NCBI RefSeq assembly: GCF_026167665.1
Contig: NZ_CP098740.1
Location: 2,914,001-2,978,000, forward strand
Direction of reading: 5' to 3'
DNA length: 64,000 nucleotides
Source of the DNA: Streptomyces drozdowiczii
GTDB taxonomy: Bacteria > Actinomycetota > Actinomycetes > Streptomycetales > Streptomycetaceae
This document shows, in pieces, positions 1 to 64,000 of the stretch (positions are counted from its first letter, which is position 1; each line of letters begins with the position of its first letter). The position numbers and the translations under genes are program-made. The notes below the pieces were generated by a model that saw only the letters and a program-made list of their open reading frames with translations, was not told the origin of the DNA and did not search any database.

Positions 1-296
1 TTGCTGACGGTCACGATGAGCTTCGACCAGGTGGCGGGGCCGACCGCGCCGTCGGCGGACAGGCCGTTGGCGCTCTGGAAGCCTCGGACGCTGCTCACGG
101 TGCCGGGGCCGAAGTCCCCGTCGGCGGTGGTGCTGAAGCCGCGCGCGGTCAGCAGGTGCTGGACGGTCGTGACATCGGCGCCCTTGTCGCCGCTGTCCAC
201 GACGGGCCAGCCGGCGGCCTGGGCGGCCGGCACGACGAGCAGGGCGGCGAGGAGTGCGGCGAACACCGCGGTGATGACGGACGCTGCGCGTCTCAT
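1..296 (-). CDS. Secreted peptidoglycan-binding domain protein (3' end outside window)
   Basis: The visible 98 codons encode an N-terminal signal peptide (MRRAAS, then an Ala/Val-rich core ending near AQA) followed by a PG_binding_1 repeat. The repeat has the spacing typical of the family: GDKGADVTTVQHLL, then DGDFGPGT, then FQSANGLSADG and ATW. It is probably an exported cell-wall binding protein with no catalytic domain visible. The ATG at 296 follows AGGAGA at good spacing and lies 40 bp downstream of the amidase gene on the same strand, so the two are likely co-transcribed. Its repeat resembles the C-terminal repeats of that amidase, suggesting duplication. The C-terminus runs off the window, so a further domain cannot be excluded. 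Confidence 0.8.
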   Translation of the reverse strand, partial: MRRAASVITAVFAALLAALLVVPAAQAAGWPVVDSGDKGADVTTVQHLLTARGFSTTADGDFGPGTVSSVRGFQSANGLSADGAVGPATWSKLIVTVS

Positions 297-336
297 GAAC
301 GTGTCTCCTGTCGGGGTGAGGTGCGGTGATACGGGA

Positions 337-1416
337 TTACGCGACGAGCCGGCTCCACGTACGGGCGTCCACGACCCCGTCCGCGGGCAGTGACCGGGTC
401 GTCTGGAACCGGACCACGCTCGCCGCGGTCCCGGGCCCGAAGGCGCCGTCGACGTCGGTCGCGATGCCGTGCGCCGCGAGCTGGCGCTGCACGGCCTCCA
501 CCGCGACGCCGGAGTCGCCCTGCCGGGCGGGCGCGGCGAGTTGGTTCCAGGTCTGGAGGCCCGCGACGCCGTCCGGGGTCGCGTGCATGGTGTTCTGGAA
601 GGCGAGCACCGCGGCCTGCGTGGCGGGACCGTAGGCACCGTCCGCCGTGAGCGCGGCGCCGCGCGCGTTCAGCAGGAGCTGGAGCGTACGGACGCGCTCG
701 CCGGTGTTCCCGGTGGCGAGCACGGGCCACACGGGCGGGGTCGCGTCGCCGCCGATCCGGGCCGCCACGTCCTGGCGCAGCTTCGGCAGCAGGGCGTAGA
801 GGCGGTCGCCGGGGCACTCGGTGCTGTTGAAGTCGCGGTGCCCGTAGATCTGGTAGGCCGCGAGCCCGTACTGACGGCAGATCTGCGCGCACAGCTCCAC
901 CAGCGCGGCGTACTGCTCGCTCCGGGGCTCGACCGTGGTGTACGTGCCCTCGTTCTCGATGCCGACGGCCACCGTGTTCTGCCCGGTGCAGTGCGCCGAC
1001 TCCACCTGCCGCGTGCCGCCCTGGAGCGCGGCGAGGCTGCCGTGCCGGCCCTCCATCACGACCGCGCCCCGGCTGACCGTGAAGTGCTGGCCGGTGTCGA
1101 TCCAGTGTTCCGTGTCCATCTGGTACGCCTGTATGGACCGGGCCAGCGCGAAGGCGTGGGCCTGCGAGTAGTCCGTGGAGTTGGGGTCCGCGGTGTGGTG
1201 CACGATGATCTTCTGCGGCCGCGTGGCCAGGGTCTTCACCGGACTGCTGGGCTGCCGGGCGCCCCAGGCCGCGCAGTCGGCGATCACGGGCCCGGTCGCG
1301 GCGCGCGCCCGGCCCGGCGCGGCAAGCGGCAGCAGCGCGGCGGCGCCGAGCGCGAGTGTTCCGGTGAGTACGGCCCTGCGGCGCGGGTGCGGCTGGGGGC
1401 GGTCGAGCGCGGTCAT
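337..1416 (-). CDS. Secreted N-acetylmuramoyl-L-alanine amidase with two peptidoglycan-binding domains
   Basis: Predicted 359 aa exported zinc amidase cleaving the muramic acid-L-alanine bond of peptidoglycan. Residues 1-40 form a Tat-like signal (RRR then a hydrophobic Ala/Leu stretch ending ARA). An Amidase_2/PGRP domain spans about 45-222. The likely zinc ligands are His73 in IVHHT, His193 in YGHRD and Cys201 in ECPGD. Two PG_binding_1 repeats follow (about 237-293 and 298-359). The ATG at 1416 is preferred because GAAGGACC precedes it and the signal peptide starts there; the frame is open further upstream. It heads a probable two-gene unit with the binding-only protein downstream. Confidence 0.93.
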   Translation of the reverse strand: MTALDRPQPHPRRRAVLTGTLALGAAALLPLAAPGRARAATGPVIADCAAWGARQPSSPVKTLATRPQKIIVHHTADPNSTDYSQAHAFALARSIQAYQMDTEHWIDTGQHFTVSRGAVVMEGRHGSLAALQGGTRQVESAHCTGQNTVAVGIENEGTYTTVEPRSEQYAALVELCAQICRQYGLAAYQIYGHRDFNSTECPGDRLYALLPKLRQDVAARIGGDATPPVWPVLATGNTGERVRTLQLLLNARGAALTADGAYGPATQAAVLAFQNTMHATPDGVAGLQTWNQLAAPARQGDSGVAVEAVQRQLAAHGIATDVDGAFGPGTAASVVRFQTTRSLPADGVVDARTWSRLVA

Positions 1417-1711
1417 GCGAGGTCCTTCGGAGTCGGTGGGCGGGCAGCGCGGCGGCGCGGACGGCCGTGGGCGGCGTGGGGAGGGGTCTCCTGAGGGGTG
1501 CGACGACCCGGACGAGGCCGACACCGACGAACCTAGGGAGACCGGAGACCGTCCCTCCACGCTTTCCCGTCCCGGGAGCCCGGCAGGGCGTCACGGGATG
1601 CGCGTGGGACGCGGCCGCGCATGCGCTGACCTGCGGTGATGTGGGACTACGGGACCGAGCCGCGGACCCCGCGCGGGACGGCGGGACGAGCCGGCGGCAG
1701 CCACCGGGCGC

Positions 1712-1877
1712 TCAGGCCACCGGGAGTCCCCGGTCCTCGATCGCACGCAGACGCGACCCCCGGGCGCCGAGGACGGTGAGCAGGAGCACGCCGACGGCGG
1801 CGCCCGGGATGAGGCTCGGGAAGGTGGTCGCCGAACGCGGCGACCGTGTACTCGTTCGCGACCGTAGGCGGATCCAC
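1712..1877 (-). pseudogene. Possible remnant of a small membrane protein
   Basis: Between the amidase promoter and the sigma gene, the minus strand carries a hydrophobic tail (LIPGAAVGVLLLTVLG) ending in a charged stretch and a stop at 1712. A second, offset frame upstream starts near 1877 (MDPPTVANEYTVAAFGDHL). Joined by a frameshift, the two would read as one short protein with a C-terminal membrane segment. There is no recognisable family and no clear ribosome site. The remainder of 1417-1905 holds the amidase promoter region and nothing else I can identify. It could equally be chance open frame in GC-rich DNA. Confidence 0.22.
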
Positions 1878-1905
1878 CCGCGCCCCCGCCTCGAACGCGG
1901 CAGAT

Positions 1906-2757
1906 TCACGCCCCCTCCGGCAGGTCCGTCCGCGCCAGTCGTGCCGGGTCCGCCAGCACCGTGATCTCCGTGATGCGGTCGCCCGTGACCGTGAAGGTGA
2001 GGAGGGACTGCGGGGTGCCTTCCGGGGTGCGGGCGAGGATCGCGGGGAGGCCGTTGTACGTGGTCGGGTGGCCGTGGGCCGCGGCGGCCGCCAGGCGGGC
2101 CCGGGTCGCCACCTCCGTCGCGCCGAGCACCACGTACGTGCCGTTCGAGGTGTGCGCGGTCAGCTTCACCTCGGGGTGCAGGACATCCAGCAGCCGTTCG
2201 AACCGGCCCTCGCGGGCCGCCGCCAGGAACGCCTGGACCACCTCGCGCTCCCGGCGGCCCGGCCTCGCCGGCTGCTGGGCCCCCTGGACCTTCCGCCGCG
2301 CCCGGCTCGCCAGCATCTTCGTCGCGTCCGCCGACTTGCCCAGGATGGGGCCCACCTCCGCGAACGGCACCGCGAAGACATCGTGCAGCACGAACGCCAG
2401 CCGTTCGTCCGGCCGCAGCGTGTCCAGCACCGTCAGCAGCGCGACGCCCACGGAGTCCCCGATCGCCGCCAGCTCCTCCGGCGCGGGGGTGCCGTCCGGC
2501 GTCACCGCGTACTCCGGCCCCTCTTCGTACGACACCTCCGGGCGCCGCCGCCCCGACCGCAGCACGTCCAGGCTGATCCGGCCCACCACCGTCGTCAGCC
2601 AGCCGCCCAGGTTCTCGATCTCCCCCGCGTCCTGACGCGACAGCCGCAGCCACGCCTCCTGCACCGCGTCCTCCGCGTCCGCGTGCGACCCGAGCATCCG
2701 GTACGCGACGGCCCTCAGCCGGTCCCGGTGCGCCTCGAACTCCTCGGCCAACGCCAT
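1906..2757 (-). CDS. ECF RNA polymerase sigma factor with C-terminal SnoaL-like domain (ECF41-like)
   Basis: 283 aa. Sigma-70 region 2 (about 8-75: MLGSHADAEDAVQEAWLRL) and region 4 (about 105-165: LRPDERLAFVLHDVF, then an HTH ending ASRARRKV) are followed by a SnoaL/NTF2-like extension (about 176-283) ending VLADPARLA. No anti-sigma gene is nearby. In ECF41-type factors the fused C-terminal domain replaces a separate anti-sigma factor. The ATG at 2757 has a strong GGAGGT site. It diverges from a carboxymuconolactone-decarboxylase-like gene, the typical ECF41 partner (the COE group). Both genes face matching promoter elements in the shared gap, which suggests autoregulation. A related SnoaL-tailed ECF group is possible because the classic DGGGK motif is not obvious. 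Confidence 0.9.
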   Translation of the reverse strand: MALAEEFEAHRDRLRAVAYRMLGSHADAEDAVQEAWLRLSRQDAGEIENLGGWLTTVVGRISLDVLRSGRRRPEVSYEEGPEYAVTPDGTPAPEELAAIGDSVGVALLTVLDTLRPDERLAFVLHDVFAVPFAEVGPILGKSADATKMLASRARRKVQGAQQPARPGRREREVVQAFLAAAREGRFERLLDVLHPEVKLTAHTSNGTYVVLGATEVATRARLAAAAAHGHPTTYNGLPAILARTPEGTPQSLLTFTVTGDRITEITVLADPARLARTDLPEGA

Positions 2758-2760
2758 GGT

Positions 2761-2822
2761 TGTTACCTCCCTGGAAGCGGCTCCGTCATAGGGATGACGC
2801 GCACCGGCGCGGCAACGTAACC
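2761..2822. promoter_or_regulatory. Mirror-image pair of ECF41-like promoters
   Basis: Plus strand: TGTTACC (2761-2767), 16 bases, CGTC (2784-2787), pointing at the gene at 2842. Minus strand: GGTTACG (2822-2816), 16 bases, CGTC (2799-2796), pointing at the sigma gene. Both resemble the reported ECF41 consensus TGTCACA-N16-CGTC. The two CGTC boxes form the ends of an inverted repeat, CGTCAT-4-ATGACG (2784-2799). Assignment to this sigma factor is inference. Confidence 0.65.
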
Positions 2823-2841
2823 CTCCGAAGGAGCCCTCCCC

Positions 2842-3300
2842 ATGGAAAACCGCCTCAAGGACAAGAACGGCGCCCACCCCGACGTCTGGACCGCCGTCCG
2901 CCACCTCCACCAGGCGATTGCCTCCGGCGGCGTCGACCCCAAGATCCTCGCCCTCGTCCACCTGCGCGTCAGCCAGATCAACGGCTGCTCGGCCTGCGTC
3001 TTCGCCGCCGTCGCCGCCGGCAAGAAGGCCGGTGACACCGACGAGCGCCTCCACACCGTCGCGGCCTGGCGCGAAGCGCCCTTCTATACGGACGGCGAGC
3101 GCGCCGCGCTGGCCCTCGCCGAGGGCGCCACCCGCCTCCAGGACGGCGCCCCCGGCGTCACCGACGAAATCTGGGACGAGGTCAGCGCGCAATTCACCGA
3201 GCAGCAGATCGGCGCCCTCAACCTCGAAATCGCCCTGACCAACTTTTTCAACCGCATCAACCGCACGGTCAAGGAACCCGCCGGGAAGACGTGGGGCTGA
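2842..3300 (+). CDS. Carboxymuconolactone decarboxylase/AhpD-family protein
   Basis: 152 aa, the usual length of small AhpD-like proteins. The conserved core VSQINGCSACVF carries the CxxC pair expected of alkylhydroperoxidase-type members, which act as thiol-dependent peroxidases; this suggests an oxidative or electrophile stress role. The ATG at 2842 follows GAAGGAG. It is transcribed divergently from the SnoaL-tailed ECF sigma gene and has a matching promoter element at 2761-2787, so it is the probable target of that sigma factor. Its 3' end overlaps the convergent MarR gene by 32 bp. The substrate is unknown. Confidence 0.9.
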   Translation: MENRLKDKNGAHPDVWTAVRHLHQAIASGGVDPKILALVHLRVSQINGCSACVFAAVAAGKKAGDTDERLHTVAAWREAPFYTDGERAALALAEGATRLQDGAPGVTDEIWDEVSAQFTEQQIGALNLEIALTNFFNRINRTVKEPAGKTWG

Positions 3301-3820
3301 CGCCCGCGTGCTCCGCCTCCAGCACGGACGTCAAGGACGGCGGGTTCGGCTCGGTCCAGGTTCGTCCGGCCCCGCTGATCCGGCGCAGCATGTCCAGGAA
3401 GCGGACCCGCTCGTCGAGGGTCAACGGGGCCAGGAGTTCCGCGTTGGCGCGGTCGCCCGCTGCCGTGCACTCCTCCAGGCGGCGGCGCCCCGCCTCCGTC
3501 ACGCTGACCGCGTTCTTGCGGCGGTCGTTCGGGTCCGGGGCGCGGACGATCAGGGACTCCTCCTGAAGGTCGTTCAGGATGCCGACCAGGTCCTTCGGGT
3601 CGAGGGCGACCGCGCGGCCCAGGTCCGCCTGGGCGACGGGCTCCAAGTCCTCCACCGCCGCCAGCACTACGTGGTGCCACATCTTCATGCCGTGCGCGGC
3701 CAGCGCATCCGCCACCAGGGACCGGCCCCGCGCCGCCGCCCGGCCCAGGAGCCAGCTCGGGAGCGGGCGGATGCGGCTCGGGGCCGTCGTCGCTGCTGCC
3801 TTGTCTGCCATGCCCCGCAT
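3269..3820 (-). CDS. MarR-family transcriptional regulator
   Basis: 183 aa. A winged-helix DNA-binding core lies at about 50-115 (LGRAVALDPKDLVGILNDLQEESLIVR, then the wing DPNDRRKNAVSVT), flanked by dimerisation helices. It diverges from a zinc-type quinone oxidoreductase. Two identical-architecture palindromes lie in the 88-bp gap, so it most likely represses both itself and the oxidoreductase. Start codons at 3820 and 3811 (MADKAAA) are both possible; neither has a strong ribosome site, and the first operator ends only 15 bp upstream of 3820. The 3' end overlaps the convergent AhpD-like gene. Confidence 0.88.
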   Translation of the reverse strand: MRGMADKAAATTAPSRIRPLPSWLLGRAAARGRSLVADALAAHGMKMWHHVVLAAVEDLEPVAQADLGRAVALDPKDLVGILNDLQEESLIVRAPDPNDRRKNAVSVTEAGRRRLEECTAAGDRANAELLAPLTLDERVRFLDMLRRISGAGRTWTEPNPPSLTSVLEAEHAGVSPTSSRRVP

Positions 3821-3834
3821 CGTATCCAGGAATC

Positions 3835-3880
3835 ATTGGACTCCCCAACGACTTTCGCCCTATCGTTGGCGTTCCCAATG
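3835..3880. promoter_or_regulatory. Twin MarR operators in a divergent promoter
   Basis: Two copies of TTGG-N5-CCAA occur at 3836-3848 and 3866-3878, with centres 30 bp apart (about three helical turns). The outer bases also pair (CATTGG with CCAATG), so the whole block is a nested palindrome. TTGGAC (3836-3841) and TATCGT (3861-3866) could be the -35/-10 of the oxidoreductase promoter, so binding would block it. Ownership by the adjacent MarR gene is inferred. Confidence 0.7.
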
Positions 3881-3908
3881 AACGCCCCCTCGGTCGGAGG
3901 TCATCGCC

Positions 3909-4835
3909 ATGCGGCGCATTCGGTACGAACACAGCGGCGGGCCCGAGGTTTTGTTCGAGGAGGACGTGCCCGTTCCCACACCCGGCCCCGGCGAACTCCT
4001 CGTCAAGGTCGAGGCAGTCGGCATCACCCTCCCAGTGGTGCGGAAGGTGCGCGAAGGCCGGGAGCCGATCCCGCTCGGCGGCGAGGTCGCCGGGGAGGTG
4101 GTGACGCTCGGGGACGGGGTGAGCGCGCACGCCGTCGGCGACCGGGTCACCGGCCTCTGCTTCGGGCACGGGTACGCCGAATACGCCCTGCTCCACCAGG
4201 CCATGGCGTCCGCCGTCCCCGCCGGGGCCACCGCCCAGGACGCCGTCGCGCTCGTCCGGAGCGGGGTCGTCGCGCTCGGGGCGCTGGAGTCCGCGCGGCC
4301 CGAGAAGGGCGAAGCCGTGCTCGTCACGGCCGCCGCGAGCGGCGTCGGGCACCTGGCGCTCCAGCTCGCCCGGCTCCGGGGCGCGTCCCGGGTCGTGGCG
4401 GCCGTGGGCGATCCGGCGAAGGCGGACTTCGTACGGTCGCTCGGGGCCGACGAGGTGGTGACGTACACCGGCGAGAGCTGGGGCGAGCCCTGCGACATCG
4501 TCCTGGACGCGGTCGGCGGCGACCTCCTCCCCCGGGCCGTCCGGGCCACCGCCCCCGGTGGCCGACTCGTCGCCTACAGCTCGGGCGGCGGCACGATCGA
4601 GGCGTACGACCTGCTCGTCGGCGGCAAGTCGGTCATCGGCTTCCAGGTGGCCCACATCGCCCGGACGCAGCCCGCACGGTACGCCGGCTGGATCGCGGAG
4701 CTGTGGGCGCTGCACGCCGAGGGCAGCCTGCGCCCCGCCGTCCACGCGGCCCACCCGCTGGCCGACGCGGCCCTCGCCCACGCGACGATCGAGAACCGGG
4801 CCAACCGGGGCAAGGTCGTCCTCACCGCATCCTGA
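3909..4835 (+). CDS. Zinc-type alcohol dehydrogenase family NAD(P)H:quinone oxidoreductase
   Basis: 308 aa medium-chain dehydrogenase/reductase. A GroES-like N-terminal domain (about 25-125: GGEVAGEVVTLG, then VGDRVTG) is followed by a Rossmann domain (about 130-260) with the nucleotide-binding stretch VTAAASGVGHLALQLA. The structural and catalytic zinc cysteines of true alcohol dehydrogenases are absent, as in quinone oxidoreductases/zeta-crystallins. It probably reduces quinones or other electrophiles with NADPH. The ATG at 3909 follows GGAGG. Divergent pairing with a MarR regulator and twin operators points to induction by the substrate or a related electrophile. Confidence 0.9.
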   Translation: MRRIRYEHSGGPEVLFEEDVPVPTPGPGELLVKVEAVGITLPVVRKVREGREPIPLGGEVAGEVVTLGDGVSAHAVGDRVTGLCFGHGYAEYALLHQAMASAVPAGATAQDAVALVRSGVVALGALESARPEKGEAVLVTAAASGVGHLALQLARLRGASRVVAAVGDPAKADFVRSLGADEVVTYTGESWGEPCDIVLDAVGGDLLPRAVRATAPGGRLVAYSSGGGTIEAYDLLVGGKSVIGFQVAHIARTQPARYAGWIAELWALHAEGSLRPAVHAAHPLADAALAHATIENRANRGKVVLTAS

Positions 4836-4852
4836 CCACCCGAGCGCCGCGC

Positions 4853-5386
4853 CTACTCCGCGTGCTCCTTCAGGAACGCGCCCGCGTGGGCCGCCGCCTC
4901 CTCCTTCGTCGGGAAGCCCCCCGTACCGTCCGCCGCACTATGCGTGCCGTCGGCGCCCAGGCCCGACCAGCACCAGCCCCCCGGCACCTCTTCCCAACTC
5001 AACTCAGCCCTGCCGCCGAACAGTTCCAGCTTGCTCGCCTCGCGCCGCTTCCCCACCGCATCCGGCCACTTCTTGCGGGCACCCTGCCGCGTGATCCCCC
5101 AGGCGGCCCCCAGCCGCTCGTAGTTCGCGCCGTAGGAACCGGCCGTCCGGGCGGCTATCGCGGTCAGCCGCTTGACCTCCTCGTCGACCACCTTCCAAGC
5201 GGCCAGAACGGACAGCGACACCTCCACCGGCTCCGCCGCCCACATCCGGTCCGGCGGCAGCCCCGTCGCCCGCGCCTGAAGCGCCTCGGCGACCGGATTC
5301 AGCGCCTCCAGCAGCGCCGCGTCCAGCGCCACGCGATCCACGTCCCGGCCCGTCGCCGCGTTCTCGATCTCCCCAGAGTTCCCCAT
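4853..5386 (-). CDS. Small conserved protein with helix-turn-helix-like segment
   Basis: 177 aa, not assigned to a named family. The middle region (about 80-110: YERLGAAWGITRQGARKKWP) reads as an HTH. The C-terminal part (FGGRAELSWEEVPGGWCWSG, then KEEAAAHAGAFLKEH) is a compact tryptophan-rich module that I do not recognise. The ATG at 5386 lies only a few bases downstream of a plausible -10 (TAAAGT, 5400-5395), so the mRNA may be leaderless. A palindromic operator covers the -35 region, so an autoregulatory DNA-binding role is likely but unproven. It is convergent with the oxidoreductase, 17 bp away. Confidence 0.82.
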   Translation of the reverse strand: MGNSGEIENAATGRDVDRVALDAALLEALNPVAEALQARATGLPPDRMWAAEPVEVSLSVLAAWKVVDEEVKRLTAIAARTAGSYGANYERLGAAWGITRQGARKKWPDAVGKRREASKLELFGGRAELSWEEVPGGWCWSGLGADGTHSAADGTGGFPTKEEAAAHAGAFLKEHAE

Positions 5387-5394
5387 GCCTCGTA

Positions 5395-5438
5395 ACTTTA
5401 GTTGTCGAGATCCGTTTCGACAACCCTTGTTGTCGAAA
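5395..5438. promoter_or_regulatory. GTTGTCGA palindrome cluster over the promoter of the 4853-5386 gene
   Basis: Three half-sites: GTTGTCGA (5401-5408), TTTCGACAAC (5415-5424) and GTTGTCGAAA (5429-5438). The last two form a perfect 10-bp inverted repeat with a 4-base spacer. On the minus strand TTGTCG (5423-5418), 17 bases, TAAAGT (5400-5395) makes a credible promoter whose -35 box lies inside the repeat. Transcription would start next to the ATG at 5386. The binding protein is probably the HTH gene product itself (inference). Confidence 0.65.
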
Positions 5439-5517
5439 TTCTTTTGCCCCTACCCCACGCCCCCGCCCCGCCACAACTCCGGCCGGGCTCCGGAAACCAG
5501 CACCTACGCTTGCTGCC

Positions 5518-6324
5518 ATGCCCATCCCACCCGCATATGCCCTCGTCGCCACCGACCTGGACGGCACCCTCTTGCGCGGCGACGACACCGTCAGCCCCCG
5601 CACCCGCGCCTCGCTCGCCCTGGCCCGCGCGGCCGGCGCCCGCCATCTCGTCGTCACCGGGCGGCCCGTGCCCGGCGTGCGGGAGCTGCTGGACGGGCTC
5701 GGGTACGAGGGGCTGGCCGTCTGCGGGCAGGGCACGCAGGTGTACGACGCCGGGGCGCGGCGCACCGTGCGGGCCGTCACGCTCGACCGGGAGGCGGCCG
5801 GGACCGCGCTCGGGAAGATCGAGGCCCAGGTGGGCCAGGTCTTCGCCGCCGTGGACCAGGACGGGGCCGAGGGGCGCACGCTCATCGAGCCCGGCTACCG
5901 GCTGCCGCACGCCACGCTCCCCGCACAGCGCACCCGGCACCGGGACGAGCTGTGGGCCGAGCCCGTGATCAAGGTGCTCATCCGCCACCCCGAGCTGAGC
6001 GACGAGGCGCTGACCGCCGAGGCCCGCGCGGTCGTCGGGGACCTCGCCACGGTGACGCACTCCGGGCCCGGGACCGTCGAGCTCCAGCCGTACGGCATCG
6101 ACAAGGGCGCCGGGATCGCGCTCGCCGCCGAGGAGCTGGGCATCGACCCGCGCACGGCGATCGCCTTCGGGGACATGCCCAACGACCTGCCGATGTTCCG
6201 CAGCTGCGGCTACGGCGTCGCCATGGGCAACGCCCACCCGGAGCTGCGCGCGGCGGCCGACGAGGTGACGTTCTCCAACGAGGAGGACGGGATAGCGGTC
6301 GTGCTGGAACGCCTCTACGGCTGA
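5518..6324 (+). CDS. HAD-family (Cof-type) hydrolase
   Basis: 268 aa cytosolic phosphatase of the Cof subfamily. Motif I is DLDGT with catalytic Asp13 and Asp15. Motif IV is FGDMPNDLPMF near the C-terminus, with the MGNAHPEL and ADEVTFSNEEDGIA signatures typical of Cof proteins. The type IIB cap lies between. Such enzymes usually hydrolyse sugar phosphates or flavin/pyridoxal phosphates; the substrate cannot be predicted here. The start at 5518 places the HAD motif at the usual distance from the N-terminus. It ends 4 bp from the convergent TetR gene. Confidence 0.92.
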   Translation: MPIPPAYALVATDLDGTLLRGDDTVSPRTRASLALARAAGARHLVVTGRPVPGVRELLDGLGYEGLAVCGQGTQVYDAGARRTVRAVTLDREAAGTALGKIEAQVGQVFAAVDQDGAEGRTLIEPGYRLPHATLPAQRTRHRDELWAEPVIKVLIRHPELSDEALTAEARAVVGDLATVTHSGPGTVELQPYGIDKGAGIALAAEELGIDPRTAIAFGDMPNDLPMFRSCGYGVAMGNAHPELRAAADEVTFSNEEDGIAVVLERLYG

Positions 6325-6328
6325 GGGT

Positions 6329-6916
6329 TCAGAGCGTCGCCCCCAGCGCCCGCAGTACGTGGTCCACCAGCTTCCCCACGTCCTCCGCGTCCTGCATCGG
6401 CTTGCGCAGCACATGGCGGTAGTACAGCGGGCCGTAGAGCATCTCCACCGCGAGGTCCAGGTCCGCGTCCGGCGGGATCTGGCCCCGGTCCTGGGCGCTC
6501 CGCAGCCGGCCGACCGCCTCCCGGAAGCGGGGGTCGATGAGCTGTGTGCGAACCGTTTCGGCCAGTTGGTCGTCGTGGTGGAGTTCGGAGAGGATGCCCG
6601 CGTAGGCCGGGCCGAACGGGGGTACGGCGAGGACGTTCACCGCGCCCGTGAGGTGGGTACGCAGATCCTTCGCGATGTCACCGGTGTCCACGAACGGGGT
6701 CGCCGAGACCAGCATCTCCGTGAAGGCTTCCAGCAGCACCGCGCTCTTCGACGGCCACCAGCGGTAGATCGTCTTCTTGCTCACGCCCGCCCGCGCCGCG
6801 ATCGCCTCGACCGTGACCCGCCCGTAGCCCCTCTCCGTACAGAGATCGAGGGCGGCTTGCAGGGTCGCCCTGCGTGAGCTCTCGCTCCTGCGCAGTGAAC
6901 TCGGCGATGTGTTCAT
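6329..6916 (-). CDS. TetR-family transcriptional regulator
   Basis: 195 aa. The N-terminal HTH (about 15-60) has the TetR signature LCTERGYGRVTVEAIAARAGVSKKTIYRWWPSK. The C-terminal ligand domain (about 85-190) is of the TetR_C type seen in Streptomyces efflux regulators. No diverging target gene is close: the ABC exporter begins on the same strand beyond a 190-bp gap and reads towards this gene. A short palindrome (6934-6946) sits just upstream of the start and may be an autoregulatory operator. The ligand is unknown. Confidence 0.9.
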   Translation of the reverse strand: MNTSPSSLRRSESSRRATLQAALDLCTERGYGRVTVEAIAARAGVSKKTIYRWWPSKSAVLLEAFTEMLVSATPFVDTGDIAKDLRTHLTGAVNVLAVPPFGPAYAGILSELHHDDQLAETVRTQLIDPRFREAVGRLRSAQDRGQIPPDADLDLAVEMLYGPLYYRHVLRKPMQDAEDVGKLVDHVLRALGATL

Positions 6917-6933
6917 TCGGTGAGCATAGGACT

Positions 6934-6946
6934 GTTTGAGCCAAAC
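6934..6946. promoter_or_regulatory. Short palindrome upstream of the TetR gene
   Basis: GTTTG-AGC-CAAAC, 18 bp upstream of the TetR start at 6916. It is AT-rich compared with its surroundings. It could be the regulator's own operator, but a 5-bp arm can arise by chance. I see nothing else identifiable between 6947 and 7108. Confidence 0.35.
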
Positions 6947-7108
6947 CTTATTGACAGTGAGTCGCTACAAGTCGAACAATGCTCTGGCGGAAACGGAACG
7001 TAGCGTGTCGGCTCGTTCCTTCTGTTTTCGCGCCGTTCGTGCCGTTCGTGCCGCGACGAGCCGATCGGGGGACGGCTCGCCGGCCGACGGTACGGGCGCG
7101 GATCCCGG

Positions 7109-7996
7109 TCAGGCCGTGATGTCCTTCGTGGTGAACCGGGCCCAGGCCGCGGAGCCGAACACCGCCACGTACAGCGCCTGGAGTTCGAGATTCCTGAGCA
7201 GCTCGTCCCAGTAGACGGGCTCCCGCAGCAGGTCCGCGAAGGACAGCCAGTAGTGCGGGAAGAGGTAGGGGTGGACCCCGCTCAGCTGGGGGATGGTGTC
7301 CACGATCTGGACGGTGATCAGCACTCCGACCGTCGCCGCCATGGCCGCGATGCCGCTGTTCGTGAGGGTCGAGACGAACAGGCCGAGTGCCGCGAAGCCG
7401 GTCAGGGACGCCGCCACGAAGACCGCGACGACCCCCGCGCGTACCAGCCCCTCACCGAAGCCGATCGTCGTCCCCGAGATCGTCGTGACCTCGCCCACCG
7501 GGAACAGCAGCGCGCCCACCGCCAGCGCGGAGGCGGCCACGACGAGCGTGGCGACCAGGCAGAAGCCGAGCGTCGCGGCGTACTTGGCGAGCAGCAGCCG
7601 CGTCCGGCCGGCCGGGGCGACCAGCAGATAGCGCAGGGTGCCCGCGTTGGCCTCGCCCGCGACCGCGTCGCCCGCGATGACGCCGACCGCCATCGGCAGG
7701 AAGACCGGGAGCGTCGCGGCGAGCGCGGCGAAGACCAGGAAGAGCCCGTTGTTGGTCACCTGGGACAGGAAGGCCGGCCCGCCGCCCCCTCCCCCGGCCC
7801 CCGCCGAGGAGCCGTCCGCCGTCTCGATGCGCACGGCGATCCCGATCAGGACGGGCACGGCGGCCAGCACACCGAGCAGCGCGACGGTGCGCCAGCGGCG
7901 CAGGGTGGTGGCGAACTCGGAGCGGAGGATGCCCAGGGTCCAAAGGGGGTTGCGCCCAGCAGGCACGGTGGCGGGTGCGGCTTCAGCCTGCGACAT
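7109..7996 (-). CDS. ABC-2 type transporter permease
   Basis: 295 aa integral membrane protein with about six hydrophobic segments (for example TVALLGVLAAVPVLIGIAV, the block FLPMAVGVIAGDAVAGEA and VGVLITVQIVDTI). The stretch VAGEANAGTLRYLL is the EGTL-like signature of ABC-2 permeases. It pairs with the ATPase immediately upstream, whose gene it overlaps by 14 bp, so the two are translationally coupled. Together they probably form an exporter with a 2+2 arrangement; the substrate is unknown. The gene order LolA-like protein, ATPase, permease on one strand suggests a shared envelope function. Confidence 0.9.
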   Translation of the reverse strand: MSQAEAAPATVPAGRNPLWTLGILRSEFATTLRRWRTVALLGVLAAVPVLIGIAVRIETADGSSAGAGGGGGGPAFLSQVTNNGLFLVFAALAATLPVFLPMAVGVIAGDAVAGEANAGTLRYLLVAPAGRTRLLLAKYAATLGFCLVATLVVAASALAVGALLFPVGEVTTISGTTIGFGEGLVRAGVVAVFVAASLTGFAALGLFVSTLTNSGIAAMAATVGVLITVQIVDTIPQLSGVHPYLFPHYWLSFADLLREPVYWDELLRNLELQALYVAVFGSAAWARFTTKDITA

Positions 7997-8924
7997 CGAA
8001 TCCCTCTCCCGTCAGGGCCACGAACGCGTCCTCCAGCGAAGCCCGTTCCACCCCGAACGCCCGCACCCGCACGCCCGCCCGCACCAGCGCCGCGTTGAGA
8101 TCGGCCGCATCCACCGTGCCCGGCGGGGCGTCCGCGCGGACGCGGTCGCCGTCCACCGTGATGCCCGTGACGCCCTGCTCCTTCAGCACCCGCGCCGCGT
8201 CCGCCGGGTCCGGCGTGGTGACCGCCAGCCGGCCGCCCGTGGCCAGGCCCGCGACCGGGCCCTGGGTGAGCAGGCGGCCCCGGGCCATCACCGCCGCGTG
8301 CGTGCAGACCTGCTCGATCTCGTCCAGCAGATGGGAGGAGAGGAAGACCGTGGTGCCGTCCGCCGCCAGCTCCCGGACCAGGGCGCGGATCTCGCGCATG
8401 CCCTGCGGGTCCAGGCCGTTGGTCGGTTCGTCCAGGACGAGGAGCCGGCGCGGCCGGAGCAGGGCGGCGGCGAGGCCGAGACGCTGCTTCATGCCCAGCG
8501 AGTACGCGCGCGCCTTCTTGCCGGCCGCCGGGGCGAGCCCGACCCGGTCCAGCGCCTCCCCGACCCGGGCGGCGCGGGTGCGCGGGTCGGCGGTGGGGTC
8601 GGCCCGGTCGAACCGGAGGAGGTTGTCCCGGCCGCTCAGGAACCCGTACAGCGCGGGCCCCTCGATCAGCGCGCCGACCTCGGGGAGGACGGTGCGCGAG
8701 GCGTCCGGCATGGGGCGGCCGAGGACGCTCGCGGTGCCGGAGGTGGGGGCGATGAGGCCCATGAGCATCCGGATGGTGGTGGTCTTGCCGGAGCCGTTGG
8801 GCCCGAGGAAGCCGAAGACGCTGCCACCGGGGACGCTGAGGTCGAGCCCGTCCACGGCGAGCTGGCCGCCCCGGTAGCGCTTGGTCAGCCCGCGCGTCTC
8901 GATGACGGGTGAGGGTGCCGCCAT
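7983..8924 (-). CDS. ABC transporter ATP-binding protein
   Basis: 313 aa cytosolic ATPase. Walker A is GPNGSGKTT, the ABC signature is YSLGMKQRLGLAAALL, Walker B is RRLLVLDEPTNGLD, and the H-loop is VFLSSHLLDEIE. The C-terminal ~90 residues form the DUF4162-like extension common in drug/lantibiotic exporters of the DrrA/CcmA type. The ATG at 8924 with GGGGAGC is chosen over an upstream in-frame GTG-type start because the conserved domain begins directly after it. It overlaps the permease gene by 14 bp. It lies 76 bp downstream of the LolA-like gene. Confidence 0.92.
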   Translation of the reverse strand: MAAPSPVIETRGLTKRYRGGQLAVDGLDLSVPGGSVFGFLGPNGSGKTTTIRMLMGLIAPTSGTASVLGRPMPDASRTVLPEVGALIEGPALYGFLSGRDNLLRFDRADPTADPRTRAARVGEALDRVGLAPAAGKKARAYSLGMKQRLGLAAALLRPRRLLVLDEPTNGLDPQGMREIRALVRELAADGTTVFLSSHLLDEIEQVCTHAAVMARGRLLTQGPVAGLATGGRLAVTTPDPADAARVLKEQGVTGITVDGDRVRADAPPGTVDAADLNAALVRAGVRVRAFGVERASLEDAFVALTGEGFDVAG

Positions 8925-9000
8925 GGTGTTGCTCCCCACTGGTCGTACGGTCGCGCCCGCCCCGCCGCGCGACACGCACGGCGGGGCGGGCGGAGGAACG

Positions 9001-10226
9001 TCAGCCCCGGTTCGCGGCGGCGACCAGCGCGTCCTTGGTGACCGCGCCGACGTAGACGCGGCCGTCGTCCGTCATCAAGGCGTTGATCAGACGGGTCTTG
9101 AAGACCGTGCCCGAGCCGAACTTCCCGCTGACCTTGTCGCCGAGCGCGTCCAAGAACTGCTGGGCCTCGGCCGGGACGCCCTTCGACGCCTCGGAGGGCA
9201 GCGCCGCGCCGCCGGGGGTCTTGAACTCGGCGATGCTGTTCCAGCCCTTGCCGATGATCTTCGGGGCGCCGGCGCCCTCCGCGTCCTTGAACGCGTCCAG
9301 GTCGCCCCGCGCCTTCTCGTGGCCCTCGGTCTTCGCCTCGTCGGCCTCGGTGACCTTCGCACCCTTGGGCGGGGTGAAGGCGAACGAGGACGCGGCGGGC
9401 TTCCCGAAGTCGACGGAGGTGAAACCGGCGTCCACGACCGCCTTGCCGCCGCTGCTGGGCTGAAGCGTGAACTTCAGCGGCACGCCGTTCTCCGCGTCCA
9501 CGGCGACGGTGATGGACCCGACCGTGGAGCCCTTCTGCTCGGGCTTCAGGACCAGGCGGTACGCGTCGCGCCCGGCGATCCGCGCGGTGCCGTCCACCGA
9601 GACGGACGTCGTGCCGTCGGCGGCCTTCAGCGCCTCCTCGGCGAGGGCCTTGGGGGTGACGGTCTTCGGGGCGGCCCGGTCCTTGCCGTGGGGCGCCTCG
9701 CCCTTGCCCTCCGCGTGGTAGACCGCGTTGGAGCCGCTGTCGTAGGCCCAGACGTCGTCGCCGTTGTGGATGAGGCTGTACTCGGACGCCTGGTCCAGGA
9801 CGGACAGGCGCTGCTTGTCGGGGCCGTCGGCGGCCACCCGGAGGGTGTGCGTACCGGAGGCCAGCTCGGTGAGCTTGGACTGCGGGTCGGCGCTCGACGC
9901 GTCCTTGCCGCCGTCGCCGCCCTCGGCCGCGCCGGACAGGAAGGAGCCGGCCAGGCCGCCCATGGACGGGATGCCGAGGTCCGTGCTGATCTTCACCGTG
10001 CCGGAGAACCGCTCGGTGTCCGACGCGGCGATCTTCTCGATGAGTTCCTGAGCGGTGATCTTCGGCAGATCGGGGTCGCCCGAGCTGGCGAGCGCCGGGA
10101 CCAGGCCGATCGTCGCGGCCGCCACCCCGCCACCGCGACGGGGACGATGTAGCGCGCGGCCTTGCGGCGGCCGACGGGCTCCCGGACGGCCGTGCCGTTG
10201 GTCTCCGCGCTGTCGTTCGGTGCCAT
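9001..10226 (-). CDS. LolA-like secreted/lipid-binding protein, apparent frameshift near the N-terminus
   Basis: About 408 aa if the frame is restored. The start ATG at 10226 (MAPNDSAETNG) follows GGAGGT and leads through RRKAARYIVPVAVAG, the beginning of a membrane/signal segment. The continuation (AAATIGLVPALASSGDPDLPKITA) lies in another frame from 10125 down. A single missing G in the run at 10125-10128 would join them. The mature part (9001 to about 10080) resembles the actinobacterial LolA/DUF2092-type fold, for example TEAQELIEKIAASDTERFSGTV-like openings and VYVGAVTKDALVAAA at the end. It probably binds lipids or lipoproteins outside the membrane and partners the downstream ABC exporter. 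The break is more likely a sequence error than decay. Confidence 0.82.
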
Positions 10227-10453
10227 GTGTGCCCTACCTCCGTGGTCGGCGGCTTCCGTCGGGATGCACTCGTCCACTCCGTGCCGCCATTCTCACCCGT
10301 TTTGGTCAGGAGTGGTTGTTCTCCATCTGACCAAATCGGGCGGCCCGAAGCGTCAACCCCCGGGAGCAACCTCGTGTACCCCTTCGGTATGACGGAGGAG
10401 CGCCGTTTCCCCGCTGTCCAGTAGGGGTCGTCCGCACCGGCCCTGGGGGTCCG

Positions 10454-11464
10454 TCAGCCGGCGCGGTGGACCACCGCGTCGCACATCTCTTCCAGGGCGA
10501 GCTTCGCGTAGCACTCGGGCAGCGGCTTCAGCACGGCCCGCGCGGCCTGGGCGTACCGCACGGTGTCGCGGCGGGCCTGCGCGAGCGCCGGGTGGGCGCG
10601 GAGCAGGCGCAGCGCCTCCGCGAGCCGGTCCGGGTCGCCGAGGTCGCCGTCGAGCAGCTCCACGAGGGCCAGGTCGTCCGGCTTGCCGTCCGCCGCGGCC
10701 TGCGCCCTGAGGTGGAGGACGGGGAGGGTCGGGATGCCCTCCAGGAGGTCCGTGCCGGGGGTCTTGCCGGACTCGTGGGAGTCCGACGCGATGTCCAGGA
10801 CGTCGTCGGCGAGCTGGAAGGCCACGCCGAGCCGTTCACCGTACTGGGTGAGGATGTCCACCGTGGCCTCGTCGGCGCCGGACATCATCGCGCCGAACCG
10901 GCAGGCGACGGCGATCAGCGAGCCGGTCTTGCCGCGCATCACTTCGAGGTAGTGGTCGACCGGGTCGCGGCCGTCGCGCGGGCCCGCGGTCTCCAGGATC
11001 TGGCCGGTGACCAGGCGCTCGAACGCCTCCGCCTGGATGCGGACGGCCTCCGGACCGAGGTCGGCCAGTATGTGCGAGGCGCGGGCGAAGAGGAAGTCGC
11101 CGGTCAGTACGGCGACCGAGTTGCCCCAGCGGGAATTGGCGCTGTCCACGCCGCGCCGCACATCGGCCTCGTCCATGACGTCGTCGTGGTACAGCGTCGC
11201 GAGGTGGGTCAGCTCGACCACGACGGCCGCGGGCACCACACCCGGCGCGTCGGCGTCGCCGAACTGGGCGGCGAGCATCGCGAGCAGCGGCCGGAACCGC
11301 TTGCCGCCCGCGCGCACCAGGTGCTGGGCGGCTTCCGTGATGAAGGGCACGTCGCTCTTGGTGGCATCGAGCAGGCCCGACTCGACAGCAGCCAAACCGG
11401 CCTGGACACCGGCCTCAAGAGCCTGGTCCCGCACGCTCAGTCCGAACGGCCCGACGACGGTCAC
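10454..11464 (-). CDS. Polyprenyl diphosphate synthase (long-chain trans type)
   Basis: 336 aa all-alpha prenyltransferase. The first aspartate-rich motif is DDVMDEAD (94-98) and the second is DDVLD (220-224). GGKRFRPLL near 53-61 and the KTGSL motif near 179 complete the allylic and isopentenyl diphosphate sites. It condenses farnesyl/geranylgeranyl diphosphate with isopentenyl units to make the long side chain, most likely of menaquinone given the mqn, menG and nuo genes in this window. Small Ala residues before the first DD motif are consistent with long-chain products. It diverges from the POT transporter; 11465-11620 is their shared promoter gap, with no clear operator. Confidence 0.93.
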   Translation of the reverse strand: MTVVGPFGLSVRDQALEAGVQAGLAAVESGLLDATKSDVPFITEAAQHLVRAGGKRFRPLLAMLAAQFGDADAPGVVPAAVVVELTHLATLYHDDVMDEADVRRGVDSANSRWGNSVAVLTGDFLFARASHILADLGPEAVRIQAEAFERLVTGQILETAGPRDGRDPVDHYLEVMRGKTGSLIAVACRFGAMMSGADEATVDILTQYGERLGVAFQLADDVLDIASDSHESGKTPGTDLLEGIPTLPVLHLRAQAAADGKPDDLALVELLDGDLGDPDRLAEALRLLRAHPALAQARRDTVRYAQAARAVLKPLPECYAKLALEEMCDAVVHRAG

Positions 11465-11620
11465 GAGGGGATCTCCTGTCTGCTGACGATCACACGGAAT
11501 GTCGATGTGTCGTTGTCACCACTCAAGTCAGCGTATCCGGTCCCCTTTGGATCACCGTGGGCGCCTTCCCGCCACCGCCGGTATGTTCGGGATCAGCTCA
11601 TACGATCAGGAGTTGCCGCT

Positions 11621-13120
11621 TTGTCCCACACAGCAGCAGACACCGAACCGGCGCAGCCGCCCCCGGACGACGACCACGCCTTCTTCGGCCAGCCACGGGG
11701 TCTGATGACCCTGTCCGGCCTGGAGGTCTGGGAGCGGTTCTCGTTCCTCGGCATGCAGGCGATCCTGGTCCTCTACTTCGCGGACACGGTCGCCAACGGC
11801 GGCATGGGCATGGAGGCCGGTACCGCCGCCTCCGTCTCGGCCGCGTACGGCACGCTCGTCTACCTGGTCTCCGTGGCCGGAGGCTGGCTGGCCGACCGCA
11901 TCCTGGGCTCGTACCGGGCGGTGCTCTACGGCGGCATCCTGATCGCCTGCGGGCATTACGCCATGGCGGTGCCCACCAACGCGATGACCTGGGTCGGGCT
12001 CGGCCTGATCAGCGCCGGTACGGGCCTGCTGAAGCCCAATGTGGCGACGATGGTCGGCAAGCTCTACCGGACCGACGACGAGCGCCGCGACGCGGGCTTC
12101 GCCCTCTACTACATGGGCATCAACATCGGCGCCTTCCTCGGGCCGCTGATCACCGGCTGGCTCGGTGACCACGCCAGCTGGCACTGGGGCTTCTCGGCCG
12201 CCGCCTTCGGCATGACGCTCGGCCTCATCCAGTACGTGGCGGGCCGCCGTCACCTGGCCGGGCGAAAGCACGCCGCCGAATACGCGCTGGCCCCCGGACC
12301 CATGCGCCGGGCGGTCCTGCTCATCGTCGCCGGGGCCGTGGTGGTCGCGGTGGTGGCGACCGCGCTGGCCCTGGCGGGGTGGCTGACCATGGACCGGTTC
12401 GTGGACGTGCTCACCCTCATCTCGGTGATCGCGCCCGTCGTCTACTTCGTGGTGATGTTCCGCAGCCCCCGGGTCACCGCCGAGGAACGCGGCAGGCTGC
12501 GCCCGTACGTGGTGCTGTTCCTGGCGTCCGTGGTGTTCAACTTCATCCTCTTCCAGGCGTACTCGACGATGATGCTGCTCGCGTCGACCAACGCCCGTAC
12601 GGAGATCTTCGGCTTCCACTTCCCGGCCAGCTGGTACGCCTCCGCGCTCGGCGCCTTCGAGGTGCTGCTCGCCCCGGTGGTCGCCGCCGTCTGGGCGAGG
12701 ATGGGGCCGCGCCAGCCGCACGCGTCCAACAAGATCGCGATCGGGGTCATCCTCGGCGGTCTCTCGTTCCTGCTGATGGTCCTGCCCACCTCCGGGCACA
12801 CCGGCGACACGTACAAGATGGCCGCCTGGTGGATCGTCGGCTCCTATCTGCTGCTCGGGCTCGGCGACATCCTGCTGGAGACCTCCGGCATGTCGGCCAC
12901 GACCAAGCTCGCCCCGCAGGCGTTCGCCAGCCAGACCATGGCCCTCTGGTTCCTCTCGCTGGCCCTCGCCAACGGCATCCAGGCCCAGATCGTGAAGCTG
13001 TACGGCGAGGTGTCCAACCCCGCCTACTTCGGTGTCAACGGCGCCGTGGCGGTGCTGGCCGGTGTGGCCGTCATCGCCGCCGCCCCCTGGCTCAGGCGCA
13101 CGATGCACCCCGTCCACTGA
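11621..13120 (+). CDS. POT/PTR-family proton-coupled oligopeptide transporter
   Basis: 499 aa inner-membrane symporter importing di- or tripeptides with protons. It shows the family motifs ExxERF (EVWERFSFLGMQAIL), GTGLLKPN and the PTR signature YYMGINIGAFLGPL, with about 12-14 transmembrane segments. The start is TTG at 11621, supported by CAGGAG eight bases upstream; no in-frame ATG/GTG fits as well, and the long open frame before it is antisense to the prenyl synthase gene. The next gene, a CocE-type peptidase-like hydrolase, starts 9 bp after the stop, so uptake and hydrolysis of peptides may be coupled in one operon. Confidence 0.92.
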   Translation: MSHTAADTEPAQPPPDDDHAFFGQPRGLMTLSGLEVWERFSFLGMQAILVLYFADTVANGGMGMEAGTAASVSAAYGTLVYLVSVAGGWLADRILGSYRAVLYGGILIACGHYAMAVPTNAMTWVGLGLISAGTGLLKPNVATMVGKLYRTDDERRDAGFALYYMGINIGAFLGPLITGWLGDHASWHWGFSAAAFGMTLGLIQYVAGRRHLAGRKHAAEYALAPGPMRRAVLLIVAGAVVVAVVATALALAGWLTMDRFVDVLTLISVIAPVVYFVVMFRSPRVTAEERGRLRPYVVLFLASVVFNFILFQAYSTMMLLASTNARTEIFGFHFPASWYASALGAFEVLLAPVVAAVWARMGPRQPHASNKIAIGVILGGLSFLLMVLPTSGHTGDTYKMAAWWIVGSYLLLGLGDILLETSGMSATTKLAPQAFASQTMALWFLSLALANGIQAQIVKLYGEVSNPAYFGVNGAVAVLAGVAVIAAAPWLRRTMHPVH

Positions 13121-13129
13121 GGTACGCCC

Positions 13130-15124
13130 ATGCACATCCAGACCGCGTTCCCGTACGAGACGACCCGCGAGGACCTCTACATCCCGCTGGCGGACGGCAC
13201 CCAGCTCTACGCCCGGATCTGGCGGCCGGTCACGGACGAACCCGTGCCCGCCCTGCTGGAGTACCTGCCGTACCGGCTGAGCGACTGGACCGCGCCGCGC
13301 GACTGGCAGCGCCACCCCTGGTACGCCGGACACGGATACGCCTCCGTCCGCGTGGACGTGCGCGGCCACGGCAACAGCGAGGGCATGCCGGGCGACGAGT
13401 ACGACGCGACGGAACTGGCCGACGGGGTCGCCGTCGTCCACTGGCTGGCCCAGCAGGAGTGGTGCTCCGGCCGGGTCGGCATGTTCGGCATCTCCTGGGG
13501 CGGCTTCAACTCGCTCCAGATCGCCGCGCTGGCCCCGGAGCCGCTGAAGGCGATCGTCACGGTCTGCTCGGCGGACGACCGCTACGACAACGACGTCCAC
13601 TACATGGGCGGCTCGGTCCTCGCCGTGGACATGCACGCCTGGGCGGCCACCATGCTCGCCTTCGTCTGCCGGCCGCCCGACCCGGCGGACGTCGGCGACG
13701 ACTGGCGGCAGATGTGGCTGGACCGGCTCGAAGCGGTGGACCCCTTCATCCACACCTGGCTCTCCCACCAGACCCGCGACGCCTACTGGAAGCACGGCAG
13801 CGTCTGCGAGGACTACTCCGCGATCAAGGCGAACGTCCTCGCGGTCGGCGGCTGGCACGACCCGTACCGCGACACCGTCCTGCGGCTGGTCGAGCACCTG
13901 GACCCGGCGAAGGTGCGCGGGATCATCGGCCCCTGGTCGCACCAGTACCCCGACCGGGGGCTGCCGCCCGGACCGGGCATCGGCTTCCTCCAGGAGACCC
14001 TGCGCTGGTGGGACCAGCACCTCAAGAACGAGGACACCGGGGTGATGGAGGAGCCGCTGCTGCGGTCCTGGATCAGCGAGTCGCACCCGCCCGCCACGCT
14101 GTACGAGACGCTGCCCGGCCGCTGGGTCGGGGAGACCAGCTGGCCATCGGAGAACGTCACCCCGGTCGCGTACGCCCTCCAGGGCGGCCCGCAGATCGTC
14201 CACTCGCCGCAGCAGACCGGGCTGGACGCCGGGCGGTTCTTCCCCTTCGGCAACGACGCCGACCTGCCGCCTGACCAGCGCGACGAGGACGCCAAGTCGC
14301 TCTGCTTCGAATTCCCGGTGACCGACGCGCCGATCGAGATCCTGGGCAGACCCCGGGTGAGCCTGCGCATCACCATGGACGCGCCGCGCGGGCAGGCCGT
14401 CGCCCGGCTCTGCGACGTCGCCCCCGACGGCTCCTCCACCCTCGTCACGCGCGGCGCGCTCAACCTCGCCGCCCGGAAGGGCCGCGACCGCACCGAGGAC
14501 TGGACGCCCGGCGCCACCGAGGACGTCACCTTCGAGCTGAACGGCATCGGCCACACCTTCCCGCCCGGCCACCGCATCCGGCTCGCCGTCTCGTCCTCGT
14601 ACTGGCCCTGGATCTGGCCGCAGGCGGGCTCGGCGGGCTTCACCCTGGAGGCGGACGGCAGCCTCGTCGAACTCCCGGTGCGGCGGCACACCGAGGACCC
14701 CGCCATCCGCTTCGAGGAGCCCGAGCAGTCCGAGCCGCTGGGCGTGGTCTACCCGGAGACGCTGGACGCGCCGCGCCCCGAACGGCTCGTCGTCCGCGAT
14801 GTCGCCAAGGGCGAGTGGCGGATGGAGGTGGACCCCCGCTACGGCGGCACGCGGGTCTACCCGGACGGGCTCGAATTCACCGAGGACGCGGTGGAGACGT
14901 ACACCATCCAGGAGCGCGACCCGCTCTCCGCGCGCACCCGGTCCGACTGGACGATCCGGCTCCACCGGCCGGAGATGGCCTGGGACGTGCAGATCGACAC
15001 CCGCTCCGAGATCACCGCCGACGCGGACGACTTCCACACCGTGAACGAGGTCGTCTGCACCGAGGGCGGCGAGGTCGTCTTTCACCGGACCTGGGAGAAG
15101 AGCATCCCTCGCACGTCCGGGTGA
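13130..15124 (+). CDS. CocE/NonD-family alpha/beta hydrolase (X-Pro dipeptidyl-peptidase-like)
   Basis: 664 aa serine hydrolase. An alpha/beta-hydrolase domain (about 1-330) carries the nucleophile elbow GISWGG and a preceding DVRGHGNSEG oxyanion region. A galactose-binding-like PepX_C jelly-roll domain follows (about 335-560), and then an unusually long C-terminal tail (about 560-664). Relatives act as X-prolyl dipeptidyl peptidases or esterases. The ATG at 13130 follows GAGGT and is 9 bp from the POT transporter stop, which favours a peptide-processing role. No signal peptide is visible, so the enzyme is probably cytosolic. Confidence 0.9.
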   Translation: MHIQTAFPYETTREDLYIPLADGTQLYARIWRPVTDEPVPALLEYLPYRLSDWTAPRDWQRHPWYAGHGYASVRVDVRGHGNSEGMPGDEYDATELADGVAVVHWLAQQEWCSGRVGMFGISWGGFNSLQIAALAPEPLKAIVTVCSADDRYDNDVHYMGGSVLAVDMHAWAATMLAFVCRPPDPADVGDDWRQMWLDRLEAVDPFIHTWLSHQTRDAYWKHGSVCEDYSAIKANVLAVGGWHDPYRDTVLRLVEHLDPAKVRGIIGPWSHQYPDRGLPPGPGIGFLQETLRWWDQHLKNEDTGVMEEPLLRSWISESHPPATLYETLPGRWVGETSWPSENVTPVAYALQGGPQIVHSPQQTGLDAGRFFPFGNDADLPPDQRDEDAKSLCFEFPVTDAPIEILGRPRVSLRITMDAPRGQAVARLCDVAPDGSSTLVTRGALNLAARKGRDRTEDWTPGATEDVTFELNGIGHTFPPGHRIRLAVSSSYWPWIWPQAGSAGFTLEADGSLVELPVRRHTEDPAIRFEEPEQSEPLGVVYPETLDAPRPERLVVRDVAKGEWRMEVDPRYGGTRVYPDGLEFTEDAVETYTIQERDPLSARTRSDWTIRLHRPEMAWDVQIDTRSEITADADDFHTVNEVVCTEGGEVVFHRTWEKSIPRTSG

Positions 15125-15169
15125 CGTCTCAAGTGAGGCGTACTTTCCGGGGCATTGGGGATGGTTGGG

Positions 15170-15189
15170 GCACTGCCGTACGGCAGTGC
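15170..15189. repeat. Perfect 20-bp palindrome (GCACTGCCGT and its complement)
   Basis: GCACTGCCGT is followed immediately by its reverse complement, with no spacer. It lies 46 bp after the CocE stop and 96 bp before the fumarylacetoacetase start. Lacking a loop and a T run, it is a better candidate for a protein-binding site than for a terminator. Confidence 0.55.
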
Positions 15190-15200
15190 TCCCGACGTAA

Positions 15201-15242
15201 CGACCTCACCCGCGACGCCGCTGACAATCGCGGGTGAGGTCG
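15201..15242 (+). promoter_or_regulatory. Long inverted repeat overlapping the probable fumarylacetoacetase promoter
   Basis: CGACCTCACCCGCGA (15201-15215) pairs perfectly with TCGCGGGTGAGGTCG (15228-15242). CTGACA (15221-15226) and TAACGT (15243-15248), 16 bases apart, could be the promoter of the gene at 15285, which puts the right arm between -35 and -10. An operator is therefore more likely than a terminator, though the hairpin could also end transcription from the CocE gene. Confidence 0.55.
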
Positions 15243-15284
15243 TAACGTTGACCCCAAGCGACCCGGAAAGCGAGGCAGCGAACG

Positions 15285-16517
15285 ATGCCCGAGCAGAGCA
15301 GTCCGCTCGACGTGCCCGAGGGCGACCTCTTCGGCCCGCACAACCTGCCGTACGGCGTGTTCTCCACCCCCGACCGCCCGGGCGAGCGGCGCGTCGGCGT
15401 CCGCATCGGCGACCACGTCCTGGACGCCGGGGCCGCCGCGCTCGCCCTCGGTTCGCCGTACGCCCAACTCCTGGCCCAGCCCGACCTGATGGCCCTCCTC
15501 GCGGCCGGGCGCACCGCCTGGCGCGATGTGCGCCGCGCGCTGACCGCCTGGGTCACGGTCCCCGCGCACCGGGCGGACATGGAGCCGCTGCTGCACCCGC
15601 TGGACGCGGTCACCCTCCATCTGCCGTACCGGGTCGCGGACTACGTGGACTTCTACGCGAGCGAGCACCACGCCACCAACGTGGGCCAGATCTTCCGGCC
15701 CGACGCCGACGCGCCGCTCACCCCCAACTGGAAGCACCTGCCGATCGGTTACCACGGCCGCGCCGGGACCGTCGTGGTCTCCGGCACCGATGTGGTCCGC
15801 CCGGCGGGCCAGCGCAAGGCACCGGCCGACCCGGCGCCCGTCTTCGGCCCCTCCGTGAAGCTGGACATCGAGGCGGAGGTCGGCTTCGTCGTCGGCACCC
15901 CGTCCGCGCAGGGGAAGCCCGTCGCCCTCACGGACTTCCGCGAGCACGTCTTCGGGCTCTCGCTGCTCAACGACTGGTCGGCGCGCGACATCCAGGCGTG
16001 GGAGTACGTCCCGCTCGGACCGTTCCTCGGCAAGTCCTTCGCGACCTCCGTCTCCGCCTGGGTCACCCCGCTGGAGGCCCTGGACGCCGCCCGGACCGCC
16101 CCGCCCGCCCGCGACCTCCCCCTCCTCCCCTATCTGGACGACGCGGACGAGGACGAGCCCGGCGGCTACGACCTGCGGATCTCCGTCGCGGTCAACGGGC
16201 ACGTCGTCGCGGAGCCGCCGTTCTCCACGATGTACTGGACGGCCGCCCAGCAGCTCGCCCAGATGACGGTCAACGGCGCCTCGCTGCGCACCGGCGACCT
16301 CTTCGGCTCCGGCACCGTCAGCGGCGCCGAGCCGTCCCAGCGCGGCTGCCTCCTGGAGCTGACCTGGAACGGCCGCGACCCGCTGGAACTCCCCGACGGC
16401 AAGCGCACGTTCCTGGAGGACGGCGACACGGTGACGATCACCGCCTGGGCACCGGGGCCGGACGGCACCCGGGTGGGCCTCGGCGAGGTGTCGGGGCGGG
16501 TCGTGCCGACGGACTGA
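15285..16517 (+). CDS. fahA: Fumarylacetoacetase
   Basis: 410 aa, the normal length for this enzyme. It hydrolyses fumarylacetoacetate to fumarate and acetoacetate, the last step of tyrosine/homogentisate degradation. An N-terminal SH3-like FAA_hydrolase_N domain (about 15-115) precedes the FAH domain (about 120-405). [16 protein letters not shown] contains the metal and catalytic residues (Asp, and the His of the EHHA stretch), and [26 protein letters not shown] is highly diagnostic, with PIGYHGRAG also present. No other homogentisate-pathway gene is in the window. It stands alone behind two strong palindromes and converges with recQ, 19 bp apart. Confidence 0.95.
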
Positions 16518-16536
16518 CCCGCCGGCCCGGACGCTC

Positions 16537-18613
16537 TCACTCGTACTCCGGGGGCTCCTCGTCCCAGCCGAACTCGGCGTCGTCGTAGGCGGACGGCGGG
16601 GCGGGACGGGGGGCGGCCGGGCGGGGGCGGGCTTCGCGGCGGGGGCGGGTGCGGGGCGGGGGCCGGGGTCGGGGCGGCCGGGGTTTCGCCGGTCGCAGGG
16701 GGCTCAGGGGTGTCCAGGCCGGCCAGGACCTCCAGGACCCCCTCCCCGTACGTCGCCAGCTTCTTCTCGCCCAGGCCGCTGATGCCGCCCAGCTCGCCCA
16801 GCGTCGTCGGGCGGATCGTGGCGATCTCGCGCAGGGTGGCGTCGTGGAAGATCACGTAGGCCGGGAGGCCCAGCTCCTTGGCCTGGGCGGCCCGCCAGGC
16901 GCGCAGGGCCTCGAAGACGGGGACGGCCGTCTCGGGGAGGTCGGCGGCGGCCGCCGCCTTCGGCTTGCGCTCGCCCCGGGCGGACGACGACGACCGGGAG
17001 GCCGTCGGCTTCTTCGGCTCCTTGCGGAGCTGGACCTCGCGCTCGCGGCCCAGGACCGCGCCGCTCGCCTCCGTGAGGACCAGCGTGCCGTACTCGCCCT
17101 CGACGGCGATGAGGCCTTGGGCCAGGAGCTGGCGGACCACGCCGCGCCACTCCGCCTCGGACAGGTCCTCGCCGATGCCGAAGACCGACAGCTGGTCGTG
17201 GTCGAACTGGATGACCTTGGCCGTGCGGCGGCCGAGCAGGATGTCGATGATCTGGCCCGCGCCGAACTTCTGGCCGCGCTCCCGCTTCAGCCGGACCACC
17301 GTGGACAGCAGCTTCTGCGCGGACACCGTGCCGTCCCAGGTCTCCGGCGGGGTGAGGCAGGTGTCGCAGTTGCCGCAGGAGGCGGTCGTCGGCTCCTGGC
17401 CGAAGTACGTGAGGAGCTGGGCGCGGCGGCACTGGGCCGTCTCGCAGAGGGCGAGCATCGAGTCCAGGTGCGAAGCGGCCCGGCGGCGGAACGCCTCGTC
17501 GCCCTCGCCGCCCTGAATGAGCTTGCGCTGCTGGACGACGTCCTGGAGGCCGTACGCCATCCACGCCGTGGACGGGGCGCCGTCGCGGCCGGCCCGGCCG
17601 GTCTCCTGGTAGTAGCCCTCGACGGACTTCGGGAGGTCCAGGTGGGCGACGAAGCGGACGTCCGGCTTGTCGATGCCCATGCCGAAGGCGATCGTCGCGA
17701 CGACGACCAGGCCCTCCTCGCGCAGGAAGCGGGACTGGTGGGCCGCGCGCGTCCCGGCGTCGAGCCCCGCGTGGTACGGGACGGCCTCGATGCCGTTGCG
17801 GCAGAGGAATTCGGCGGTCTTCTCCGTGGACGCGCGGGAGAGGCAGTAGACGATGCCCGCGTCCCCGGCGTGCTCCTCCTTCAGGAAGGCGAGCAGCTGC
17901 TTCTTCGGGTCCGCCTTGCCCACGATCCGGTACTGGATGTTGGGCCGGTCGAAGCTGGCCACGAAGTGCTTGGCGTCGGGCATGCCGAGCCGCTGGGTGA
18001 TCTCCCGGTGCGTGGCGTCCGTCGCCGTCGCCGTCAGGGCGATGCGCGGCACGTCCGGCCAGCGCTCGCCGAGCACCGACAGGGCGAGGTAGTCCGGGCG
18101 GAAGTCGTGGCCCCACTGGGCGACGCAGTGCGCCTCGTCGATGGCGAAGACGGAGACCTCGCCCCGGGCCAGCAGCGCCAGCGTGGAGTCCAGCCGCAGC
18201 CGCTCCGGGGCCAGATACAGCAGGTCCAGCTCGCCCGCGACGAACTGCGCCTCCATCGAGCGGCGCTCGTCGAAGTCCTGCGTGGAGTTGATGAAGCCGG
18301 CCCGGACGCCGAGCGCCCGCAGCGCGTCGACCTGGTCCTGCATGAGGGCGATCAGCGGGGAGATGACGACGCCGGTGCCCCGCCGGACCAGGGCCGGGAT
18401 CTGGTAGCAGAGGGACTTGCCGCCACCGGTGGGCATGAGCACGACGGCGTCCCCGCCGGCCACCACATGCTCGACGATCGCCTCCTGCTCGCCGCGGAAC
18501 GCCTCGTAACCGAAGACGCGGTGCAGGGTGCGCCGCGCCTCGCTCTCGGCCGTGGCGGCGGCTCCGCCCGTGCTCACATCCGTGGTCATGCCCGTCACGC
18601 CCGTCCCGCTCAT
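16537..18613 (-). CDS. recQ: ATP-dependent DNA helicase RecQ, frame disrupted in the proline-rich tail
   Basis: About 692 aa. The helicase core has Walker [13 protein letters not shown], the DEAH box ([17 protein letters not shown]) and motif [13 protein letters not shown] zinc-binding/RecQ-C region follows ([11 protein letters not shown], then CGNCDTC), then an HRDC domain ([19 protein letters not shown] to about GEGVLEVL). After residue ~645 comes a Pro/Ala linker. The natural ending ([17 protein letters not shown], stop 16537) is in a different frame from the core. One extra, or two missing, C bases between about 16590 and 16660 would connect them. Left unrepaired, the core frame runs antisense through fahA to 16166. 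The ATG at 18613 has GGGGGA upstream; 18589 is an alternative. Confidence 0.9.
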
Positions 18614-18679
18614 CGCTCTGTCCCCCGATACCGGTCCCGCTGCGTCCCAGCGCTCCCCTGCCACCATAGGCGCCGCCTC

Positions 18680-18738
18680 CGACAACGCCGGACGGGCTTG
18701 ACTTCCCGAGGGAAGGCCAAGCCCGTCCGGCGTTGTCG
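18680..18738 (-). terminator. Strong hairpin between nuoN and recQ
   Basis: A perfect 21-bp stem (18680-18700 with 18718-18738) is capped by a smaller TTCCC/GGGAA stem. It sits 15 bp past the nuoN stop and is the probable end of the complex I transcript. The arms contain the GCCCGTCCGGCGTT core seen repeatedly in Streptomyces intergenic hairpins. Confidence 0.75.
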
Positions 18739-18753
18739 TACAGCCGTCTCCGG

Positions 18754-20418
18754 CTACCTCACGAACGTCCCGGCCTGGCCCGCCAGGTCCAGGAAGTACT
18801 GCGGGGCCACACCCAGGACCACGGTCACGGCCACGCCGACCGCGATCGTCGTCATCGTCAGCGGGGACGGGACGGCGACCGTGGGGCCGTCCGCCTTCGG
18901 CTCGCTGAAGAACATCAGCACGATGACCCGGATGTAGAAGAACGCGGCGATCGCCGAGGAGATCACACCGACCACCACCAGGCCGCCCGCGCCGCCGTCC
19001 GCCGCCGCCTTGAACACCGCGAACTTCCCGGAGAAGCCCGAGGTCAGCGGGATACCGGCGAAGGCCAGCAGGAACACCGCGAAGACCGCGGCGACCAGCG
19101 GCGAGCGACGGCCGAGCCCGGCCCACTTCGACAGGTGCGTCGCCTCGCCGCCCGCGTCCCGCACCAGCGTGACGACGGCGAAGGCGCCGACCGTCACGAA
19201 GGAGTACGTTCCGAGGTAGAAGAGGACGGACGAGATGCCGTCGGGGGTGGCCGCGATCACACCGGCCAGGATGAACCCGGCGTGCGCGATCGAGGAGTAC
19301 GCCAGCAGCCGCTTGATGTCGGTCTGCGTGATCGCGACGACCGCGCCGCCCACCATCGTGACGATCGCGACGCCCCACATGACCGGCCGCAGGTCCCAGT
19401 TGAGCCCGGGCAGCACCACGTACAGCAGGCGCAGCAGCGCGCCGAACGCGGCGACCTTCGTCGCGGCGGCCATGAAGCCGGTGACCGGGGTCGGGGCGCC
19501 CTGGTAGACGTCCGGGGTCCACATGTGGAAGGGGACGGCGCCGACCTTGAAGAGCAGGCCGGTCAGGATCATCGCGCCGCCGATGAGCAGCAGCGCGTCG
19601 TTGCCCATGGTGTCGGCGAGCGCCGGGTCGATCTTCTGGATCGAGCCGTCGACCACGCTCGCGATCCGGGCGTACGAGACGGAGCCCGCGTAGCCGTAGA
19701 GGAGGGCGATCCCGAACAGCAGGAACGCCGAGGAGAACGCGCCGAGCAGGAAGTACTTCACGGCCGACTCCTGCGACATCAGCCGCTTGCGGCGGGCGAC
19801 GGCGCACAGGAGGTACAGCGGGAGGGAGAAGACCTCCAGGGCCACGAACAGCGTCAGCAGGTCGTTGGCCGCCGGGAAGACCAGCATGCCCGCCACCGAG
19901 AAGAGGACGAGCGGAAAGACCTCGGTGGTGGTGAACCCGGCCCGGACCGCGGCCTTCTCGCTGTCGCTGCCGGGCACCGACGCGGCCTGCGCCGCGAAGG
20001 AGTCGACCCTGTTTCCGTGCGACTCGGGGTCGAGCCGCCGTTCGGCGAACGTGAAGACCGCGACCAGGGACGTCAGCAGGATGACGCCCTGGAGGAACAG
20101 GGCCGGTCCGTCGACCGCGATGGCGCCCATCGCGGCGATGTGTGCCTTGGTCGTCCCGTAACCGCCGGCCGCGAGGCCGACCACCGCGGCGAACGCGGCG
20201 ACCAGCGCGACGACGGTCAGGAAGACCTGCGTGTAGTAGCGGGCCCGGCGCGGCACGAACGCCTCGACGAGCACGCCGAGGACGGCGACGCCGATCACGA
20301 TCAGGACCGGGGTCAGCTGGGTGTACTCGATGACCGGGGCCGTGAACTTCTCGTCCGGTGCAGCGGATGTCACCCCGCCCGCCGTCGTCCACAGGCTGTG
20401 GACAGCTGTTGCGCTCAC
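18754..20418 (-). CDS. nuoN: NADH-quinone oxidoreductase subunit N
   Basis: 554 aa, about 14 transmembrane helices; one of the three antiporter-like proton-pumping subunits of complex I. The Proton_antipo_M core carries the conserved lysine-containing helices ([25 protein letters not shown], and [21 protein letters not shown]). The N-terminus is longer than in E. coli by roughly 60 residues, as usual in actinobacteria. The GTG start at 20418 overlaps the nuoM stop in a GTGA arrangement. It is the last gene of the 14-gene operon. Confidence 0.96.
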
Positions 20419-21986
20419 TTGGCGGCCTCCACCTCGGGCTGGGGGTCCTTCTTCTGTACGTCCGACATGGTGTGCCGCACCGCCGGGTTGACGATGTCCG
20501 TCAGCGGCTTCGGGTAGACACCCAGGAAGAGCAGCAGCGCGATCAGCGGGACGACCACCACGAGCTCACGGGCCTTGAGGTCCGCCATACCCTGCACCTC
20601 GGCCTTGACCGGGCCGGTCATGGTGCGCTGGTAGAGGACCAGGACGTAGATCGCGGCGAGCACGATGCCGGTGGTGGCGATGATGCCGACCGCCGGATAC
20701 GCGGCGAACGCGCCGACCAGGACCAGGAACTCGCTGACGAACGGGGCGAGCCCCGGCAGCGACAGCGTGGCCAGGCCGCCGATCAGGAAGGTGCCGGCCA
20801 GGACCGGGGCCACCTTCTGCACCCCGCCGTAGTCCGCGATGAGGCGCGAGCCGCGCCGGCTGATCAGGAAGCCCGCGACCAGCATCAGCGCGGCCGTCGA
20901 GATCCCGTGGTTGACCATGTACAGCGTCGCGCCGGACTGGCCCTGGCTGGTCATCGCGAAGATGCCCAGGATGATGAAGCCGAAGTGCGAGATGGACGCG
21001 TAGGCGATCAGCCGCTTGATGTCGCGCTGGCCGACCGCGAGCAGCGCTCCGTACACGATGCTGATCAGCGCCAGGACCAGGATCACCGGCGTCGCCCACT
21101 TGCTGGCCTCCGGGAAGAGCTGGAGGCAGAAGCGGAGCATCGCGAAGGTGCCGACCTTGTCGACCACGGCGGTGATCAGCACGGCGACCGGGGCGGTCGC
21201 CTCCCCCATGGCGTTGGGCAGCCAGGTGTGCAGCGGCCACAGCGGGGCCTTCACCGCGAAGGCGAAGAAGAACCCGAGGAACAGCCACCGCTCGGTGCCG
21301 GTCGCCATGGAGAACGTGCCGTTGGCCCGGGCCTCGGCGATCTCGGAGAGCGAGAACGAGCCCGCGACCACGTACAGGCCGATCACCGCGGCCAGCATGA
21401 TGAGGCCGCCGACCAGGTTGTAGAGGAGGAACTTCACCGCCGCGTACGAGCGCTGGGCCGCCGCGTTCTCGTCGCTGCCGGTGTGCGCCCGGTCCCCGAA
21501 GCCGCCGATGAGGAAGTACATCGGGATGAGCATGGCTTCGAACAGGATGTAGAAGAGGAAGACGTCGGTGGCCTCGAAGGAGAGGATCACCATCGCTTCG
21601 ACCATCAGGATCAGGGCGAAGAAGCCCTGGGTCGGGCGCCAGCGCGAGGAGTTCGTCTCCAGGGGGTCGGCGTCGTGCCAGCCGGCCAGGATGACGAACG
21701 GGATCAGCAGGGCGGTGAGCGCCATGAGCGCCACGCCGATGCCGTCGACGCCCAGCTCGTAGCGGACGCCGAAGTCCTTGATCCAGGCGTGCGACTCGGT
21801 GAGCTGGAAGCGGTCGCCGCCGGGCTCGAAGCGGGCGAGCGCGATGCCGGCCAGGACGAGCGTGGCCAGCGAGAAGAGCAGCGCCAGCCATTTGGCGGCG
21901 GTGCGCTTGGCGGCCGGGACGGCGGCGGTGGCCACCGCGCCGATCGCCGGGAGCGCCGCCGTCGCTGTCAGGAGGGGAAAGGACAT
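20415..21986 (-). CDS. nuoM: NADH-quinone oxidoreductase subunit M
   Basis: 523 aa membrane subunit, antiporter-like proton channel. Conserved features include the glutamate in the [25 protein letters not shown] helix, the lysine helix [18 protein letters not shown] and [18 protein letters not shown]. About 14 transmembrane segments are apparent. The ATG at 21986 lies 4 bp after the nuoL stop; its own stop overlaps nuoN by four bases. The order L-M-N matches other actinobacterial nuo operons. Confidence 0.96.
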
Positions 21987-21990
21987 GTGA

Positions 21991-23937
21991 TCAGACCGCC
22001 CTCATCAGCAGGGTCGCGGCGATGAGAACCGCCGTACCGCCGAACATCGAGACCGCGTAGGAGCGGGCGTAGCCGTTCTGCAGCTTGCGCAGCCGGCCGG
22101 AGAGCCCGCCCATGGACGCGGCCGTGCCGTTGACGACGCCGTCGACCAGGGAGTGGTCGACGTAGACCAGGGAGCGCGTCAGGTGCTCGCCGCCGCGGAC
22201 CAGGACGACGTGGTTGAAGTCGTCCTGGAGGAGATCGCGGCGCGCGGCCCGGGTGAGCAGGGAGCCGCGCGGGGCGGCCACCGGCACCGGCTTGCGGCCG
22301 TACATCGCCCAGGCGATGGCGACCCCGATGACGAGCGCGACCATGGTGGCCGCGGTGACGGTCGAGGCGCCGATCGGGGCGTCGCCGTGGTCGTGGCCGG
22401 TGACCGGCTCCAGCCAGTGCAGGAAGCGGTCGCCGATCGAGAAGAAGCCACCGGCGAAGACCGAGCCGAAGGCCAGCACGATCATCGGGATCGTCATGGA
22501 CTTCGGGGACTCGTGCGGGTGCGGCTCCGCGTGCTCGCCGCGCGTCTCGGCGGCGGGCTCGACGTCCGGCGCGTCCGGGGACGGCGTCGCCGTGCGGCGC
22601 CAGCGCTCCTCGCCGAAGAAGGTCATCAGCATCACGCGCGTCATGTAGAACGCGGTGATCGCGGCGCCGAGCAGGGCCACGGAGCCGAGGATCCAGCCCT
22701 CGGTGCCGCCCTTGGCGAACGCCGCCTCGATGATCTTGTCCTTGGAGAAGAAGCCGGAGAGGCCGGGGAAGCCGATGATCGCGAGGTAGCCGAGACCGAA
22801 GGTGACGAAGGTGACCGGCATGTACTTCCGCAGGCCGCCGAACTTCCGCATGTCCACCTCGTCGTTCATGCCGTGCATGACCGAACCGGCGCCGAGGAAG
22901 AGCCCGGCCTTGAAGAAGCCGTGCGTCACCAGGTGCATGATCGCGAAGACGTAGCCGATGGGGCCGAGCCCGGCGGCCAGGATCATGTAGCCGATCTGCG
23001 ACATCGTGGAGCCGGCGAGGGCCTTCTTGATGTCGTCCTTCGCGCAACCGACGATCGCACCGAACAGCAGCGTGACCGCGCCGACGACCACGACGACCGT
23101 CTGGGCGTCCGGGGCGGCGTTGAAGATCGCGCCGGAGCGGACGATCAGGTAGACACCGGCGGTGACCATGGTCGCGGCGTGGATGAGGGCGGAGACCGGG
23201 GTCGGGCCCTCCATCGCGTCACCGAGCCAGGACTGGAGCGGCACCTGGGCGGACTTGCCGCAGGCGGCGAGCAGCAGCATCAGGCCGATCGCCGTCAGCT
23301 TGCCCTCGCTCGTCTCGCCGGTCGCCTCCAGGACGGGTCCGTACGCGAACGTGCCGAAGGTGGTGAACATCAGCATGATCGCGATCGACAGGCCCATGTC
23401 GCCGACGCGGTTGACCAGGAACGCCTTCTTCGCGGCAGTCGCCGCGCTGGGCTTGTGCTGCCAGAAGCCGATGAGCAGGTACGAGGCGAGGCCGACGCCC
23501 TCCCACCCGACGTACAGCAGCAGGTAGTTGTCGGCGATGACCAGGATCAGCATCGCCGCCAGGAACAGGTTCAGATAGCCGAAGAAGCGGCGCCGGCGCT
23601 CGTCGTGCTCCATGTAGCCGATCGAGTAGATGTGGATCAGCGTGCCCACACCGGTGATCAGCAGGACGAAGGTCATCGACAGCTGGTCGAGCTGGAAGGC
23701 CACATCGGCCTGGAAGCCCTCGACCGGAATCCAGCTGAACAGCTTCTGGTGCAGCGCCCGGTCCTCGGCGCCCTTCCCCAGCATGTCGGTGAAGAGCACC
23801 ACGGCCACGACGAACGAGGCGGCGGCGAGCAGGGTGCCGAGCCAGTGCCCGGCGCGGTCGAGGCGCCGGCCGCCGCACAGCAGCACCGCCGCTCCGAGCA
23901 GGGGCGCCGCGACGAGCAGCGCAATCAGGTTCTCCAC
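21991..23937 (-). CDS. nuoL: NADH-quinone oxidoreductase subunit L
   Basis: 648 aa, the largest antiporter-like subunit, with about 16 transmembrane segments and the C-terminal lateral helix that braces the membrane arm. Recognisable motifs are [71 protein letters not shown] and [22 protein letters not shown] histidine- and glutamate-rich cytoplasmic loop (about 445-480) is a lineage-specific insertion. The GTG at 23937 is 14 bp after the nuoK stop. It is the probable site of an additional proton channel. Confidence 0.96.
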
Positions 23938-23951
23938 AGTGCAAACGCCCC

Positions 23952-24251
23952 TTACAGCTTCATCAGGCTGGCGTCATCGACCGAGGCCGAGTGGCGGGAA
24001 CGGAACAGCGACACGATGATCGCGAGCCCGACCACGACCTCCGCGGCGGCGACGACCATCGTGAAGAAGGCGATGATCTGGCCGTCGAGATTGCCGTGCA
24101 TCCGGGAGAAGGTCACGAACGCGAGGTTGCAGGCGTTGAGCATCAGCTCGACGCACATGAACACCACGATCGCGTTCCGCCGGATCAGGACCCCGGCCGC
24201 GCCGATGGTGAACAGCAGGGCGGCGAGATAGAGGTAGTTGACCGGATTCAC
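23952..24251 (-). CDS. nuoK: NADH-quinone oxidoreductase subunit K
   Basis: 99 aa, the normal length, three transmembrane helices. The conserved membrane glutamates are visible in [17 protein letters not shown] and [13 protein letters not shown]; these form part of the central proton path near the quinone arm. The GTG start at 24251 overlaps the nuoJ stop (GTGA), which indicates translational coupling. Confidence 0.95.
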
Positions 24252-25078
24252 TTGGCGACCTCCTCCTCTTCTTCGGTGTCCCGGCCCAGCCGCTCACCGG
24301 AGCGCTGCTCCAGTGCCTTGAGGCCGGCCAGTGATTCCTGGGACACGTCACGCATCTGGCCGCGCTTGCGCAGCGTGCTCATGACGGTCAGCTCGGACGG
24401 GGTGCCGTCGGGGAGCAGGCCCGCGATGTCCACCGCGTTGTGCCGGGCGTAGACGCCGGGGGCGGGCAGCGGCGGGAGGTGGTTGCTCCGCACGCGGTCC
24501 TCGGACATCTCCCGCTGGGTCCTGGCCCGTTCGGTGCGCTCGCGGTGCGTGAGCACCATCGCGCCGACGGTCGCGGTGATCAGCAGGGCGCCGGTGATCT
24601 CGAAGGCGAAGACGTACTTGGTGAAGATGAGGCTGGCGAGCCCCTCCACGTTTCCGCCGTGCACGGTGTTGGCGGTGCCCAGGCCGTTGAAGCTCTTCAG
24701 CGAGGCGTTGCCGATACCGGCGATCAGGAGGACACCGAAGCCGATGCCGCATCCGGCGGCCAGCCAGCGCTGGCCCTTGATCGTCTCCTTCAGCGAGTCC
24801 GCCGCCGTGACGCCGACGAGCATGACCACGAAGAGGAACAGCATCATGATCGCGCCGGTGTAGACGACGATCTGCACGATGCCGAGGAAGTACGCCCCGT
24901 TGGCGAGGTAGAACACCGCGAGGATGATCATCGTCCCGGCGAGGCTCAGCGCGCTGTGCACGGCCTTCCTCATGAGGACGGTGGACAGGGCGCCGATCAC
25001 GGCGACCGTGCCGAGCACCCAGAACTGGAACGCCTCGCCGGTCGAGGTCTGCGAGGCCGCTGCGGCCAGGCCGCTCAT
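24248..25078 (-). CDS. nuoJ: NADH-quinone oxidoreductase subunit J
   Basis: 276 aa, five transmembrane helices in the first ~175 residues (including [33 protein letters not shown], the helix that changes conformation during turnover). A ~100-residue hydrophilic C-terminal tail ([14 protein letters not shown] and onwards, ending in five glutamates) is much longer than in E. coli NuoJ (184 aa) but common in Streptomyces. The ATG at 25078 overlaps the nuoI stop (ATGA). The role of the tail is unknown. Confidence 0.95.
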
Positions 25079-25770
25079 GCGTCCACCTCCTGCTCGGCGC
25101 CGTTGTTCCGGGCCTCGTCTTCCGGCTTCTCGCCCTTGGAGACGGCGAGCTGACGCTCCGTACCGGGGGCGGCCTCGGTGACCAGGCCCCGGTAGTAGTC
25201 CTGCTCGTCCATGCCGGGGAAGATCGCGTGCGGGCTGTCGACCATGCCTTCCTCCAGGCCCGCGAGCAGCTCGTCCTTGGTGTAGATGAGGCTCTCGCGG
25301 GTGGTGTTGGCGAGCTCGAACTCGTTGGTCATCGTGAGCGCCCGGGTCGGGCACGCCTCGATGCACAGTCCGCAGAGGATGCAGCGCGCGTAGTTGATCT
25401 GGTAGACGCGGCCGTAGCGCTCCCCCGGGGAGTAGCGCTCCTCGTCGGTGTTGTCCGCGCCCTCCACGTAGATCGCGTCGGCGGGACAGGCCCAGGCGCA
25501 CAGCTCGCAGCCGACGCACTTCTCCAGCCCGTCCGGATGGCGGTTGAGCTGGTGGCGGCCGTGGAAGCGGGGCGCCGTCACCTTCGGCGTCTCCGGATAC
25601 TGCTCGGTGAGCCGCTTCTTGAACATGGCCTTGAAGGTCACGCCGAAGCCGGCCACCGGGTTGTGGAACTTGTCCTCCGAGGACTGGGAGGACTGCGACG
25701 CCGTCGACCCCGTCGGGCCGGTGGACTTCGCCGGCCTCCTGGACCCCGGCGCATCAGGCAGTTCAGACAC
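25075..25770 (-). CDS. nuoI: NADH-quinone oxidoreductase subunit I
   Basis: 231 aa peripheral subunit carrying two [4Fe-4S] clusters (N6a/N6b). Cluster motifs are [12 protein letters not shown] and [15 protein letters not shown] at 25770 is chosen because AAAGGAGG precedes it and it overlaps nuoH by 8 bp; an open upstream extension in nuoH sequence is spurious. An N-terminal serine/threonine-rich stretch (about 10-40) and a C-terminal acidic tail flank the ferredoxin-like core. It passes electrons from the NuoG/NuoF wire towards N2 in NuoB. Confidence 0.95.
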
Positions 25771-27166
25771 CGTCGGCCTCCTTTCCGTCACTCGGATTTC
25801 CGTCACTCTGAGTATCCACCCCGCCACTGACAACGAGCTCCCGCTCGCGTCGCGGCCGGCGCCGGGGCACCGGCGGCAGGGTCTGCCCGGGCAGCGGCGG
25901 CACCGGGAATCCGCCCGCCATCGGGTCGAACGCCGGCTCGGGCCCGGCCTGTTCGGCGGCGGCCTTGTCCTTCTTGTCGCGGAACATGTCGGCCACGAAG
26001 GAGATCAGCAGCACCGCGATCACGGCACCCGCCACGTAGAGCAGGATCTTGGAGAAGTCGTAGCCCTCGTTGCGCAGCGCCCGTACGGTCGCGACCAGCA
26101 TCAGCCAGACGACGGAGACCGGGATCAGGACCTTCCAGCCGAGCTTCATCAGCTGGTCGTAGCGGACGCGGGGCAGCGTGCCGCGCAGCCAGATGAAGAA
26201 GAACAGCAGCAGCTGGACCTTGACGACGAACCAGAGCATCGGCCACCAGCCGTGGTTCGCGCCCTCCCAGAAGGTGCTGATCGGCCACGGGGCCCGCCAG
26301 CCGCCCAGGAACAGGGTCGTGGAGACGGCCGAGACGGTGACCATGTTCACGTACTCGGCGAGCATGAACATCGCGAACTTGATCGACGAGTACTCGGTGT
26401 TGAAGCCGCCGACGAGGTCGCCCTCGGACTCCGGCATGTCGAACGGGGCGCGGTTGGTCTCACCGACCATCGTGACGATGTAGATGATGAACGAGACCGG
26501 CAGCAGGATGATGAACCAGCGGTCCTGCTGCGCCTCCACGATCTTCGACGTCGACATCGACCCGGAGTAGAGGAACACCGAGGCGAACGCGGCGCCCATC
26601 GCGATCTCGTACGAGATCATCTGCGCGCAGGAGCGGAGCCCGCCGAGCAGCGGATACGTCGAGCCGGACGACCAGCCGGCGAGCACGATGCCGTAGATGC
26701 CGACCGAGGCGACCGCGAGGATGTACAGCATCGCGATCGGCAGGTCGGTGAGCTGCATCGCCGTACGGTGACCGAAGATCGAGACCTCGTTGTCCGAGGG
26801 CCCGAAGGGGATCACCGCGATGGCCATGAACGCGGGGATGGCGGCGACGATCGGGGCGAGGACGTAGACGACCTTGTCCGCGCGCTTGACGATGACGTCT
26901 TCCTTCAGCATCAGCTTGATGCCGTCGGCGAGCGACTGGAGCATGCCCCAGGGGCCGTGCCGGTTGGGGCCGATGCGCAGCTGCATCCAGGCGACGACCT
27001 TGCGCTCCCACACGATGGAGAAGAGCACGGTCACCATCAGGAACGCGAAGCAGAAGACGGCCTTGATGACGACGAGCCACCAGGGGTCGTTGCCGAACAT
27101 CGACAGGTCCTCGGCGGCGAGCACCGCACCGTGCGGTGCGGCGGCCAGTTGAGCGAAGGCGGTCAC
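25763..27166 (-). CDS. nuoH: NADH-quinone oxidoreductase subunit H
   Basis: 467 aa, about eight transmembrane helices, lining the quinone chamber together with NuoB and NuoD. The family signature [32 protein letters not shown] is split by no gap, and the conserved NRAPFDMPE(S)[13 protein letters not shown] loop is present. The C-terminal ~60 residues are proline- and arginine-rich and cytosolic, an actinobacterial extension. GTG at 27166 overlaps the nuoG stop (GTGA). Confidence 0.95.
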
Positions 27167-29666
27167 GCCCGCACCTCCGGTGTGACGTCGGGAGTACCGG
27201 CAGCGGCGGGGCCGATCCGGACCAGGCCGCCGGGGCGGGCCCCGGTCGTGGCCGGCACGCCCCGCCCGGCCGAGTTCAGCGGCACCCAGACCACGCGGTC
27301 CGGCATGTCGGTGACCCGGAGCGGGAGTTCGACGCTGCCCGCCGGGCCGGACACCGCCAGCAGGTCGCCGTCCTTGACCCCGCTCTCCGCGGCCGTGGCG
27401 GCCGACAGCCGGGCCACCGCCTCGTGCCGGGTCCCGGCGAGCGCGGTGTCGCCCTCCTGGAGGCGGCCCAGGTCGAGCAGCATCCGGTGGCCGGCCAGGA
27501 TCGCCTCGCCGTCGCCGGGCCGGGGCAGCGGCTGCGCGGAGACGCGGGGGTCGTCCGCGTACCCGCCCTGCCAGCCGCCGAGGCGGTCCAGCTCGCGGCG
27601 GGCAGCCTTCAGGTCAGGCAGCGCGAAGTGCACGTCCATCGCATCGGCCAGCATGTGCAGGACGCGGGCGTCACCCGGGGCGAGGTTCCGCGTCATCTGG
27701 TCGGGCTTCAGCGCGGCCTCGAACATCCGCGCCCGGCCCTCCCAGTTGAGGAAGGTCCCGGACTTCTCGGCGACCGCGGCCACCGGGAACACCACGTCGG
27801 CGCGGTCGGTGACCTCGCTCGGCCGCAGCTCGAAGGAGACCAGGAAGCCGACCCGGTCCAGGGCCTCCAGGGCCCGCGCCGGGTCCGGCAGGTCCTCGGT
27901 CCCGACCCCGGCGACGACCAGCGCGCCCAGCTCACCGGTGGCCGCGGCCTCGATGATCTGGCCGGTGTCGCGGCCGAAGCGGGACGGGAGTTCGGCGACG
28001 CCCCACGCGGCGGCGACCTCGTCCCGGGCACGCGGGTCGGTGGCCGGGCGGCCGCCGGGCAGCAGCGACGGGAGCGCGCCCGCCTCCACCGCGCCGCGTT
28101 CGCCCGCCCGGCGCGGGATCCACACCAGCCGGGCCCCGGTCGCGGTCGCGGCCCGGACCGCGGCGGTCAGCCCGCCGGGCACCCCGGCCAGCCGCTCGCC
28201 GACCACGATCAACGCGCCCTCGGCGCGCAGGGCCTCGGCCGCGGCGGCGCCCTCGCCCTCCAGGCCGACCCCGCCCGCGATGGCGTCCAGCCACTCGGTT
28301 TCGGTGCCCGGCGCGGCGGGAAGCAGCGCGCCCCCGGCCTTCACCAGGCCCCTGGTCGCGTGCGAGGCGACGGAGAAGGTGCGCTGCCCGTGCTTGCGGT
28401 GGGCCTTGCGCAGCCGCAGGAAGACCCCGGGGGCCTCCTCCTCCGACTCGAAGCCGACCAGCAGCACGGTCGGCGCCTTCTCCAGGGAGGTGTACGTGAC
28501 ACCGGACCCGTCCAGGTCCTTGCCGCGCCCCGCGACGCGGGAGGCCAGGAAGTCGGCCTCCTCGTCGCTGTGGACCCGGGCCCGGAAGTCGATGTCGTTG
28601 GTGTTCAGGGCGACCCGGGCGAACTTGCTGTACGCGTAGGCGTCCTCGACGGTCAGCCGGCCGCCGGTGAGGACGCCGGTCCGGCCGCGCGCGGCGGTCA
28701 GGCCCTCGGCCGCCGCCGCCAGGGCCTCGGGCCAGCTCGCCGGTTCCAGTTCGCCGGACTCGCCCCGGACGAGCGGGGTGGTGAGGCGGTCGCGCTGCTG
28801 GGCGTAGCGGAAGCCGAAGCGCCCCTTGTCGCAGAGCCATTCCTCGTTGACCTCGGGCTCGTTGGCCGCGAGGCGGCGCATGACCTTGCCGCGCCGGTGG
28901 TCGGTGCGGGTGGCGCAGCCGCCGGCGCAGTGCTCGCACACGGACGGCGTCGACACCAGGTCGAAGGGGCGCGAGCGGAATCGGTACGCCGCCGAGGTGA
29001 GCGCCCCGACCGGGCAGATCTGGATGGTGTTCCCGGAGAAGTACGACTGGAACGGGTCGCCCTCGCCGGTGCCGACCTGCTGGAGCGCGCCGCGCTCGAT
29101 CAGCTCGATCATCGGGTCGCCGGCCACCTGGTTGGAGAACCGGGTGCAGCGCGCGCAGAGCACGCAGCGCTCACGGTCCAGCAGCACCTGGGTGGAGATC
29201 GGCACGGGCTTCTCGTACGTCCGCTTCTTGCCGTCGAAGCGGGAGTCCGGGTCGCCGTGCGACATCGCCTGGTTCTGGAGCGGGCACTCGCCGCCCTTGT
29301 CGCAGACCGGGCAGTCCAGCGGGTGGTTGATGAGCAGCAGCTCCATCACACCGCGCTGCGCCTTGTCGGCGACGGGCGAGGTGATCTGCGACTTGACGAC
29401 CATGCCGTCGGTGCAGGTGATGGTGCAGGACGCCATCGGCTTGCGCTGTCCCTCGACCTCGACGATGCACTGGCGGCAGGCGCCGGCCGGGTCGAGGAGC
29501 GGGTGGTCGCAGAACCGGGGGATCTCGATGCCGAGGAGTTCGGCGGCGCGGATGACCAGGGTGCCCTTGGGCACGCTGATCTCGATGCCGTCGATGGTCA
29601 GCGTGACCAGGTCCTCGGGCGGGATCGCCGCTTCGCCGCCCCCGGAGGGCGCACTCGTGGTGACTG

Positions 29667-29670
<4 letters not shown>
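27163..29670 (-). CDS. nuoG: NADH-quinone oxidoreductase subunit G
   Basis: 835 aa. The N-terminal ~230 residues hold a [2Fe-2S] domain ([22 protein letters not shown]), the His-Cys [4Fe-4S] domain ([17 protein letters not shown]) and a further [4Fe-4S] site ([10 protein letters not shown], then CPVGALT). The remainder is a molybdopterin oxidoreductase-like fold without the cofactor. An extra cluster motif (CEHCAGGC) near residue 245 matches the N7 cluster found in some bacteria. The ATG at 29670 overlaps nuoF (ATGA). A second ORF frame upstream in nuoF is a shadow. Confidence 0.95.
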
Positions 29671-31030
<1,360 letters not shown>

Positions 31031-31031
<1 letters not shown>

Positions 31032-31875
31032 CACTCCCCCTCCTCGGCTGCGGGTCCGGCCGGGTGGTCCGGGTCGGATGCCGAGGTCTGCTGCGGCGCG
31101 TCGTGGGAGCTGAGGTGCTCGGCGCCCTTCTGCGGCCGGTCGGTGGGCGCCTCGCCGCGCGGGCTGACGACGCGGGCCTTGGGTGCGGCCTCGCCCTTGG
31201 CCAGCTTGAGGCCGATCAGCGAGGCGTGGCCGGCGCCGCCGGTGGCCTCGACGGCGCCGGGGCGCTCGTCGGGGAAGCCGGCGAGGATGCGCGCGGTCTC
31301 CTTGTACGTGCACAGGGGCGCGCCGCGGGTGGGTTCGACGGTGCGGCCGGCGATGAGGTCGTCCACCAGCTGGGTGGCGCTCTCCGGGGTCTGGTTGTCG
31401 AAGAACTCCCAGTTGACCATCACGACGGGCGCGAAGTCGCAGGCGGCGTTGCACTCGATGTGTTCGAGCGTGACCTTGCCGTCCTCGGTCGTCTCGTCGT
31501 TGCCGACGCCGAGGTGCTCCTTGAGCCGGTCGAAGATCGCGTCGCCGCCCATCACCGCGCAGAGCGTGTTGGTGCAGACGCCGACCTGGTAGTCGCCGCT
31601 GGGCCTGCGGCGGTACATCGTGTAGAAGGTGGCGACCGCGGTGACCTCGGCGGTGGTGAGGTCGAGCATCTCGGCGCAGAAGGCCATGCCCGTACGCGAG
31701 ACGTATCCCTCCTCGGACTGCACGAGGTGCAGCAGCGGCAGCAGCGCGGAGCGGCTGCCGGGGTAGCGGGCGATCACCTCCTTCGCATCCGCTTCGAGCC
31801 TGGCGCGCACCTCGGCCGGGTAGGCGGGGGCGGGGAGCTGCGGCATCCCCAGACTGACTTCCTGACGTGCTTCGG

Positions 31876-31879
<4 letters not shown>
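31031..31879 (-). CDS. nuoE: NADH-quinone oxidoreductase subunit E
   Basis: 282 aa thioredoxin-like [2Fe-2S] (N1a) subunit. Cluster cysteines lie in CTNTLCAV and CNAACDF. The core is complete by about residue 195. A further ~85 residues ([19 protein letters not shown] and onwards, ending AAEEGE) form a low-complexity tail absent from short NuoE proteins. GTG at 31879 overlaps nuoD (GTGA); an internal ATG at MPQLPAP is an alternative start. It is coupled to nuoF by a one-base overlap. Confidence 0.95.
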
Positions 31880-33197
<1,318 letters not shown>

Positions 33198-33198
<1 letters not shown>

Positions 33199-33908
33199 CA
33201 GGAGTACGACCTCCGCTGGTCCGGAGCCGGGATCTGGGCGCCCTTGTACTCGACGGGGATGCCGCCGAGCGGGTAGTCCTTGCGCTGCGGGAAGCCCTGC
33301 CAGTCGTCCGGCATCATGATCCGGGTGAGGGCGGGGTGCCCGTCGAAGACGAGCCCGAAGAAGTCGTACGCCTCGCGCTCGTGCCAGTCGTTGGTCGGGT
33401 AGACCGGGACCAGCGAGGGCAGGTGCCGGTCGTCGTCCGGCGTGGAGACCTCCAGCCGGATCAGCCGGCCGTGGGTGAGCGAGCGCAGGTGGTAGACCGC
33501 GTGCAGCTCGCGGCCCTTGTCGCCGGGGAAGTGGACGCCGCTGACGCCGGTGCACAGCTCGAAGCGGAGCGCCGGGTCGTCGCGCAGGGTCTTCGCCACG
33601 GCGACCAGGTGCTCGCGGGCGATGTGGAAGGTCAGCTCGTCCCGGTCGACCACCGTCTTCTCGATGGCGTTCTCGGGGACGATGTCCTGCTCCTCCAGGG
33701 CGCCTTCCAGCTCGTCGGCCACCTCGTCGAACCAGCCGCCGTAGGGGCGGGAGGAGGCGCCGGGGAGGGCGACCGTACGGATGAGGCCGCCGTAGCCGGA
33801 GGTGTCGCCGCCGTTCTCGGCGCCGAACATGCCCTTCCGTACGCCGATGACCTCGCCGTGCTCGTCGCGCGGGGCGGGGACGGCGGAGCCGTTCTGCTCG
33901 TCGCTCAT
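33198..33908 (-). CDS. nuoC: NADH-quinone oxidoreductase subunit C
   Basis: 236 aa, 30-kDa-type subunit of the connecting module. The signature [34 protein letters not shown] is present across about 175-208, ending in [18 protein letters not shown]. The ~75-residue N-terminal extension (from [10 protein letters not shown]) is poorly conserved. The ATG at 33908 overlaps the nuoB stop (ATGA). NuoC and NuoD are separate genes here, unlike the fused E. coli nuoCD. Confidence 0.95.
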
Positions 33909-34459
33909 CGCAGGAGCCCCTTCATCTCGATGAGAGGCAGGGCGTTGAGCGCCGCTTCCTCCGCCTCGCGGGCGGCTTCCTCGGCGTTGACCCCGAGCTT
34001 GGAGCCCTGGATCTTCTGGTGCAGCTTGAGGATCGCGTCCATCAGCATCTCGGGCCGCGGCGGGCAGCCCGGCAGATAAATATCAACCGGGACAATGTGA
34101 TCGACACCCTGAACAATGGCGTAATTGTTGAACATTCCGCCCGACGATGCGCAAACGCCCATGGAGATGACCCACTTGGGGTTCGGCATCTGGTCGTAGA
34201 CCTGTCGCAGGACGGGGGCCATCTTCTGGCTCACCCGCCCGGCCACGATCATCAGGTCCGCCTGCCGCGGCGAGCCGCGGAAGACCTCCATGCCGAAACG
34301 GGCCAGGTCGTAACGGCCTGCCCCGGTGGTCATCATCTCGATGGCGCAACAGGCGAGGCCGAAGGTGGCCGGGAAGACGGAGGACTTCCGCACCCAGCCG
34401 GCCGCCTGCTCGACGGTGGTCAGAACGAAGCCGCTCGGCAGCTTCTCTTCGAGTCCCAT
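33905..34459 (-). CDS. nuoB: NADH-quinone oxidoreductase subunit B
   Basis: 184 aa PSST-type subunit that holds the terminal [4Fe-4S] cluster N2, which reduces the quinone. The cluster ligands are visible as the tandem cysteines in ACCAIEMM, the cysteine in [16 protein letters not shown] and that in [10 protein letters not shown] hydrophilic tail of ~25 residues follows. The ATG at 34459 is 18 bp after the nuoA stop. I see no second nuoB copy in the window. Confidence 0.96.
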
Positions 34460-34477
34460 GGTGTGCCCCTCAGCCCC

Positions 34478-34837
34478 TCAGTCCCATTCCAGACCGCCGC
34501 GCCGCCACACATACGCGTAGGCGACGAAGACGGTGAGCACGAAGAGCAGCATCTCCACGAGCCCGAAGATCCCCAGGGCGTCGAAGCTGACCGCCCAGGG
34601 ATAGAGGAAGACGATCTCGATGTCGAAGACGATGAAGAGCATCGCCGTCAGGTAGTACTTGATGGGAAAGCGGCCGCCTCCGGCCGGCGTGGGTGTCGGT
34701 TCGATACCGCACTCGTACGCTTCGAGCTTTGCCCGGTTGTACCGCTTGGGGCCGATAAGCGTGGCCATGACCACGGAGAAGATCGCAAACCCTGCCCCGA
34801 GGGCGCCGAGCACGAGGATGGGCGCGTAGGCATTCAC
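34478..34837 (-). CDS. nuoA: NADH-quinone oxidoreductase subunit A
   Basis: 119 aa, the normal length, three transmembrane helices. It shows ECGIEPTPTPAGGGRFPIKYYL and FDIEIVFLYPWA, the family signatures with the conserved acidic residues. GTG at 34837 is chosen because GGAGCGAGGAG precedes it and the length then matches the family; an upstream ATG would add 14 residues without a ribosome site. It is the first gene of the operon. A Rex-type operator lies about 90 bp upstream. Confidence 0.95.
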   Translation of the reverse strand: MNAYAPILVLGALGAGFAIFSVVMATLIGPKRYNRAKLEAYECGIEPTPTPAGGGRFPIKYYLTAMLFIVFDIEIVFLYPWAVSFDALGIFGLVEMLLFVLTVFVAYAYVWRRGGLEWD

Positions 34838-34918
34838 GCTCCTCGCTCCTTCCAGTCGTCCTTGACCGTTGGACCGCATCGGGCGAACCGGCTCCCCGCC
34901 TCACCAAGATCGTGCACA

Positions 34919-34934
34919 TGTGAGGCAGTTCACA
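34919..34934. promoter_or_regulatory. Rex-type (ROP) operator upstream of nuoA
   Basis: TGTGAGGCAGTTCACA differs at one position from the S. coelicolor Rex operator consensus TGTGAACGCGTTCACA. It lies about 90 bp before the nuoA start. Rex senses the NADH/NAD+ ratio and is reported to act on nuo in S. coelicolor. The same bases also fit the Crp consensus TGTGA-N6-TCACA perfectly, so Crp binding is an alternative. Confidence 0.7.
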
Positions 34935-35356
34935 AGCCCGACTGCCCCGCATCCTATGCCCGCCGTCCTGTGATCTGCGACACGGGGGTCACCAACGTCT
35001 TTGTGATCTCCACCACCTGACGAACGATCATGAAGTCGGATGAGCGGTGATCTTCGTACACGAAGCGGCCGAGTGATCACGAGAGGTGACATCTGCTGTC
35101 GTTCTCGCTGGTCAAAGGGGTGTCGCACTATCAAGCCACGGCGCTGCGCGCAAAATTGGCGATGGACACGATGGGGTGATAAAGGGATCTGCCCCACTCT
35201 GGGGCCGTGCGGGCCGGGATGGGGTGACCGGGGGCGCGGGCCGGACAGGGGTCACTCGCGCGAGGGTTCACACGGAACGAAGTGGACGCGGGCCGCGGAC
35301 GCGGACCGCCGCCTCCCGTGCCGAGTCCTCGTATGCCCACCACAGCAGGACCATGC

Positions 35357-35372
35357 TGTGAGCTGCATCACT
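35357..35372. promoter_or_regulatory. Crp-like site upstream of the NlpC/P60 hydrolase
   Basis: TGTGA-GCTGCA-TCACT matches the Crp consensus TGTGA-N6-TCACA except for the last base. It lies about 240 bp before the hydrolase start. In S. coelicolor Crp is associated with spore germination and cell-wall remodelling. Assignment is by motif only. Confidence 0.4.
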
Positions 35373-35609
35373 TCACATCAGCCGTTATAGAAGCGGGCTT
35401 GGCCAACAGTGTGAACGGGTGGTAAGCGGCGGGCAATTCGGGCGTATTGCTGAAAACCCGTGATCACGGCCATGATCGCGACTGCCCGATTTGCCCGTTA
35501 CGGCGTCAATAAAGGCCGTCAGAAAGCGGATTCACAGATTCCGGACGTAACTGTGTCGCAACACACGTTTCTTGATGGGACCCCGCGCGCCCTGATAGCG
35601 CTAGTACCC

Positions 35610-36443
35610 ATGTCCCACACCGCTCACATACCCAGCCACCGGAAGCCCCGCCGAAACGCCTCGACGACGGCGCTGCGGGCCGGAGTTGCCGGTGGCGTCC
35701 TCAGCACCATCGCGGTCGCGGGTGCCGCGGGCCCGGCCCAGGCCGAACCGGTGACCCAGACGATCGAGATGCCCACCATCACGGCGGGACTCTCCACCAC
35801 CGTCGCCGCCACCGCCGAGGCGACCCAGCAGGTCGCCCTGGACCTGGAGACGCAGGCGCAGGAGGACGCGGCGGCCAGCAGCGCCGCCAAGGACGCCAAG
35901 AAGGCCAAGGCCGAGGCCGTCCGCAAGGCCGAGGCCAAGAAGAAGGCCGAGGCGGCCGCCAAGGCCAAGGCGGAGGCCGCCGAGCGCGCCTCCCGCGACG
36001 CCGCGCGCACCACCCTCCAGAAGTCCACCGGCTCCTCGTCGTCCGGCTCCACCAACGCCGCCACGACCTCGTACTCCTCCAACGCCACCGGCTCCGCGGC
36101 CTCCGTCGTCGCGTTCGCCCAGGCGCAGGTGGGCGACGCGTACGTGTCCGGCGGCACCGGCCCCAACTCGTGGGACTGCTCGGGGCTGGTCCAGGCCGCG
36201 TTCCGCACGGTGGGCGTCGACCTGCCGCGCGTCTCGCAGAGCCAGTCCACCGCCGGCACCCAGGTCTCGCTGAGCAACCTCCAGCCGGGCGACATCCTGT
36301 ACTGGGGCGGCGCGGGCAGCGCGTACCACGTCGGGATCTACGTGGGCGGCGGCCAGTTCGTCGGTGCGCAGAACTCCTCCACCGGTGTGGTGCAGCGCCC
36401 GCTGGACTACGACATGCCGACCGGCGCGGTCCGCGTCCTCTAG
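35610..36443 (+). CDS. Secreted NlpC/P60 (C40) peptidoglycan endopeptidase
   Basis: 277 aa exported cell-wall hydrolase. The signal peptide (about 1-45) ends near AGPAQAEP. A long alanine/lysine/glutamate coiled-coil segment (about 75-135, repeats of AKKAKAEA type) follows, then a Ser/Thr linker and the NlpC/P60 domain (about 165-277). The catalytic Cys lies in NSWDCSGLVQAAF, and the His in YHVGIYVGGGQFVGA. It cleaves peptide stems of peptidoglycan. The ATG at 35610 is chosen because the signal peptide starts there, although the ribosome site is weak; an earlier in-frame GTG at 35460 would bury the signal. Confidence 0.92.
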   Translation: MSHTAHIPSHRKPRRNASTTALRAGVAGGVLSTIAVAGAAGPAQAEPVTQTIEMPTITAGLSTTVAATAEATQQVALDLETQAQEDAAASSAAKDAKKAKAEAVRKAEAKKKAEAAAKAKAEAAERASRDAARTTLQKSTGSSSSGSTNAATTSYSSNATGSAASVVAFAQAQVGDAYVSGGTGPNSWDCSGLVQAAFRTVGVDLPRVSQSQSTAGTQVSLSNLQPGDILYWGGAGSAYHVGIYVGGGQFVGAQNSSTGVVQRPLDYDMPTGAVRVL

Positions 36444-36491
36444 CGGCGACGTGTTCACGGATTCACAAGCCTGACCCGCACGTCAGACGCG

Positions 36492-36533
36492 AGAAGGAGC
36501 CTCACTCCCCCGCTCGGGAGTGAGGCTCCTTCT
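36492..36533. terminator. Bidirectional hairpin terminator
   Basis: A perfect 18-bp stem (36492-36509 with 36516-36533) with a 6-base loop lies between the convergent NlpC/P60 and FAD-reductase genes. The plus-strand side is followed by CTTTG. It could serve both genes. Confidence 0.8.
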
Positions 36534-36548
36534 CTTTGTGAACGCGCG

Positions 36549-37832
36549 CTACGAGCGCGGCGCCACCTTCGCCAGGCCGTTGATGATGCGGTCCATCGCG
36601 TCGCCGCCGGTCGGGTCGGTGAGGTTGGCGAGCATCTTCAGCGTGAACTTCATCAGCAGCGGGTGCGTCAGGCCGCGCTGAGTCGCGACCTTCATGATCT
36701 TCGGGTTGCCGATCAGCTTCACGAAGGCGCGGCCCATCGTGTAGTAGCCGCCGTAGGTCTCCTTGAGCACCTTCGGGTAGTTGTTCAGCGCCAGCTCCCG
36801 CTGGGCGGGGGTCGCGCGGGCGTGCGCCTGGACGATGACGTCGGCAGCGATCTGGCCGGACTCCATGGCGTACGCGATGCCCTCGCCGTTGAACGGGTTG
36901 ACCATGCCGCCCGCGTCACCGACGAGCAGCAGGCCCTTGGTGTAGTGCGGCTGGCGGTTGAAGGCCATCGGCAGGGCGGCGCCCCGGATGGGCATCGTCA
37001 TGTTCTCCGGGGTGTAGCCCCAGTCCTCCGGCATGGACGCGCACCACGCCTTCAGGACCTCGCGCCAGTCCAGCTCCTTGAAGGCGGACGAGGAGTTGAG
37101 GATGCCGAGGCCGACGTTGGAGGTGCCGTCGCCCATGCCGAAGATCCAGCCGTAGCCGGGCAGCAGCTTCTCCTGGGGGCCGCGCCGGTCCCACAGCTCC
37201 AGCCAGGACTCCAGGTAGTCGTCGTCGTGCCGGGGCGAGGTGAAGTACGTCCGCACGGCGACGCCCATCGGGCGGTCCTCCCGGCGGTGCAGGCCCATCG
37301 CCAGGGAGAGCCGGGTGGAGTTGCCGTCGGCGGCGACGACGAGCGGGGCGTGGAAGGTGACCGGCGTCTTCTCCTCGCCGAGCTTCGCGTGCACCCCGGT
37401 GATCCGGCCGGTGCGCTCGTCGGTGATCGGGGCGCCGACGTTGCACCGCTCGTACAGCCGGGCACCGGCCTTCTGCGCGTTGCGGGCCAGCTGCTCGTCG
37501 AAGTCGTCGCGCTTGCGGACGAGTCCGTAGTCCGGGTAGGAGGCCAGATCCGGCCAGTCCAGCTGGAGCCGTACGCCCCCGCCGATGATGCGGAGGCCCT
37601 TGTTCCGCAGCCAGCCCGCCTCTTCGGAGATGTCGATGCCCATGGACACGAGCTGCTTGGTGGCGCGCGGGGTGAGACCGTCGCCGCAGACCTTCTCGCG
37701 CGGGAACGCGGTCTTCTCCAGGAGGAGGACGTCGAGGCCGGCCTTGGCCAGGTAGTACGCGGTCGTGGAGCCGGCGGGGCCCGCCCCGACGACGATGACG
37801 TCCGCGCTGTGTTCGGACAGGGGTTCGGTCAC
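36549..37832 (-). CDS. Geranylgeranyl reductase-family FAD oxidoreductase (probable menaquinone side-chain reductase)
   Basis: 427 aa flavoprotein. The N-terminal dinucleotide motif VVGAGPAGSTTAYYLAKAGLDVLLLEK binds FAD. The family loop EKVCGDGLTPRA and the second FAD motif LLVGDAGGMVNPFNGEGIAYAMESG are both present. Relatives reduce isoprenoid double bonds; the mycobacterial homologue MenJ saturates the beta-isoprene of menaquinone. Position between nuo and menG supports that role here. GTG at 37832 with GGGAGAAC is preferred over an upstream extension that lacks a ribosome site. It converges with the NlpC/P60 gene on a strong terminator. Confidence 0.88.
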   Translation of the reverse strand: MTEPLSEHSADVIVVGAGPAGSTTAYYLAKAGLDVLLLEKTAFPREKVCGDGLTPRATKQLVSMGIDISEEAGWLRNKGLRIIGGGVRLQLDWPDLASYPDYGLVRKRDDFDEQLARNAQKAGARLYERCNVGAPITDERTGRITGVHAKLGEEKTPVTFHAPLVVAADGNSTRLSLAMGLHRREDRPMGVAVRTYFTSPRHDDDYLESWLELWDRRGPQEKLLPGYGWIFGMGDGTSNVGLGILNSSSAFKELDWREVLKAWCASMPEDWGYTPENMTMPIRGAALPMAFNRQPHYTKGLLLVGDAGGMVNPFNGEGIAYAMESGQIAADVIVQAHARATPAQRELALNNYPKVLKETYGGYYTMGRAFVKLIGNPKIMKVATQRGLTHPLLMKFTLKMLANLTDPTGGDAMDRIINGLAKVAPRS

Positions 37833-37929
37833 GGTCGGTTCTCCCGAAGACTCGAATTCGCGTGCCGCGCGGCACAGGTCCAAGGCAGTCTATGGGGGCC
37901 TGCCGACCAACCCTCCGAAGGGCTGCCTC

Positions 37930-38448
37930 ATGTCAATCGCGCCTGCCGCTCCGCCCGTCGTACAGCTGCGTGTCCCGACCGACGAGGACGCCGTCGCCTG
38001 GCACCGGGCCTTCGACGACCCCGAGGTGATGCGGTTCTTCGGCGGGCGGGCCGAGGAGCTGTCGATGTACGAGGAGTGGACCGCGCGGCAGCGCAGACAC
38101 GACGCCGAACTCGGCTACTGCCTGTGGACCGTGCTCGACGGCGAGGGTCAGGTCGTCGGCTTCACCGGCGCGCAGCCGTGGGGCCCGACCGCCTACGGCC
38201 CGGTGGGCGAGACCGAGATCGGCTGGCGGCTGACCCGCTCGGCCTGGGGCCTCGGTTACGCGACGGCCGCCGCGCGCCTCACGCTGGAGCGGCTGCGCGC
38301 GGCGGGCGTGGAACGCGTGGTGGCGGCGGTCGACGTGCTGAACGAGCGGTCGGCGGCGGTGGCGCTGCGCCTGGGCATGGACCCGGCCGAGACCTTCACG
38401 ACCGGGCGGCCGGGCCAGGAGGTGCGGGTCTTCCGGCTGGCGCTGTGA
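37930..38448 (+). CDS. GNAT-family N-acetyltransferase (RimJ/RimL type)
   Basis: 172 aa, full length for a stand-alone Acetyltransf_3 domain. The fold is evident from the start (VQLRVPTDEDAVAWHRAFDDPEV), the beta4 region GETEIGWRLTRSAWGLGYATAAARLTLE (acetyl-CoA binding) and ERSAAVALRLGM. It probably acetylates an amine or protein N-terminus; the target is unknown. The ATG at 37930 follows GAAGGG. It diverges from the FAD reductase across 97 bp and ends 21 bp from the convergent zinc-ribbon protein gene. Confidence 0.9.
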   Translation: MSIAPAAPPVVQLRVPTDEDAVAWHRAFDDPEVMRFFGGRAEELSMYEEWTARQRRHDAELGYCLWTVLDGEGQVVGFTGAQPWGPTAYGPVGETEIGWRLTRSAWGLGYATAAARLTLERLRAAGVERVVAAVDVLNERSAAVALRLGMDPAETFTTGRPGQEVRVFRLAL

Positions 38449-38469
38449 CGGCCGGCCGCCGGACAGGCC

Positions 38470-40872
38470 CTAGTCGACGTCGTTGAGCATCCAGGTGGAC
38501 AGGGCGGTGTCGAAGACCTCGCGGGCACCGACCCAGTCCACGTCCCGTTCGGTGACGTAAATGGCGTACTCGGTGCCGTCCTCGGCGATGTAGCTCTGGT
38601 CGATCGCGTGGACGGTCTCTCCGCTCTTGTCCTCGTACGTGTACTCCCACCGGGCGCCCGGGCGGCCCTGGAAGGTGTTGGCCGAGAGCTGGATCTGCTG
38701 GTAGTTCCGCTGGTTGGCGGAGGCGGTCTTCTCCAGGGCCTTGAAGTTCTCGTACGAGGTGTAGGGGGCGTCCGCGATGACGCCGACCTTCAGCAGGGCG
38801 GTGTCGCTCGCGGACACGGCGTAGGTGACCTGATGGTTCTGCTCGCCCTGGCGCTCCCAGTCGTCCGGCAGGGCGAGCGAGAAGCCGGCGGTGTCGGCGA
38901 CGACGCTGTAGCCGTCCGGGAAGACCAGCTCGGCCGGGTCGGTGGTGGCGCTCGCCTCCGGGGAGGGGGCCTCGCTCGTCCGGTCCTGGGCGGGCGTCGC
39001 CCGGTCGCTCTTCTCGCCCTTGGCGTCCTCCGAGGTGCCCGGGCCGTCGTCGTGACGGTCCAGCAGGGCGAGGGTGCCCGCGGTGGCCCCGCCGCCGAAG
39101 ATCAGCGCGGCGGCGAGCGTGGCCCCCCAGACGAGGACCGCCCGTCGGCGCCGGGGCGCGGGGGGCTGCGCGGGGGCCGGGGCGGGGGTGTACGGGGCGG
39201 GCAGGGTGGCGGTGGGCGGCTCGGCGGCGGCTTCGGGTGCGCCCGTCCCGGCGGCGGTGGACTGCGCGGGCGGGGTGTGCGGCCCCGGGTCGGGCTTCGG
39301 GGCGTACGGGCCGGGGGCCGGGGTCTGGCCGGGCGCGGGGGTGTACGGGCCGGGGGCCGGGGTGTACGGCTCCGGGATGTGCGGGCCCTGGTGCGGCGGC
39401 GGGCCGTACGGGCTCGGCGGGGCCGGGTACGCCGGGGAGCCGCCGCCCGGGCCGCCGCCGCCCGCCATCCGGGCCAGGTACGGCGCGACGAGGATCGCGC
39501 CGCCGACCCACAGCAGCCCGAACAGCAGCGCGTCGGCGACGCTGGGCGAGACGTCCAGGGTGCCCGAGCCGCCGATGCCGGCGACGTCGCCGGAGAACTC
39601 GGCGGACAGGCCGCTCATCGCGGCCAGCGCGAGGAACCCGAGCAGGAACAGCCCCCCGGCGGTGACCTGTTCGCGCCGGTCGGCGGAGCGGCGCCCGGCG
39701 AGCAGCCCGACGATGAGCGCGCAGACGAGACCGGCGGCGAGCGCGCCGACGAGGGCCCAGTCGTTGGCGGCGTCGCTCAGCTCACCGAGCCCGAACGAGC
39801 CGTGGTTCATACCGGAGCCGATGATGTCCGCCTGCCCCCGCGCGTCGTACTCGACGGAGCCGCCCCAGCTCACCGAGAGCACCATCAGCGCGATGTTGGG
39901 CAGCAGCGGCAGGGCCATCAGCAGGGCGGTGCCGTTGACGTCGTCCAGGGTGGCGTACGTGATGTAGCCGATCAGACCGCAGAGCAGGAGGACGGCGCCG
40001 AGCGCGCGGACGGCGGTCCCGGCGGCGCGTACGAAGCTCTGCGCACCCGGCCGTTGGGCCAGCCAGGCCGCCGCGACGTCGCGTTGCAGCACGGCGCAGG
40101 TGGTGACGAGCGCGAGGGCGAGGGCGCCGAGGGCCGCGAGGACCGGCGAGGAGTGGAGCGAGTAGCCCTGGACCTCCGGCTGGGCGTAGAGCCCGAGGAC
40201 CAGGACCGCGGCGGTGGCCACGACGCTGGTCCGGACCGCCGCGTCCAGACCGCCGCCCTGTCGCCGGACGCCTCGGGCGCCGAGGACGAGGGCGCCGATC
40301 CACAGCACGGTGACGGTGAGCGGGATCAGCGAGAGCGTCGTTTGGGTCTGCCCGCCCGGATCGAAGTCGCCGTACGTGTCCCCGTACGGCGAAGCGCCCC
40401 CGTATCCCCCGCCGCCGCCCGGCACGACGGCCCGGACCTCGAAGCCGCCGCCGAACGCCTGGAGCAGCATCGCGAGCGCGATCCGCAGCCGGTCGCTCCA
40501 CCCGACGACGACGTCGTCCCCCTGCCCGTAGTCGGGGATGGCGAGCGCCACGGCGAGCCCGACGATCAGCCCGGTCGGCCAGACGGCCGCCTTCAGCGAC
40601 CCGGCCCAGTCCCCGCGCATCACCCGCCCGAAGAAGACCCCGGCCGGCGAGGGCCCGGCCGGCACCGGCGCGTACCCGGGCGGCGGCGCGGCGGGCCGCG
40701 TCATGTAGGCGGGCACCGCGGGCGGTTCGACGGCGGGCGCCCCGCTCGGCGGCGGCGGAGCGGCGGGCTGCGGAGGCGCGGCGGGCGCGGCGGGCCGTTC
40801 CCGCCCGCACTTCATGCAGAAGCGTGCCTCGTCGGGTGCCTGGGTTCCACAGAAGGGGCAGTACGAGGGCAT
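38470..40872 (-). CDS. Zinc-ribbon multi-pass membrane protein with extracytoplasmic C-terminal domain
   Basis: 800 aa, function unknown. A zinc ribbon (CPFCGTQ, then CMKCGRE, residues about 4-25) opens the protein, followed by a Pro/Ala linker. About ten hydrophobic segments occupy residues ~100-485. A second Pro-rich region with PYTPAPG-type repeats follows. A final transmembrane helix (VLVWGATLAAALIFGGGATAG, about 575-600) precedes a soluble domain of ~170 residues outside the membrane (SFSLALPDDWERQGEQ, ending STWMLNDVD). The ATG at 40872 has GGAGC upstream. Conserved-looking proteins of this architecture occur in Streptomyces without assigned function. Confidence 0.85.
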   Translation of the reverse strand: MPSYCPFCGTQAPDEARFCMKCGRERPAAPAAPPQPAAPPPPSGAPAVEPPAVPAYMTRPAAPPPGYAPVPAGPSPAGVFFGRVMRGDWAGSLKAAVWPTGLIVGLAVALAIPDYGQGDDVVVGWSDRLRIALAMLLQAFGGGFEVRAVVPGGGGGYGGASPYGDTYGDFDPGGQTQTTLSLIPLTVTVLWIGALVLGARGVRRQGGGLDAAVRTSVVATAAVLVLGLYAQPEVQGYSLHSSPVLAALGALALALVTTCAVLQRDVAAAWLAQRPGAQSFVRAAGTAVRALGAVLLLCGLIGYITYATLDDVNGTALLMALPLLPNIALMVLSVSWGGSVEYDARGQADIIGSGMNHGSFGLGELSDAANDWALVGALAAGLVCALIVGLLAGRRSADRREQVTAGGLFLLGFLALAAMSGLSAEFSGDVAGIGGSGTLDVSPSVADALLFGLLWVGGAILVAPYLARMAGGGGPGGGSPAYPAPPSPYGPPPHQGPHIPEPYTPAPGPYTPAPGQTPAPGPYAPKPDPGPHTPPAQSTAAGTGAPEAAAEPPTATLPAPYTPAPAPAQPPAPRRRRAVLVWGATLAAALIFGGGATAGTLALLDRHDDGPGTSEDAKGEKSDRATPAQDRTSEAPSPEASATTDPAELVFPDGYSVVADTAGFSLALPDDWERQGEQNHQVTYAVSASDTALLKVGVIADAPYTSYENFKALEKTASANQRNYQQIQLSANTFQGRPGARWEYTYEDKSGETVHAIDQSYIAEDGTEYAIYVTERDVDWVGAREVFDTALSTWMLNDVD

Positions 40873-41043
40873 GAGAGCTCCGCAGCGGTCCGGGGACGGG
40901 CGAGACGGTGACACACGGAAACGGGGAAGACGCGTGCCGTATCAACGGACACATCTTCCCCGCCCACCGGTTCCCGTCAACTCGGAATCCCGGCAACCGC
41001 TTTCACGCGGTCCGGGAAGCCCGTCCGGGGCCCGCCGGACACG

Positions 41044-41745
41044 TCAGTCGCGCACACCCCGGTGCAGGGCCACCACGCCGCCCGTGAGGTTGCGCCAGGC
41101 GACCTGGGACCAGCCGGCCTGCTGGAGCTTCTTCGCCAGGCCGGGCTGGTCGGGCCAGGCGCGGATGGATTCGGCGAGGTAGACGTAGGCGTCGGGGTTG
41201 GAGGAGACCGCGCGGGCCACGGGGGGCAGGGCGCGCATCAGGTACTCGATGTAGACGGTGCGGAACGGGGTCCAGACGGGCTGCGAGAACTCGCAGATGA
41301 CGACCCGGCCGCCCGGCTTGGTGACCCGGTACAGCTCGCGCAGCGCCGCGTCCGTGTCCTGGACGTTGCGCAGGCCGAAGGAGATGGTCACCGCGTCGAA
41401 GGTCTCGTCGCGGAAGGGGAGTTTCGTGGCGTCGCCGGCGGTGAAGGGCAGCCAGGCGTGCCGCTTCTTGCCCTCGCGGAGCATGCCGATCGAGAAGTCG
41501 CACGGCACGACGTACGCACCGGTCGCGGCGAACGGCAGCGAGGACGTCGCCGTGCCGGCCGCCAGGTCGAGGACCTTCTCGGCGGGCCGGGCGTTCACCG
41601 CCTTGGCGACCGCCTTGCGCCACACCCGGTCCTGGCCGAGCGAGAGCACGTCGTTGGTCAGGTCGTAGTTCGCCGCCACGCCGTCGAACATCGAGGCGAC
41701 TTCGTGCGGCTGCTTGTCCAGGGAGGCTCGGGTCACGCCCTCCAT
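41044..41745 (-). CDS. menG: Demethylmenaquinone methyltransferase
   Basis: 233 aa UbiE/MenG-family SAM-dependent methyltransferase that performs the last step of menaquinone synthesis. It shows the UbiE signatures [19 protein letters not shown] and [31 protein letters not shown], split by the SAM-binding motif [13 protein letters not shown]. In futalosine-pathway organisms it acts on the product formed after MqnA-D and prenylation. ATG at 41745 and GTG at 41736 are both possible starts; GGAGGG lies too close to the GTG, so I keep the ATG. Confidence 0.93.
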
Positions 41746-41870
41746 TCAAGCAGCCCGGTCCGCGCGGCCTCGCGGGGGACGCCCCGGGCGGAATTCCGCT
41801 TCAACCTTTTCCGTCCGGCGGCACTCAGTAGTCACGAAGAGACCTCCGCAGAGAACAGGGAAGGGGGCAG

Positions 41871-42380
41871 ATGTTCACGGGAGCCAGCCGGGGTGCCGAC
41901 GGCTTCGAGGAATTCGCCCGCGCCGGCCAGCACCGCCTCTACCGCACCGCGTACCTGCTCTGCGGCGACGCCGACGCCGCGCGCGACCTGACGCAGACGA
42001 CGCTGGCCAAGCTGTTCCAGCACTGGCACCGGGTGCGCGCCGCCGACCACCCGGACGCCTACGCCCGGACCGTGCTCACCCGCACCTACATCGCCGAGCG
42101 CCGCCGCCGGCTGCGCGACCTCCTCGCCCACACGCCGATCGCCGCGCCCGCCCCGGCCGTGGGCCCCGAGCTGACCGTCACGCTGCTCGCGGCCCTCGCC
42201 GAACTGCCGCCCCGCGCGCGGGCGATGGTCGTCCTGCGCTACTGGGAGGACCTGAGCGTGGAGACCGTCGCGGAGCTGCTGCGGTGCAGCCCGTCCACCG
42301 TCAAGAGCCAGTGCTCGCGCTCACTGGCCACGCTGCGCGCCCGCCTGGGCGACGCGCACCTCTACACCGCCCGAGGCTGA
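41871..42380 (+). CDS. SigE-family ECF RNA polymerase sigma factor
   Basis: 169 aa. Region 2 is FARAGQHRLYRTAYLLCGDADAARDLTQTTLAKLF and region 4 is LPPRARAMVVLRYWEDLSVETVAELLRCSPSTVKSQCSRSL, each broken only by normal loops. This matches the SigE family of actinobacterial ECF factors that are often encoded just before a single-pass membrane protein. The ATG at 41871 follows AAGGGGG. The membrane protein gene starts 11 bp after its stop and two secreted metalloprotease-like genes follow. CAACC at 41802-41806 could be part of its own promoter, but this is weak. Confidence 0.92.
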   Translation: MFTGASRGADGFEEFARAGQHRLYRTAYLLCGDADAARDLTQTTLAKLFQHWHRVRAADHPDAYARTVLTRTYIAERRRRLRDLLAHTPIAAPAPAVGPELTVTLLAALAELPPRARAMVVLRYWEDLSVETVAELLRCSPSTVKSQCSRSLATLRARLGDAHLYTARG

Positions 42381-42391
42381 GGAGTTACGCC

Positions 42392-43288
42392 GTGTACGTG
42401 TTCATGGACCCCGCTCCGGGCGACGAGCCCGGCCGCGACGACGACGAGTTGCTGGTCCGGACCGCCATGGAGCGGGCCACCGGCGGGGCGCCGCCGCTGC
42501 CCGATCTGGTCCCCGGCGCCCTGGTCCAGGGCCGCCGCCGCCGGGCCCGGGCCCGCGCCGCGATCGGGGCGACGGCGACCGCGATCGTCGGCCTGGGGAT
42601 CTTCGGCGCCGCGCTGCCGGTGTGGGGCGGGGGCGGGGAGCCGGTACGCGAGTGGTCGGCGGCCTCGTCGGCGACCGCGGTCCCGACGCCCCTGGACACC
42701 TCCGACCCATGGCTCCGGCTCCCCGTGCACGTCGAGCCGAGCCCCGGCGAGACCTCCATGGCTGATCTGCCGGAGCGCGAGTACTCGCGGCAGGGGGTCT
42801 TCCAGAACGAGGCGGCGGGGGTGCTCGAAGCGCTCCTGCCCAAGGCGCTCGCCCCGGTCCGGCCGGTCGACATCGCCGTCAGCCGGTACCAGGGCGGGGT
42901 GGACAGCCCGGTCTTCCCGATCTCGTTCTCCGTCCGCCCGCTGGCCACGGGCAAGGCGGCCCGGGCGGACACCCCCTGCCTCGACGGCGCGGTGAAGGAC
43001 CTCCGGTGCGACGAGGTCACGCTGCCGGGAGGGATCAAGGCCCAGGCGATCACGGCGGCCGGGAACGCCAAGGGGGGCAAGAAGGTCACCGGGGTCACCG
43101 TGCGTTTCAGGTACGGGCACAGCCGCGTCACGCTCACCGTGGGGGGTGACTACGACGCCATGGTGTCGGCACCGGTCACCGCCGACCAACTGGTGGCCGT
43201 CGCCGGGGACCCGAAGGTCATCGAAATGGTTGCTTATGCGGACAAACGTCCGATGGAAGCGAAGGAGGGCTCTGTCCGTGGGGGCTGA
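42392..43288 (+). CDS. Single-pass membrane protein, possible anti-sigma or sensor partner
   Basis: 298 aa, no family recognised. A cytosolic N-terminus (about 1-60, acidic then arginine-rich RRRRARARA) leads to one transmembrane helix (about 62-82: ATATAIVGLGIFGAALPVW) and a ~215-residue outer domain with two cysteines (DTPCLDGAVKDLRCDE). This topology fits regulators encoded next to SigE-family sigma factors, but no zinc anti-sigma motif is seen. GTG at 42392 follows GAGGAG. The gene overlaps the next by 11 bp, so sigma factor, membrane protein and DUF3152 protein form one transcription unit. Confidence 0.82.
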   Translation: MYVFMDPAPGDEPGRDDDELLVRTAMERATGGAPPLPDLVPGALVQGRRRRARARAAIGATATAIVGLGIFGAALPVWGGGGEPVREWSAASSATAVPTPLDTSDPWLRLPVHVEPSPGETSMADLPEREYSRQGVFQNEAAGVLEALLPKALAPVRPVDIAVSRYQGGVDSPVFPISFSVRPLATGKAARADTPCLDGAVKDLRCDEVTLPGGIKAQAITAAGNAKGGKKVTGVTVRFRYGHSRVTLTVGGDYDAMVSAPVTADQLVAVAGDPKVIEMVAYADKRPMEAKEGSVRGG

Positions 43289-44120
43289 GGGCACGCGGGG
43301 GCGGCACGGCGGAGCGGGACGCGGACGAAGACGCGCGAGACGACGCAGCCGCATACGCATACTCACCGCCGTCGCCGTACCGGCGGCGCTGATCGGCGTG
43401 GTGGTGGTCCTCGCACCCCGCTGGGCGGGCGGTGACGGGGCCCCGGCGGCCGCCGCCGCATCGAAGCCGTCGCCCGTCGCCGCGTCCCGCTCCCCCACCC
43501 CTTCCGCGAAGGCCGGTCGCGGTGCGAAGCCGTCGCCCTCCGTGAAGCCGAGCCCCACCCGTATCCCCGCCTCCGGCCCCGGCACGTTCACGACCGCCCG
43601 CGCCGACACCTCGTCCTCCGGGCGGTACGCGTACCGCGTCGAGGTCGAGGACGGCTCCGGCGTCGATCCGGAGGAGGCCGCCGACCGGATCGCCCGCATC
43701 CTCGCCGCGCCGCGCGGCTGGGCGCAGGGCGGGACGCGCACGTTCCACCGGGTGGCCTCCGGTCCGGCCGGGCTGGTCGTCCGCATCGCGACGGCGGCCA
43801 CCACGGACCGGATCTGCGGACAGGGCGGGATGAACACGCACGGCGAGGTCAACTGCCGGATCGGCGAGAAGGTGATGGTCAACCTCAAGCGCTGGCAGAC
43901 CGGTTCGCCCGAGTTCGACGGCCCGCTGGACGACTACCGGGCCCTGATCATCAACCACGAGGTCGGCCACTGGCTCGGCCACGGCCACGAGACCTGCCCC
44001 GGCAGGGGCCGCCCCGCCCCCGCGATGATGCAGCAGATCTACGGACTCAAGGGCTGCGTCGCCAACGCCTGGCCGTACGACGAAAACGGGGCATACCTGG
44101 GCGGCCCCTCGGTGCCGTAA
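43278..44120 (+). CDS. DUF3152 protein with metzincin-type zinc motif (copy 1)
   Basis: 280 aa. An arginine-rich start, one transmembrane helix (about 27-47) and a Pro/Ser/Ala linker (about 52-105) precede the DUF3152 domain (about 115-280). The domain contains HEVGHWLGHGH at 227-237, an exact HExxHxxGxxH metzincin zinc-binding motif, followed by a candidate Met-turn (PAPAMMQQ, about 246-253). Four cysteines (180, 193, 240, 260) could form two disulfides. It is likely a membrane-anchored extracellular metalloprotease; activity is inferred. GTG at 43278 follows AAGGAGGG and overlaps the previous gene by 11 bp. Confidence 0.88.
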   Translation: MGAEGTRGRHGGAGRGRRRARRRSRIRILTAVAVPAALIGVVVVLAPRWAGGDGAPAAAAASKPSPVAASRSPTPSAKAGRGAKPSPSVKPSPTRIPASGPGTFTTARADTSSSGRYAYRVEVEDGSGVDPEEAADRIARILAAPRGWAQGGTRTFHRVASGPAGLVVRIATAATTDRICGQGGMNTHGEVNCRIGEKVMVNLKRWQTGSPEFDGPLDDYRALIINHEVGHWLGHGHETCPGRGRPAPAMMQQIYGLKGCVANAWPYDENGAYLGGPSVP

Positions 44121-44210
44121 CGATTCTTCAGGGAAGTGGACTGAACCAATCACCCCGATCACCGGTCCTACAGCGGGGGACGGATCACCGATCGCTGGGG
44201 AGGGTTTCGG

Positions 44211-44885
44211 ATGCCCGGAGGGAAAGGGCGCCGGGGGGAGAGCGGCCGGGGCAGGCTGCTCGCATGGGTTGTCGTCCCCGTCGTGCTGGCGGCCGCCGCC
44301 GTCGTCGGCCTCCGCTGGAACGACGCGCGCGGCCCCGCACCCGCCGCCTTCACCGTGGCCCGCGCCGCCGCGACGGACACCGGTACGGGGAACGCCTACC
44401 GGGTGGAGGTGGAGGACGGCGCCGGGCTCGACGCGGACCGGACGGCCTCCGTCGTCGCACGCATCCTGGCCGCGCCCCGGGGCTGGTCGCACCACGGGGA
44501 GCACAGGTTCCGCCAGGTGGCGAAGGGCCAGGCGGGGCTGGTCATCCGGATCGCGACCCCGGAGACCACCGACCGCGTCTGCGGCGCGAGCGGGCTCGAC
44601 ACGCACGGCGAGGTCAACTGCCGCGTCGGTACGGTGGTGATGGTCAACCTGAAGCGCTGGCAGACGGGTTCGCCGGAGTTCAACGGGCCGCTGAGCGAGT
44701 ACCGGGCGCTGATCATCAACCACGAGGTCGGCCACTGGCTGGGCCACGGCCACGAGACCTGCCCCGGCAAGGGCCGACCGGCCCCCGCGATGATGCAGCA
44801 GATCGACGGGCTGAAGGGCTGCGTCGCCAACGCCTGGCCGTACGACTCCGAGGGGCGTTACCTCGGCGGCCCCTCGGTGCCGTAG
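44211..44885 (+). CDS. DUF3152 protein with metzincin-type zinc motif (copy 2)
   Basis: 224 aa paralogue of the preceding gene. It has a membrane helix at about 17-35, a shorter linker, and the DUF3152 domain from about 60. The zinc motif HEVGHWLGHGH lies at 171-181 and the C-terminal block is almost identical to copy 1. All four domain cysteines are kept. The ATG at 44211 has GGGGAGGG upstream. The 90-bp gap after copy 1 contains two GATCACCG repeats and may hold a separate promoter. Recent tandem duplication is likely. It converges with the imidazolonepropionase-like gene, 3 bp apart. Confidence 0.88.
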   Translation: MPGGKGRRGESGRGRLLAWVVVPVVLAAAAVVGLRWNDARGPAPAAFTVARAAATDTGTGNAYRVEVEDGAGLDADRTASVVARILAAPRGWSHHGEHRFRQVAKGQAGLVIRIATPETTDRVCGASGLDTHGEVNCRVGTVVMVNLKRWQTGSPEFNGPLSEYRALIINHEVGHWLGHGHETCPGKGRPAPAMMQQIDGLKGCVANAWPYDSEGRYLGGPSVP

Positions 44886-44888
44886 GCG

Positions 44889-45548
44889 CTAACGGCCCCG
44901 GTACACCAGCCGCCCGCCCGCGATCGTCGCTACGCAGCTGACCGCGCCCGCCGCGAGCAGCGCTGCCTCGTCCGGCGCGTCGAAGGCCGCGAGGTCCGCG
45001 CGGCCCCCGGCGGCGAGCGGCGCCGCCGTCGCCTCGGCCACCGCGCCCGCCCCGGCCAGCGGGTCGAGCCGGGGGCCGTCGGCGGTGGCCCGCCCGGACG
45101 GGGCGGCGGACGCGCCGAGGACCGCCAGCCCGGACCGCCGGACCGCCGTGAGCAGCGCGGGCGGGGCCCCGGGGCCGGCCGCCACCGCCGTCGTGCCGTG
45201 CCGCAGCATCCGGTGCAGCCCGCGCCGCACGCTGCCCGCGCGCCAGGTCTCCTCGGGGCCCAGCGCGTCGAGCGCGCCGCCGGTCAGGGGCTCGGTGCCC
45301 AGCGCGTCCGCCTCGCGGGGGTCGGGGAAGTACCACTCCTCCAGGAGCCGGACCGCGTCCCGCTGCACCAGGCCCGGGGTGAGGACGCCCGGCCAGCGCC
45401 GGACACGGGCGCCGGGGTGGGCGGCGGCCACCTCCTCGTACGGCCCGAAGGCCGCGACCACCGCGTCCCGCACGGCCACCGCACCGCCGGGCACGGATGC
45501 GCGGCCGCCGCCCGGCAGGAGCAGGGCGGCGGCGTGAATCGTCAGCAA
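44889..45548 (-). CDS. Amidohydrolase-like protein (imidazolonepropionase-like domain), probably non-catalytic
   Basis: 219 aa, about half the length of a true amidohydrolase. It keeps the edge strands of the composite beta-sandwich (VAVRDAVVAAFGPYEEV, then GVLTPGLVQ at the front; AGAVSCVATIAGGRLVYRGR at the back) and GTTAVAAGP, but the metal-binding HxH is replaced (GLVQRD). It is probably a degenerate member. It sits 7 bp downstream of mqnC on the same strand, a linkage worth noting for the futalosine pathway although no role is known. Confidence 0.75.
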   Translation of the reverse strand: MLTIHAAALLLPGGGRASVPGGAVAVRDAVVAAFGPYEEVAAAHPGARVRRWPGVLTPGLVQRDAVRLLEEWYFPDPREADALGTEPLTGGALDALGPEETWRAGSVRRGLHRMLRHGTTAVAAGPGAPPALLTAVRRSGLAVLGASAAPSGRATADGPRLDPLAGAGAVAEATAAPLAAGGRADLAAFDAPDEAALLAAGAVSCVATIAGGRLVYRGR

Positions 45549-45555
45549 GGCGCGG

Positions 45556-46755
45556 TCAGTTGGCGCTGAGGAGCTTGAGCTCGGGGTGTGCGGTGCCGCC
45601 CTCGATCGCGACCGACGAGATGTGCGAGACGACGCGCTCGTCCACCGGGTCGTTCGCCGGGTCGTCGTGCACGACGAGGTGCTCGTACGTCGTGGCGCGC
45701 TGGGCCGGGACCCGGTCCGCCTTGCGGATCAGGTCGATGATCTCCAGCCGGTTGGAGCGGTGCTTGGCGCCGGCCGAGGAGACGACGTTCTCCTCCAGCA
45801 TGATCGAGCCGAGGTCGTCCGCGCCGTAGTGCAGCGACAGCTGGCCGACCTCCTTGCCGGTGGTGAGCCAGGAGCCCTGGATGTGGGCGACGTTGTCCAG
45901 GAAGAGCCGGGCGATGGCGATCATCCGCAGGTACTCGAAGAGCGTGGCCTGCGTCTGCCCCTTCAGCTTGTTGTTCTCCGGCTGGTACGTGTACGGGATG
46001 AAGGCGCGGAAGCCGCCGGTGCGGTCCTGCACGTCCCGGATCATGCGCAGGTGCTCGATGCGCTCGGCGTTCGTCTCGCCCGTGCCCATCAGCATGGTCG
46101 AGGTGGACTCGACGCCCAGGCCGTGCGCGATCTCCATGATCTCCAGCCAGCGCTCCCCGGACTCCTTCAGCGGGGCGATGGCGGTGCGCGGCCGGGCCGG
46201 CAGCAGCTCGGCGCCGGCGCCCGCGAAGGAGTCCAGACCGGCCGCGTGGATACGGCTGATCGCCTCCTCGGCGGAGACCTTCGAGATCCGGGCCATGTGC
46301 TCGATCTCGGAGGCGCCGAGCGAGTGGATCACCAGCTGCGGGAACGCCTTCTTGATGGCCGAGAAGTGCTCCTCGTAGTACTCCACGCCGTAGTCCGGGT
46401 GGTGCCCGCCCTGGAACATGATCTGCGTGCCGCCCAGCTCGACGGTCTCCGCGCAGCGGCGCAGGATGTCGTCCAGGTCCCGGGACCAGCCCTTGGCGGT
46501 GTCCTTCGGCGCGGCGTAGAAGGCGCAGAACTTGCAGGCCGTGACGCACACGTTGGTGTAGTTGATGTTGCGCTCGATGATGTACGTCGCGATGTGCTCC
46601 GTACCGGCGTACCGGCGTCGGCGCACGGCGTCGGCCGCGGCGCCCAGGGCGTGCAGCGGGGCCGACCGGTAGAGGTCGAGCGCCTCGTCCGGAGTGATCC
46701 GGCCGCCTTCGGCGGCTCGGTCGAGGATGGGCTGGAGGTCGGCCTTCTCGGTCAC
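45556..46755 (-). CDS. mqnC: Cyclic dehypoxanthinyl futalosine synthase (MqnC)
   Basis: 399 aa radical SAM enzyme. The cluster-binding motif is CVTACKFC (Cys70, Cys74, Cys77). The MqnC family context is clear in NINYTNV before it, MFQGGHHPDYGVEYY after it and ESTSTMLMGTGET. It cyclises dehypoxanthine futalosine in the futalosine route to menaquinone. The ATG at 46755 places the motif at the usual distance. It lies between the amidohydrolase-like gene and the Ser/Thr kinase. mqnA is 2 kb away; mqnB and mqnD are not in the window. Confidence 0.95.
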   Translation of the reverse strand: MTEKADLQPILDRAAEGGRITPDEALDLYRSAPLHALGAAADAVRRRRYAGTEHIATYIIERNINYTNVCVTACKFCAFYAAPKDTAKGWSRDLDDILRRCAETVELGGTQIMFQGGHHPDYGVEYYEEHFSAIKKAFPQLVIHSLGASEIEHMARISKVSAEEAISRIHAAGLDSFAGAGAELLPARPRTAIAPLKESGERWLEIMEIAHGLGVESTSTMLMGTGETNAERIEHLRMIRDVQDRTGGFRAFIPYTYQPENNKLKGQTQATLFEYLRMIAIARLFLDNVAHIQGSWLTTGKEVGQLSLHYGADDLGSIMLEENVVSSAGAKHRSNRLEIIDLIRKADRVPAQRATTYEHLVVHDDPANDPVDERVVSHISSVAIEGGTAHPELKLLSAN

Positions 46756-46826
46756 CGGGCTGTCACCTTTCGGCGGTTTTCAACGGAGCTGCGGACCGGT
46801 TCAGCGTACGCCAGGGGGGTCGGCGG

Positions 46827-48515
46827 TCAGCCGTCGGACCGGGTGAGCGTGCCGTACGGGAGTCCCGCGCCCTTCTCGTCGGAGCGGAAGCGGAGCGTGC
46901 CGTCGGAGGTGCGGGTGACGTGGAGGTCGGCGGGTGTGGTGGTGCAGAGCCCCGCGGTGCTGGGGCGGTCCGGGTCGGCGCGCTCGCGCAGCTTCAGCTC
47001 GTCGTCGGAGGCGGTGGTGAGGGTGGCGACGCTGTAGCAGGTGATCTCGATGCCCATGGAGAGGGAGGTGGTCAGGCGGACCACGTCCGTGCCCTCGCGG
47101 CCCTTGGTGAAGACCGCGGTGAGCGTGCCGTGCGGTTCGCCCGTGGTCTTCTCGGTGAGCGGGCCCTTCCAGGTGCCGACGAACGCGTCGGGCAGCTCGG
47201 CGGCCCCGCCGGAGGTCGCGGCCGGGGCCGACGGGGTGCGCGAGGCGCTTCCCAGGTTGCCGCCGTCGCCGCCCTGCCCCGGCAGCAGGTCCATCAGGAA
47301 GGCGCTGCCCACCGTCACCGCGGCCAGCGCCCCGGCCACCGCGAGCGCGAGCGTGCAGCTGACGCGCCGCCGTCCCGCCCCGTCGCCGCCCGCCGTCGCC
47401 CCCAGGGTCAGGCTCCGGCCCCCGGTCCGCTGCCCCGGCAGCCCGTCGGCCCCGGCGGTCGGCGGGTGCGGCGGGCCGAAGACGCCGAGCGCGGCGCCGG
47501 GCGAGCCGTACGGGCCCCCGGAGGGCTCGCCCGCCCCGGCCGGGGGCTCGCCCGCCGCCGCCCCCGCCCCGAAGGACGGATTGCTGAACGGCACCGGACC
47601 CGACTGCACCGGGGCCTCCTGCGGCTCCAGGTCCAGCAGCGCCACCGCCGACCGGCTGACCTCGCGGACCAGCGGCCCGGGCAGCCAGCCCGCCGCGACC
47701 GCCGCCGCCGCGCCGCCGGGCAGCAGCCTGCGGGCCAGCTCGTCCGGGGTCGGCCGCCGCTCCGGGTCCTTGGCCAGGCAGGCGGCGATGGTCTCGCGCA
47801 GCGCGCCCTCCAGCTCGCCCAGCTCCGGTTCCTCGTGGACGACCTTGTAGAGGAGGACGGCCGAGGAGTCGCCCAGGAACGGCGCCGAACCGGTCGCCGC
47901 GTACGCCAGGACCGCGCCCAGCGAGAAGACGTCGGCCGCGCCGGAGATCGCGGTGCCCCGGATCTGCTCCGGCGCCATGTAGCCCGGCGAGCCGACGGAG
48001 ACCCCGGTGGAGGTGAGGGAGGTGGTCGCGTCGATGGCCCGGGCGATGCCGAAGTCGATCAGGCGGGGGCCGTCCAGGGCGAGCAGGACGTTGGACGGCT
48101 TCACGTCCCGGTGGATCAGGCCCCGCTCGTGCACCGCCGCCAGCGCCTCGCCGAGACCGGCGCCCAGCACCCGGACCGCGTGCTCGGGCAGCGGGCCGTG
48201 CTCGGTGACGGCCGCGGAGAGCGGCGGGCCGGCCACGTAACCGGTGGCGATCCAGGGGACCGGGGCGTCCGGGTCGGCGTCCAGGACGGGCGCGGTCCAC
48301 TGGGCGCCGATCCGGCGGGCCGCCTCCACCTCGCGCCGGAAGCGGGCGCGGAACTGCTCGTCGAGCGCGAAGTGCGGGTGGACGACCTTGACGGCGACGG
48401 TGCGTCCGCCGGCGCTGCGCCCGAGGTACACGCGGCCCATGCCGCCCGCGCCGAGTCTCCCGAGCAGCCGGTAGGAGCCGATGCTGAGCGGTTCCCCGGC
48501 TTCCAGCGGCTGCAT
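46827..48515 (-). CDS. Transmembrane serine/threonine protein kinase (PknB type)
   Basis: 562 aa. The kinase domain (about 12-270) is complete: GRLGAGGMGRVYLG, catalytic Lys43, HRDVKPSN, DFG (LIDFGIARA) and SPGYMAPEQI. A proline/glycine-rich juxtamembrane region leads to one transmembrane helix (LALAVAGALAAVTVGSAFL, about 415-435) and a ~125-residue outer domain (LPDAFVGTWKGPLTE, then ITCYSVATL) that may sense a ligand. The ATG at 48515 follows GGGGGAG. It is embedded among mqnC and mqnA. The 243-bp gap to mqnA holds no gene; it contains only a weak CATTCAC/GTGAATG repeat (48639-48665). Confidence 0.93.
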   Translation of the reverse strand: MQPLEAGEPLSIGSYRLLGRLGAGGMGRVYLGRSAGGRTVAVKVVHPHFALDEQFRARFRREVEAARRIGAQWTAPVLDADPDAPVPWIATGYVAGPPLSAAVTEHGPLPEHAVRVLGAGLGEALAAVHERGLIHRDVKPSNVLLALDGPRLIDFGIARAIDATTSLTSTGVSVGSPGYMAPEQIRGTAISGAADVFSLGAVLAYAATGSAPFLGDSSAVLLYKVVHEEPELGELEGALRETIAACLAKDPERRPTPDELARRLLPGGAAAAVAAGWLPGPLVREVSRSAVALLDLEPQEAPVQSGPVPFSNPSFGAGAAAGEPPAGAGEPSGGPYGSPGAALGVFGPPHPPTAGADGLPGQRTGGRSLTLGATAGGDGAGRRRVSCTLALAVAGALAAVTVGSAFLMDLLPGQGGDGGNLGSASRTPSAPAATSGGAAELPDAFVGTWKGPLTEKTTGEPHGTLTAVFTKGREGTDVVRLTTSLSMGIEITCYSVATLTTASDDELKLRERADPDRPSTAGLCTTTPADLHVTRTSDGTLRFRSDEKGAGLPYGTLTRSDG

Positions 48516-48758
48516 ATCGAGAACTCCCCCTGTGAACCGGCCGGACCTCCGACCGAAGCCTAGTTCGTGTCCGCGAAGTCTCGTCCGGTCACGGGAGAAA
48601 CCATCCGCCGATTTCGCCCCCAAGGGAACGAACGACGTCATTCACCGCGGTAAAAGGCGTGAATGCGCCGGTTCCCGCCGGAGGACCGATTGCGCAATCC
48701 CCCATTCATCGCATGTTCAACGAAATCGAAAATGCCATTCCCCGGCGGCGGGATGTTC

Positions 48759-49646
<888 letters not shown>

Positions 49647-49827
49647 CTAGACCTGCCCCGGCCCGGCCGCCCCACCGGGGGCGGCGGCGCACAGGAAGGC
49701 CCTCTCGGATGGCTCATCCGGGCGGCTATCAAACATCCGAGTGAAGTGATCTTTCCCTCTACCCCTACGGACACGCTGCGTGCTAGGCTCGACGGCAAGT
49801 TGCAGTTTGGTTTCCCTTGCAGTACAG

Positions 49828-49859
49828 AGCCTGCGGAGCATGTAACCCCGCAGGCTTTT
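49828..49859 (+). promoter_or_regulatory. Terminator-like hairpin in the cold-shock gene leader
   Basis: AGCCTGCGG (49828-49836) pairs with CCGCAGGCT (49848-49856), followed by TTTT. It lies 63 bp before the cold-shock start, inside the probable 5' untranslated region. It looks like an attenuator or a cold-responsive leader structure rather than the end of another gene, since mqnA runs the other way. Confidence 0.55.
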
Positions 49860-49921
49860 GTAGTTTTCAGACTTCATTGCAGGTTCTGGAGCAGGGCAAC
49901 CCTTTGGCCCAAGGAGGGCTT

Positions 49922-50125
49922 ATGGCTACCGGAACCGTCAAGTGGTTCAACGCTGAAAAGGGCTTCGGCTTCATCGCCCAGGACGGCGGCGGCCCGGATG
50001 TCTTCGTCCACTACTCCGCGATCAACGCGTCCGGGTTCCGCTCCCTCGAGGAGAACCAGGTCGTGAACTTCGACGTCACTCAGGGTCCGAAGGGCCCGCA
50101 GGCTGAGAACGTCACCCCGGCCTAG
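49922..50125 (+). CDS. CspA/ScoF-family cold-shock protein
   Basis: 67 aa single cold-shock domain. RNP1 is GFGFI ([10 protein letters not shown]) and RNP2 is VFVHY ([10 protein letters not shown]); KWFN opens the barrel. It binds single-stranded RNA/DNA and acts as an RNA chaperone. The ATG at 49922 follows AAGGAGGGC. It has a structured leader upstream and a very strong terminator downstream, so it is monocistronic. Streptomyces carry several paralogues, so cold induction of this copy is not certain. Confidence 0.96.
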
Positions 50126-50167
50126 TTGCCCGGGTCGGCCGATCGCGGCCGGTAAGAGCAGTACCCA

Positions 50168-50209
50168 AGGAGCCCCGCTCCTCCGCACCGGCGGAGGAGC
50201 GGGGCTCCT
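50168..50209 (+). terminator. Perfect 19-bp stem terminator after the cold-shock gene
   Basis: Arms 50168-50186 and 50191-50209 pair perfectly around a 4-base loop (ACCG), 43 bp after the stop at 50125. No T run follows, as is common in Streptomyces terminators. Confidence 0.85.
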
Positions 50210-50238
50210 GCCCGTTCGCGGGCCGTTCCGGACCGGCC

Positions 50239-50259
50239 TTGACCTTCACACCGTGTGAA
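50239..50259 (+). promoter_or_regulatory. MerR-type operator/promoter
   Basis: TTGACC (50239-50244) is followed directly by TTCACAC-C-GTGTGAA (50245-50259), a perfect 7-bp inverted repeat. A palindrome just behind a -35 box is the classic MerR-family arrangement, with the -10 displaced further downstream. It precedes the MerR gene by 20 bp, implying autoregulation. The -10 box itself is not clear. Confidence 0.7.
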
Positions 50260-50279
50260 GCCGTGCAGTGGGAGACGTC

Positions 50280-51113
50280 ATGTTCACCATCGGAGACTTC
50301 GCCCGGTACGGGCGGGTGTCGGCCCGCATGCTGCGTCATTACGACGAGATCGGGCTGCTGCACCCCGACCGCACCGACCCCGCGACCGGCTACCGCTACT
50401 ACGGCGCCGCCCAGCTCGCCCGGCTCAACCGGATCATCGCGCTCAAGGACCTCGGCTTCACGCTCCAGCAGGTGGGGGCGGTCCTGGACGACGCGGTGGG
50501 CCCGGAGGAGCTGCGCGGGATGCTGCGGCTGCGGCGTACGGAGCTGGAGGCGGCGATGGCCGCGGCGGCGGCCAGGCTGGCGCAGGTCGAGGCGAGGCTC
50601 CGGTCCATCGAGAGCGAGGGACACATGTCCACGGACGACGTCGTGATGAAGAAGGTGCCCGCGGTGCGGGTCGCGGAGCTGACCGGGGTGGCCGGCAGCT
50701 ACGAGCCGCAGGACATCGGCCCGGTGATCGGCCCGCTGTACGACCGGCTCCTCCCCCTCCTCGGGGAGGCGGGCCTGACCCCGTCGGGCCCCGGGATCGC
50801 CCGGTACGAGGACGTGCCGGACGGCGGCGGCAGCGTCGTCGTGTACGCCGGGATGACGGTCTCCGCACCGGTCGGGCCGGTCGGTGACACCGGGATCACC
50901 GTGGTCGAGCTGCCCCCGTTCGAGGCGGCGACCGTCGTGCACCGGGGCTCCATGGACTCCGTGCTGCCCACCTCCCAGGCCCTGGCCCGCTGGATCGACG
51001 CCAACGGCTACCGGTCGTCGGGGTACGCCCGCGAGATCAGCCTCGAATGCCCGGAGGACCGGGACGGGTGGGTGACCGAGCTCCAGGAGCCGGTGGTCCG
51101 GGCGACGGCCTGA
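50280..51113 (+). CDS. MerR-family transcriptional regulator with GyrI-like effector domain
   Basis: 277 aa. The MerR HTH is at the N-terminus (FTIGDFARYGRVSARMLRHYDEIGLLHP, YRYYGAAQLARLNRIIALKDLGFTL), followed by the coiled-coil dimer helix (about 80-118) and a GyrI/AraC effector-binding domain (about 125-275), as in BltR/TipA-like multidrug sensors. ATG at 50280 with GGGAG is preferred over GTG at 50268. It sits behind its own operator and has no obvious linked target: the next gene is afsR. It probably binds a hydrophobic or cationic small molecule. Confidence 0.92.
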   Translation: MFTIGDFARYGRVSARMLRHYDEIGLLHPDRTDPATGYRYYGAAQLARLNRIIALKDLGFTLQQVGAVLDDAVGPEELRGMLRLRRTELEAAMAAAAARLAQVEARLRSIESEGHMSTDDVVMKKVPAVRVAELTGVAGSYEPQDIGPVIGPLYDRLLPLLGEAGLTPSGPGIARYEDVPDGGGSVVVYAGMTVSAPVGPVGDTGITVVELPPFEAATVVHRGSMDSVLPTSQALARWIDANGYRSSGYAREISLECPEDRDGWVTELQEPVVRATA

Positions 51114-51351
51114 GACCGGGGGCGCCCGTCCCGGGACGGGCGCCCCGCTTCGTGCGTTCCTGCCCCAACTGCCCCGTTCCGGATCGTTGTCGAGGGCTTG
51201 TGCAGAGAGTCATCCGTTACTGACGGGCCGACCCTTCGCAAGGCAGACTGTTGACGGCGATATCAACGGTATGGAGCAATCCGGACGGTCTATGACCGAT
51301 CCGGACACAGCGGCCGTGCCGGGCCGTGCGCAGGCAGGACAGGAGGCAGCA

Positions 51352-54318
51352 ATGGGCCGTGACGACGGGCCACGGGTACGCGTTCCGCAGCAGCGGGCCC
51401 CCGAGCGGGGCCCGGAGGACGAGGCCGTGCTGCACTTCTCCGTACTCGGCCCGGTCCGGATCCACCGGGGCGGCGAGACGCTGGCGTCCGGTTCGCCGCA
51501 GCAGCGCGCGCTGCTGACGGCGTTGCTGCTGCGCGGCGGGCACACCGCGACGGCCGCCGAACTCATCGACGGCATCTGGGGCGACGAGCCGCCCTCGCAG
51601 GCGCTGGCCGCCGTACGCACCTACGCCTCCCGGCTCCGCAAGGTCCTCGGCCCCGAGACCCTGGTCAGCGACTCCGGCGGTTACGCGATGCGCACCGGCG
51701 CCGACGCGCTGGACCTGACCGCGGCTCAGGAGCTGGCGGCCGCAGCCGAGAAGGCCCGGGCGGGCGGCGACCGGGACACCGCGAGATCCCTGCTCAACAA
51801 AGCCCTGGGCCTGTGGGACGGCGAGGCGCTGGCCTCCGTGCCCGGCCCGTACGCGGAGTACCAGCGCACCCGGCTGGAGGAGTGGCGGCTCCAGCTCACC
51901 GAGACCCGCCTCGATCTGGACCTGGAGGCCGGCTGCCACGCGGAGGCGGTCTCCGAACTGACCGCGCTCACCGCCGCGCACCCCCTGCGGGAGCGGCTGC
52001 GCGAGCTGCTGATGGTGGCCCTGTACCGCAGCGGCCGGCAGGCGGAGGCGCTGGCCGTCTACGCGGACACCCGGCGGCTGCTCGCCGAGGAGCTGGGCGT
52101 CGATCCGCGCGCGGAGCTGGCTCAGCTCCAGCAGCGCATCCTGCGCGCCGACGAGGAGCTGGCCCGCCCGGCGGACGACCCGGCCCCGGCCCCCGCGCCG
52201 GTCCGCCCGGCCCAGCTGCCCGCGACCGTCCCGGACTTCACGGGCCGGGACGCTTTCGTACGGGAGCTGGGCGACCGGCTCACCACGGCGGAGGGGTCCG
52301 TGATGGCCGTCTCCGCGCTGGCCGGCATCGGGGGCGTCGGCAAGACGACGCTCGCCGTCCACGTCGCCCACCGGGCCCGCCCCCACTTCCCGGACGGGCA
52401 GCTGTACGTCGACCTCCAGGGCGCCGGGGCCCGGGCCGCCGAGCCGGAGACGGTGCTCGGCGCGTTCCTGCGGGCGCTCGGGACGGCGGACTCGGCCATA
52501 CCGGAGACGCTGGCCGAGCGGGCCGCGCTCTACCGCTCCACGCTGGACGGGCGCCGGGTCCTGGTCCTCCTGGACAACGCCCACGACGCGGCCCAGATCC
52601 GCCCGTTGCTCCCCGGCACGGAGGGCTGCGCGGCGCTGGTGACGAGCCGGGTGCGGATGGTCGACCTGGCCGGGGCGCATCTGGTCGACCTGGACGTGAT
52701 GTCGCCGGAGGAGGCGCTTCAGCTCTTCACCCGGATCGTCGGCGAGGAGCGGATCAACTCGGAGCGGGAGGCCGCGCTCGACGTGGTCGCCGCCTGCGGC
52801 TTCCTCCCCCTGGCGATCCGGATCGCCGCCTCCCGGCTGGCCTCCCGGCGCACCTGGACCGTCTCGGTCCTCGCCGCCAAGCTGGCCGACGAGCGCCGCC
52901 GCCTGGACGAGCTCCAGGCGGGCGACCTCGCGGTGAAGGCCACCTTCGAACTCGGCTACGGCCAGCTGGAACCGGCCCAGGCCCGCGCCTTCCGCCTCCT
53001 CGGCCTCGCGGACGGCCCGGACATCTCACTGGCCGCCGCGGCCGCCCTCCTCGACCGGGACCCGCACACGGCGGAGGACCTGCTGGAGGCCCTGGTCGAC
53101 ACGTCCCTGGTGGAGTCCGCCGCCCCGGGCCGCTACCGCTACCACGACCTGGTCCGCCTGTACGCGCGCTCCTGCGCGGAGCGGGACGAGCAGGAGCCGG
53201 GCGAGCGGGAGGAGGCGCTGTCGCGGCTGCTGGACTTCTACCTGGCGACGGCGGCGGGGGTGTACGCGCTGGAGCGGCCGGGGGACCGCACCGTGGACCA
53301 CCTGGAGCACACGGCCCGACCCGGGCTGTCGTTCTCCGATCACGGCCGGGCTCTCGACTGGCTGTACGCGGAGGCGAGCCCGCTCCTCGCCTGCGTGCAG
53401 CAGAGCGGCGCCGCCGGAACCGTCCGGCGTGCGGTGGATCTCCTCCTCGCCTCCAAGGACCTCGCGGAATCGGGCGCCAACTCACGCCAGTTCGAGTCGG
53501 CCGCCACGACCGTGCGGGATGCCGCGACCGCGGCCGGTGACGCCCGCTCCGAGGCGAGGGCACGGACGACACTCGCCCAGGTGCACAGCACGGCCGGCCG
53601 CTTCGACAGGGCGGAGGACGAAGCCCGGCAGGCCATGGCTCTCGGTTCGTCGGTCGAGGACGTCTGGACCCACTGCAACGCGCCGAACGAGCTGGGGATC
53701 ATCGCCGCGTACCGCAATCAGCACGACGAGGCGGAAATCCTGCTCCAGCAGACCATCGCCGCGTTCCGGGCCGACGGCAATCAGGCGGGCGAGGCCAGCG
53801 CGCTGTGCAATCTCTCCCGCGTCCATCTGGCCATCGGGCGGACGGCGAGCGCCGTCGAACTCGCCGGCCGGGGAATCGACCTCTACGCCCGCCTCGGACT
53901 CACCCTGCGCCTGGCGAACGGCCGGTACGCGCTGGGGCTCGCGCTGACCCGGGCGGGCCGGCAGGGCGAGGCCGAGGGGCGCCTGACCGAAGCCCTCGCC
54001 GTCTTCCGGGAGAGCCGCCAGCGGCTCTGGGAGGGGATGACCCTCTTCCGGCTGGCCGAAGTGCATCTGGCGGCCCAGCGTCCGGCCCGGGCCGCCGAGT
54101 TCTCCGAGCAGGCGCTGACGGTGCTGCTCCACGTCGGAGGCGACTGGCGGCGGGCCAATGTGCTGACCGTGCTGGGGCAGGCCCTGGACGGCATAGGGCA
54201 GGCGGATCGCGCCAAGGTCTGCTGGCAGGAGGCGCTGGTGCTCTTCGATCAGCTGAAGGCGCCCGAGAGCGACGTGGTACGCGGCCTGCTCGGCCGTACC
54301 TCGTCCAAGGCCCGCTGA
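51352..54318 (+). CDS. afsR: AfsR: SARP-NB-ARC-TPR global regulator of secondary metabolism
   Basis: 988 aa, close to the ~993 aa of S. coelicolor AfsR. An OmpR-like SARP DNA-binding domain (about 26-105) and BTAD (about 110-260) are followed by an NB-ARC ATPase module (P-loop GIGGVGKTT at 325-333; LVLLDNAHDA as Walker B) and a C-terminal TPR region (about 680-980). AfsR is phosphorylated by AfsK on Ser/Thr, hydrolyses ATP and activates afsS. Identification rests on domain order, sequence character and the afsS and afsK genes close downstream. ATG at 51352 has AGGAGG; earlier in-frame starts lack one. afsS begins 195 bp after the stop. Confidence 0.93.
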   Translation: MGRDDGPRVRVPQQRAPERGPEDEAVLHFSVLGPVRIHRGGETLASGSPQQRALLTALLLRGGHTATAAELIDGIWGDEPPSQALAAVRTYASRLRKVLGPETLVSDSGGYAMRTGADALDLTAAQELAAAAEKARAGGDRDTARSLLNKALGLWDGEALASVPGPYAEYQRTRLEEWRLQLTETRLDLDLEAGCHAEAVSELTALTAAHPLRERLRELLMVALYRSGRQAEALAVYADTRRLLAEELGVDPRAELAQLQQRILRADEELARPADDPAPAPAPVRPAQLPATVPDFTGRDAFVRELGDRLTTAEGSVMAVSALAGIGGVGKTTLAVHVAHRARPHFPDGQLYVDLQGAGARAAEPETVLGAFLRALGTADSAIPETLAERAALYRSTLDGRRVLVLLDNAHDAAQIRPLLPGTEGCAALVTSRVRMVDLAGAHLVDLDVMSPEEALQLFTRIVGEERINSEREAALDVVAACGFLPLAIRIAASRLASRRTWTVSVLAAKLADERRRLDELQAGDLAVKATFELGYGQLEPAQARAFRLLGLADGPDISLAAAAALLDRDPHTAEDLLEALVDTSLVESAAPGRYRYHDLVRLYARSCAERDEQEPGEREEALSRLLDFYLATAAGVYALERPGDRTVDHLEHTARPGLSFSDHGRALDWLYAEASPLLACVQQSGAAGTVRRAVDLLLASKDLAESGANSRQFESAATTVRDAATAAGDARSEARARTTLAQVHSTAGRFDRAEDEARQAMALGSSVEDVWTHCNAPNELGIIAAYRNQHDEAEILLQQTIAAFRADGNQAGEASALCNLSRVHLAIGRTASAVELAGRGIDLYARLGLTLRLANGRYALGLALTRAGRQGEAEGRLTEALAVFRESRQRLWEGMTLFRLAEVHLAAQRPARAAEFSEQALTVLLHVGGDWRRANVLTVLGQALDGIGQADRAKVCWQEALVLFDQLKAPESDVVRGLLGRTSSKAR

Positions 54319-54324
54319 CTCCGC

Positions 54325-54357
54325 GTTCATCGTTCGTTTATCGCCACCCGGCAGTCT
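54325..54357 (+). promoter_or_regulatory. afsS promoter with AfsR/PhoP-like direct repeats
   Basis: GTTCATCGTTC (54325-54335) and GTTTATCGCCA (54336-54346) are adjacent 11-bp direct repeats, the spacing of PHO boxes and SARP sites. CAGTCT at 54352-54357 would be the -10. In S. coelicolor AfsR and PhoP bind overlapping sites in the afsS promoter. The -35 position is occupied by the repeats, as expected for an activator that overlaps sigma contacts. Confidence 0.65.
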
Positions 54358-54434
54358 CGAACCTGTCGATGCGTCGCGTCGGGGGGCAGGCGATTCGACA
54401 GTGGAACCGCGCACTAAGGTGAACGGCTCTGAAC

Positions 54435-54474
54435 AGCCCGTCCGGCAGCCCACGGGGGAGCAGCCGGACGGGCT
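54435..54474 (+). terminator. Hairpin in the afsS leader
   Basis: AGCCCGTCCGGC (54435-54446) pairs with GCCGGACGGGCT (54463-54474), then TTTG. The 12-bp perfect stem sits between the afsS promoter repeats and its start codon, 39 bp before the ATG. It may terminate afsR read-through or act as an attenuator on afsS. The arms share the GCCCGTCCGGC core of the nuoN-end hairpin. Confidence 0.6.
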
Positions 54475-54513
54475 TTGCCGACCAACCATGCACTGAGTAA
54501 CGGAGTTCACAGC

Positions 54514-54693
54514 ATGAGCGACGACAAGAAGACCAAGATCACCGCACCGAAGCCCGGCACCACCGGCGAAGTCGGGCCGACGGACAGCCACATGACGGGC
54601 GAGCCCGAGATCAAGCCGCTGGACAGCCACATGACCGGCGAGCCCGAGATCAAGCCGCTGGACAGCCACATGACCGGTGCGGACCCACGTTGA
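54514..54693 (+). CDS. afsS: AfsS: small repeat-containing activator of antibiotic production
   Basis: 59 aa hydrophilic protein. S. coelicolor AfsS (63 aa, sigma-like) lies directly downstream of afsR and has repeats with a DNHMP core. Here the corresponding repeats read DSHMTGEPEIKPL, with two full copies (residues 24-36 and 37-49) and a third begun (DSHMTG, 50-55). The charged N-terminus (MSDDKKTKI) is retained. ATG at 54514 follows GGAG. Position, size, repeat count and the upstream operator all support AfsS, while the motif has drifted from DNHMP. Its biochemical action is not known. Confidence 0.85.
   Translation: MSDDKKTKITAPKPGTTGEVGPTDSHMTGEPEIKPLDSHMTGEPEIKPLDSHMTGADPR
54583..54677 (+). 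repeat. 39-bp tandem repeat inside afsS
   Basis: Units 54583-54621 and 54622-54660 differ at one base. A partial third unit starts at 54661 and keeps 17 bases. Each unit encodes 13 residues. Near identity at the DNA level suggests recent unit duplication or gene conversion. Confidence 0.9.
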
Positions 54694-54721
54694 GCCACCT
54701 GGCGGGACCACGGGGTAGGGG

Positions 54722-54762
54722 GACGGCCGCGGCGGCGCGGAGGGGAAGCCGCCGCGGCCGTC
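54722..54762. terminator. Hairpin terminator after afsS
   Basis: GACGGCCGCGGCGGC (54722-54736) pairs with 54748-54762 across an 11-base loop. It lies between the convergent afsS and the secreted-protein gene, 29 bp after the afsS stop, and could serve both. Confidence 0.7.
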
Positions 54763-54783
54763 GCATTCGCGCGCGGTACGCGC

Positions 54784-55335
54784 TCAGTAGCTCAGCTCGG
54801 CCGTGACCGTGCACTTCTTCACGCGGGAGACCTGGCGCGGGCTGTCCATCCGGACGGACACGGTCTTCGTGTCGCCGTAGTCCGCCTCCACGGTCGCCTC
54901 GCCCGTGTCGACCACGCTGCCCATCGCGTCCAGGAACGTCACGTCCACCTCGTAGGTGTGCGTGCCGGAGGCGACCGGGGTCAGGCGGACGGTGGACGCG
55001 GTGACCGCCTTGCGCTTGCCCTTCGCGGGCTGGGCGCAGCGGAAGACGTACACCTGCGGCGCGTCCGACGCGGTGGCGGTGGGGGTCGGGTCGCTGTACG
55101 TGGAGCCCGACGAACCGCTCGACGAGTAGTCGTCGTCGTAGTCGTCGTCCGAGTCCGTGTCGTGGTATGTGCCGTTGCTCTTCTTGGAGTTGGAGCATCC
55201 GCCGCCGCTGCTGTGGCTGCTGGACCGGCTCTTTCCGCTCTTGCTCTTTCCGCCGTGGCTGCCGCTCGAGAAGCCGGTGAGCGCGAGTACCACCGCGACC
55301 AGGACCACCGTCAGCTTGACGTGCTGCCGTGTCAT
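54784..55335 (-). CDS. Secreted low-complexity protein of unknown function
   Basis: 183 aa. A signal peptide (LTVVLVAVVLALTGFSSG, about 7-25) precedes a serine/lysine/glycine-rich then aspartate-rich stretch (about 25-95: SKSGKSRSSSHSSGGG, DSDDDYDDDYSSSG). The conserved-looking C-terminal half (about 100-183) is predicted mostly beta (VRLTPVASGTHTYEVDVTF, then TVEADYGDTKTVSVRMD), with two cysteines. No lipobox cysteine is clear. No family is recognised. It lies between afsS and afsK; a link to the Afs system is positional only. Its 5' side faces a small gene that diverges from it. Confidence 0.78.
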   Translation of the reverse strand: MTRQHVKLTVVLVAVVLALTGFSSGSHGGKSKSGKSRSSSHSSGGGCSNSKKSNGTYHDTDSDDDYDDDYSSSGSSGSTYSDPTPTATASDAPQVYVFRCAQPAKGKRKAVTASTVRLTPVASGTHTYEVDVTFLDAMGSVVDTGEATVEADYGDTKTVSVRMDSPRQVSRVKKCTVTAELSY

Positions 55336-55528
55336 CGAATCCGCCCCCGATTGTGTGCTGTTGTGCGTCGCCGGCCAGGGTGGCCGGGCGACACGGAACC
55401 GTAACGCACAGCATGGCGCGGATGACCGGCGGGCCGGTCATGACCCTGTCACGGTCTCGTTCCCGTCTGGTGGCGGCTGTCACACGGGCGGCGTAGCGTC
55501 GGAGCGAGAGCGCTCTGGAGGTACGGAG

Positions 55529-55792
55529 ATGATCCGCAACGTCCTCGGTGCGGTCCTCGCTCTCGCCGGAGCGGCGGCCGCCGTGCTGAGCCCCTTCCGT
55601 GACTGGTACGACGGCCGCCTCGGGCGGCGTCGCCGCCGCGCCCAGGAGTCCGGCGCGCCGGACTCCGCCGCCCCCGACACATGGCCCCCGACGTGGGAGC
55701 CGGGGCCTTCGGCCCAGACGAGCCCCTACCCGGAGCCGGAGGGGGAGGACACGTACGTGGGGCCTGAAAGGCCGAGCGCGTCCGGCGATTGA
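55529..55792 (+). CDS. Small membrane protein with disordered tail
   Basis: 87 aa. One hydrophobic helix (MIRNVLGAVLALAGAAAAVL) is followed by SPFRDWYDGRLGRR, then a Pro/Glu-rich stretch without structure. The opening resembles longer Streptomyces membrane proteins that begin the same way and continue with more helices, so this may be a shortened or rearranged copy. ATG at 55529 has GGAGG about nine bases upstream. The last codons overlap an intergenic repeat (GTCCGGCGATTGAGGAC type), so the C-terminus may have been captured from that repeat. It is convergent with afsK. Confidence 0.6.
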   Translation: MIRNVLGAVLALAGAAAAVLSPFRDWYDGRLGRRRRRAQESGAPDSAAPDTWPPTWEPGPSAQTSPYPEPEGEDTYVGPERPSASGD

Positions 55793-55798
55793 GGACGG
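55761..55798. repeat. Streptomyces-type intergenic repeat
   Basis: GGCCTGAAAGGCC (55761-55773) forms a small hairpin and is followed by GCGTCCGGCGATTGAGGACGG. Sequences of this kind (CCGTCCGGCGTTTGAGGAC and variants) are scattered between genes in many Streptomyces genomes. Here it overlaps the end of a coding frame. Confidence 0.5.
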
Positions 55799-55837
55799 AA
55801 CCCCTGCCCTGAGGGGAGGGTGCACAGGGCGCAGGCC

Positions 55838-58248
55838 CTACGCCCGGGAGCGGGCCCCCGTGCCGGTGCCCTTCAGCGCGTCCAGCGCGTACACGCAGCG
55901 GTCCTTGCTGCACGCGTACACCACGCCGTTCCGGACCACGGGCGAGCCCGTGATCTCGCCGCCCGTGGCGAGCTTCCAGCGGAGCTGGCCGCCCGCCGCG
56001 TCGAGGGTGTACAGGACGTGGTCCGCCGAGCCGAAGTGGACGCGGCCGTCCGCGACGACCGGGGCGCCCACCACCTCGCCGCCCGCCGCGAACCGCCACT
56101 TCGGGGTGCCGGTGACCGCGTCGAGGGTGTAGAGCGCGCTGCCGCTGCCCACATGGACGTTGCCCGCGACGACGAGCACCGGCTCCGCCGACTGGCGGGC
56201 CTCCGTGGCGATGCGCCACCGGTCCTTGCCGGTCGCGGCGTCCAGGGCGTACACCGTACCGAGGTAGTCCGCGAGGTAGACCCCGCCGCCGGTGACGGCC
56301 GGGCCGGGGGCGAAGGCGGGCGGGGACAGGAAGACCGCCGGGCACTCGAAGTGCCAGCGGACGCGCCCGGCCGCGATGTCCACCGCGAGCACCCGCGTCC
56401 CGGCGGCGACGTACACGTAACCGTCCGGCGCGGGCGTCACCCGGACCGGCACGCCGCCGCAGGAGGCCGCGTCGCCGATGGGGTACGACCAGCGCTCGAC
56501 GCCGGTCCGGGCGTCGAGGGCCTTGAGGCGGGCGTCCTGCCAGACGTAGACCGTGCCGTCGTGGATGACCGGCCCGCCCTCCGGCGTCTCGAAGTCCGTC
56601 TGCGCGCCGCTGAGGTCCCACAGCTTCTCGCCGGTCGCCGCCTCCCACGCCTGGACGCCGCCGCCCCGGGTGGCCGTGACGACCGTGCCCCGGTCGGCCT
56701 TGAGCGCGTACACCCAGGCGTCGGCGCCCACCCGCCACCGCTCGGCGCCGCTGGTGGCGTCCAGGGCGTAGAGGGAGGGGCCGTCCGAGGCGTGGATGCG
56801 GCCGCCCTCGACGGCCATCGCCCAGGCGACGTCCCGGGTCTTGAACTGGCGCCGCCCGTTGCCGGTGTCCAGCGCATGGACCTCGAAGGACGTGACGTAC
56901 AGCAGGTCCCCGACGACGACCGGCGTGCCCCACACGTCGTTGGACATGCGGAACCGCCAGGGCCGCCAGCGGGCGGGCCCGGACTGCCCGGAGTCGGGGG
57001 CCTGCGCCGGAGGGGGCACGGGGGCGGGCGGGGGCGTGCCGTTGACCCCGGCGGGCGGGCGGACCCAGCCGGTCGCGGGGCCCGCGTCGGCGCCGGTGGC
57101 CGAGGCACGGACGTCCTGGACGCGCGGGCCGGGCCCGATCGGCACCTGGACGCCGGTCAGCCGCACCGGGCCCCCGGCGTCGGGGCGGGCGGGGCGGCCG
57201 GGCGGGCGGGGGCGCCGCTGTGCCAGGGGCCGTCCCAGTCCGTGCCGGGCGGCCGGTGGGGCGCGGTCTCGGCGGGCCTCGGCGGCGCGACGGGCGGCGC
57301 GGGCTCGGCGGGCGGCGAGGCGGGCGGGGCGGCGGGCGGGGCCGTACGGCCACCGCCCCGGCGCCGCTCGATCAGCGCGGTCGCGGCGGCCGGAAGCCAC
57401 GCGGAAGCCGTACCGCCGTCGTCGTCACCGCCGCCGGAGGCGAAGAGGTGCGGGGCGAGCTGGGCCTGGAGGTCGGCCGGGCTGGGCCGCCGGGCCGGAT
57501 CCGCCTGCATGCAGGACTCGATCAGCGGCCGCAGATCGTCCGGCAGGCCCGACAGGTCGGGGCTCTCGCGCAGCAGCATGAAGACCGTCTCGACCGGATT
57601 GGCCCCCCGGTACGGCGCGTGCCCGGTCGCGGCGAAGACGAGCGTCGAGCCGAGCGAGAAGATGTCGCTGGCCCCGGTCACGCTCCGCGAGTCCCGGGCC
57701 TGCTCCGGTGACATGTACGCGGGGGTGCCGACGGCCACGTTGGTCATGGTGAGCCGGGTGTTGGAGACGCCGGACGCGATGCCGAAGTCGATGACCCGGG
57801 GGCCGTCCTCGACGACGAGCACGTTCGACGGCTTCATGTCGCGATGGACGAGCTGAGCCCCGTGGATGGACTGGAGGGCCTCCGCGATGCCCGCCGCCAG
57901 CCAGCGGACCGCCTGGGTCGGCATGGGCCCGCACTCGTTCACGATCTCTTCGAGCGAGGGGGCGGGGACGTACGCCGTGGCCAGCCACGGGACCGCGGCG
58001 CGCGGGTCGGCGTCCACGACGGCGGCCGTGTAGAAGCCGCTGACCGCCCGCGCCGCCTCCACCTCGCGCGTGAAGCGCACCCGGAACAGCTGGTCCTCGG
58101 CCAGTTCCGTACGGACGGTCTTGATCGCCACCCGGCGGCCCGACGCGGACCGGGCCAGATAGACCAGCCCCATGCCGCCGGCCCCGAGCCGTCCCAGCAC
58201 CTCGAAGGGGCCGATCCGCCTCGGGTCGTGCTGCGTCAGCTGCTCCAC
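55838..58248 (-). CDS. afsK: AfsK: Ser/Thr protein kinase with PQQ-repeat sensor domain, apparent frameshift in the linker
   Basis: About 803 aa if repaired (799 in S. coelicolor). The kinase domain (about 10-275) has GRLGAGGMGLVYLA, Lys43, HRDMKPSN with Asp137, DFG with Asp154 and activation-loop threonines in TRLTMTNVAVGT; autophosphorylation of AfsK maps to this loop. A Pro/Ala linker follows, then a C-terminal PQQ/WD-like propeller (about 440-800; repeated LYTLDAVTG and VYALDAATG units). The kinase frame stops at 57157, while the propeller frame is open from 57400 down; one missing C between about 57160 and 57200 would join them. AfsK phosphorylates AfsR and is itself controlled by binding partners. 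GTG at 58248 follows GGGGAGG. Confidence 0.9.
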
Positions 58249-58422
58249 TACTTGCCACCTCCCCGTACGGGCCTCAGATAGCAGAGGCCCGCGAAAATCC
58301 CGCCGGGTGCAGCGTCTCATCCATGGACGCGGCCCGGCGGTGCGCACCCCGATTGTTCCTGGCCGGGGCCCCGGTTGCGAACCCGGGGGCGGATCGGGGT
58401 GTCCTGTACCACTCCGCCCGTA

Positions 58423-59223
58423 TCAGGACACAGGCTCCTGAAGTACGGCGAACTCGGCACCCTGGTCGTCCTGGAGGACCGCCATCCGCCCGTACGGGAT
58501 GTCGAGCGGGGGTTCGGTGACCCGGCCGCCGAGCCGCTGGACGGTACGGGCGGTGTCGTCGCAGTCCGCGACGTTGAAGTAGCTCAGGAAGTGGCTGGGC
58601 AGCTCGGCCGGGAACGCGGCCGTGATGACGCTCCGCCCGCCGACCGCCGTCTCGGGGCCCGGTTCGGTGCCGGGCGGGGACCAGGTACGGAAGTCCACGC
58701 GGTGCTCGTCGGTGTCGGGGACGTCCAGGGGCGAGTCGTCCACGTCCGCGCAGCGGAAGCCGAAGACCTCCTCGTAGAAGGGGTCGACGCGGTCCTTGGA
58801 CCGGGTGTGGACCTCGGTCCAGCAGAAGGAGCCGGGCTCGTTCTGCTTCTCGAAGCCCGCGCGGTCGCCGGCCTGCCAGAGGCCGAAGACCGCGCCGCCC
58901 GGGTCGGCGGCCTGGGCGAGCACGCCGTGGCGGCCGGCCGGAAGGGGTTCGGTGATCACTTGGCCGCCGGCCGCGCGGACGCGGCTGACCGACGCCTCGA
59001 TGTCGTCGGTGGCGAAGTAGACGCCCCAGGCGGTCGGCATGCGCCCGTCCTTCTTCGCGGCCAGCGCGGCGACCAGCTTCCCGTCGCCGAGGGCGTCGGC
59101 GCGGCGGTCGCCGTCCGGGCGGAAGGTCCAGCCGAACAGCTCGCCGTAGAAGCGCTTGCCCGCCTCCAGGTCGGGGAGCTGCACATCCACCCAGCACGGT
59201 GCGGACTGCGCGAACGCGGCCAT
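58423..59223 (-). CDS. VOC-superfamily protein with two glyoxalase-like domains, candidate AfsK-binding protein
   Basis: 266 aa. Two tandem vicinal-oxygen-chelate domains: about 8-125 (CWVDVQLPDLEAGKRFYGELFGWTF) and about 135-263 (GSFCWTEVHTRSKDRVDPFYEEVFGF). Each has the beta-alpha-beta-beta-beta pattern. Adjacency to afsK on the same strand and the size suggest the KbpA-type inhibitor (252 aa in S. coelicolor) that binds unphosphorylated AfsK, but I cannot confirm the homology from sequence alone. ATG at 59223 follows GGAAGGATCC. Antibiotic-binding or lyase activity is an alternative. Confidence 0.82.
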   Translation of the reverse strand: MAAFAQSAPCWVDVQLPDLEAGKRFYGELFGWTFRPDGDRRADALGDGKLVAALAAKKDGRMPTAWGVYFATDDIEASVSRVRAAGGQVITEPLPAGRHGVLAQAADPGGAVFGLWQAGDRAGFEKQNEPGSFCWTEVHTRSKDRVDPFYEEVFGFRCADVDDSPLDVPDTDEHRVDFRTWSPPGTEPGPETAVGGRSVITAAFPAELPSHFLSYFNVADCDDTARTVQRLGGRVTEPPLDIPYGRMAVLQDDQGAEFAVLQEPVS

Positions 59224-59330
59224 GGGCCCGGATCCTTCCGTCGTCGAGGTGACGCCCGTCACAGTCACGGTAGCTTTACGGTGCGTGCGGCGCGCCCCGG
59301 AGCCTTCGCGGGCGAACACGGGTTCGAAAG

Positions 59331-59366
59331 TTATCCACCGAAGTTATCCACAGGCTGTTAATAACA
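59331..59366. promoter_or_regulatory. Two DnaA-box-like sites and an AT-rich palindrome
   Basis: TTATCCACC (59331-59339) and TTATCCACA (59344-59352) lie in the same orientation, 13 bp apart start to start. The second is a perfect E. coli-type DnaA box and one base off the Streptomyces form TTGTCCACA. TGTTA-A-TAACA (59356-59366) follows. The block is strikingly AT-rich and lies about 100 bp before the TetR gene. This is not oriC: no dnaA or dnaN is near. Confidence 0.5.
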
Positions 59367-59463
59367 CTGTTCGGACTGTGCGCGGCGAGGGGCCTCGGCA
59401 GGGGCCGTTCCCCATTTGCTTCGGTCGAATCGCGCTCCGATCACCCGTCGGTAAGCTGACGGC

Positions 59464-60111
59464 ATGACAGGACAAGTACGCACCGTCGACGGCCGCGTGG
59501 CCGGTCGACGCGGTCAGGCGACGCGGCAGAAGCTGCTCGACTGCCTCAGCGAGATGCTCAGCTCCTCGCCGTACCGGGACGTCAAAGTCATCGACGTCGC
59601 CCGGAAAGCGGGGACTTCACCAGCGACCTTCTACCAGTACTTCCCCGACGTCGAGGGCGCCGTCCTCGAACTCGCCGAGGACGTCGCCAAGGAGGGGGCG
59701 GACCTGACCGAACTGGTCTCCGGCCGCTCCTGGGTCGGCAAGGCGGGCCGGCAGACCTCCGAACAACTCGTGGAGGGCTTCCTCGACTTCTGGCGGCGCA
59801 ACGACGCGATCCTGCGCGTGATCGACCTCGGCGCCGCGGAGGGCGACAAGCGGTTCAACAAGATCCGCATGAAGGTCCTCAACTCCGTGACCGGCTCCCT
59901 GACGGAGTCCGTGAAGGAGCTCCAGGCGAAGGGCAAGGTCGACAAGGACGTCAGCGCCGCCGCGATGGCGGGCTCCCTGGTCGTCATGCTGGCCGGCGTC
60001 GCCTCGCACCAGAAGGGCTTCACGGCCTGGGGCGTCAAGCAGGCCGAACTCAAGCCGAACCTGGCGCAGTTGGTGCACCTCGGCATCACGGGCAAGAAGC
60101 CGGCGAAGTAA
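59464..60111 (+). CDS. TetR-family transcriptional regulator
   Basis: 215 aa. HTH region about 18-65 (LLDCLSEMLSSSPYRDVKVIDVARKAGTSPATFYQYFPDVEGAV, interrupted only by normal helices). The C-terminal helical domain (about 80-205) resembles a group of long-conserved Streptomyces TetR proteins found near afsK. ATG at 59464 begins the reading frame just after a promoter region containing an AT-rich palindrome that may be its operator. It is followed by a terminator and then ferredoxin/P450 genes on the other strand. Confidence 0.9.
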   Translation: MTGQVRTVDGRVAGRRGQATRQKLLDCLSEMLSSSPYRDVKVIDVARKAGTSPATFYQYFPDVEGAVLELAEDVAKEGADLTELVSGRSWVGKAGRQTSEQLVEGFLDFWRRNDAILRVIDLGAAEGDKRFNKIRMKVLNSVTGSLTESVKELQAKGKVDKDVSAAAMAGSLVVMLAGVASHQKGFTAWGVKQAELKPNLAQLVHLGITGKKPAK

Positions 60112-60165
60112 CGATCCTCGCTGGGGCGACGCGCGGTGACCCCGGCGCCCCCAGGTCCTGTCTCA

Positions 60166-60199
60166 CCGACGGCGGACCACACCTGTGGTCCGCCGTCGG
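60166..60199. terminator. Hairpin terminator between TetR and ferredoxin genes
   Basis: 16-bp perfect arms (60166-60181 and 60184-60199) with a very short loop, between two convergent genes. It probably ends both transcripts. Confidence 0.75.
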
Positions 60200-60239
60200 C
60201 GTATCCGGACGGGGGGCGGCGCTGGAAGCGCGCGGCCCG

Positions 60240-60422
60240 TCAGGCGCCCGCCCTGATCGCCCCCACCGGGCACGCCCGGACCGCCTCCGCGACCATCGGG
60301 CCCGGTTCCGGATCCGGCAGGAGTTCGCTGAGGCCGTCCTCGTCCTGGGTGAAGACCCTCGGGGCCGCCAGGGCGCACTGGCCCGCGCCGATGCACACGT
60401 CCTTGTCGATGTCGATCCGCAT
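60240..60422 (-). CDS. Single-cluster ferredoxin, probable P450 electron donor
   Basis: 60 aa. The cysteine pattern is C-x5-C (CIGAGQC) and a distal CPVGAI. With the second cysteine of the usual CxxCxxC missing, a [3Fe-4S] cluster is expected, as in SuaB/SoyB-type ferredoxins. The ATG at 60422 has GGAGGAG upstream and lies 14 bp after the P450 stop, so they form an operon. It would carry electrons from an unlinked reductase to the P450. Confidence 0.93.
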   Translation of the reverse strand: MRIDIDKDVCIGAGQCALAAPRVFTQDEDGLSELLPDPEPGPMVAEAVRACPVGAIRAGA

Positions 60423-60436
60423 GGGGTTCTCCTCCG

Positions 60437-61648
60437 TCACCACGTCACCGGCAGTTCCAGCAGGCCCTGCACCGTGTCGCCCGGTTTGAACGGGACCTCC
60501 TCCGGGGGCACCGCGAGACGGAGATCCGGCAGGCGGCGGAAGAGGGCGGGCAGGGCGATCTCCAGTTCGGCGCGGGCCAGGTTCTGGCCCAGGCACTGGT
60601 GGATGCCGAAGCCGAAGGCGACGTGGTTGCGCGCCCCGCGCCCGAGGTCCAGCTCGTCCGGCGCCTCGAAGGCCGCCGCGTCCCGGTTGATCACCGCGGT
60701 GGACAGGAGCACGCCCTCGCCCGCCCGCAGCGTCTCCCCGCCGATCTCGATGTCCTCCACCGCCACCCGGGACAGCCCGTCCGCGATGGACAGGTACCTC
60801 AGCAGCTCCTCCACGGCGGCCGGCACCGCCTCCGCCCCGCCGCCGGTCAGCCGGGCCAGCTGGTCCGGGTGGAGCAGCAGCGTGTACGTACCGAGCGAGA
60901 TCATGTTCGCGGTCGTCTCGTGGCCGGCCACGAGCAGGATCTCCGCCAGCCGCACCAGCGCGTCCCGCTCCACCGCCCCGGTCTCCAGCTGCTTGGCGAT
61001 CAGCTCGTCCAGCAGCCCGTCCCCCGGATCGCGCCGCTTCCGCTCGATCAGCTCGCGGAAGTAGGCGTCCAGGTCCTCGCGGGCCGCGACCACGTCCGCC
61101 GGTCCGGGCCCCCGGAGCAGCTTGCGCGAACGGTCCTCGAAGAACTCATGGTCCCCGTACGGCACCCCGAGCAGCGCGCAGATGACCATGGACGGCACCG
61201 GCAGCGCGAAGGCGCCCACCAGCTCGGCCGGCGGCCCCTGCGCCACCATCGCGTCGAGCAGCCGGTCCACGGTCTCCTGGATGCGCGGCCGCAGCGCCGC
61301 CGTCCGGCGCACCGTGAAGCTCGGGATCAGCATCCGGCGCTGGGCGTTGTGCTCCGGGTCGTCCACGCCCAGCAGCTCCACGCGCCGCTGCTTCACCGCG
61401 GCGAGCCTCGGCGCGAAGAGCGGGAAGTCCGGGTGCGAGCGGTCGGACGACAGCCGGGGGTCGGCGAGCAGCGCCCGCGCCTCGGCGTGCCCGGTCACCA
61501 GCCAGACCGTACGGCCGTCGAAGAGGCGGACCCGGGACACCGAGCGCTGGCCGCGGCTCTCGCTCGGGTAGCCGGCGGGCGGGTGGTAGGGACAGGTGCG
61601 GTCCTGCGGGAAGGCTGTGGGCTGGGGCTCGGACTGGGTCTCTGTCAT
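60437..61648 (-). CDS. Cytochrome P450 monooxygenase (CYP105-like)
   Basis: 403 aa soluble bacterial P450. I-helix motif AGHETTA, ExxR motif EELLRYL (with the R), and heme-binding loop FGFGIHQCLGQNLARAE with Cys352 as thiolate ligand. Sequence style and the 3' [3Fe-4S] ferredoxin match the CYP105 group, known for oxidising xenobiotics and antibiotic intermediates. ATG at 61648 (MTETQSEPQ) is the family-typical start; the open extension upstream crosses an operator palindrome. No biosynthetic cluster surrounds it. Confidence 0.93.
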   Translation of the reverse strand: MTETQSEPQPTAFPQDRTCPYHPPAGYPSESRGQRSVSRVRLFDGRTVWLVTGHAEARALLADPRLSSDRSHPDFPLFAPRLAAVKQRRVELLGVDDPEHNAQRRMLIPSFTVRRTAALRPRIQETVDRLLDAMVAQGPPAELVGAFALPVPSMVICALLGVPYGDHEFFEDRSRKLLRGPGPADVVAAREDLDAYFRELIERKRRDPGDGLLDELIAKQLETGAVERDALVRLAEILLVAGHETTANMISLGTYTLLLHPDQLARLTGGGAEAVPAAVEELLRYLSIADGLSRVAVEDIEIGGETLRAGEGVLLSTAVINRDAAAFEAPDELDLGRGARNHVAFGFGIHQCLGQNLARAELEIALPALFRRLPDLRLAVPPEEVPFKPGDTVQGLLELPVTW

Positions 61649-61698
61649 GACGGACCTCGCAGCGAGGGGGGTGTGGTGGTCCTGCCGATCACCCTCAC

Positions 61699-61717
61699 TA
61701 GATGCCTCAGGCATCTA
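61699..61717. promoter_or_regulatory. 19-bp perfect palindrome in the P450/HtpX divergent promoter
   Basis: TAGATGCCT-C-AGGCATCTA, 51 bp upstream of the P450 start and 75 bp upstream of HtpX. Its length and symmetry mark it as a regulator binding site. The protein is not encoded next to it, except possibly the TetR gene at 59464. Confidence 0.65.
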
Positions 61718-61791
61718 CCTGGCCTAGGTGATGTTCGGCCATACCCGCCGACCGGAGCACCGGCATCCACTTTCGGCCGCCGAGGAGCACC

Positions 61792-62733
61792 ATGGAGACA
61801 GGCGAGGAGTGGAGGTCACCCATGGCCGGAACCCATAGCCGGTACGCCACCGACCGTGGCCTGACCACGCGCATGGTCACCACCATGTTCCTGATCGGGC
61901 TGCTGTACGTGGTGCTGGTCGGCGTGCTCCTGGCGGTGCTGCGCGGGGCCTGGCCGATCATCCTGGTGATCACCGGCGGGATGTTCGTCGCCCAGTTCTG
62001 GTTCAGCGACCGGATCGCCGCGTTCAGCATGGGCGCCCGGGAGGTCTCCCCCGCCGAGGCGCCGGAACTGCACGGGGCGATCGACCGGATATGCGCCCTT
62101 GCCGATATGCCGAAACCGCGTGTGGCGATCGCGGAGAGCGATGTGCCGAACGCGTTCGCGACCGGGCGCAGCCGGAAGTCGTCGCTCGTCTGCGCCACGA
62201 CGGGGCTGCTGCGCAGACTGGAGCCGGAGGAACTGGAGGGCGTCCTCGCGCACGAGATGTCGCATGTCGCGCACCGGGACGTGGCCGTGATGACGATCGC
62301 CTCGTTCCTCGGCGTCCTGGCCGGGATCATCACCCGGGTCGCGCTCTGGGGCGGCTTCGCCCGCAACAGCCGCGGCAACGACCCGATCGGCGTCCTCGTC
62401 CTGCTCATCCCCCTGGTCAGCGCGGTCGTCTACGCGCTGAGCTTCCTGCTCACCCGGCTGCTCTCCCGCTACCGGGAACTCACCGCCGACCGCACGGCCG
62501 CCCTGCTCACCGGCCGCCCCTCGGCCCTCGCCTCCGCGCTCACCAAGGTCAGCGGCCAGATGGCCCGGATCCCGACGGAGGACCTGCGGAAGGCGGAGCC
62601 GTACAACGCCTTCTACTTCGTCCCGGCCTTCGCCTCGAAGGAGAGCATCGGCCGGCTGCTCTCCACGCACCCGACGCTGGAACAGCGCCTCGACCAGCTG
62701 GCCCGCATCTCGGCCGACCTGTCCCGCCCGTGA
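61792..62733 (+). CDS. htpX: M48-family membrane zinc metalloprotease HtpX
   Basis: 313 aa. Two N-terminal transmembrane helices (about 30-50 and 54-70), then the cytosolic protease domain with zinc motif HEMSH (His154, Glu155, His158) and third ligand Glu229 in SRYRELTADR. Two further hydrophobic segments lie at about 164-184 and 198-222. HtpX degrades misfolded membrane proteins and is linked to envelope stress. ATG at 61792 follows GAGGAGC. The next gene, pspAB, 29 bp on, suggests a phage-shock-type module. Confidence 0.94.
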   Translation: METGEEWRSPMAGTHSRYATDRGLTTRMVTTMFLIGLLYVVLVGVLLAVLRGAWPIILVITGGMFVAQFWFSDRIAAFSMGAREVSPAEAPELHGAIDRICALADMPKPRVAIAESDVPNAFATGRSRKSSLVCATTGLLRRLEPEELEGVLAHEMSHVAHRDVAVMTIASFLGVLAGIITRVALWGGFARNSRGNDPIGVLVLLIPLVSAVVYALSFLLTRLLSRYRELTADRTAALLTGRPSALASALTKVSGQMARIPTEDLRKAEPYNAFYFVPAFASKESIGRLLSTHPTLEQRLDQLARISADLSRP

Positions 62734-62762
62734 GTGAGGGTGCCCGTCCGTAAGGAGACCCC

Positions 62763-63347
62763 GTGGGCCTGCTCGACACGATCCTGGGCCGCAGCAAGCC
62801 GGTCCGCCCCGACCTCGACCAGCTCTTCGCCGTCCCGTCCGCCGCGCTGACCCTCCAGGCGGCGACGGGCTTCGCGCCGACGGGCCTGGGCTCGGTGTGC
62901 TTCGCGGGCGTGGAGGGCTCCGCCTTCGCCCGGGTCCAGCAGGACGTACGCGAACTGCTCGACGCGGATACGGGGCGCGGCGGCATCCCGGTGGAGTTCA
63001 GCCGCGACCCGTACGGCTACACCTGGCTGCTCGCCCGGCAGCCGCCGGAGGACGCCGCCGCGCTGGTCAACGACCTGCACGCGGTCAACACCCTGCTCCA
63101 GGACGGCGGCTTCGGCCCCCAGCTGCTGTGCTCGCTGGTCGCCTTCCGGGACCCGGGCGGGCGCTCGCTGGCGCTGGTGTACCTGTACAAGCGCGGCACG
63201 TTCTATCCGTTCGCCCCGGTCCCGGGCGGCGCCGAAAAGCGCGACAACCAGCTGGAATTGCAGGTCCGGGCCGCGCTGGGCGACGACCTCCGGGTGGAAA
63301 GGGATCTGTCCCGGTGGTTTCCGGTGTGGGGGGCGCCGGGGTTGTGA
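62763..63347 (+). CDS. pspAB: PspA-associated protein PspAB
   Basis: 194 aa cytosolic protein of the actinobacterial PspAB family, known by its association with PspA and HtpX genes. It begins MGLLDTILGRSK and keeps the family stretches AALTLQAATGFAPTG, GSVCFAGVEG and RGTFYPFAPVPGGAEKRDNQLELQ. No catalytic motif is evident. GTG at 62763 follows AAGGAG, 29 bp after htpX, so the two form an operon. PspA itself is not in the window. Confidence 0.9.
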   Translation: MGLLDTILGRSKPVRPDLDQLFAVPSAALTLQAATGFAPTGLGSVCFAGVEGSAFARVQQDVRELLDADTGRGGIPVEFSRDPYGYTWLLARQPPEDAAALVNDLHAVNTLLQDGGFGPQLLCSLVAFRDPGGRSLALVYLYKRGTFYPFAPVPGGAEKRDNQLELQVRAALGDDLRVERDLSRWFPVWGAPGL

Positions 63348-63438
63348 GGAATATTTGCGTACGCCCCCGCGAAATGCGCCAATTCGGCGCTATGCTCGGC
63401 GGACTTCCGCGGTGCAGCGGAACTCTGGGGGGTCACGT

Positions 63439-63875
63439 ATGTTCAGCCTCACCATCGGCGCCCATGCCCACGGCACGCGCATCGAATCCCTTTACCGGCT
63501 GGTCGACGCCGCGGGACTCGTGATCACGGTGCACGGCTCCGGAGATCAGGGCCGGACGGCGGCGGCGATCTTCGCAGCGGCGCCGCGCCTTTCGGACGAT
63601 TACGAAGTGCGGGACAACGGCATGATCCTCAGCACGCTGGCGCAGTTCCGCGTGTTCTGGGGGTGGTCGGATATTCCGGGGGCGCGCTGGCGATCCTCAC
63701 GCCCCTTTCCTTGTACGAGACACAGAACAAGCGCGACTGGATCAGCCATTACATCCGTGACGTGCTCGATCCCGTCAATGCTCTCGCCGGTCACGGCTTC
63801 CGCGTGGGCGGGGGCGGCGACGGAACGGTGAGCGATCCCGAGTTCGCCCGCGCTTTCGCGAGCGCGTACGTGTGA
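63439..63875 (+). CDS. Small lipase-like protein, apparent frameshift
   Basis: About 145 aa if repaired. The first part (63439 to about 63658) reads LVITVHGSGDQGRTAAAIFAA. The second part, in another frame, reads VVGYSGGALAILTPLSLYETQ, and GYSGG looks like a serine-hydrolase nucleophile elbow. Adding one G to the run at 63659-63663 fuses the two frames cleanly. The full length is short for an alpha/beta hydrolase and no clear acid or His is assigned. Confidence in the fold is low, but the fused frame looks coding. Confidence 0.55.
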
Positions 63876-63934
63876 CGCGTCCGTCCGGGCGGAACGAAGA
63901 AATGGTGGAACCGCGAGGGGTTCGAGGGGCGGAG

Positions 63935-64000
63935 ATGTCACGGACCTGGAAGATCACGGTCATTGTCCTGGCGCTGGCCGGAATCGCGTCCACTCCGTTG
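63935..64000 (+). CDS. Start of an exported or membrane protein (3' end outside window)
   Basis: Only 22 codons are visible: MSRTWKITVIVLALAGIAST, a positively charged start followed by a hydrophobic helix as in a signal peptide or membrane anchor. GGGGCGGAG precedes the ATG closely. An in-frame ATG at 63902 would add 11 residues. Nothing can be said about function. Confidence 0.5.
   Translation, partial: MSRTWKITVIVLALAGIASTPL

Follow-up and report, generated by a model that had tools for sequence, protein, structure and literature searches.

The window examined here, i.e. the whole 64,000-nucleotide stretch of Streptomyces drozdowiczii DNA, contains a unit of four genes behind a predicted promoter. 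The genome is a single contig of 7.39 Mb with four PF11350 matches. The features of the unit are the following.

41800..41826, + strand: predicted ECF-type promoter TTCAACCTTT-N14-CTC (-35 element at 41800-41809, -10-like CTC at 41824-41826), recognised by its conservation at SIG orthologs
41871..42380, + strand: SIG, a SigE-family ECF sigma factor of 169 aa with regions 2 and 4 (TIGR02983, PF08281, PF04542)
42392..43288, + strand: MEM, a membrane protein with a single TM helix and a candidate for both an anti-sigma factor and a sensor (TM prediction, alignment of 70, structure model)
43278..44120, + strand: DUF1, the first DUF3152 protein, 280 aa, with a predicted N-terminal TM helix (28-46) and a metzincin-like domain (PF11350, 110.9 bits)
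43956..43988, + strand: HEVGHWLGHGH zinc-binding motif of DUF1
44211..44885, + strand: DUF2, the second DUF3152 protein, 224 aa, with an ATG start, an N-terminal TM helix (16-34) and, from around residue 45 on, a metzincin-like domain
44721..44753, + strand: HEVGHWLGHGH zinc-binding motif of DUF2; M194, 13 residues past the third His, is the candidate for the Met-turn

Gene starts were set by inspection together with the open reading frame listing. MEM (298 aa) begins at a GTG at 42392, 11 nt past the SIG stop codon, and DUF1 starts with a GTG at 43278, so that its first 11 nt are shared with the end of MEM. The gap of 90 nt ahead of DUF2 leaves room for a promoter of a different type. Coordinates and profile scores thus confirm the layout described in an earlier sequence-only reading: a sigma gene, an 11-bp gap, a single-pass membrane protein, an overlapping DUF3152 gene and its near-copy. 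Its neighbours are a divergent menG on one side and an amidohydrolase-like gene and mqnC on the other. The menG and mqnC labels correspond to scores above the NCBIfam cut-offs. No NCBIfam model matched the genes labelled amidohydrolase-like and mqnA; these names are tentative, as are the kinase (STK) and zinc-ribbon (ZNR) labels.

The SIG protein scored 159.3 bits in the NCBIfam profile search, above the TIGR02983 (SigE-fam_strep) cut-off of 141.55. The Pfam search matched PF04542 and PF08281, i.e. sigma regions 2 and 4 only, and ECF sigma chains were found by a sequence search against the PDB (best E 2.3e-11). A sigma gene with an adjoining single-pass membrane protein is an ordinary arrangement: this genome has eight loci above the TIGR02983 cut-off, and by the criteria set in our analysis five of them show it.

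The promoter and the candidate anti-sigma factor

The conservation of the promoter was investigated at 22 SIG orthologs with an identity of at least 64%, which come from 21 of the 150 sampled genomes. The pattern TCAACCTTT-N14-CTC was present within 220 nt upstream of 21 of them, 20 of which have the full TTCAACCTTT, the exception being L064 in genome G120. It is there whether or not menG is nearby. In a second set, i.e. named Streptomyces loci found via MEM, all 27 have SIG upstream and all 27 have CAACCTTT-N14-CTC; this set overlaps the sample in at least four loci, as L196, L199, L204 and L214 look like G116, G147, G070 and G079, respectively.

The pattern TCAACCTTTN{12,15}CTC has one match in the genome, at 41801, against two in the reversed control. 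Across the 150 genomes it was found at the same 21 sigma genes, and altogether 49 genomes carry a match. As 29 of these belong to the 129 SIG-less genomes, single sites of this loose type mean little; two of the 29, G127 and G119, are genomes with a promoter relic. With the looser core CAACCTTT-N14-CTC there are two matches in the genome, the second one at C1:481995-482019 (L225). Over the 21 SIG-positive genomes this core gave 33 matches: 21 at SIG genes and 12 elsewhere, the same number as in the reversed control. The promoter data support a sigma factor that would activate its own gene, with its own operon as the one strict target to rise above the control. Terminator-like or sigma-70-like sites were absent from 41700-45000, which says little because shuffled sequences lead one to expect just 0.6 and 0.1 of them.

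MEM is predicted to consist of a cytosolic tail (1-56), one TM helix (57-75) and an ectodomain (about 108-291), as judged from hydropathy and charge, the alignment of 70 sequences and the structure model. No Pfam or NCBIfam model matched it at E<=1, anti-sigma families included, and the PDB gave no meaningful sequence match. The basic, predicted cytosolic N-terminus, the single TM helix and the position beside a sigma gene fit the layout of membrane-bound anti-sigma factors (ASD classes I-III). The tail is slightly the most conserved part: the mean frequency of the commonest residue is 0.73 in 15-56, as compared to 0.71 in the TM helix and 0.65 in the ectodomain, and 7 of the 20 invariant positions are in 15-56. 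A low-confidence model (block means about 44-67) predicts two helices in the tail, the second running into the TM helix. MEM follows SIG at 21 of the 22 orthologs, and at the remaining one (L160) only a weak match to the tail is seen before the contig ends. The two genes are separated by 8-11 nt in 18 of the 21 pairs, and by 34, 60 and 122 nt in L058, L063 and L064.

An ECF gene with an adjoining membrane partner is also found in RseA-RpoE (class I), CnrY-CnrH (class II) and RsbN-BldN of Streptomyces venezuelae (class III). PMC7406223 and PMC8103513 describe, for such systems, an AAC in the -35 box, which the locus shares, self-activation, as is proposed for SIG, and two helices in CnrY, as predicted for the MEM tail. 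The differences are that MEM, a candidate partner, has no match to an anti-sigma model, and that metzincin-like genes lie within the operon. Moreover, the usual self-activated ECF promoter has AAC in the -35 and CGT in the -10 element (PMC8103513, in the part available), whereas the AAC-type -35 ahead of 21 of the 22 SIG orthologs is combined with CTC at the -10 position.

DUF3152 proteins and their metzincin-like features

Both DUF3152 proteins score far above the PF11350 gathering cut-off of 25.1 bits (DUF1 110.9, DUF2 115.4), and the matches cover profile positions 24-177 and 15-174 of 206, respectively. They are 73% identical in amino acid sequence over the domain, and their DNA is 77% identical over 300 nt. 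To our knowledge, no peptidase activity has been assigned to DUF3152.

Both proteins carry the sequence marks of metzincins, i.e. the exact HExxHxxGxxH motif and a Met-turn Met, as had been pointed out from the sequence. Among 94 hits at 90 loci, which were collected as DUF3152 matches, every row that has a residue at these places shows the same three His, the same Glu and, within APxMxQQ, the same Met, so the pattern is not due to chance. A variant with one extra residue before the last His (HExxHxxGxxxH, other invariants kept) was seen in L095-L101, one family with full-length PF11350 matches, and also in L069, L077, L081 and L094.

The structure models, together with this pattern of putative zinc ligands, support a metzincin-like fold. 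Matrix metalloproteases, i.e. family M10 (PMC3890501, in the part available), and karilysin align structurally with DUF3152 at 16-22% identity. Unlike them, DUF3152 has four conserved Cys, an N-terminal anchor, and its Met 13 residues past the third His, within APxMxQQ. Rv3207c of Mycobacterium tuberculosis is named as a PF11350 member in the accessible text of PMC3726780. The window proteins belong to the same Pfam family and share the residues that are invariant in the loci examined, but their matches end at profile position 174-177 of 206 and they are linked to signalling genes. The predicted N-terminal TM helix would place the DUF3152 domain outside the cell.

One may also suppose that MEM is an activator, a scaffold or a stand-alone sensor, and/or that the DUF3152 proteins are relatives of metzincins that bind without cleaving. 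We regard this as distinctly unlikely: SIG and MEM are coupled at 21 of 22 orthologs and 27 of 27 named loci, like usual ECF/anti-sigma pairs (as described in the available part of PMC8103513), and the DUF3152 hits examined retain the catalytic Glu that is missing in CarG.

Distribution of SIG-MEM and DUF3152 genes

DUF3152 in the wide sense (any PF11350 match) was detected in 145 of the 150 sampled genomes of the genus. The short clade accounts for 81 matches in 72 genomes, and 60 of these regions were read for their neighbourhoods; SIG, MEM and DUF3152 occur together in 13 genomes. Short-clade members are present in 19 of the 21 SIG-positive genomes vs. 53 of the 129 others, as raw counts that ignore kinship. 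The tandem DUF3152 pair is not unique to the window: such pairs follow SIG and MEM in 7 of the 27 named loci and in G116, which looks like the genome of L196 in the named set.

The two halves of the unit are gained and lost separately. Among 26 regions with DUF3152 beside menG and/or mqnC, 9 have SIG and MEM and 14 have neither gene; in one, SIG is broken, and 2 more end with their contig. Conversely, six sampled loci have SIG and MEM without an adjoining DUF3152, four of them (L155, L156, L158, L161) at the menG/mqnC site and two (L157, L162) elsewhere; in the named set, DUF3152 is downstream in 12 of 25 readable loci and absent in 13. Loci whose contig ends before DUF3152 (L154, L159 and L160 in the sample, L199 and L208 in the named set) were not counted as lacking it. 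G070 has SIG and MEM and no short-clade DUF3152 match in its genome, while in G004, G054, G076 and G143 an adjacent DUF3152 is absent and a DUF3152 gene is found elsewhere. As relatives often keep only SIG and MEM or only DUF3152, the adjacent DUF3152 seems to be an output that the switch may have but does not need.

Two side observations concern these sites. In L206 a HEYGH-motif open reading frame without NCBIfam match (6084-7763, - strand) fills the space where DUF3152 is missing after SIG and MEM, and in L207 (Streptomyces atratus) a DUF3152 gene (2995-3672) separates menG from SIG, and another one follows MEM.

These counts bear on the suggestion that the metalloproteases process MEM, i.e. 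that they are site-1 proteases which cut the MEM ectodomain and release SIG, so that the operon forms a positive feedback loop. The cutting of RseA by DegS and RseP likewise combines a membrane partner of an ECF factor with proteases outside and in the membrane; there a serine protease cuts at site 1 (PMC8103513, available part), whereas here the adjacency of DUF3152 to MEM is optional. In favour of such an input role, DUF3152 starts 4-11 nt before MEM ends in the window as well as in L037 and L038 (called gaps are 17-458 nt elsewhere, with rough starts), both ectodomains are predicted to lie outside the membrane, and the three genes stay linked away from the menG/mqnC site in L058, L063 and L064. 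However, a site-1 protease is expected to be kept with its anti-sigma substrate, and each half persists without the other, as is seen in the six sampled and 13 named loci, in G070 and in the 14 DUF3152 regions without SIG and MEM. DUF3152 might act on MEM from a distance in G004, G054, G076 and G143. We consider the input role very unlikely, and the data do not support that these proteases are needed for processing MEM. The remainder of the original proposal, an anchored extracellular metalloprotease under a dedicated sigma factor, gains in plausibility from the metzincin-like fold, the zinc-ligand pattern, the N-terminal TM helix and the conserved SIG promoter.

The same counts could also mean that DUF3152 and a self-contained SIG-MEM pair are neighbours without a shared job, which merely use the same favoured menG-mqnC site with incidental read-through. 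Either half occurs there alone, as this would predict. On the other hand, the three genes are found together elsewhere (L058, L063, L064), the DUF1 start overlaps MEM, and in L043 and L048, where SIG and MEM were lost, the promoter remains directly ahead of DUF3152, as is expected if the three genes shared one transcript. This explanation seems unlikely to us. A promoter relic with two mismatches was found in L091, where the DUF3152 gene itself is broken; at this tolerance 67 of 4000 hits were obtained with 1100-bp stretches drawn at random from these loci, true SIG promoters included.

In the DUF3152 tree, 14 of the 15 sigma-linked rows are in one set of 22 with an SH-aLRT of 85, which is below the starred level. 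The set also contains the SIG-less L036, L044 and L045, the two loci with a promoter left after SIG and MEM loss (L043, L048) and the third copy of the present genome (L050). Broken genes (L090, L091, L093) and a fragment (L122) were left out, and five loci outside the short clade served as outgroup. G120 has SIG, MEM and DUF3152 without the promoter, and its DUF3152 (L064) is outside the sigma-linked set. The tree, obtained by a quick method, fits one SIG-DUF3152 linkage with later losses.

Proposed function and other signalling neighbours

The explanation that we favour, and hold to be somewhat more probable than not, is a self-activating ECF module with MEM as the anti-sigma factor and DUF3152 as a metzincin-like output, in one main operon. 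The short basic tail of MEM would hold SIG at the membrane, and the ectodomain would detect an envelope signal. Upon this signal, the freed SIG would transcribe from the promoter at 41800-41826, giving more SIG and more MEM and, by read-through, i.e. co-transcription, both membrane-anchored DUF3152 proteins. The latter may act as proteases whose substrates would be proteins in the cell wall or outside, an output that was presumably swapped in and out during evolution. Where DUF3152 is missing beside SIG and MEM, as in 6 sampled and 13 of 25 named loci, the module must serve another use.

Short-clade DUF3152 genes have further signalling neighbours. In 15 of the 60 regions they lie beside two-component genes, and in 11 of these regions (L057, L070, L071, L073, L080, L082, L084, L085, L087, L088 and L089) DUF3152 is divergent from a two-component system of one type, with both regulator and histidine kinase, and from a gene that resembles the 180-aa lipoprotein-like gene in L085. 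L059, a short contig, has only a regulator, and L060 only a kinase-like gene. L050 and L093 represent a second two-component type; in L050 (5004-8291, i.e. about 182.7-186.0 kb on C1 of the present genome) the third short-clade DUF3152 ends an apparent run of response regulator, histidine kinase and VanZ-like genes. Behind the DUF3152 gene, L062 (around 4403-5516) carries a different ECF-like gene (40% to SIG) and one for a protein with a single TM-like stretch. A subtilase (S8) type gene follows in L073, L080 and L085. We note that the two-component link is a pattern and not a count of independent events, because many of these loci are one inherited locus. A broader and more tentative idea, which we think rather unlikely, is that the short clade consists of membrane-anchored MMP-like proteases wired repeatedly to unrelated envelope signalling, i.e. 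the present ECF/anti-sigma switch, L062, L050 and the divergent two-component system, as a surface-protease output or a sensor tuner.

The open-licence literature searched does not mention TIGR02983 and describes no metzincin or metalloprotease genes in an ECF operon of this form, in agreement with the initial impression that no such system had been described. For DUF3152, a family without known function, the results point to a likely enzyme class, that of a metzincin-like surface protease. The family is matched in 145 of 150 sampled genomes of the genus and, according to PMC3726780, also occurs in M. tuberculosis. Finally, the proposed ECF circuit has a single conserved promoter, and strict sites elsewhere do not exceed the control, which makes the signal, the regulon and the substrate directly testable.
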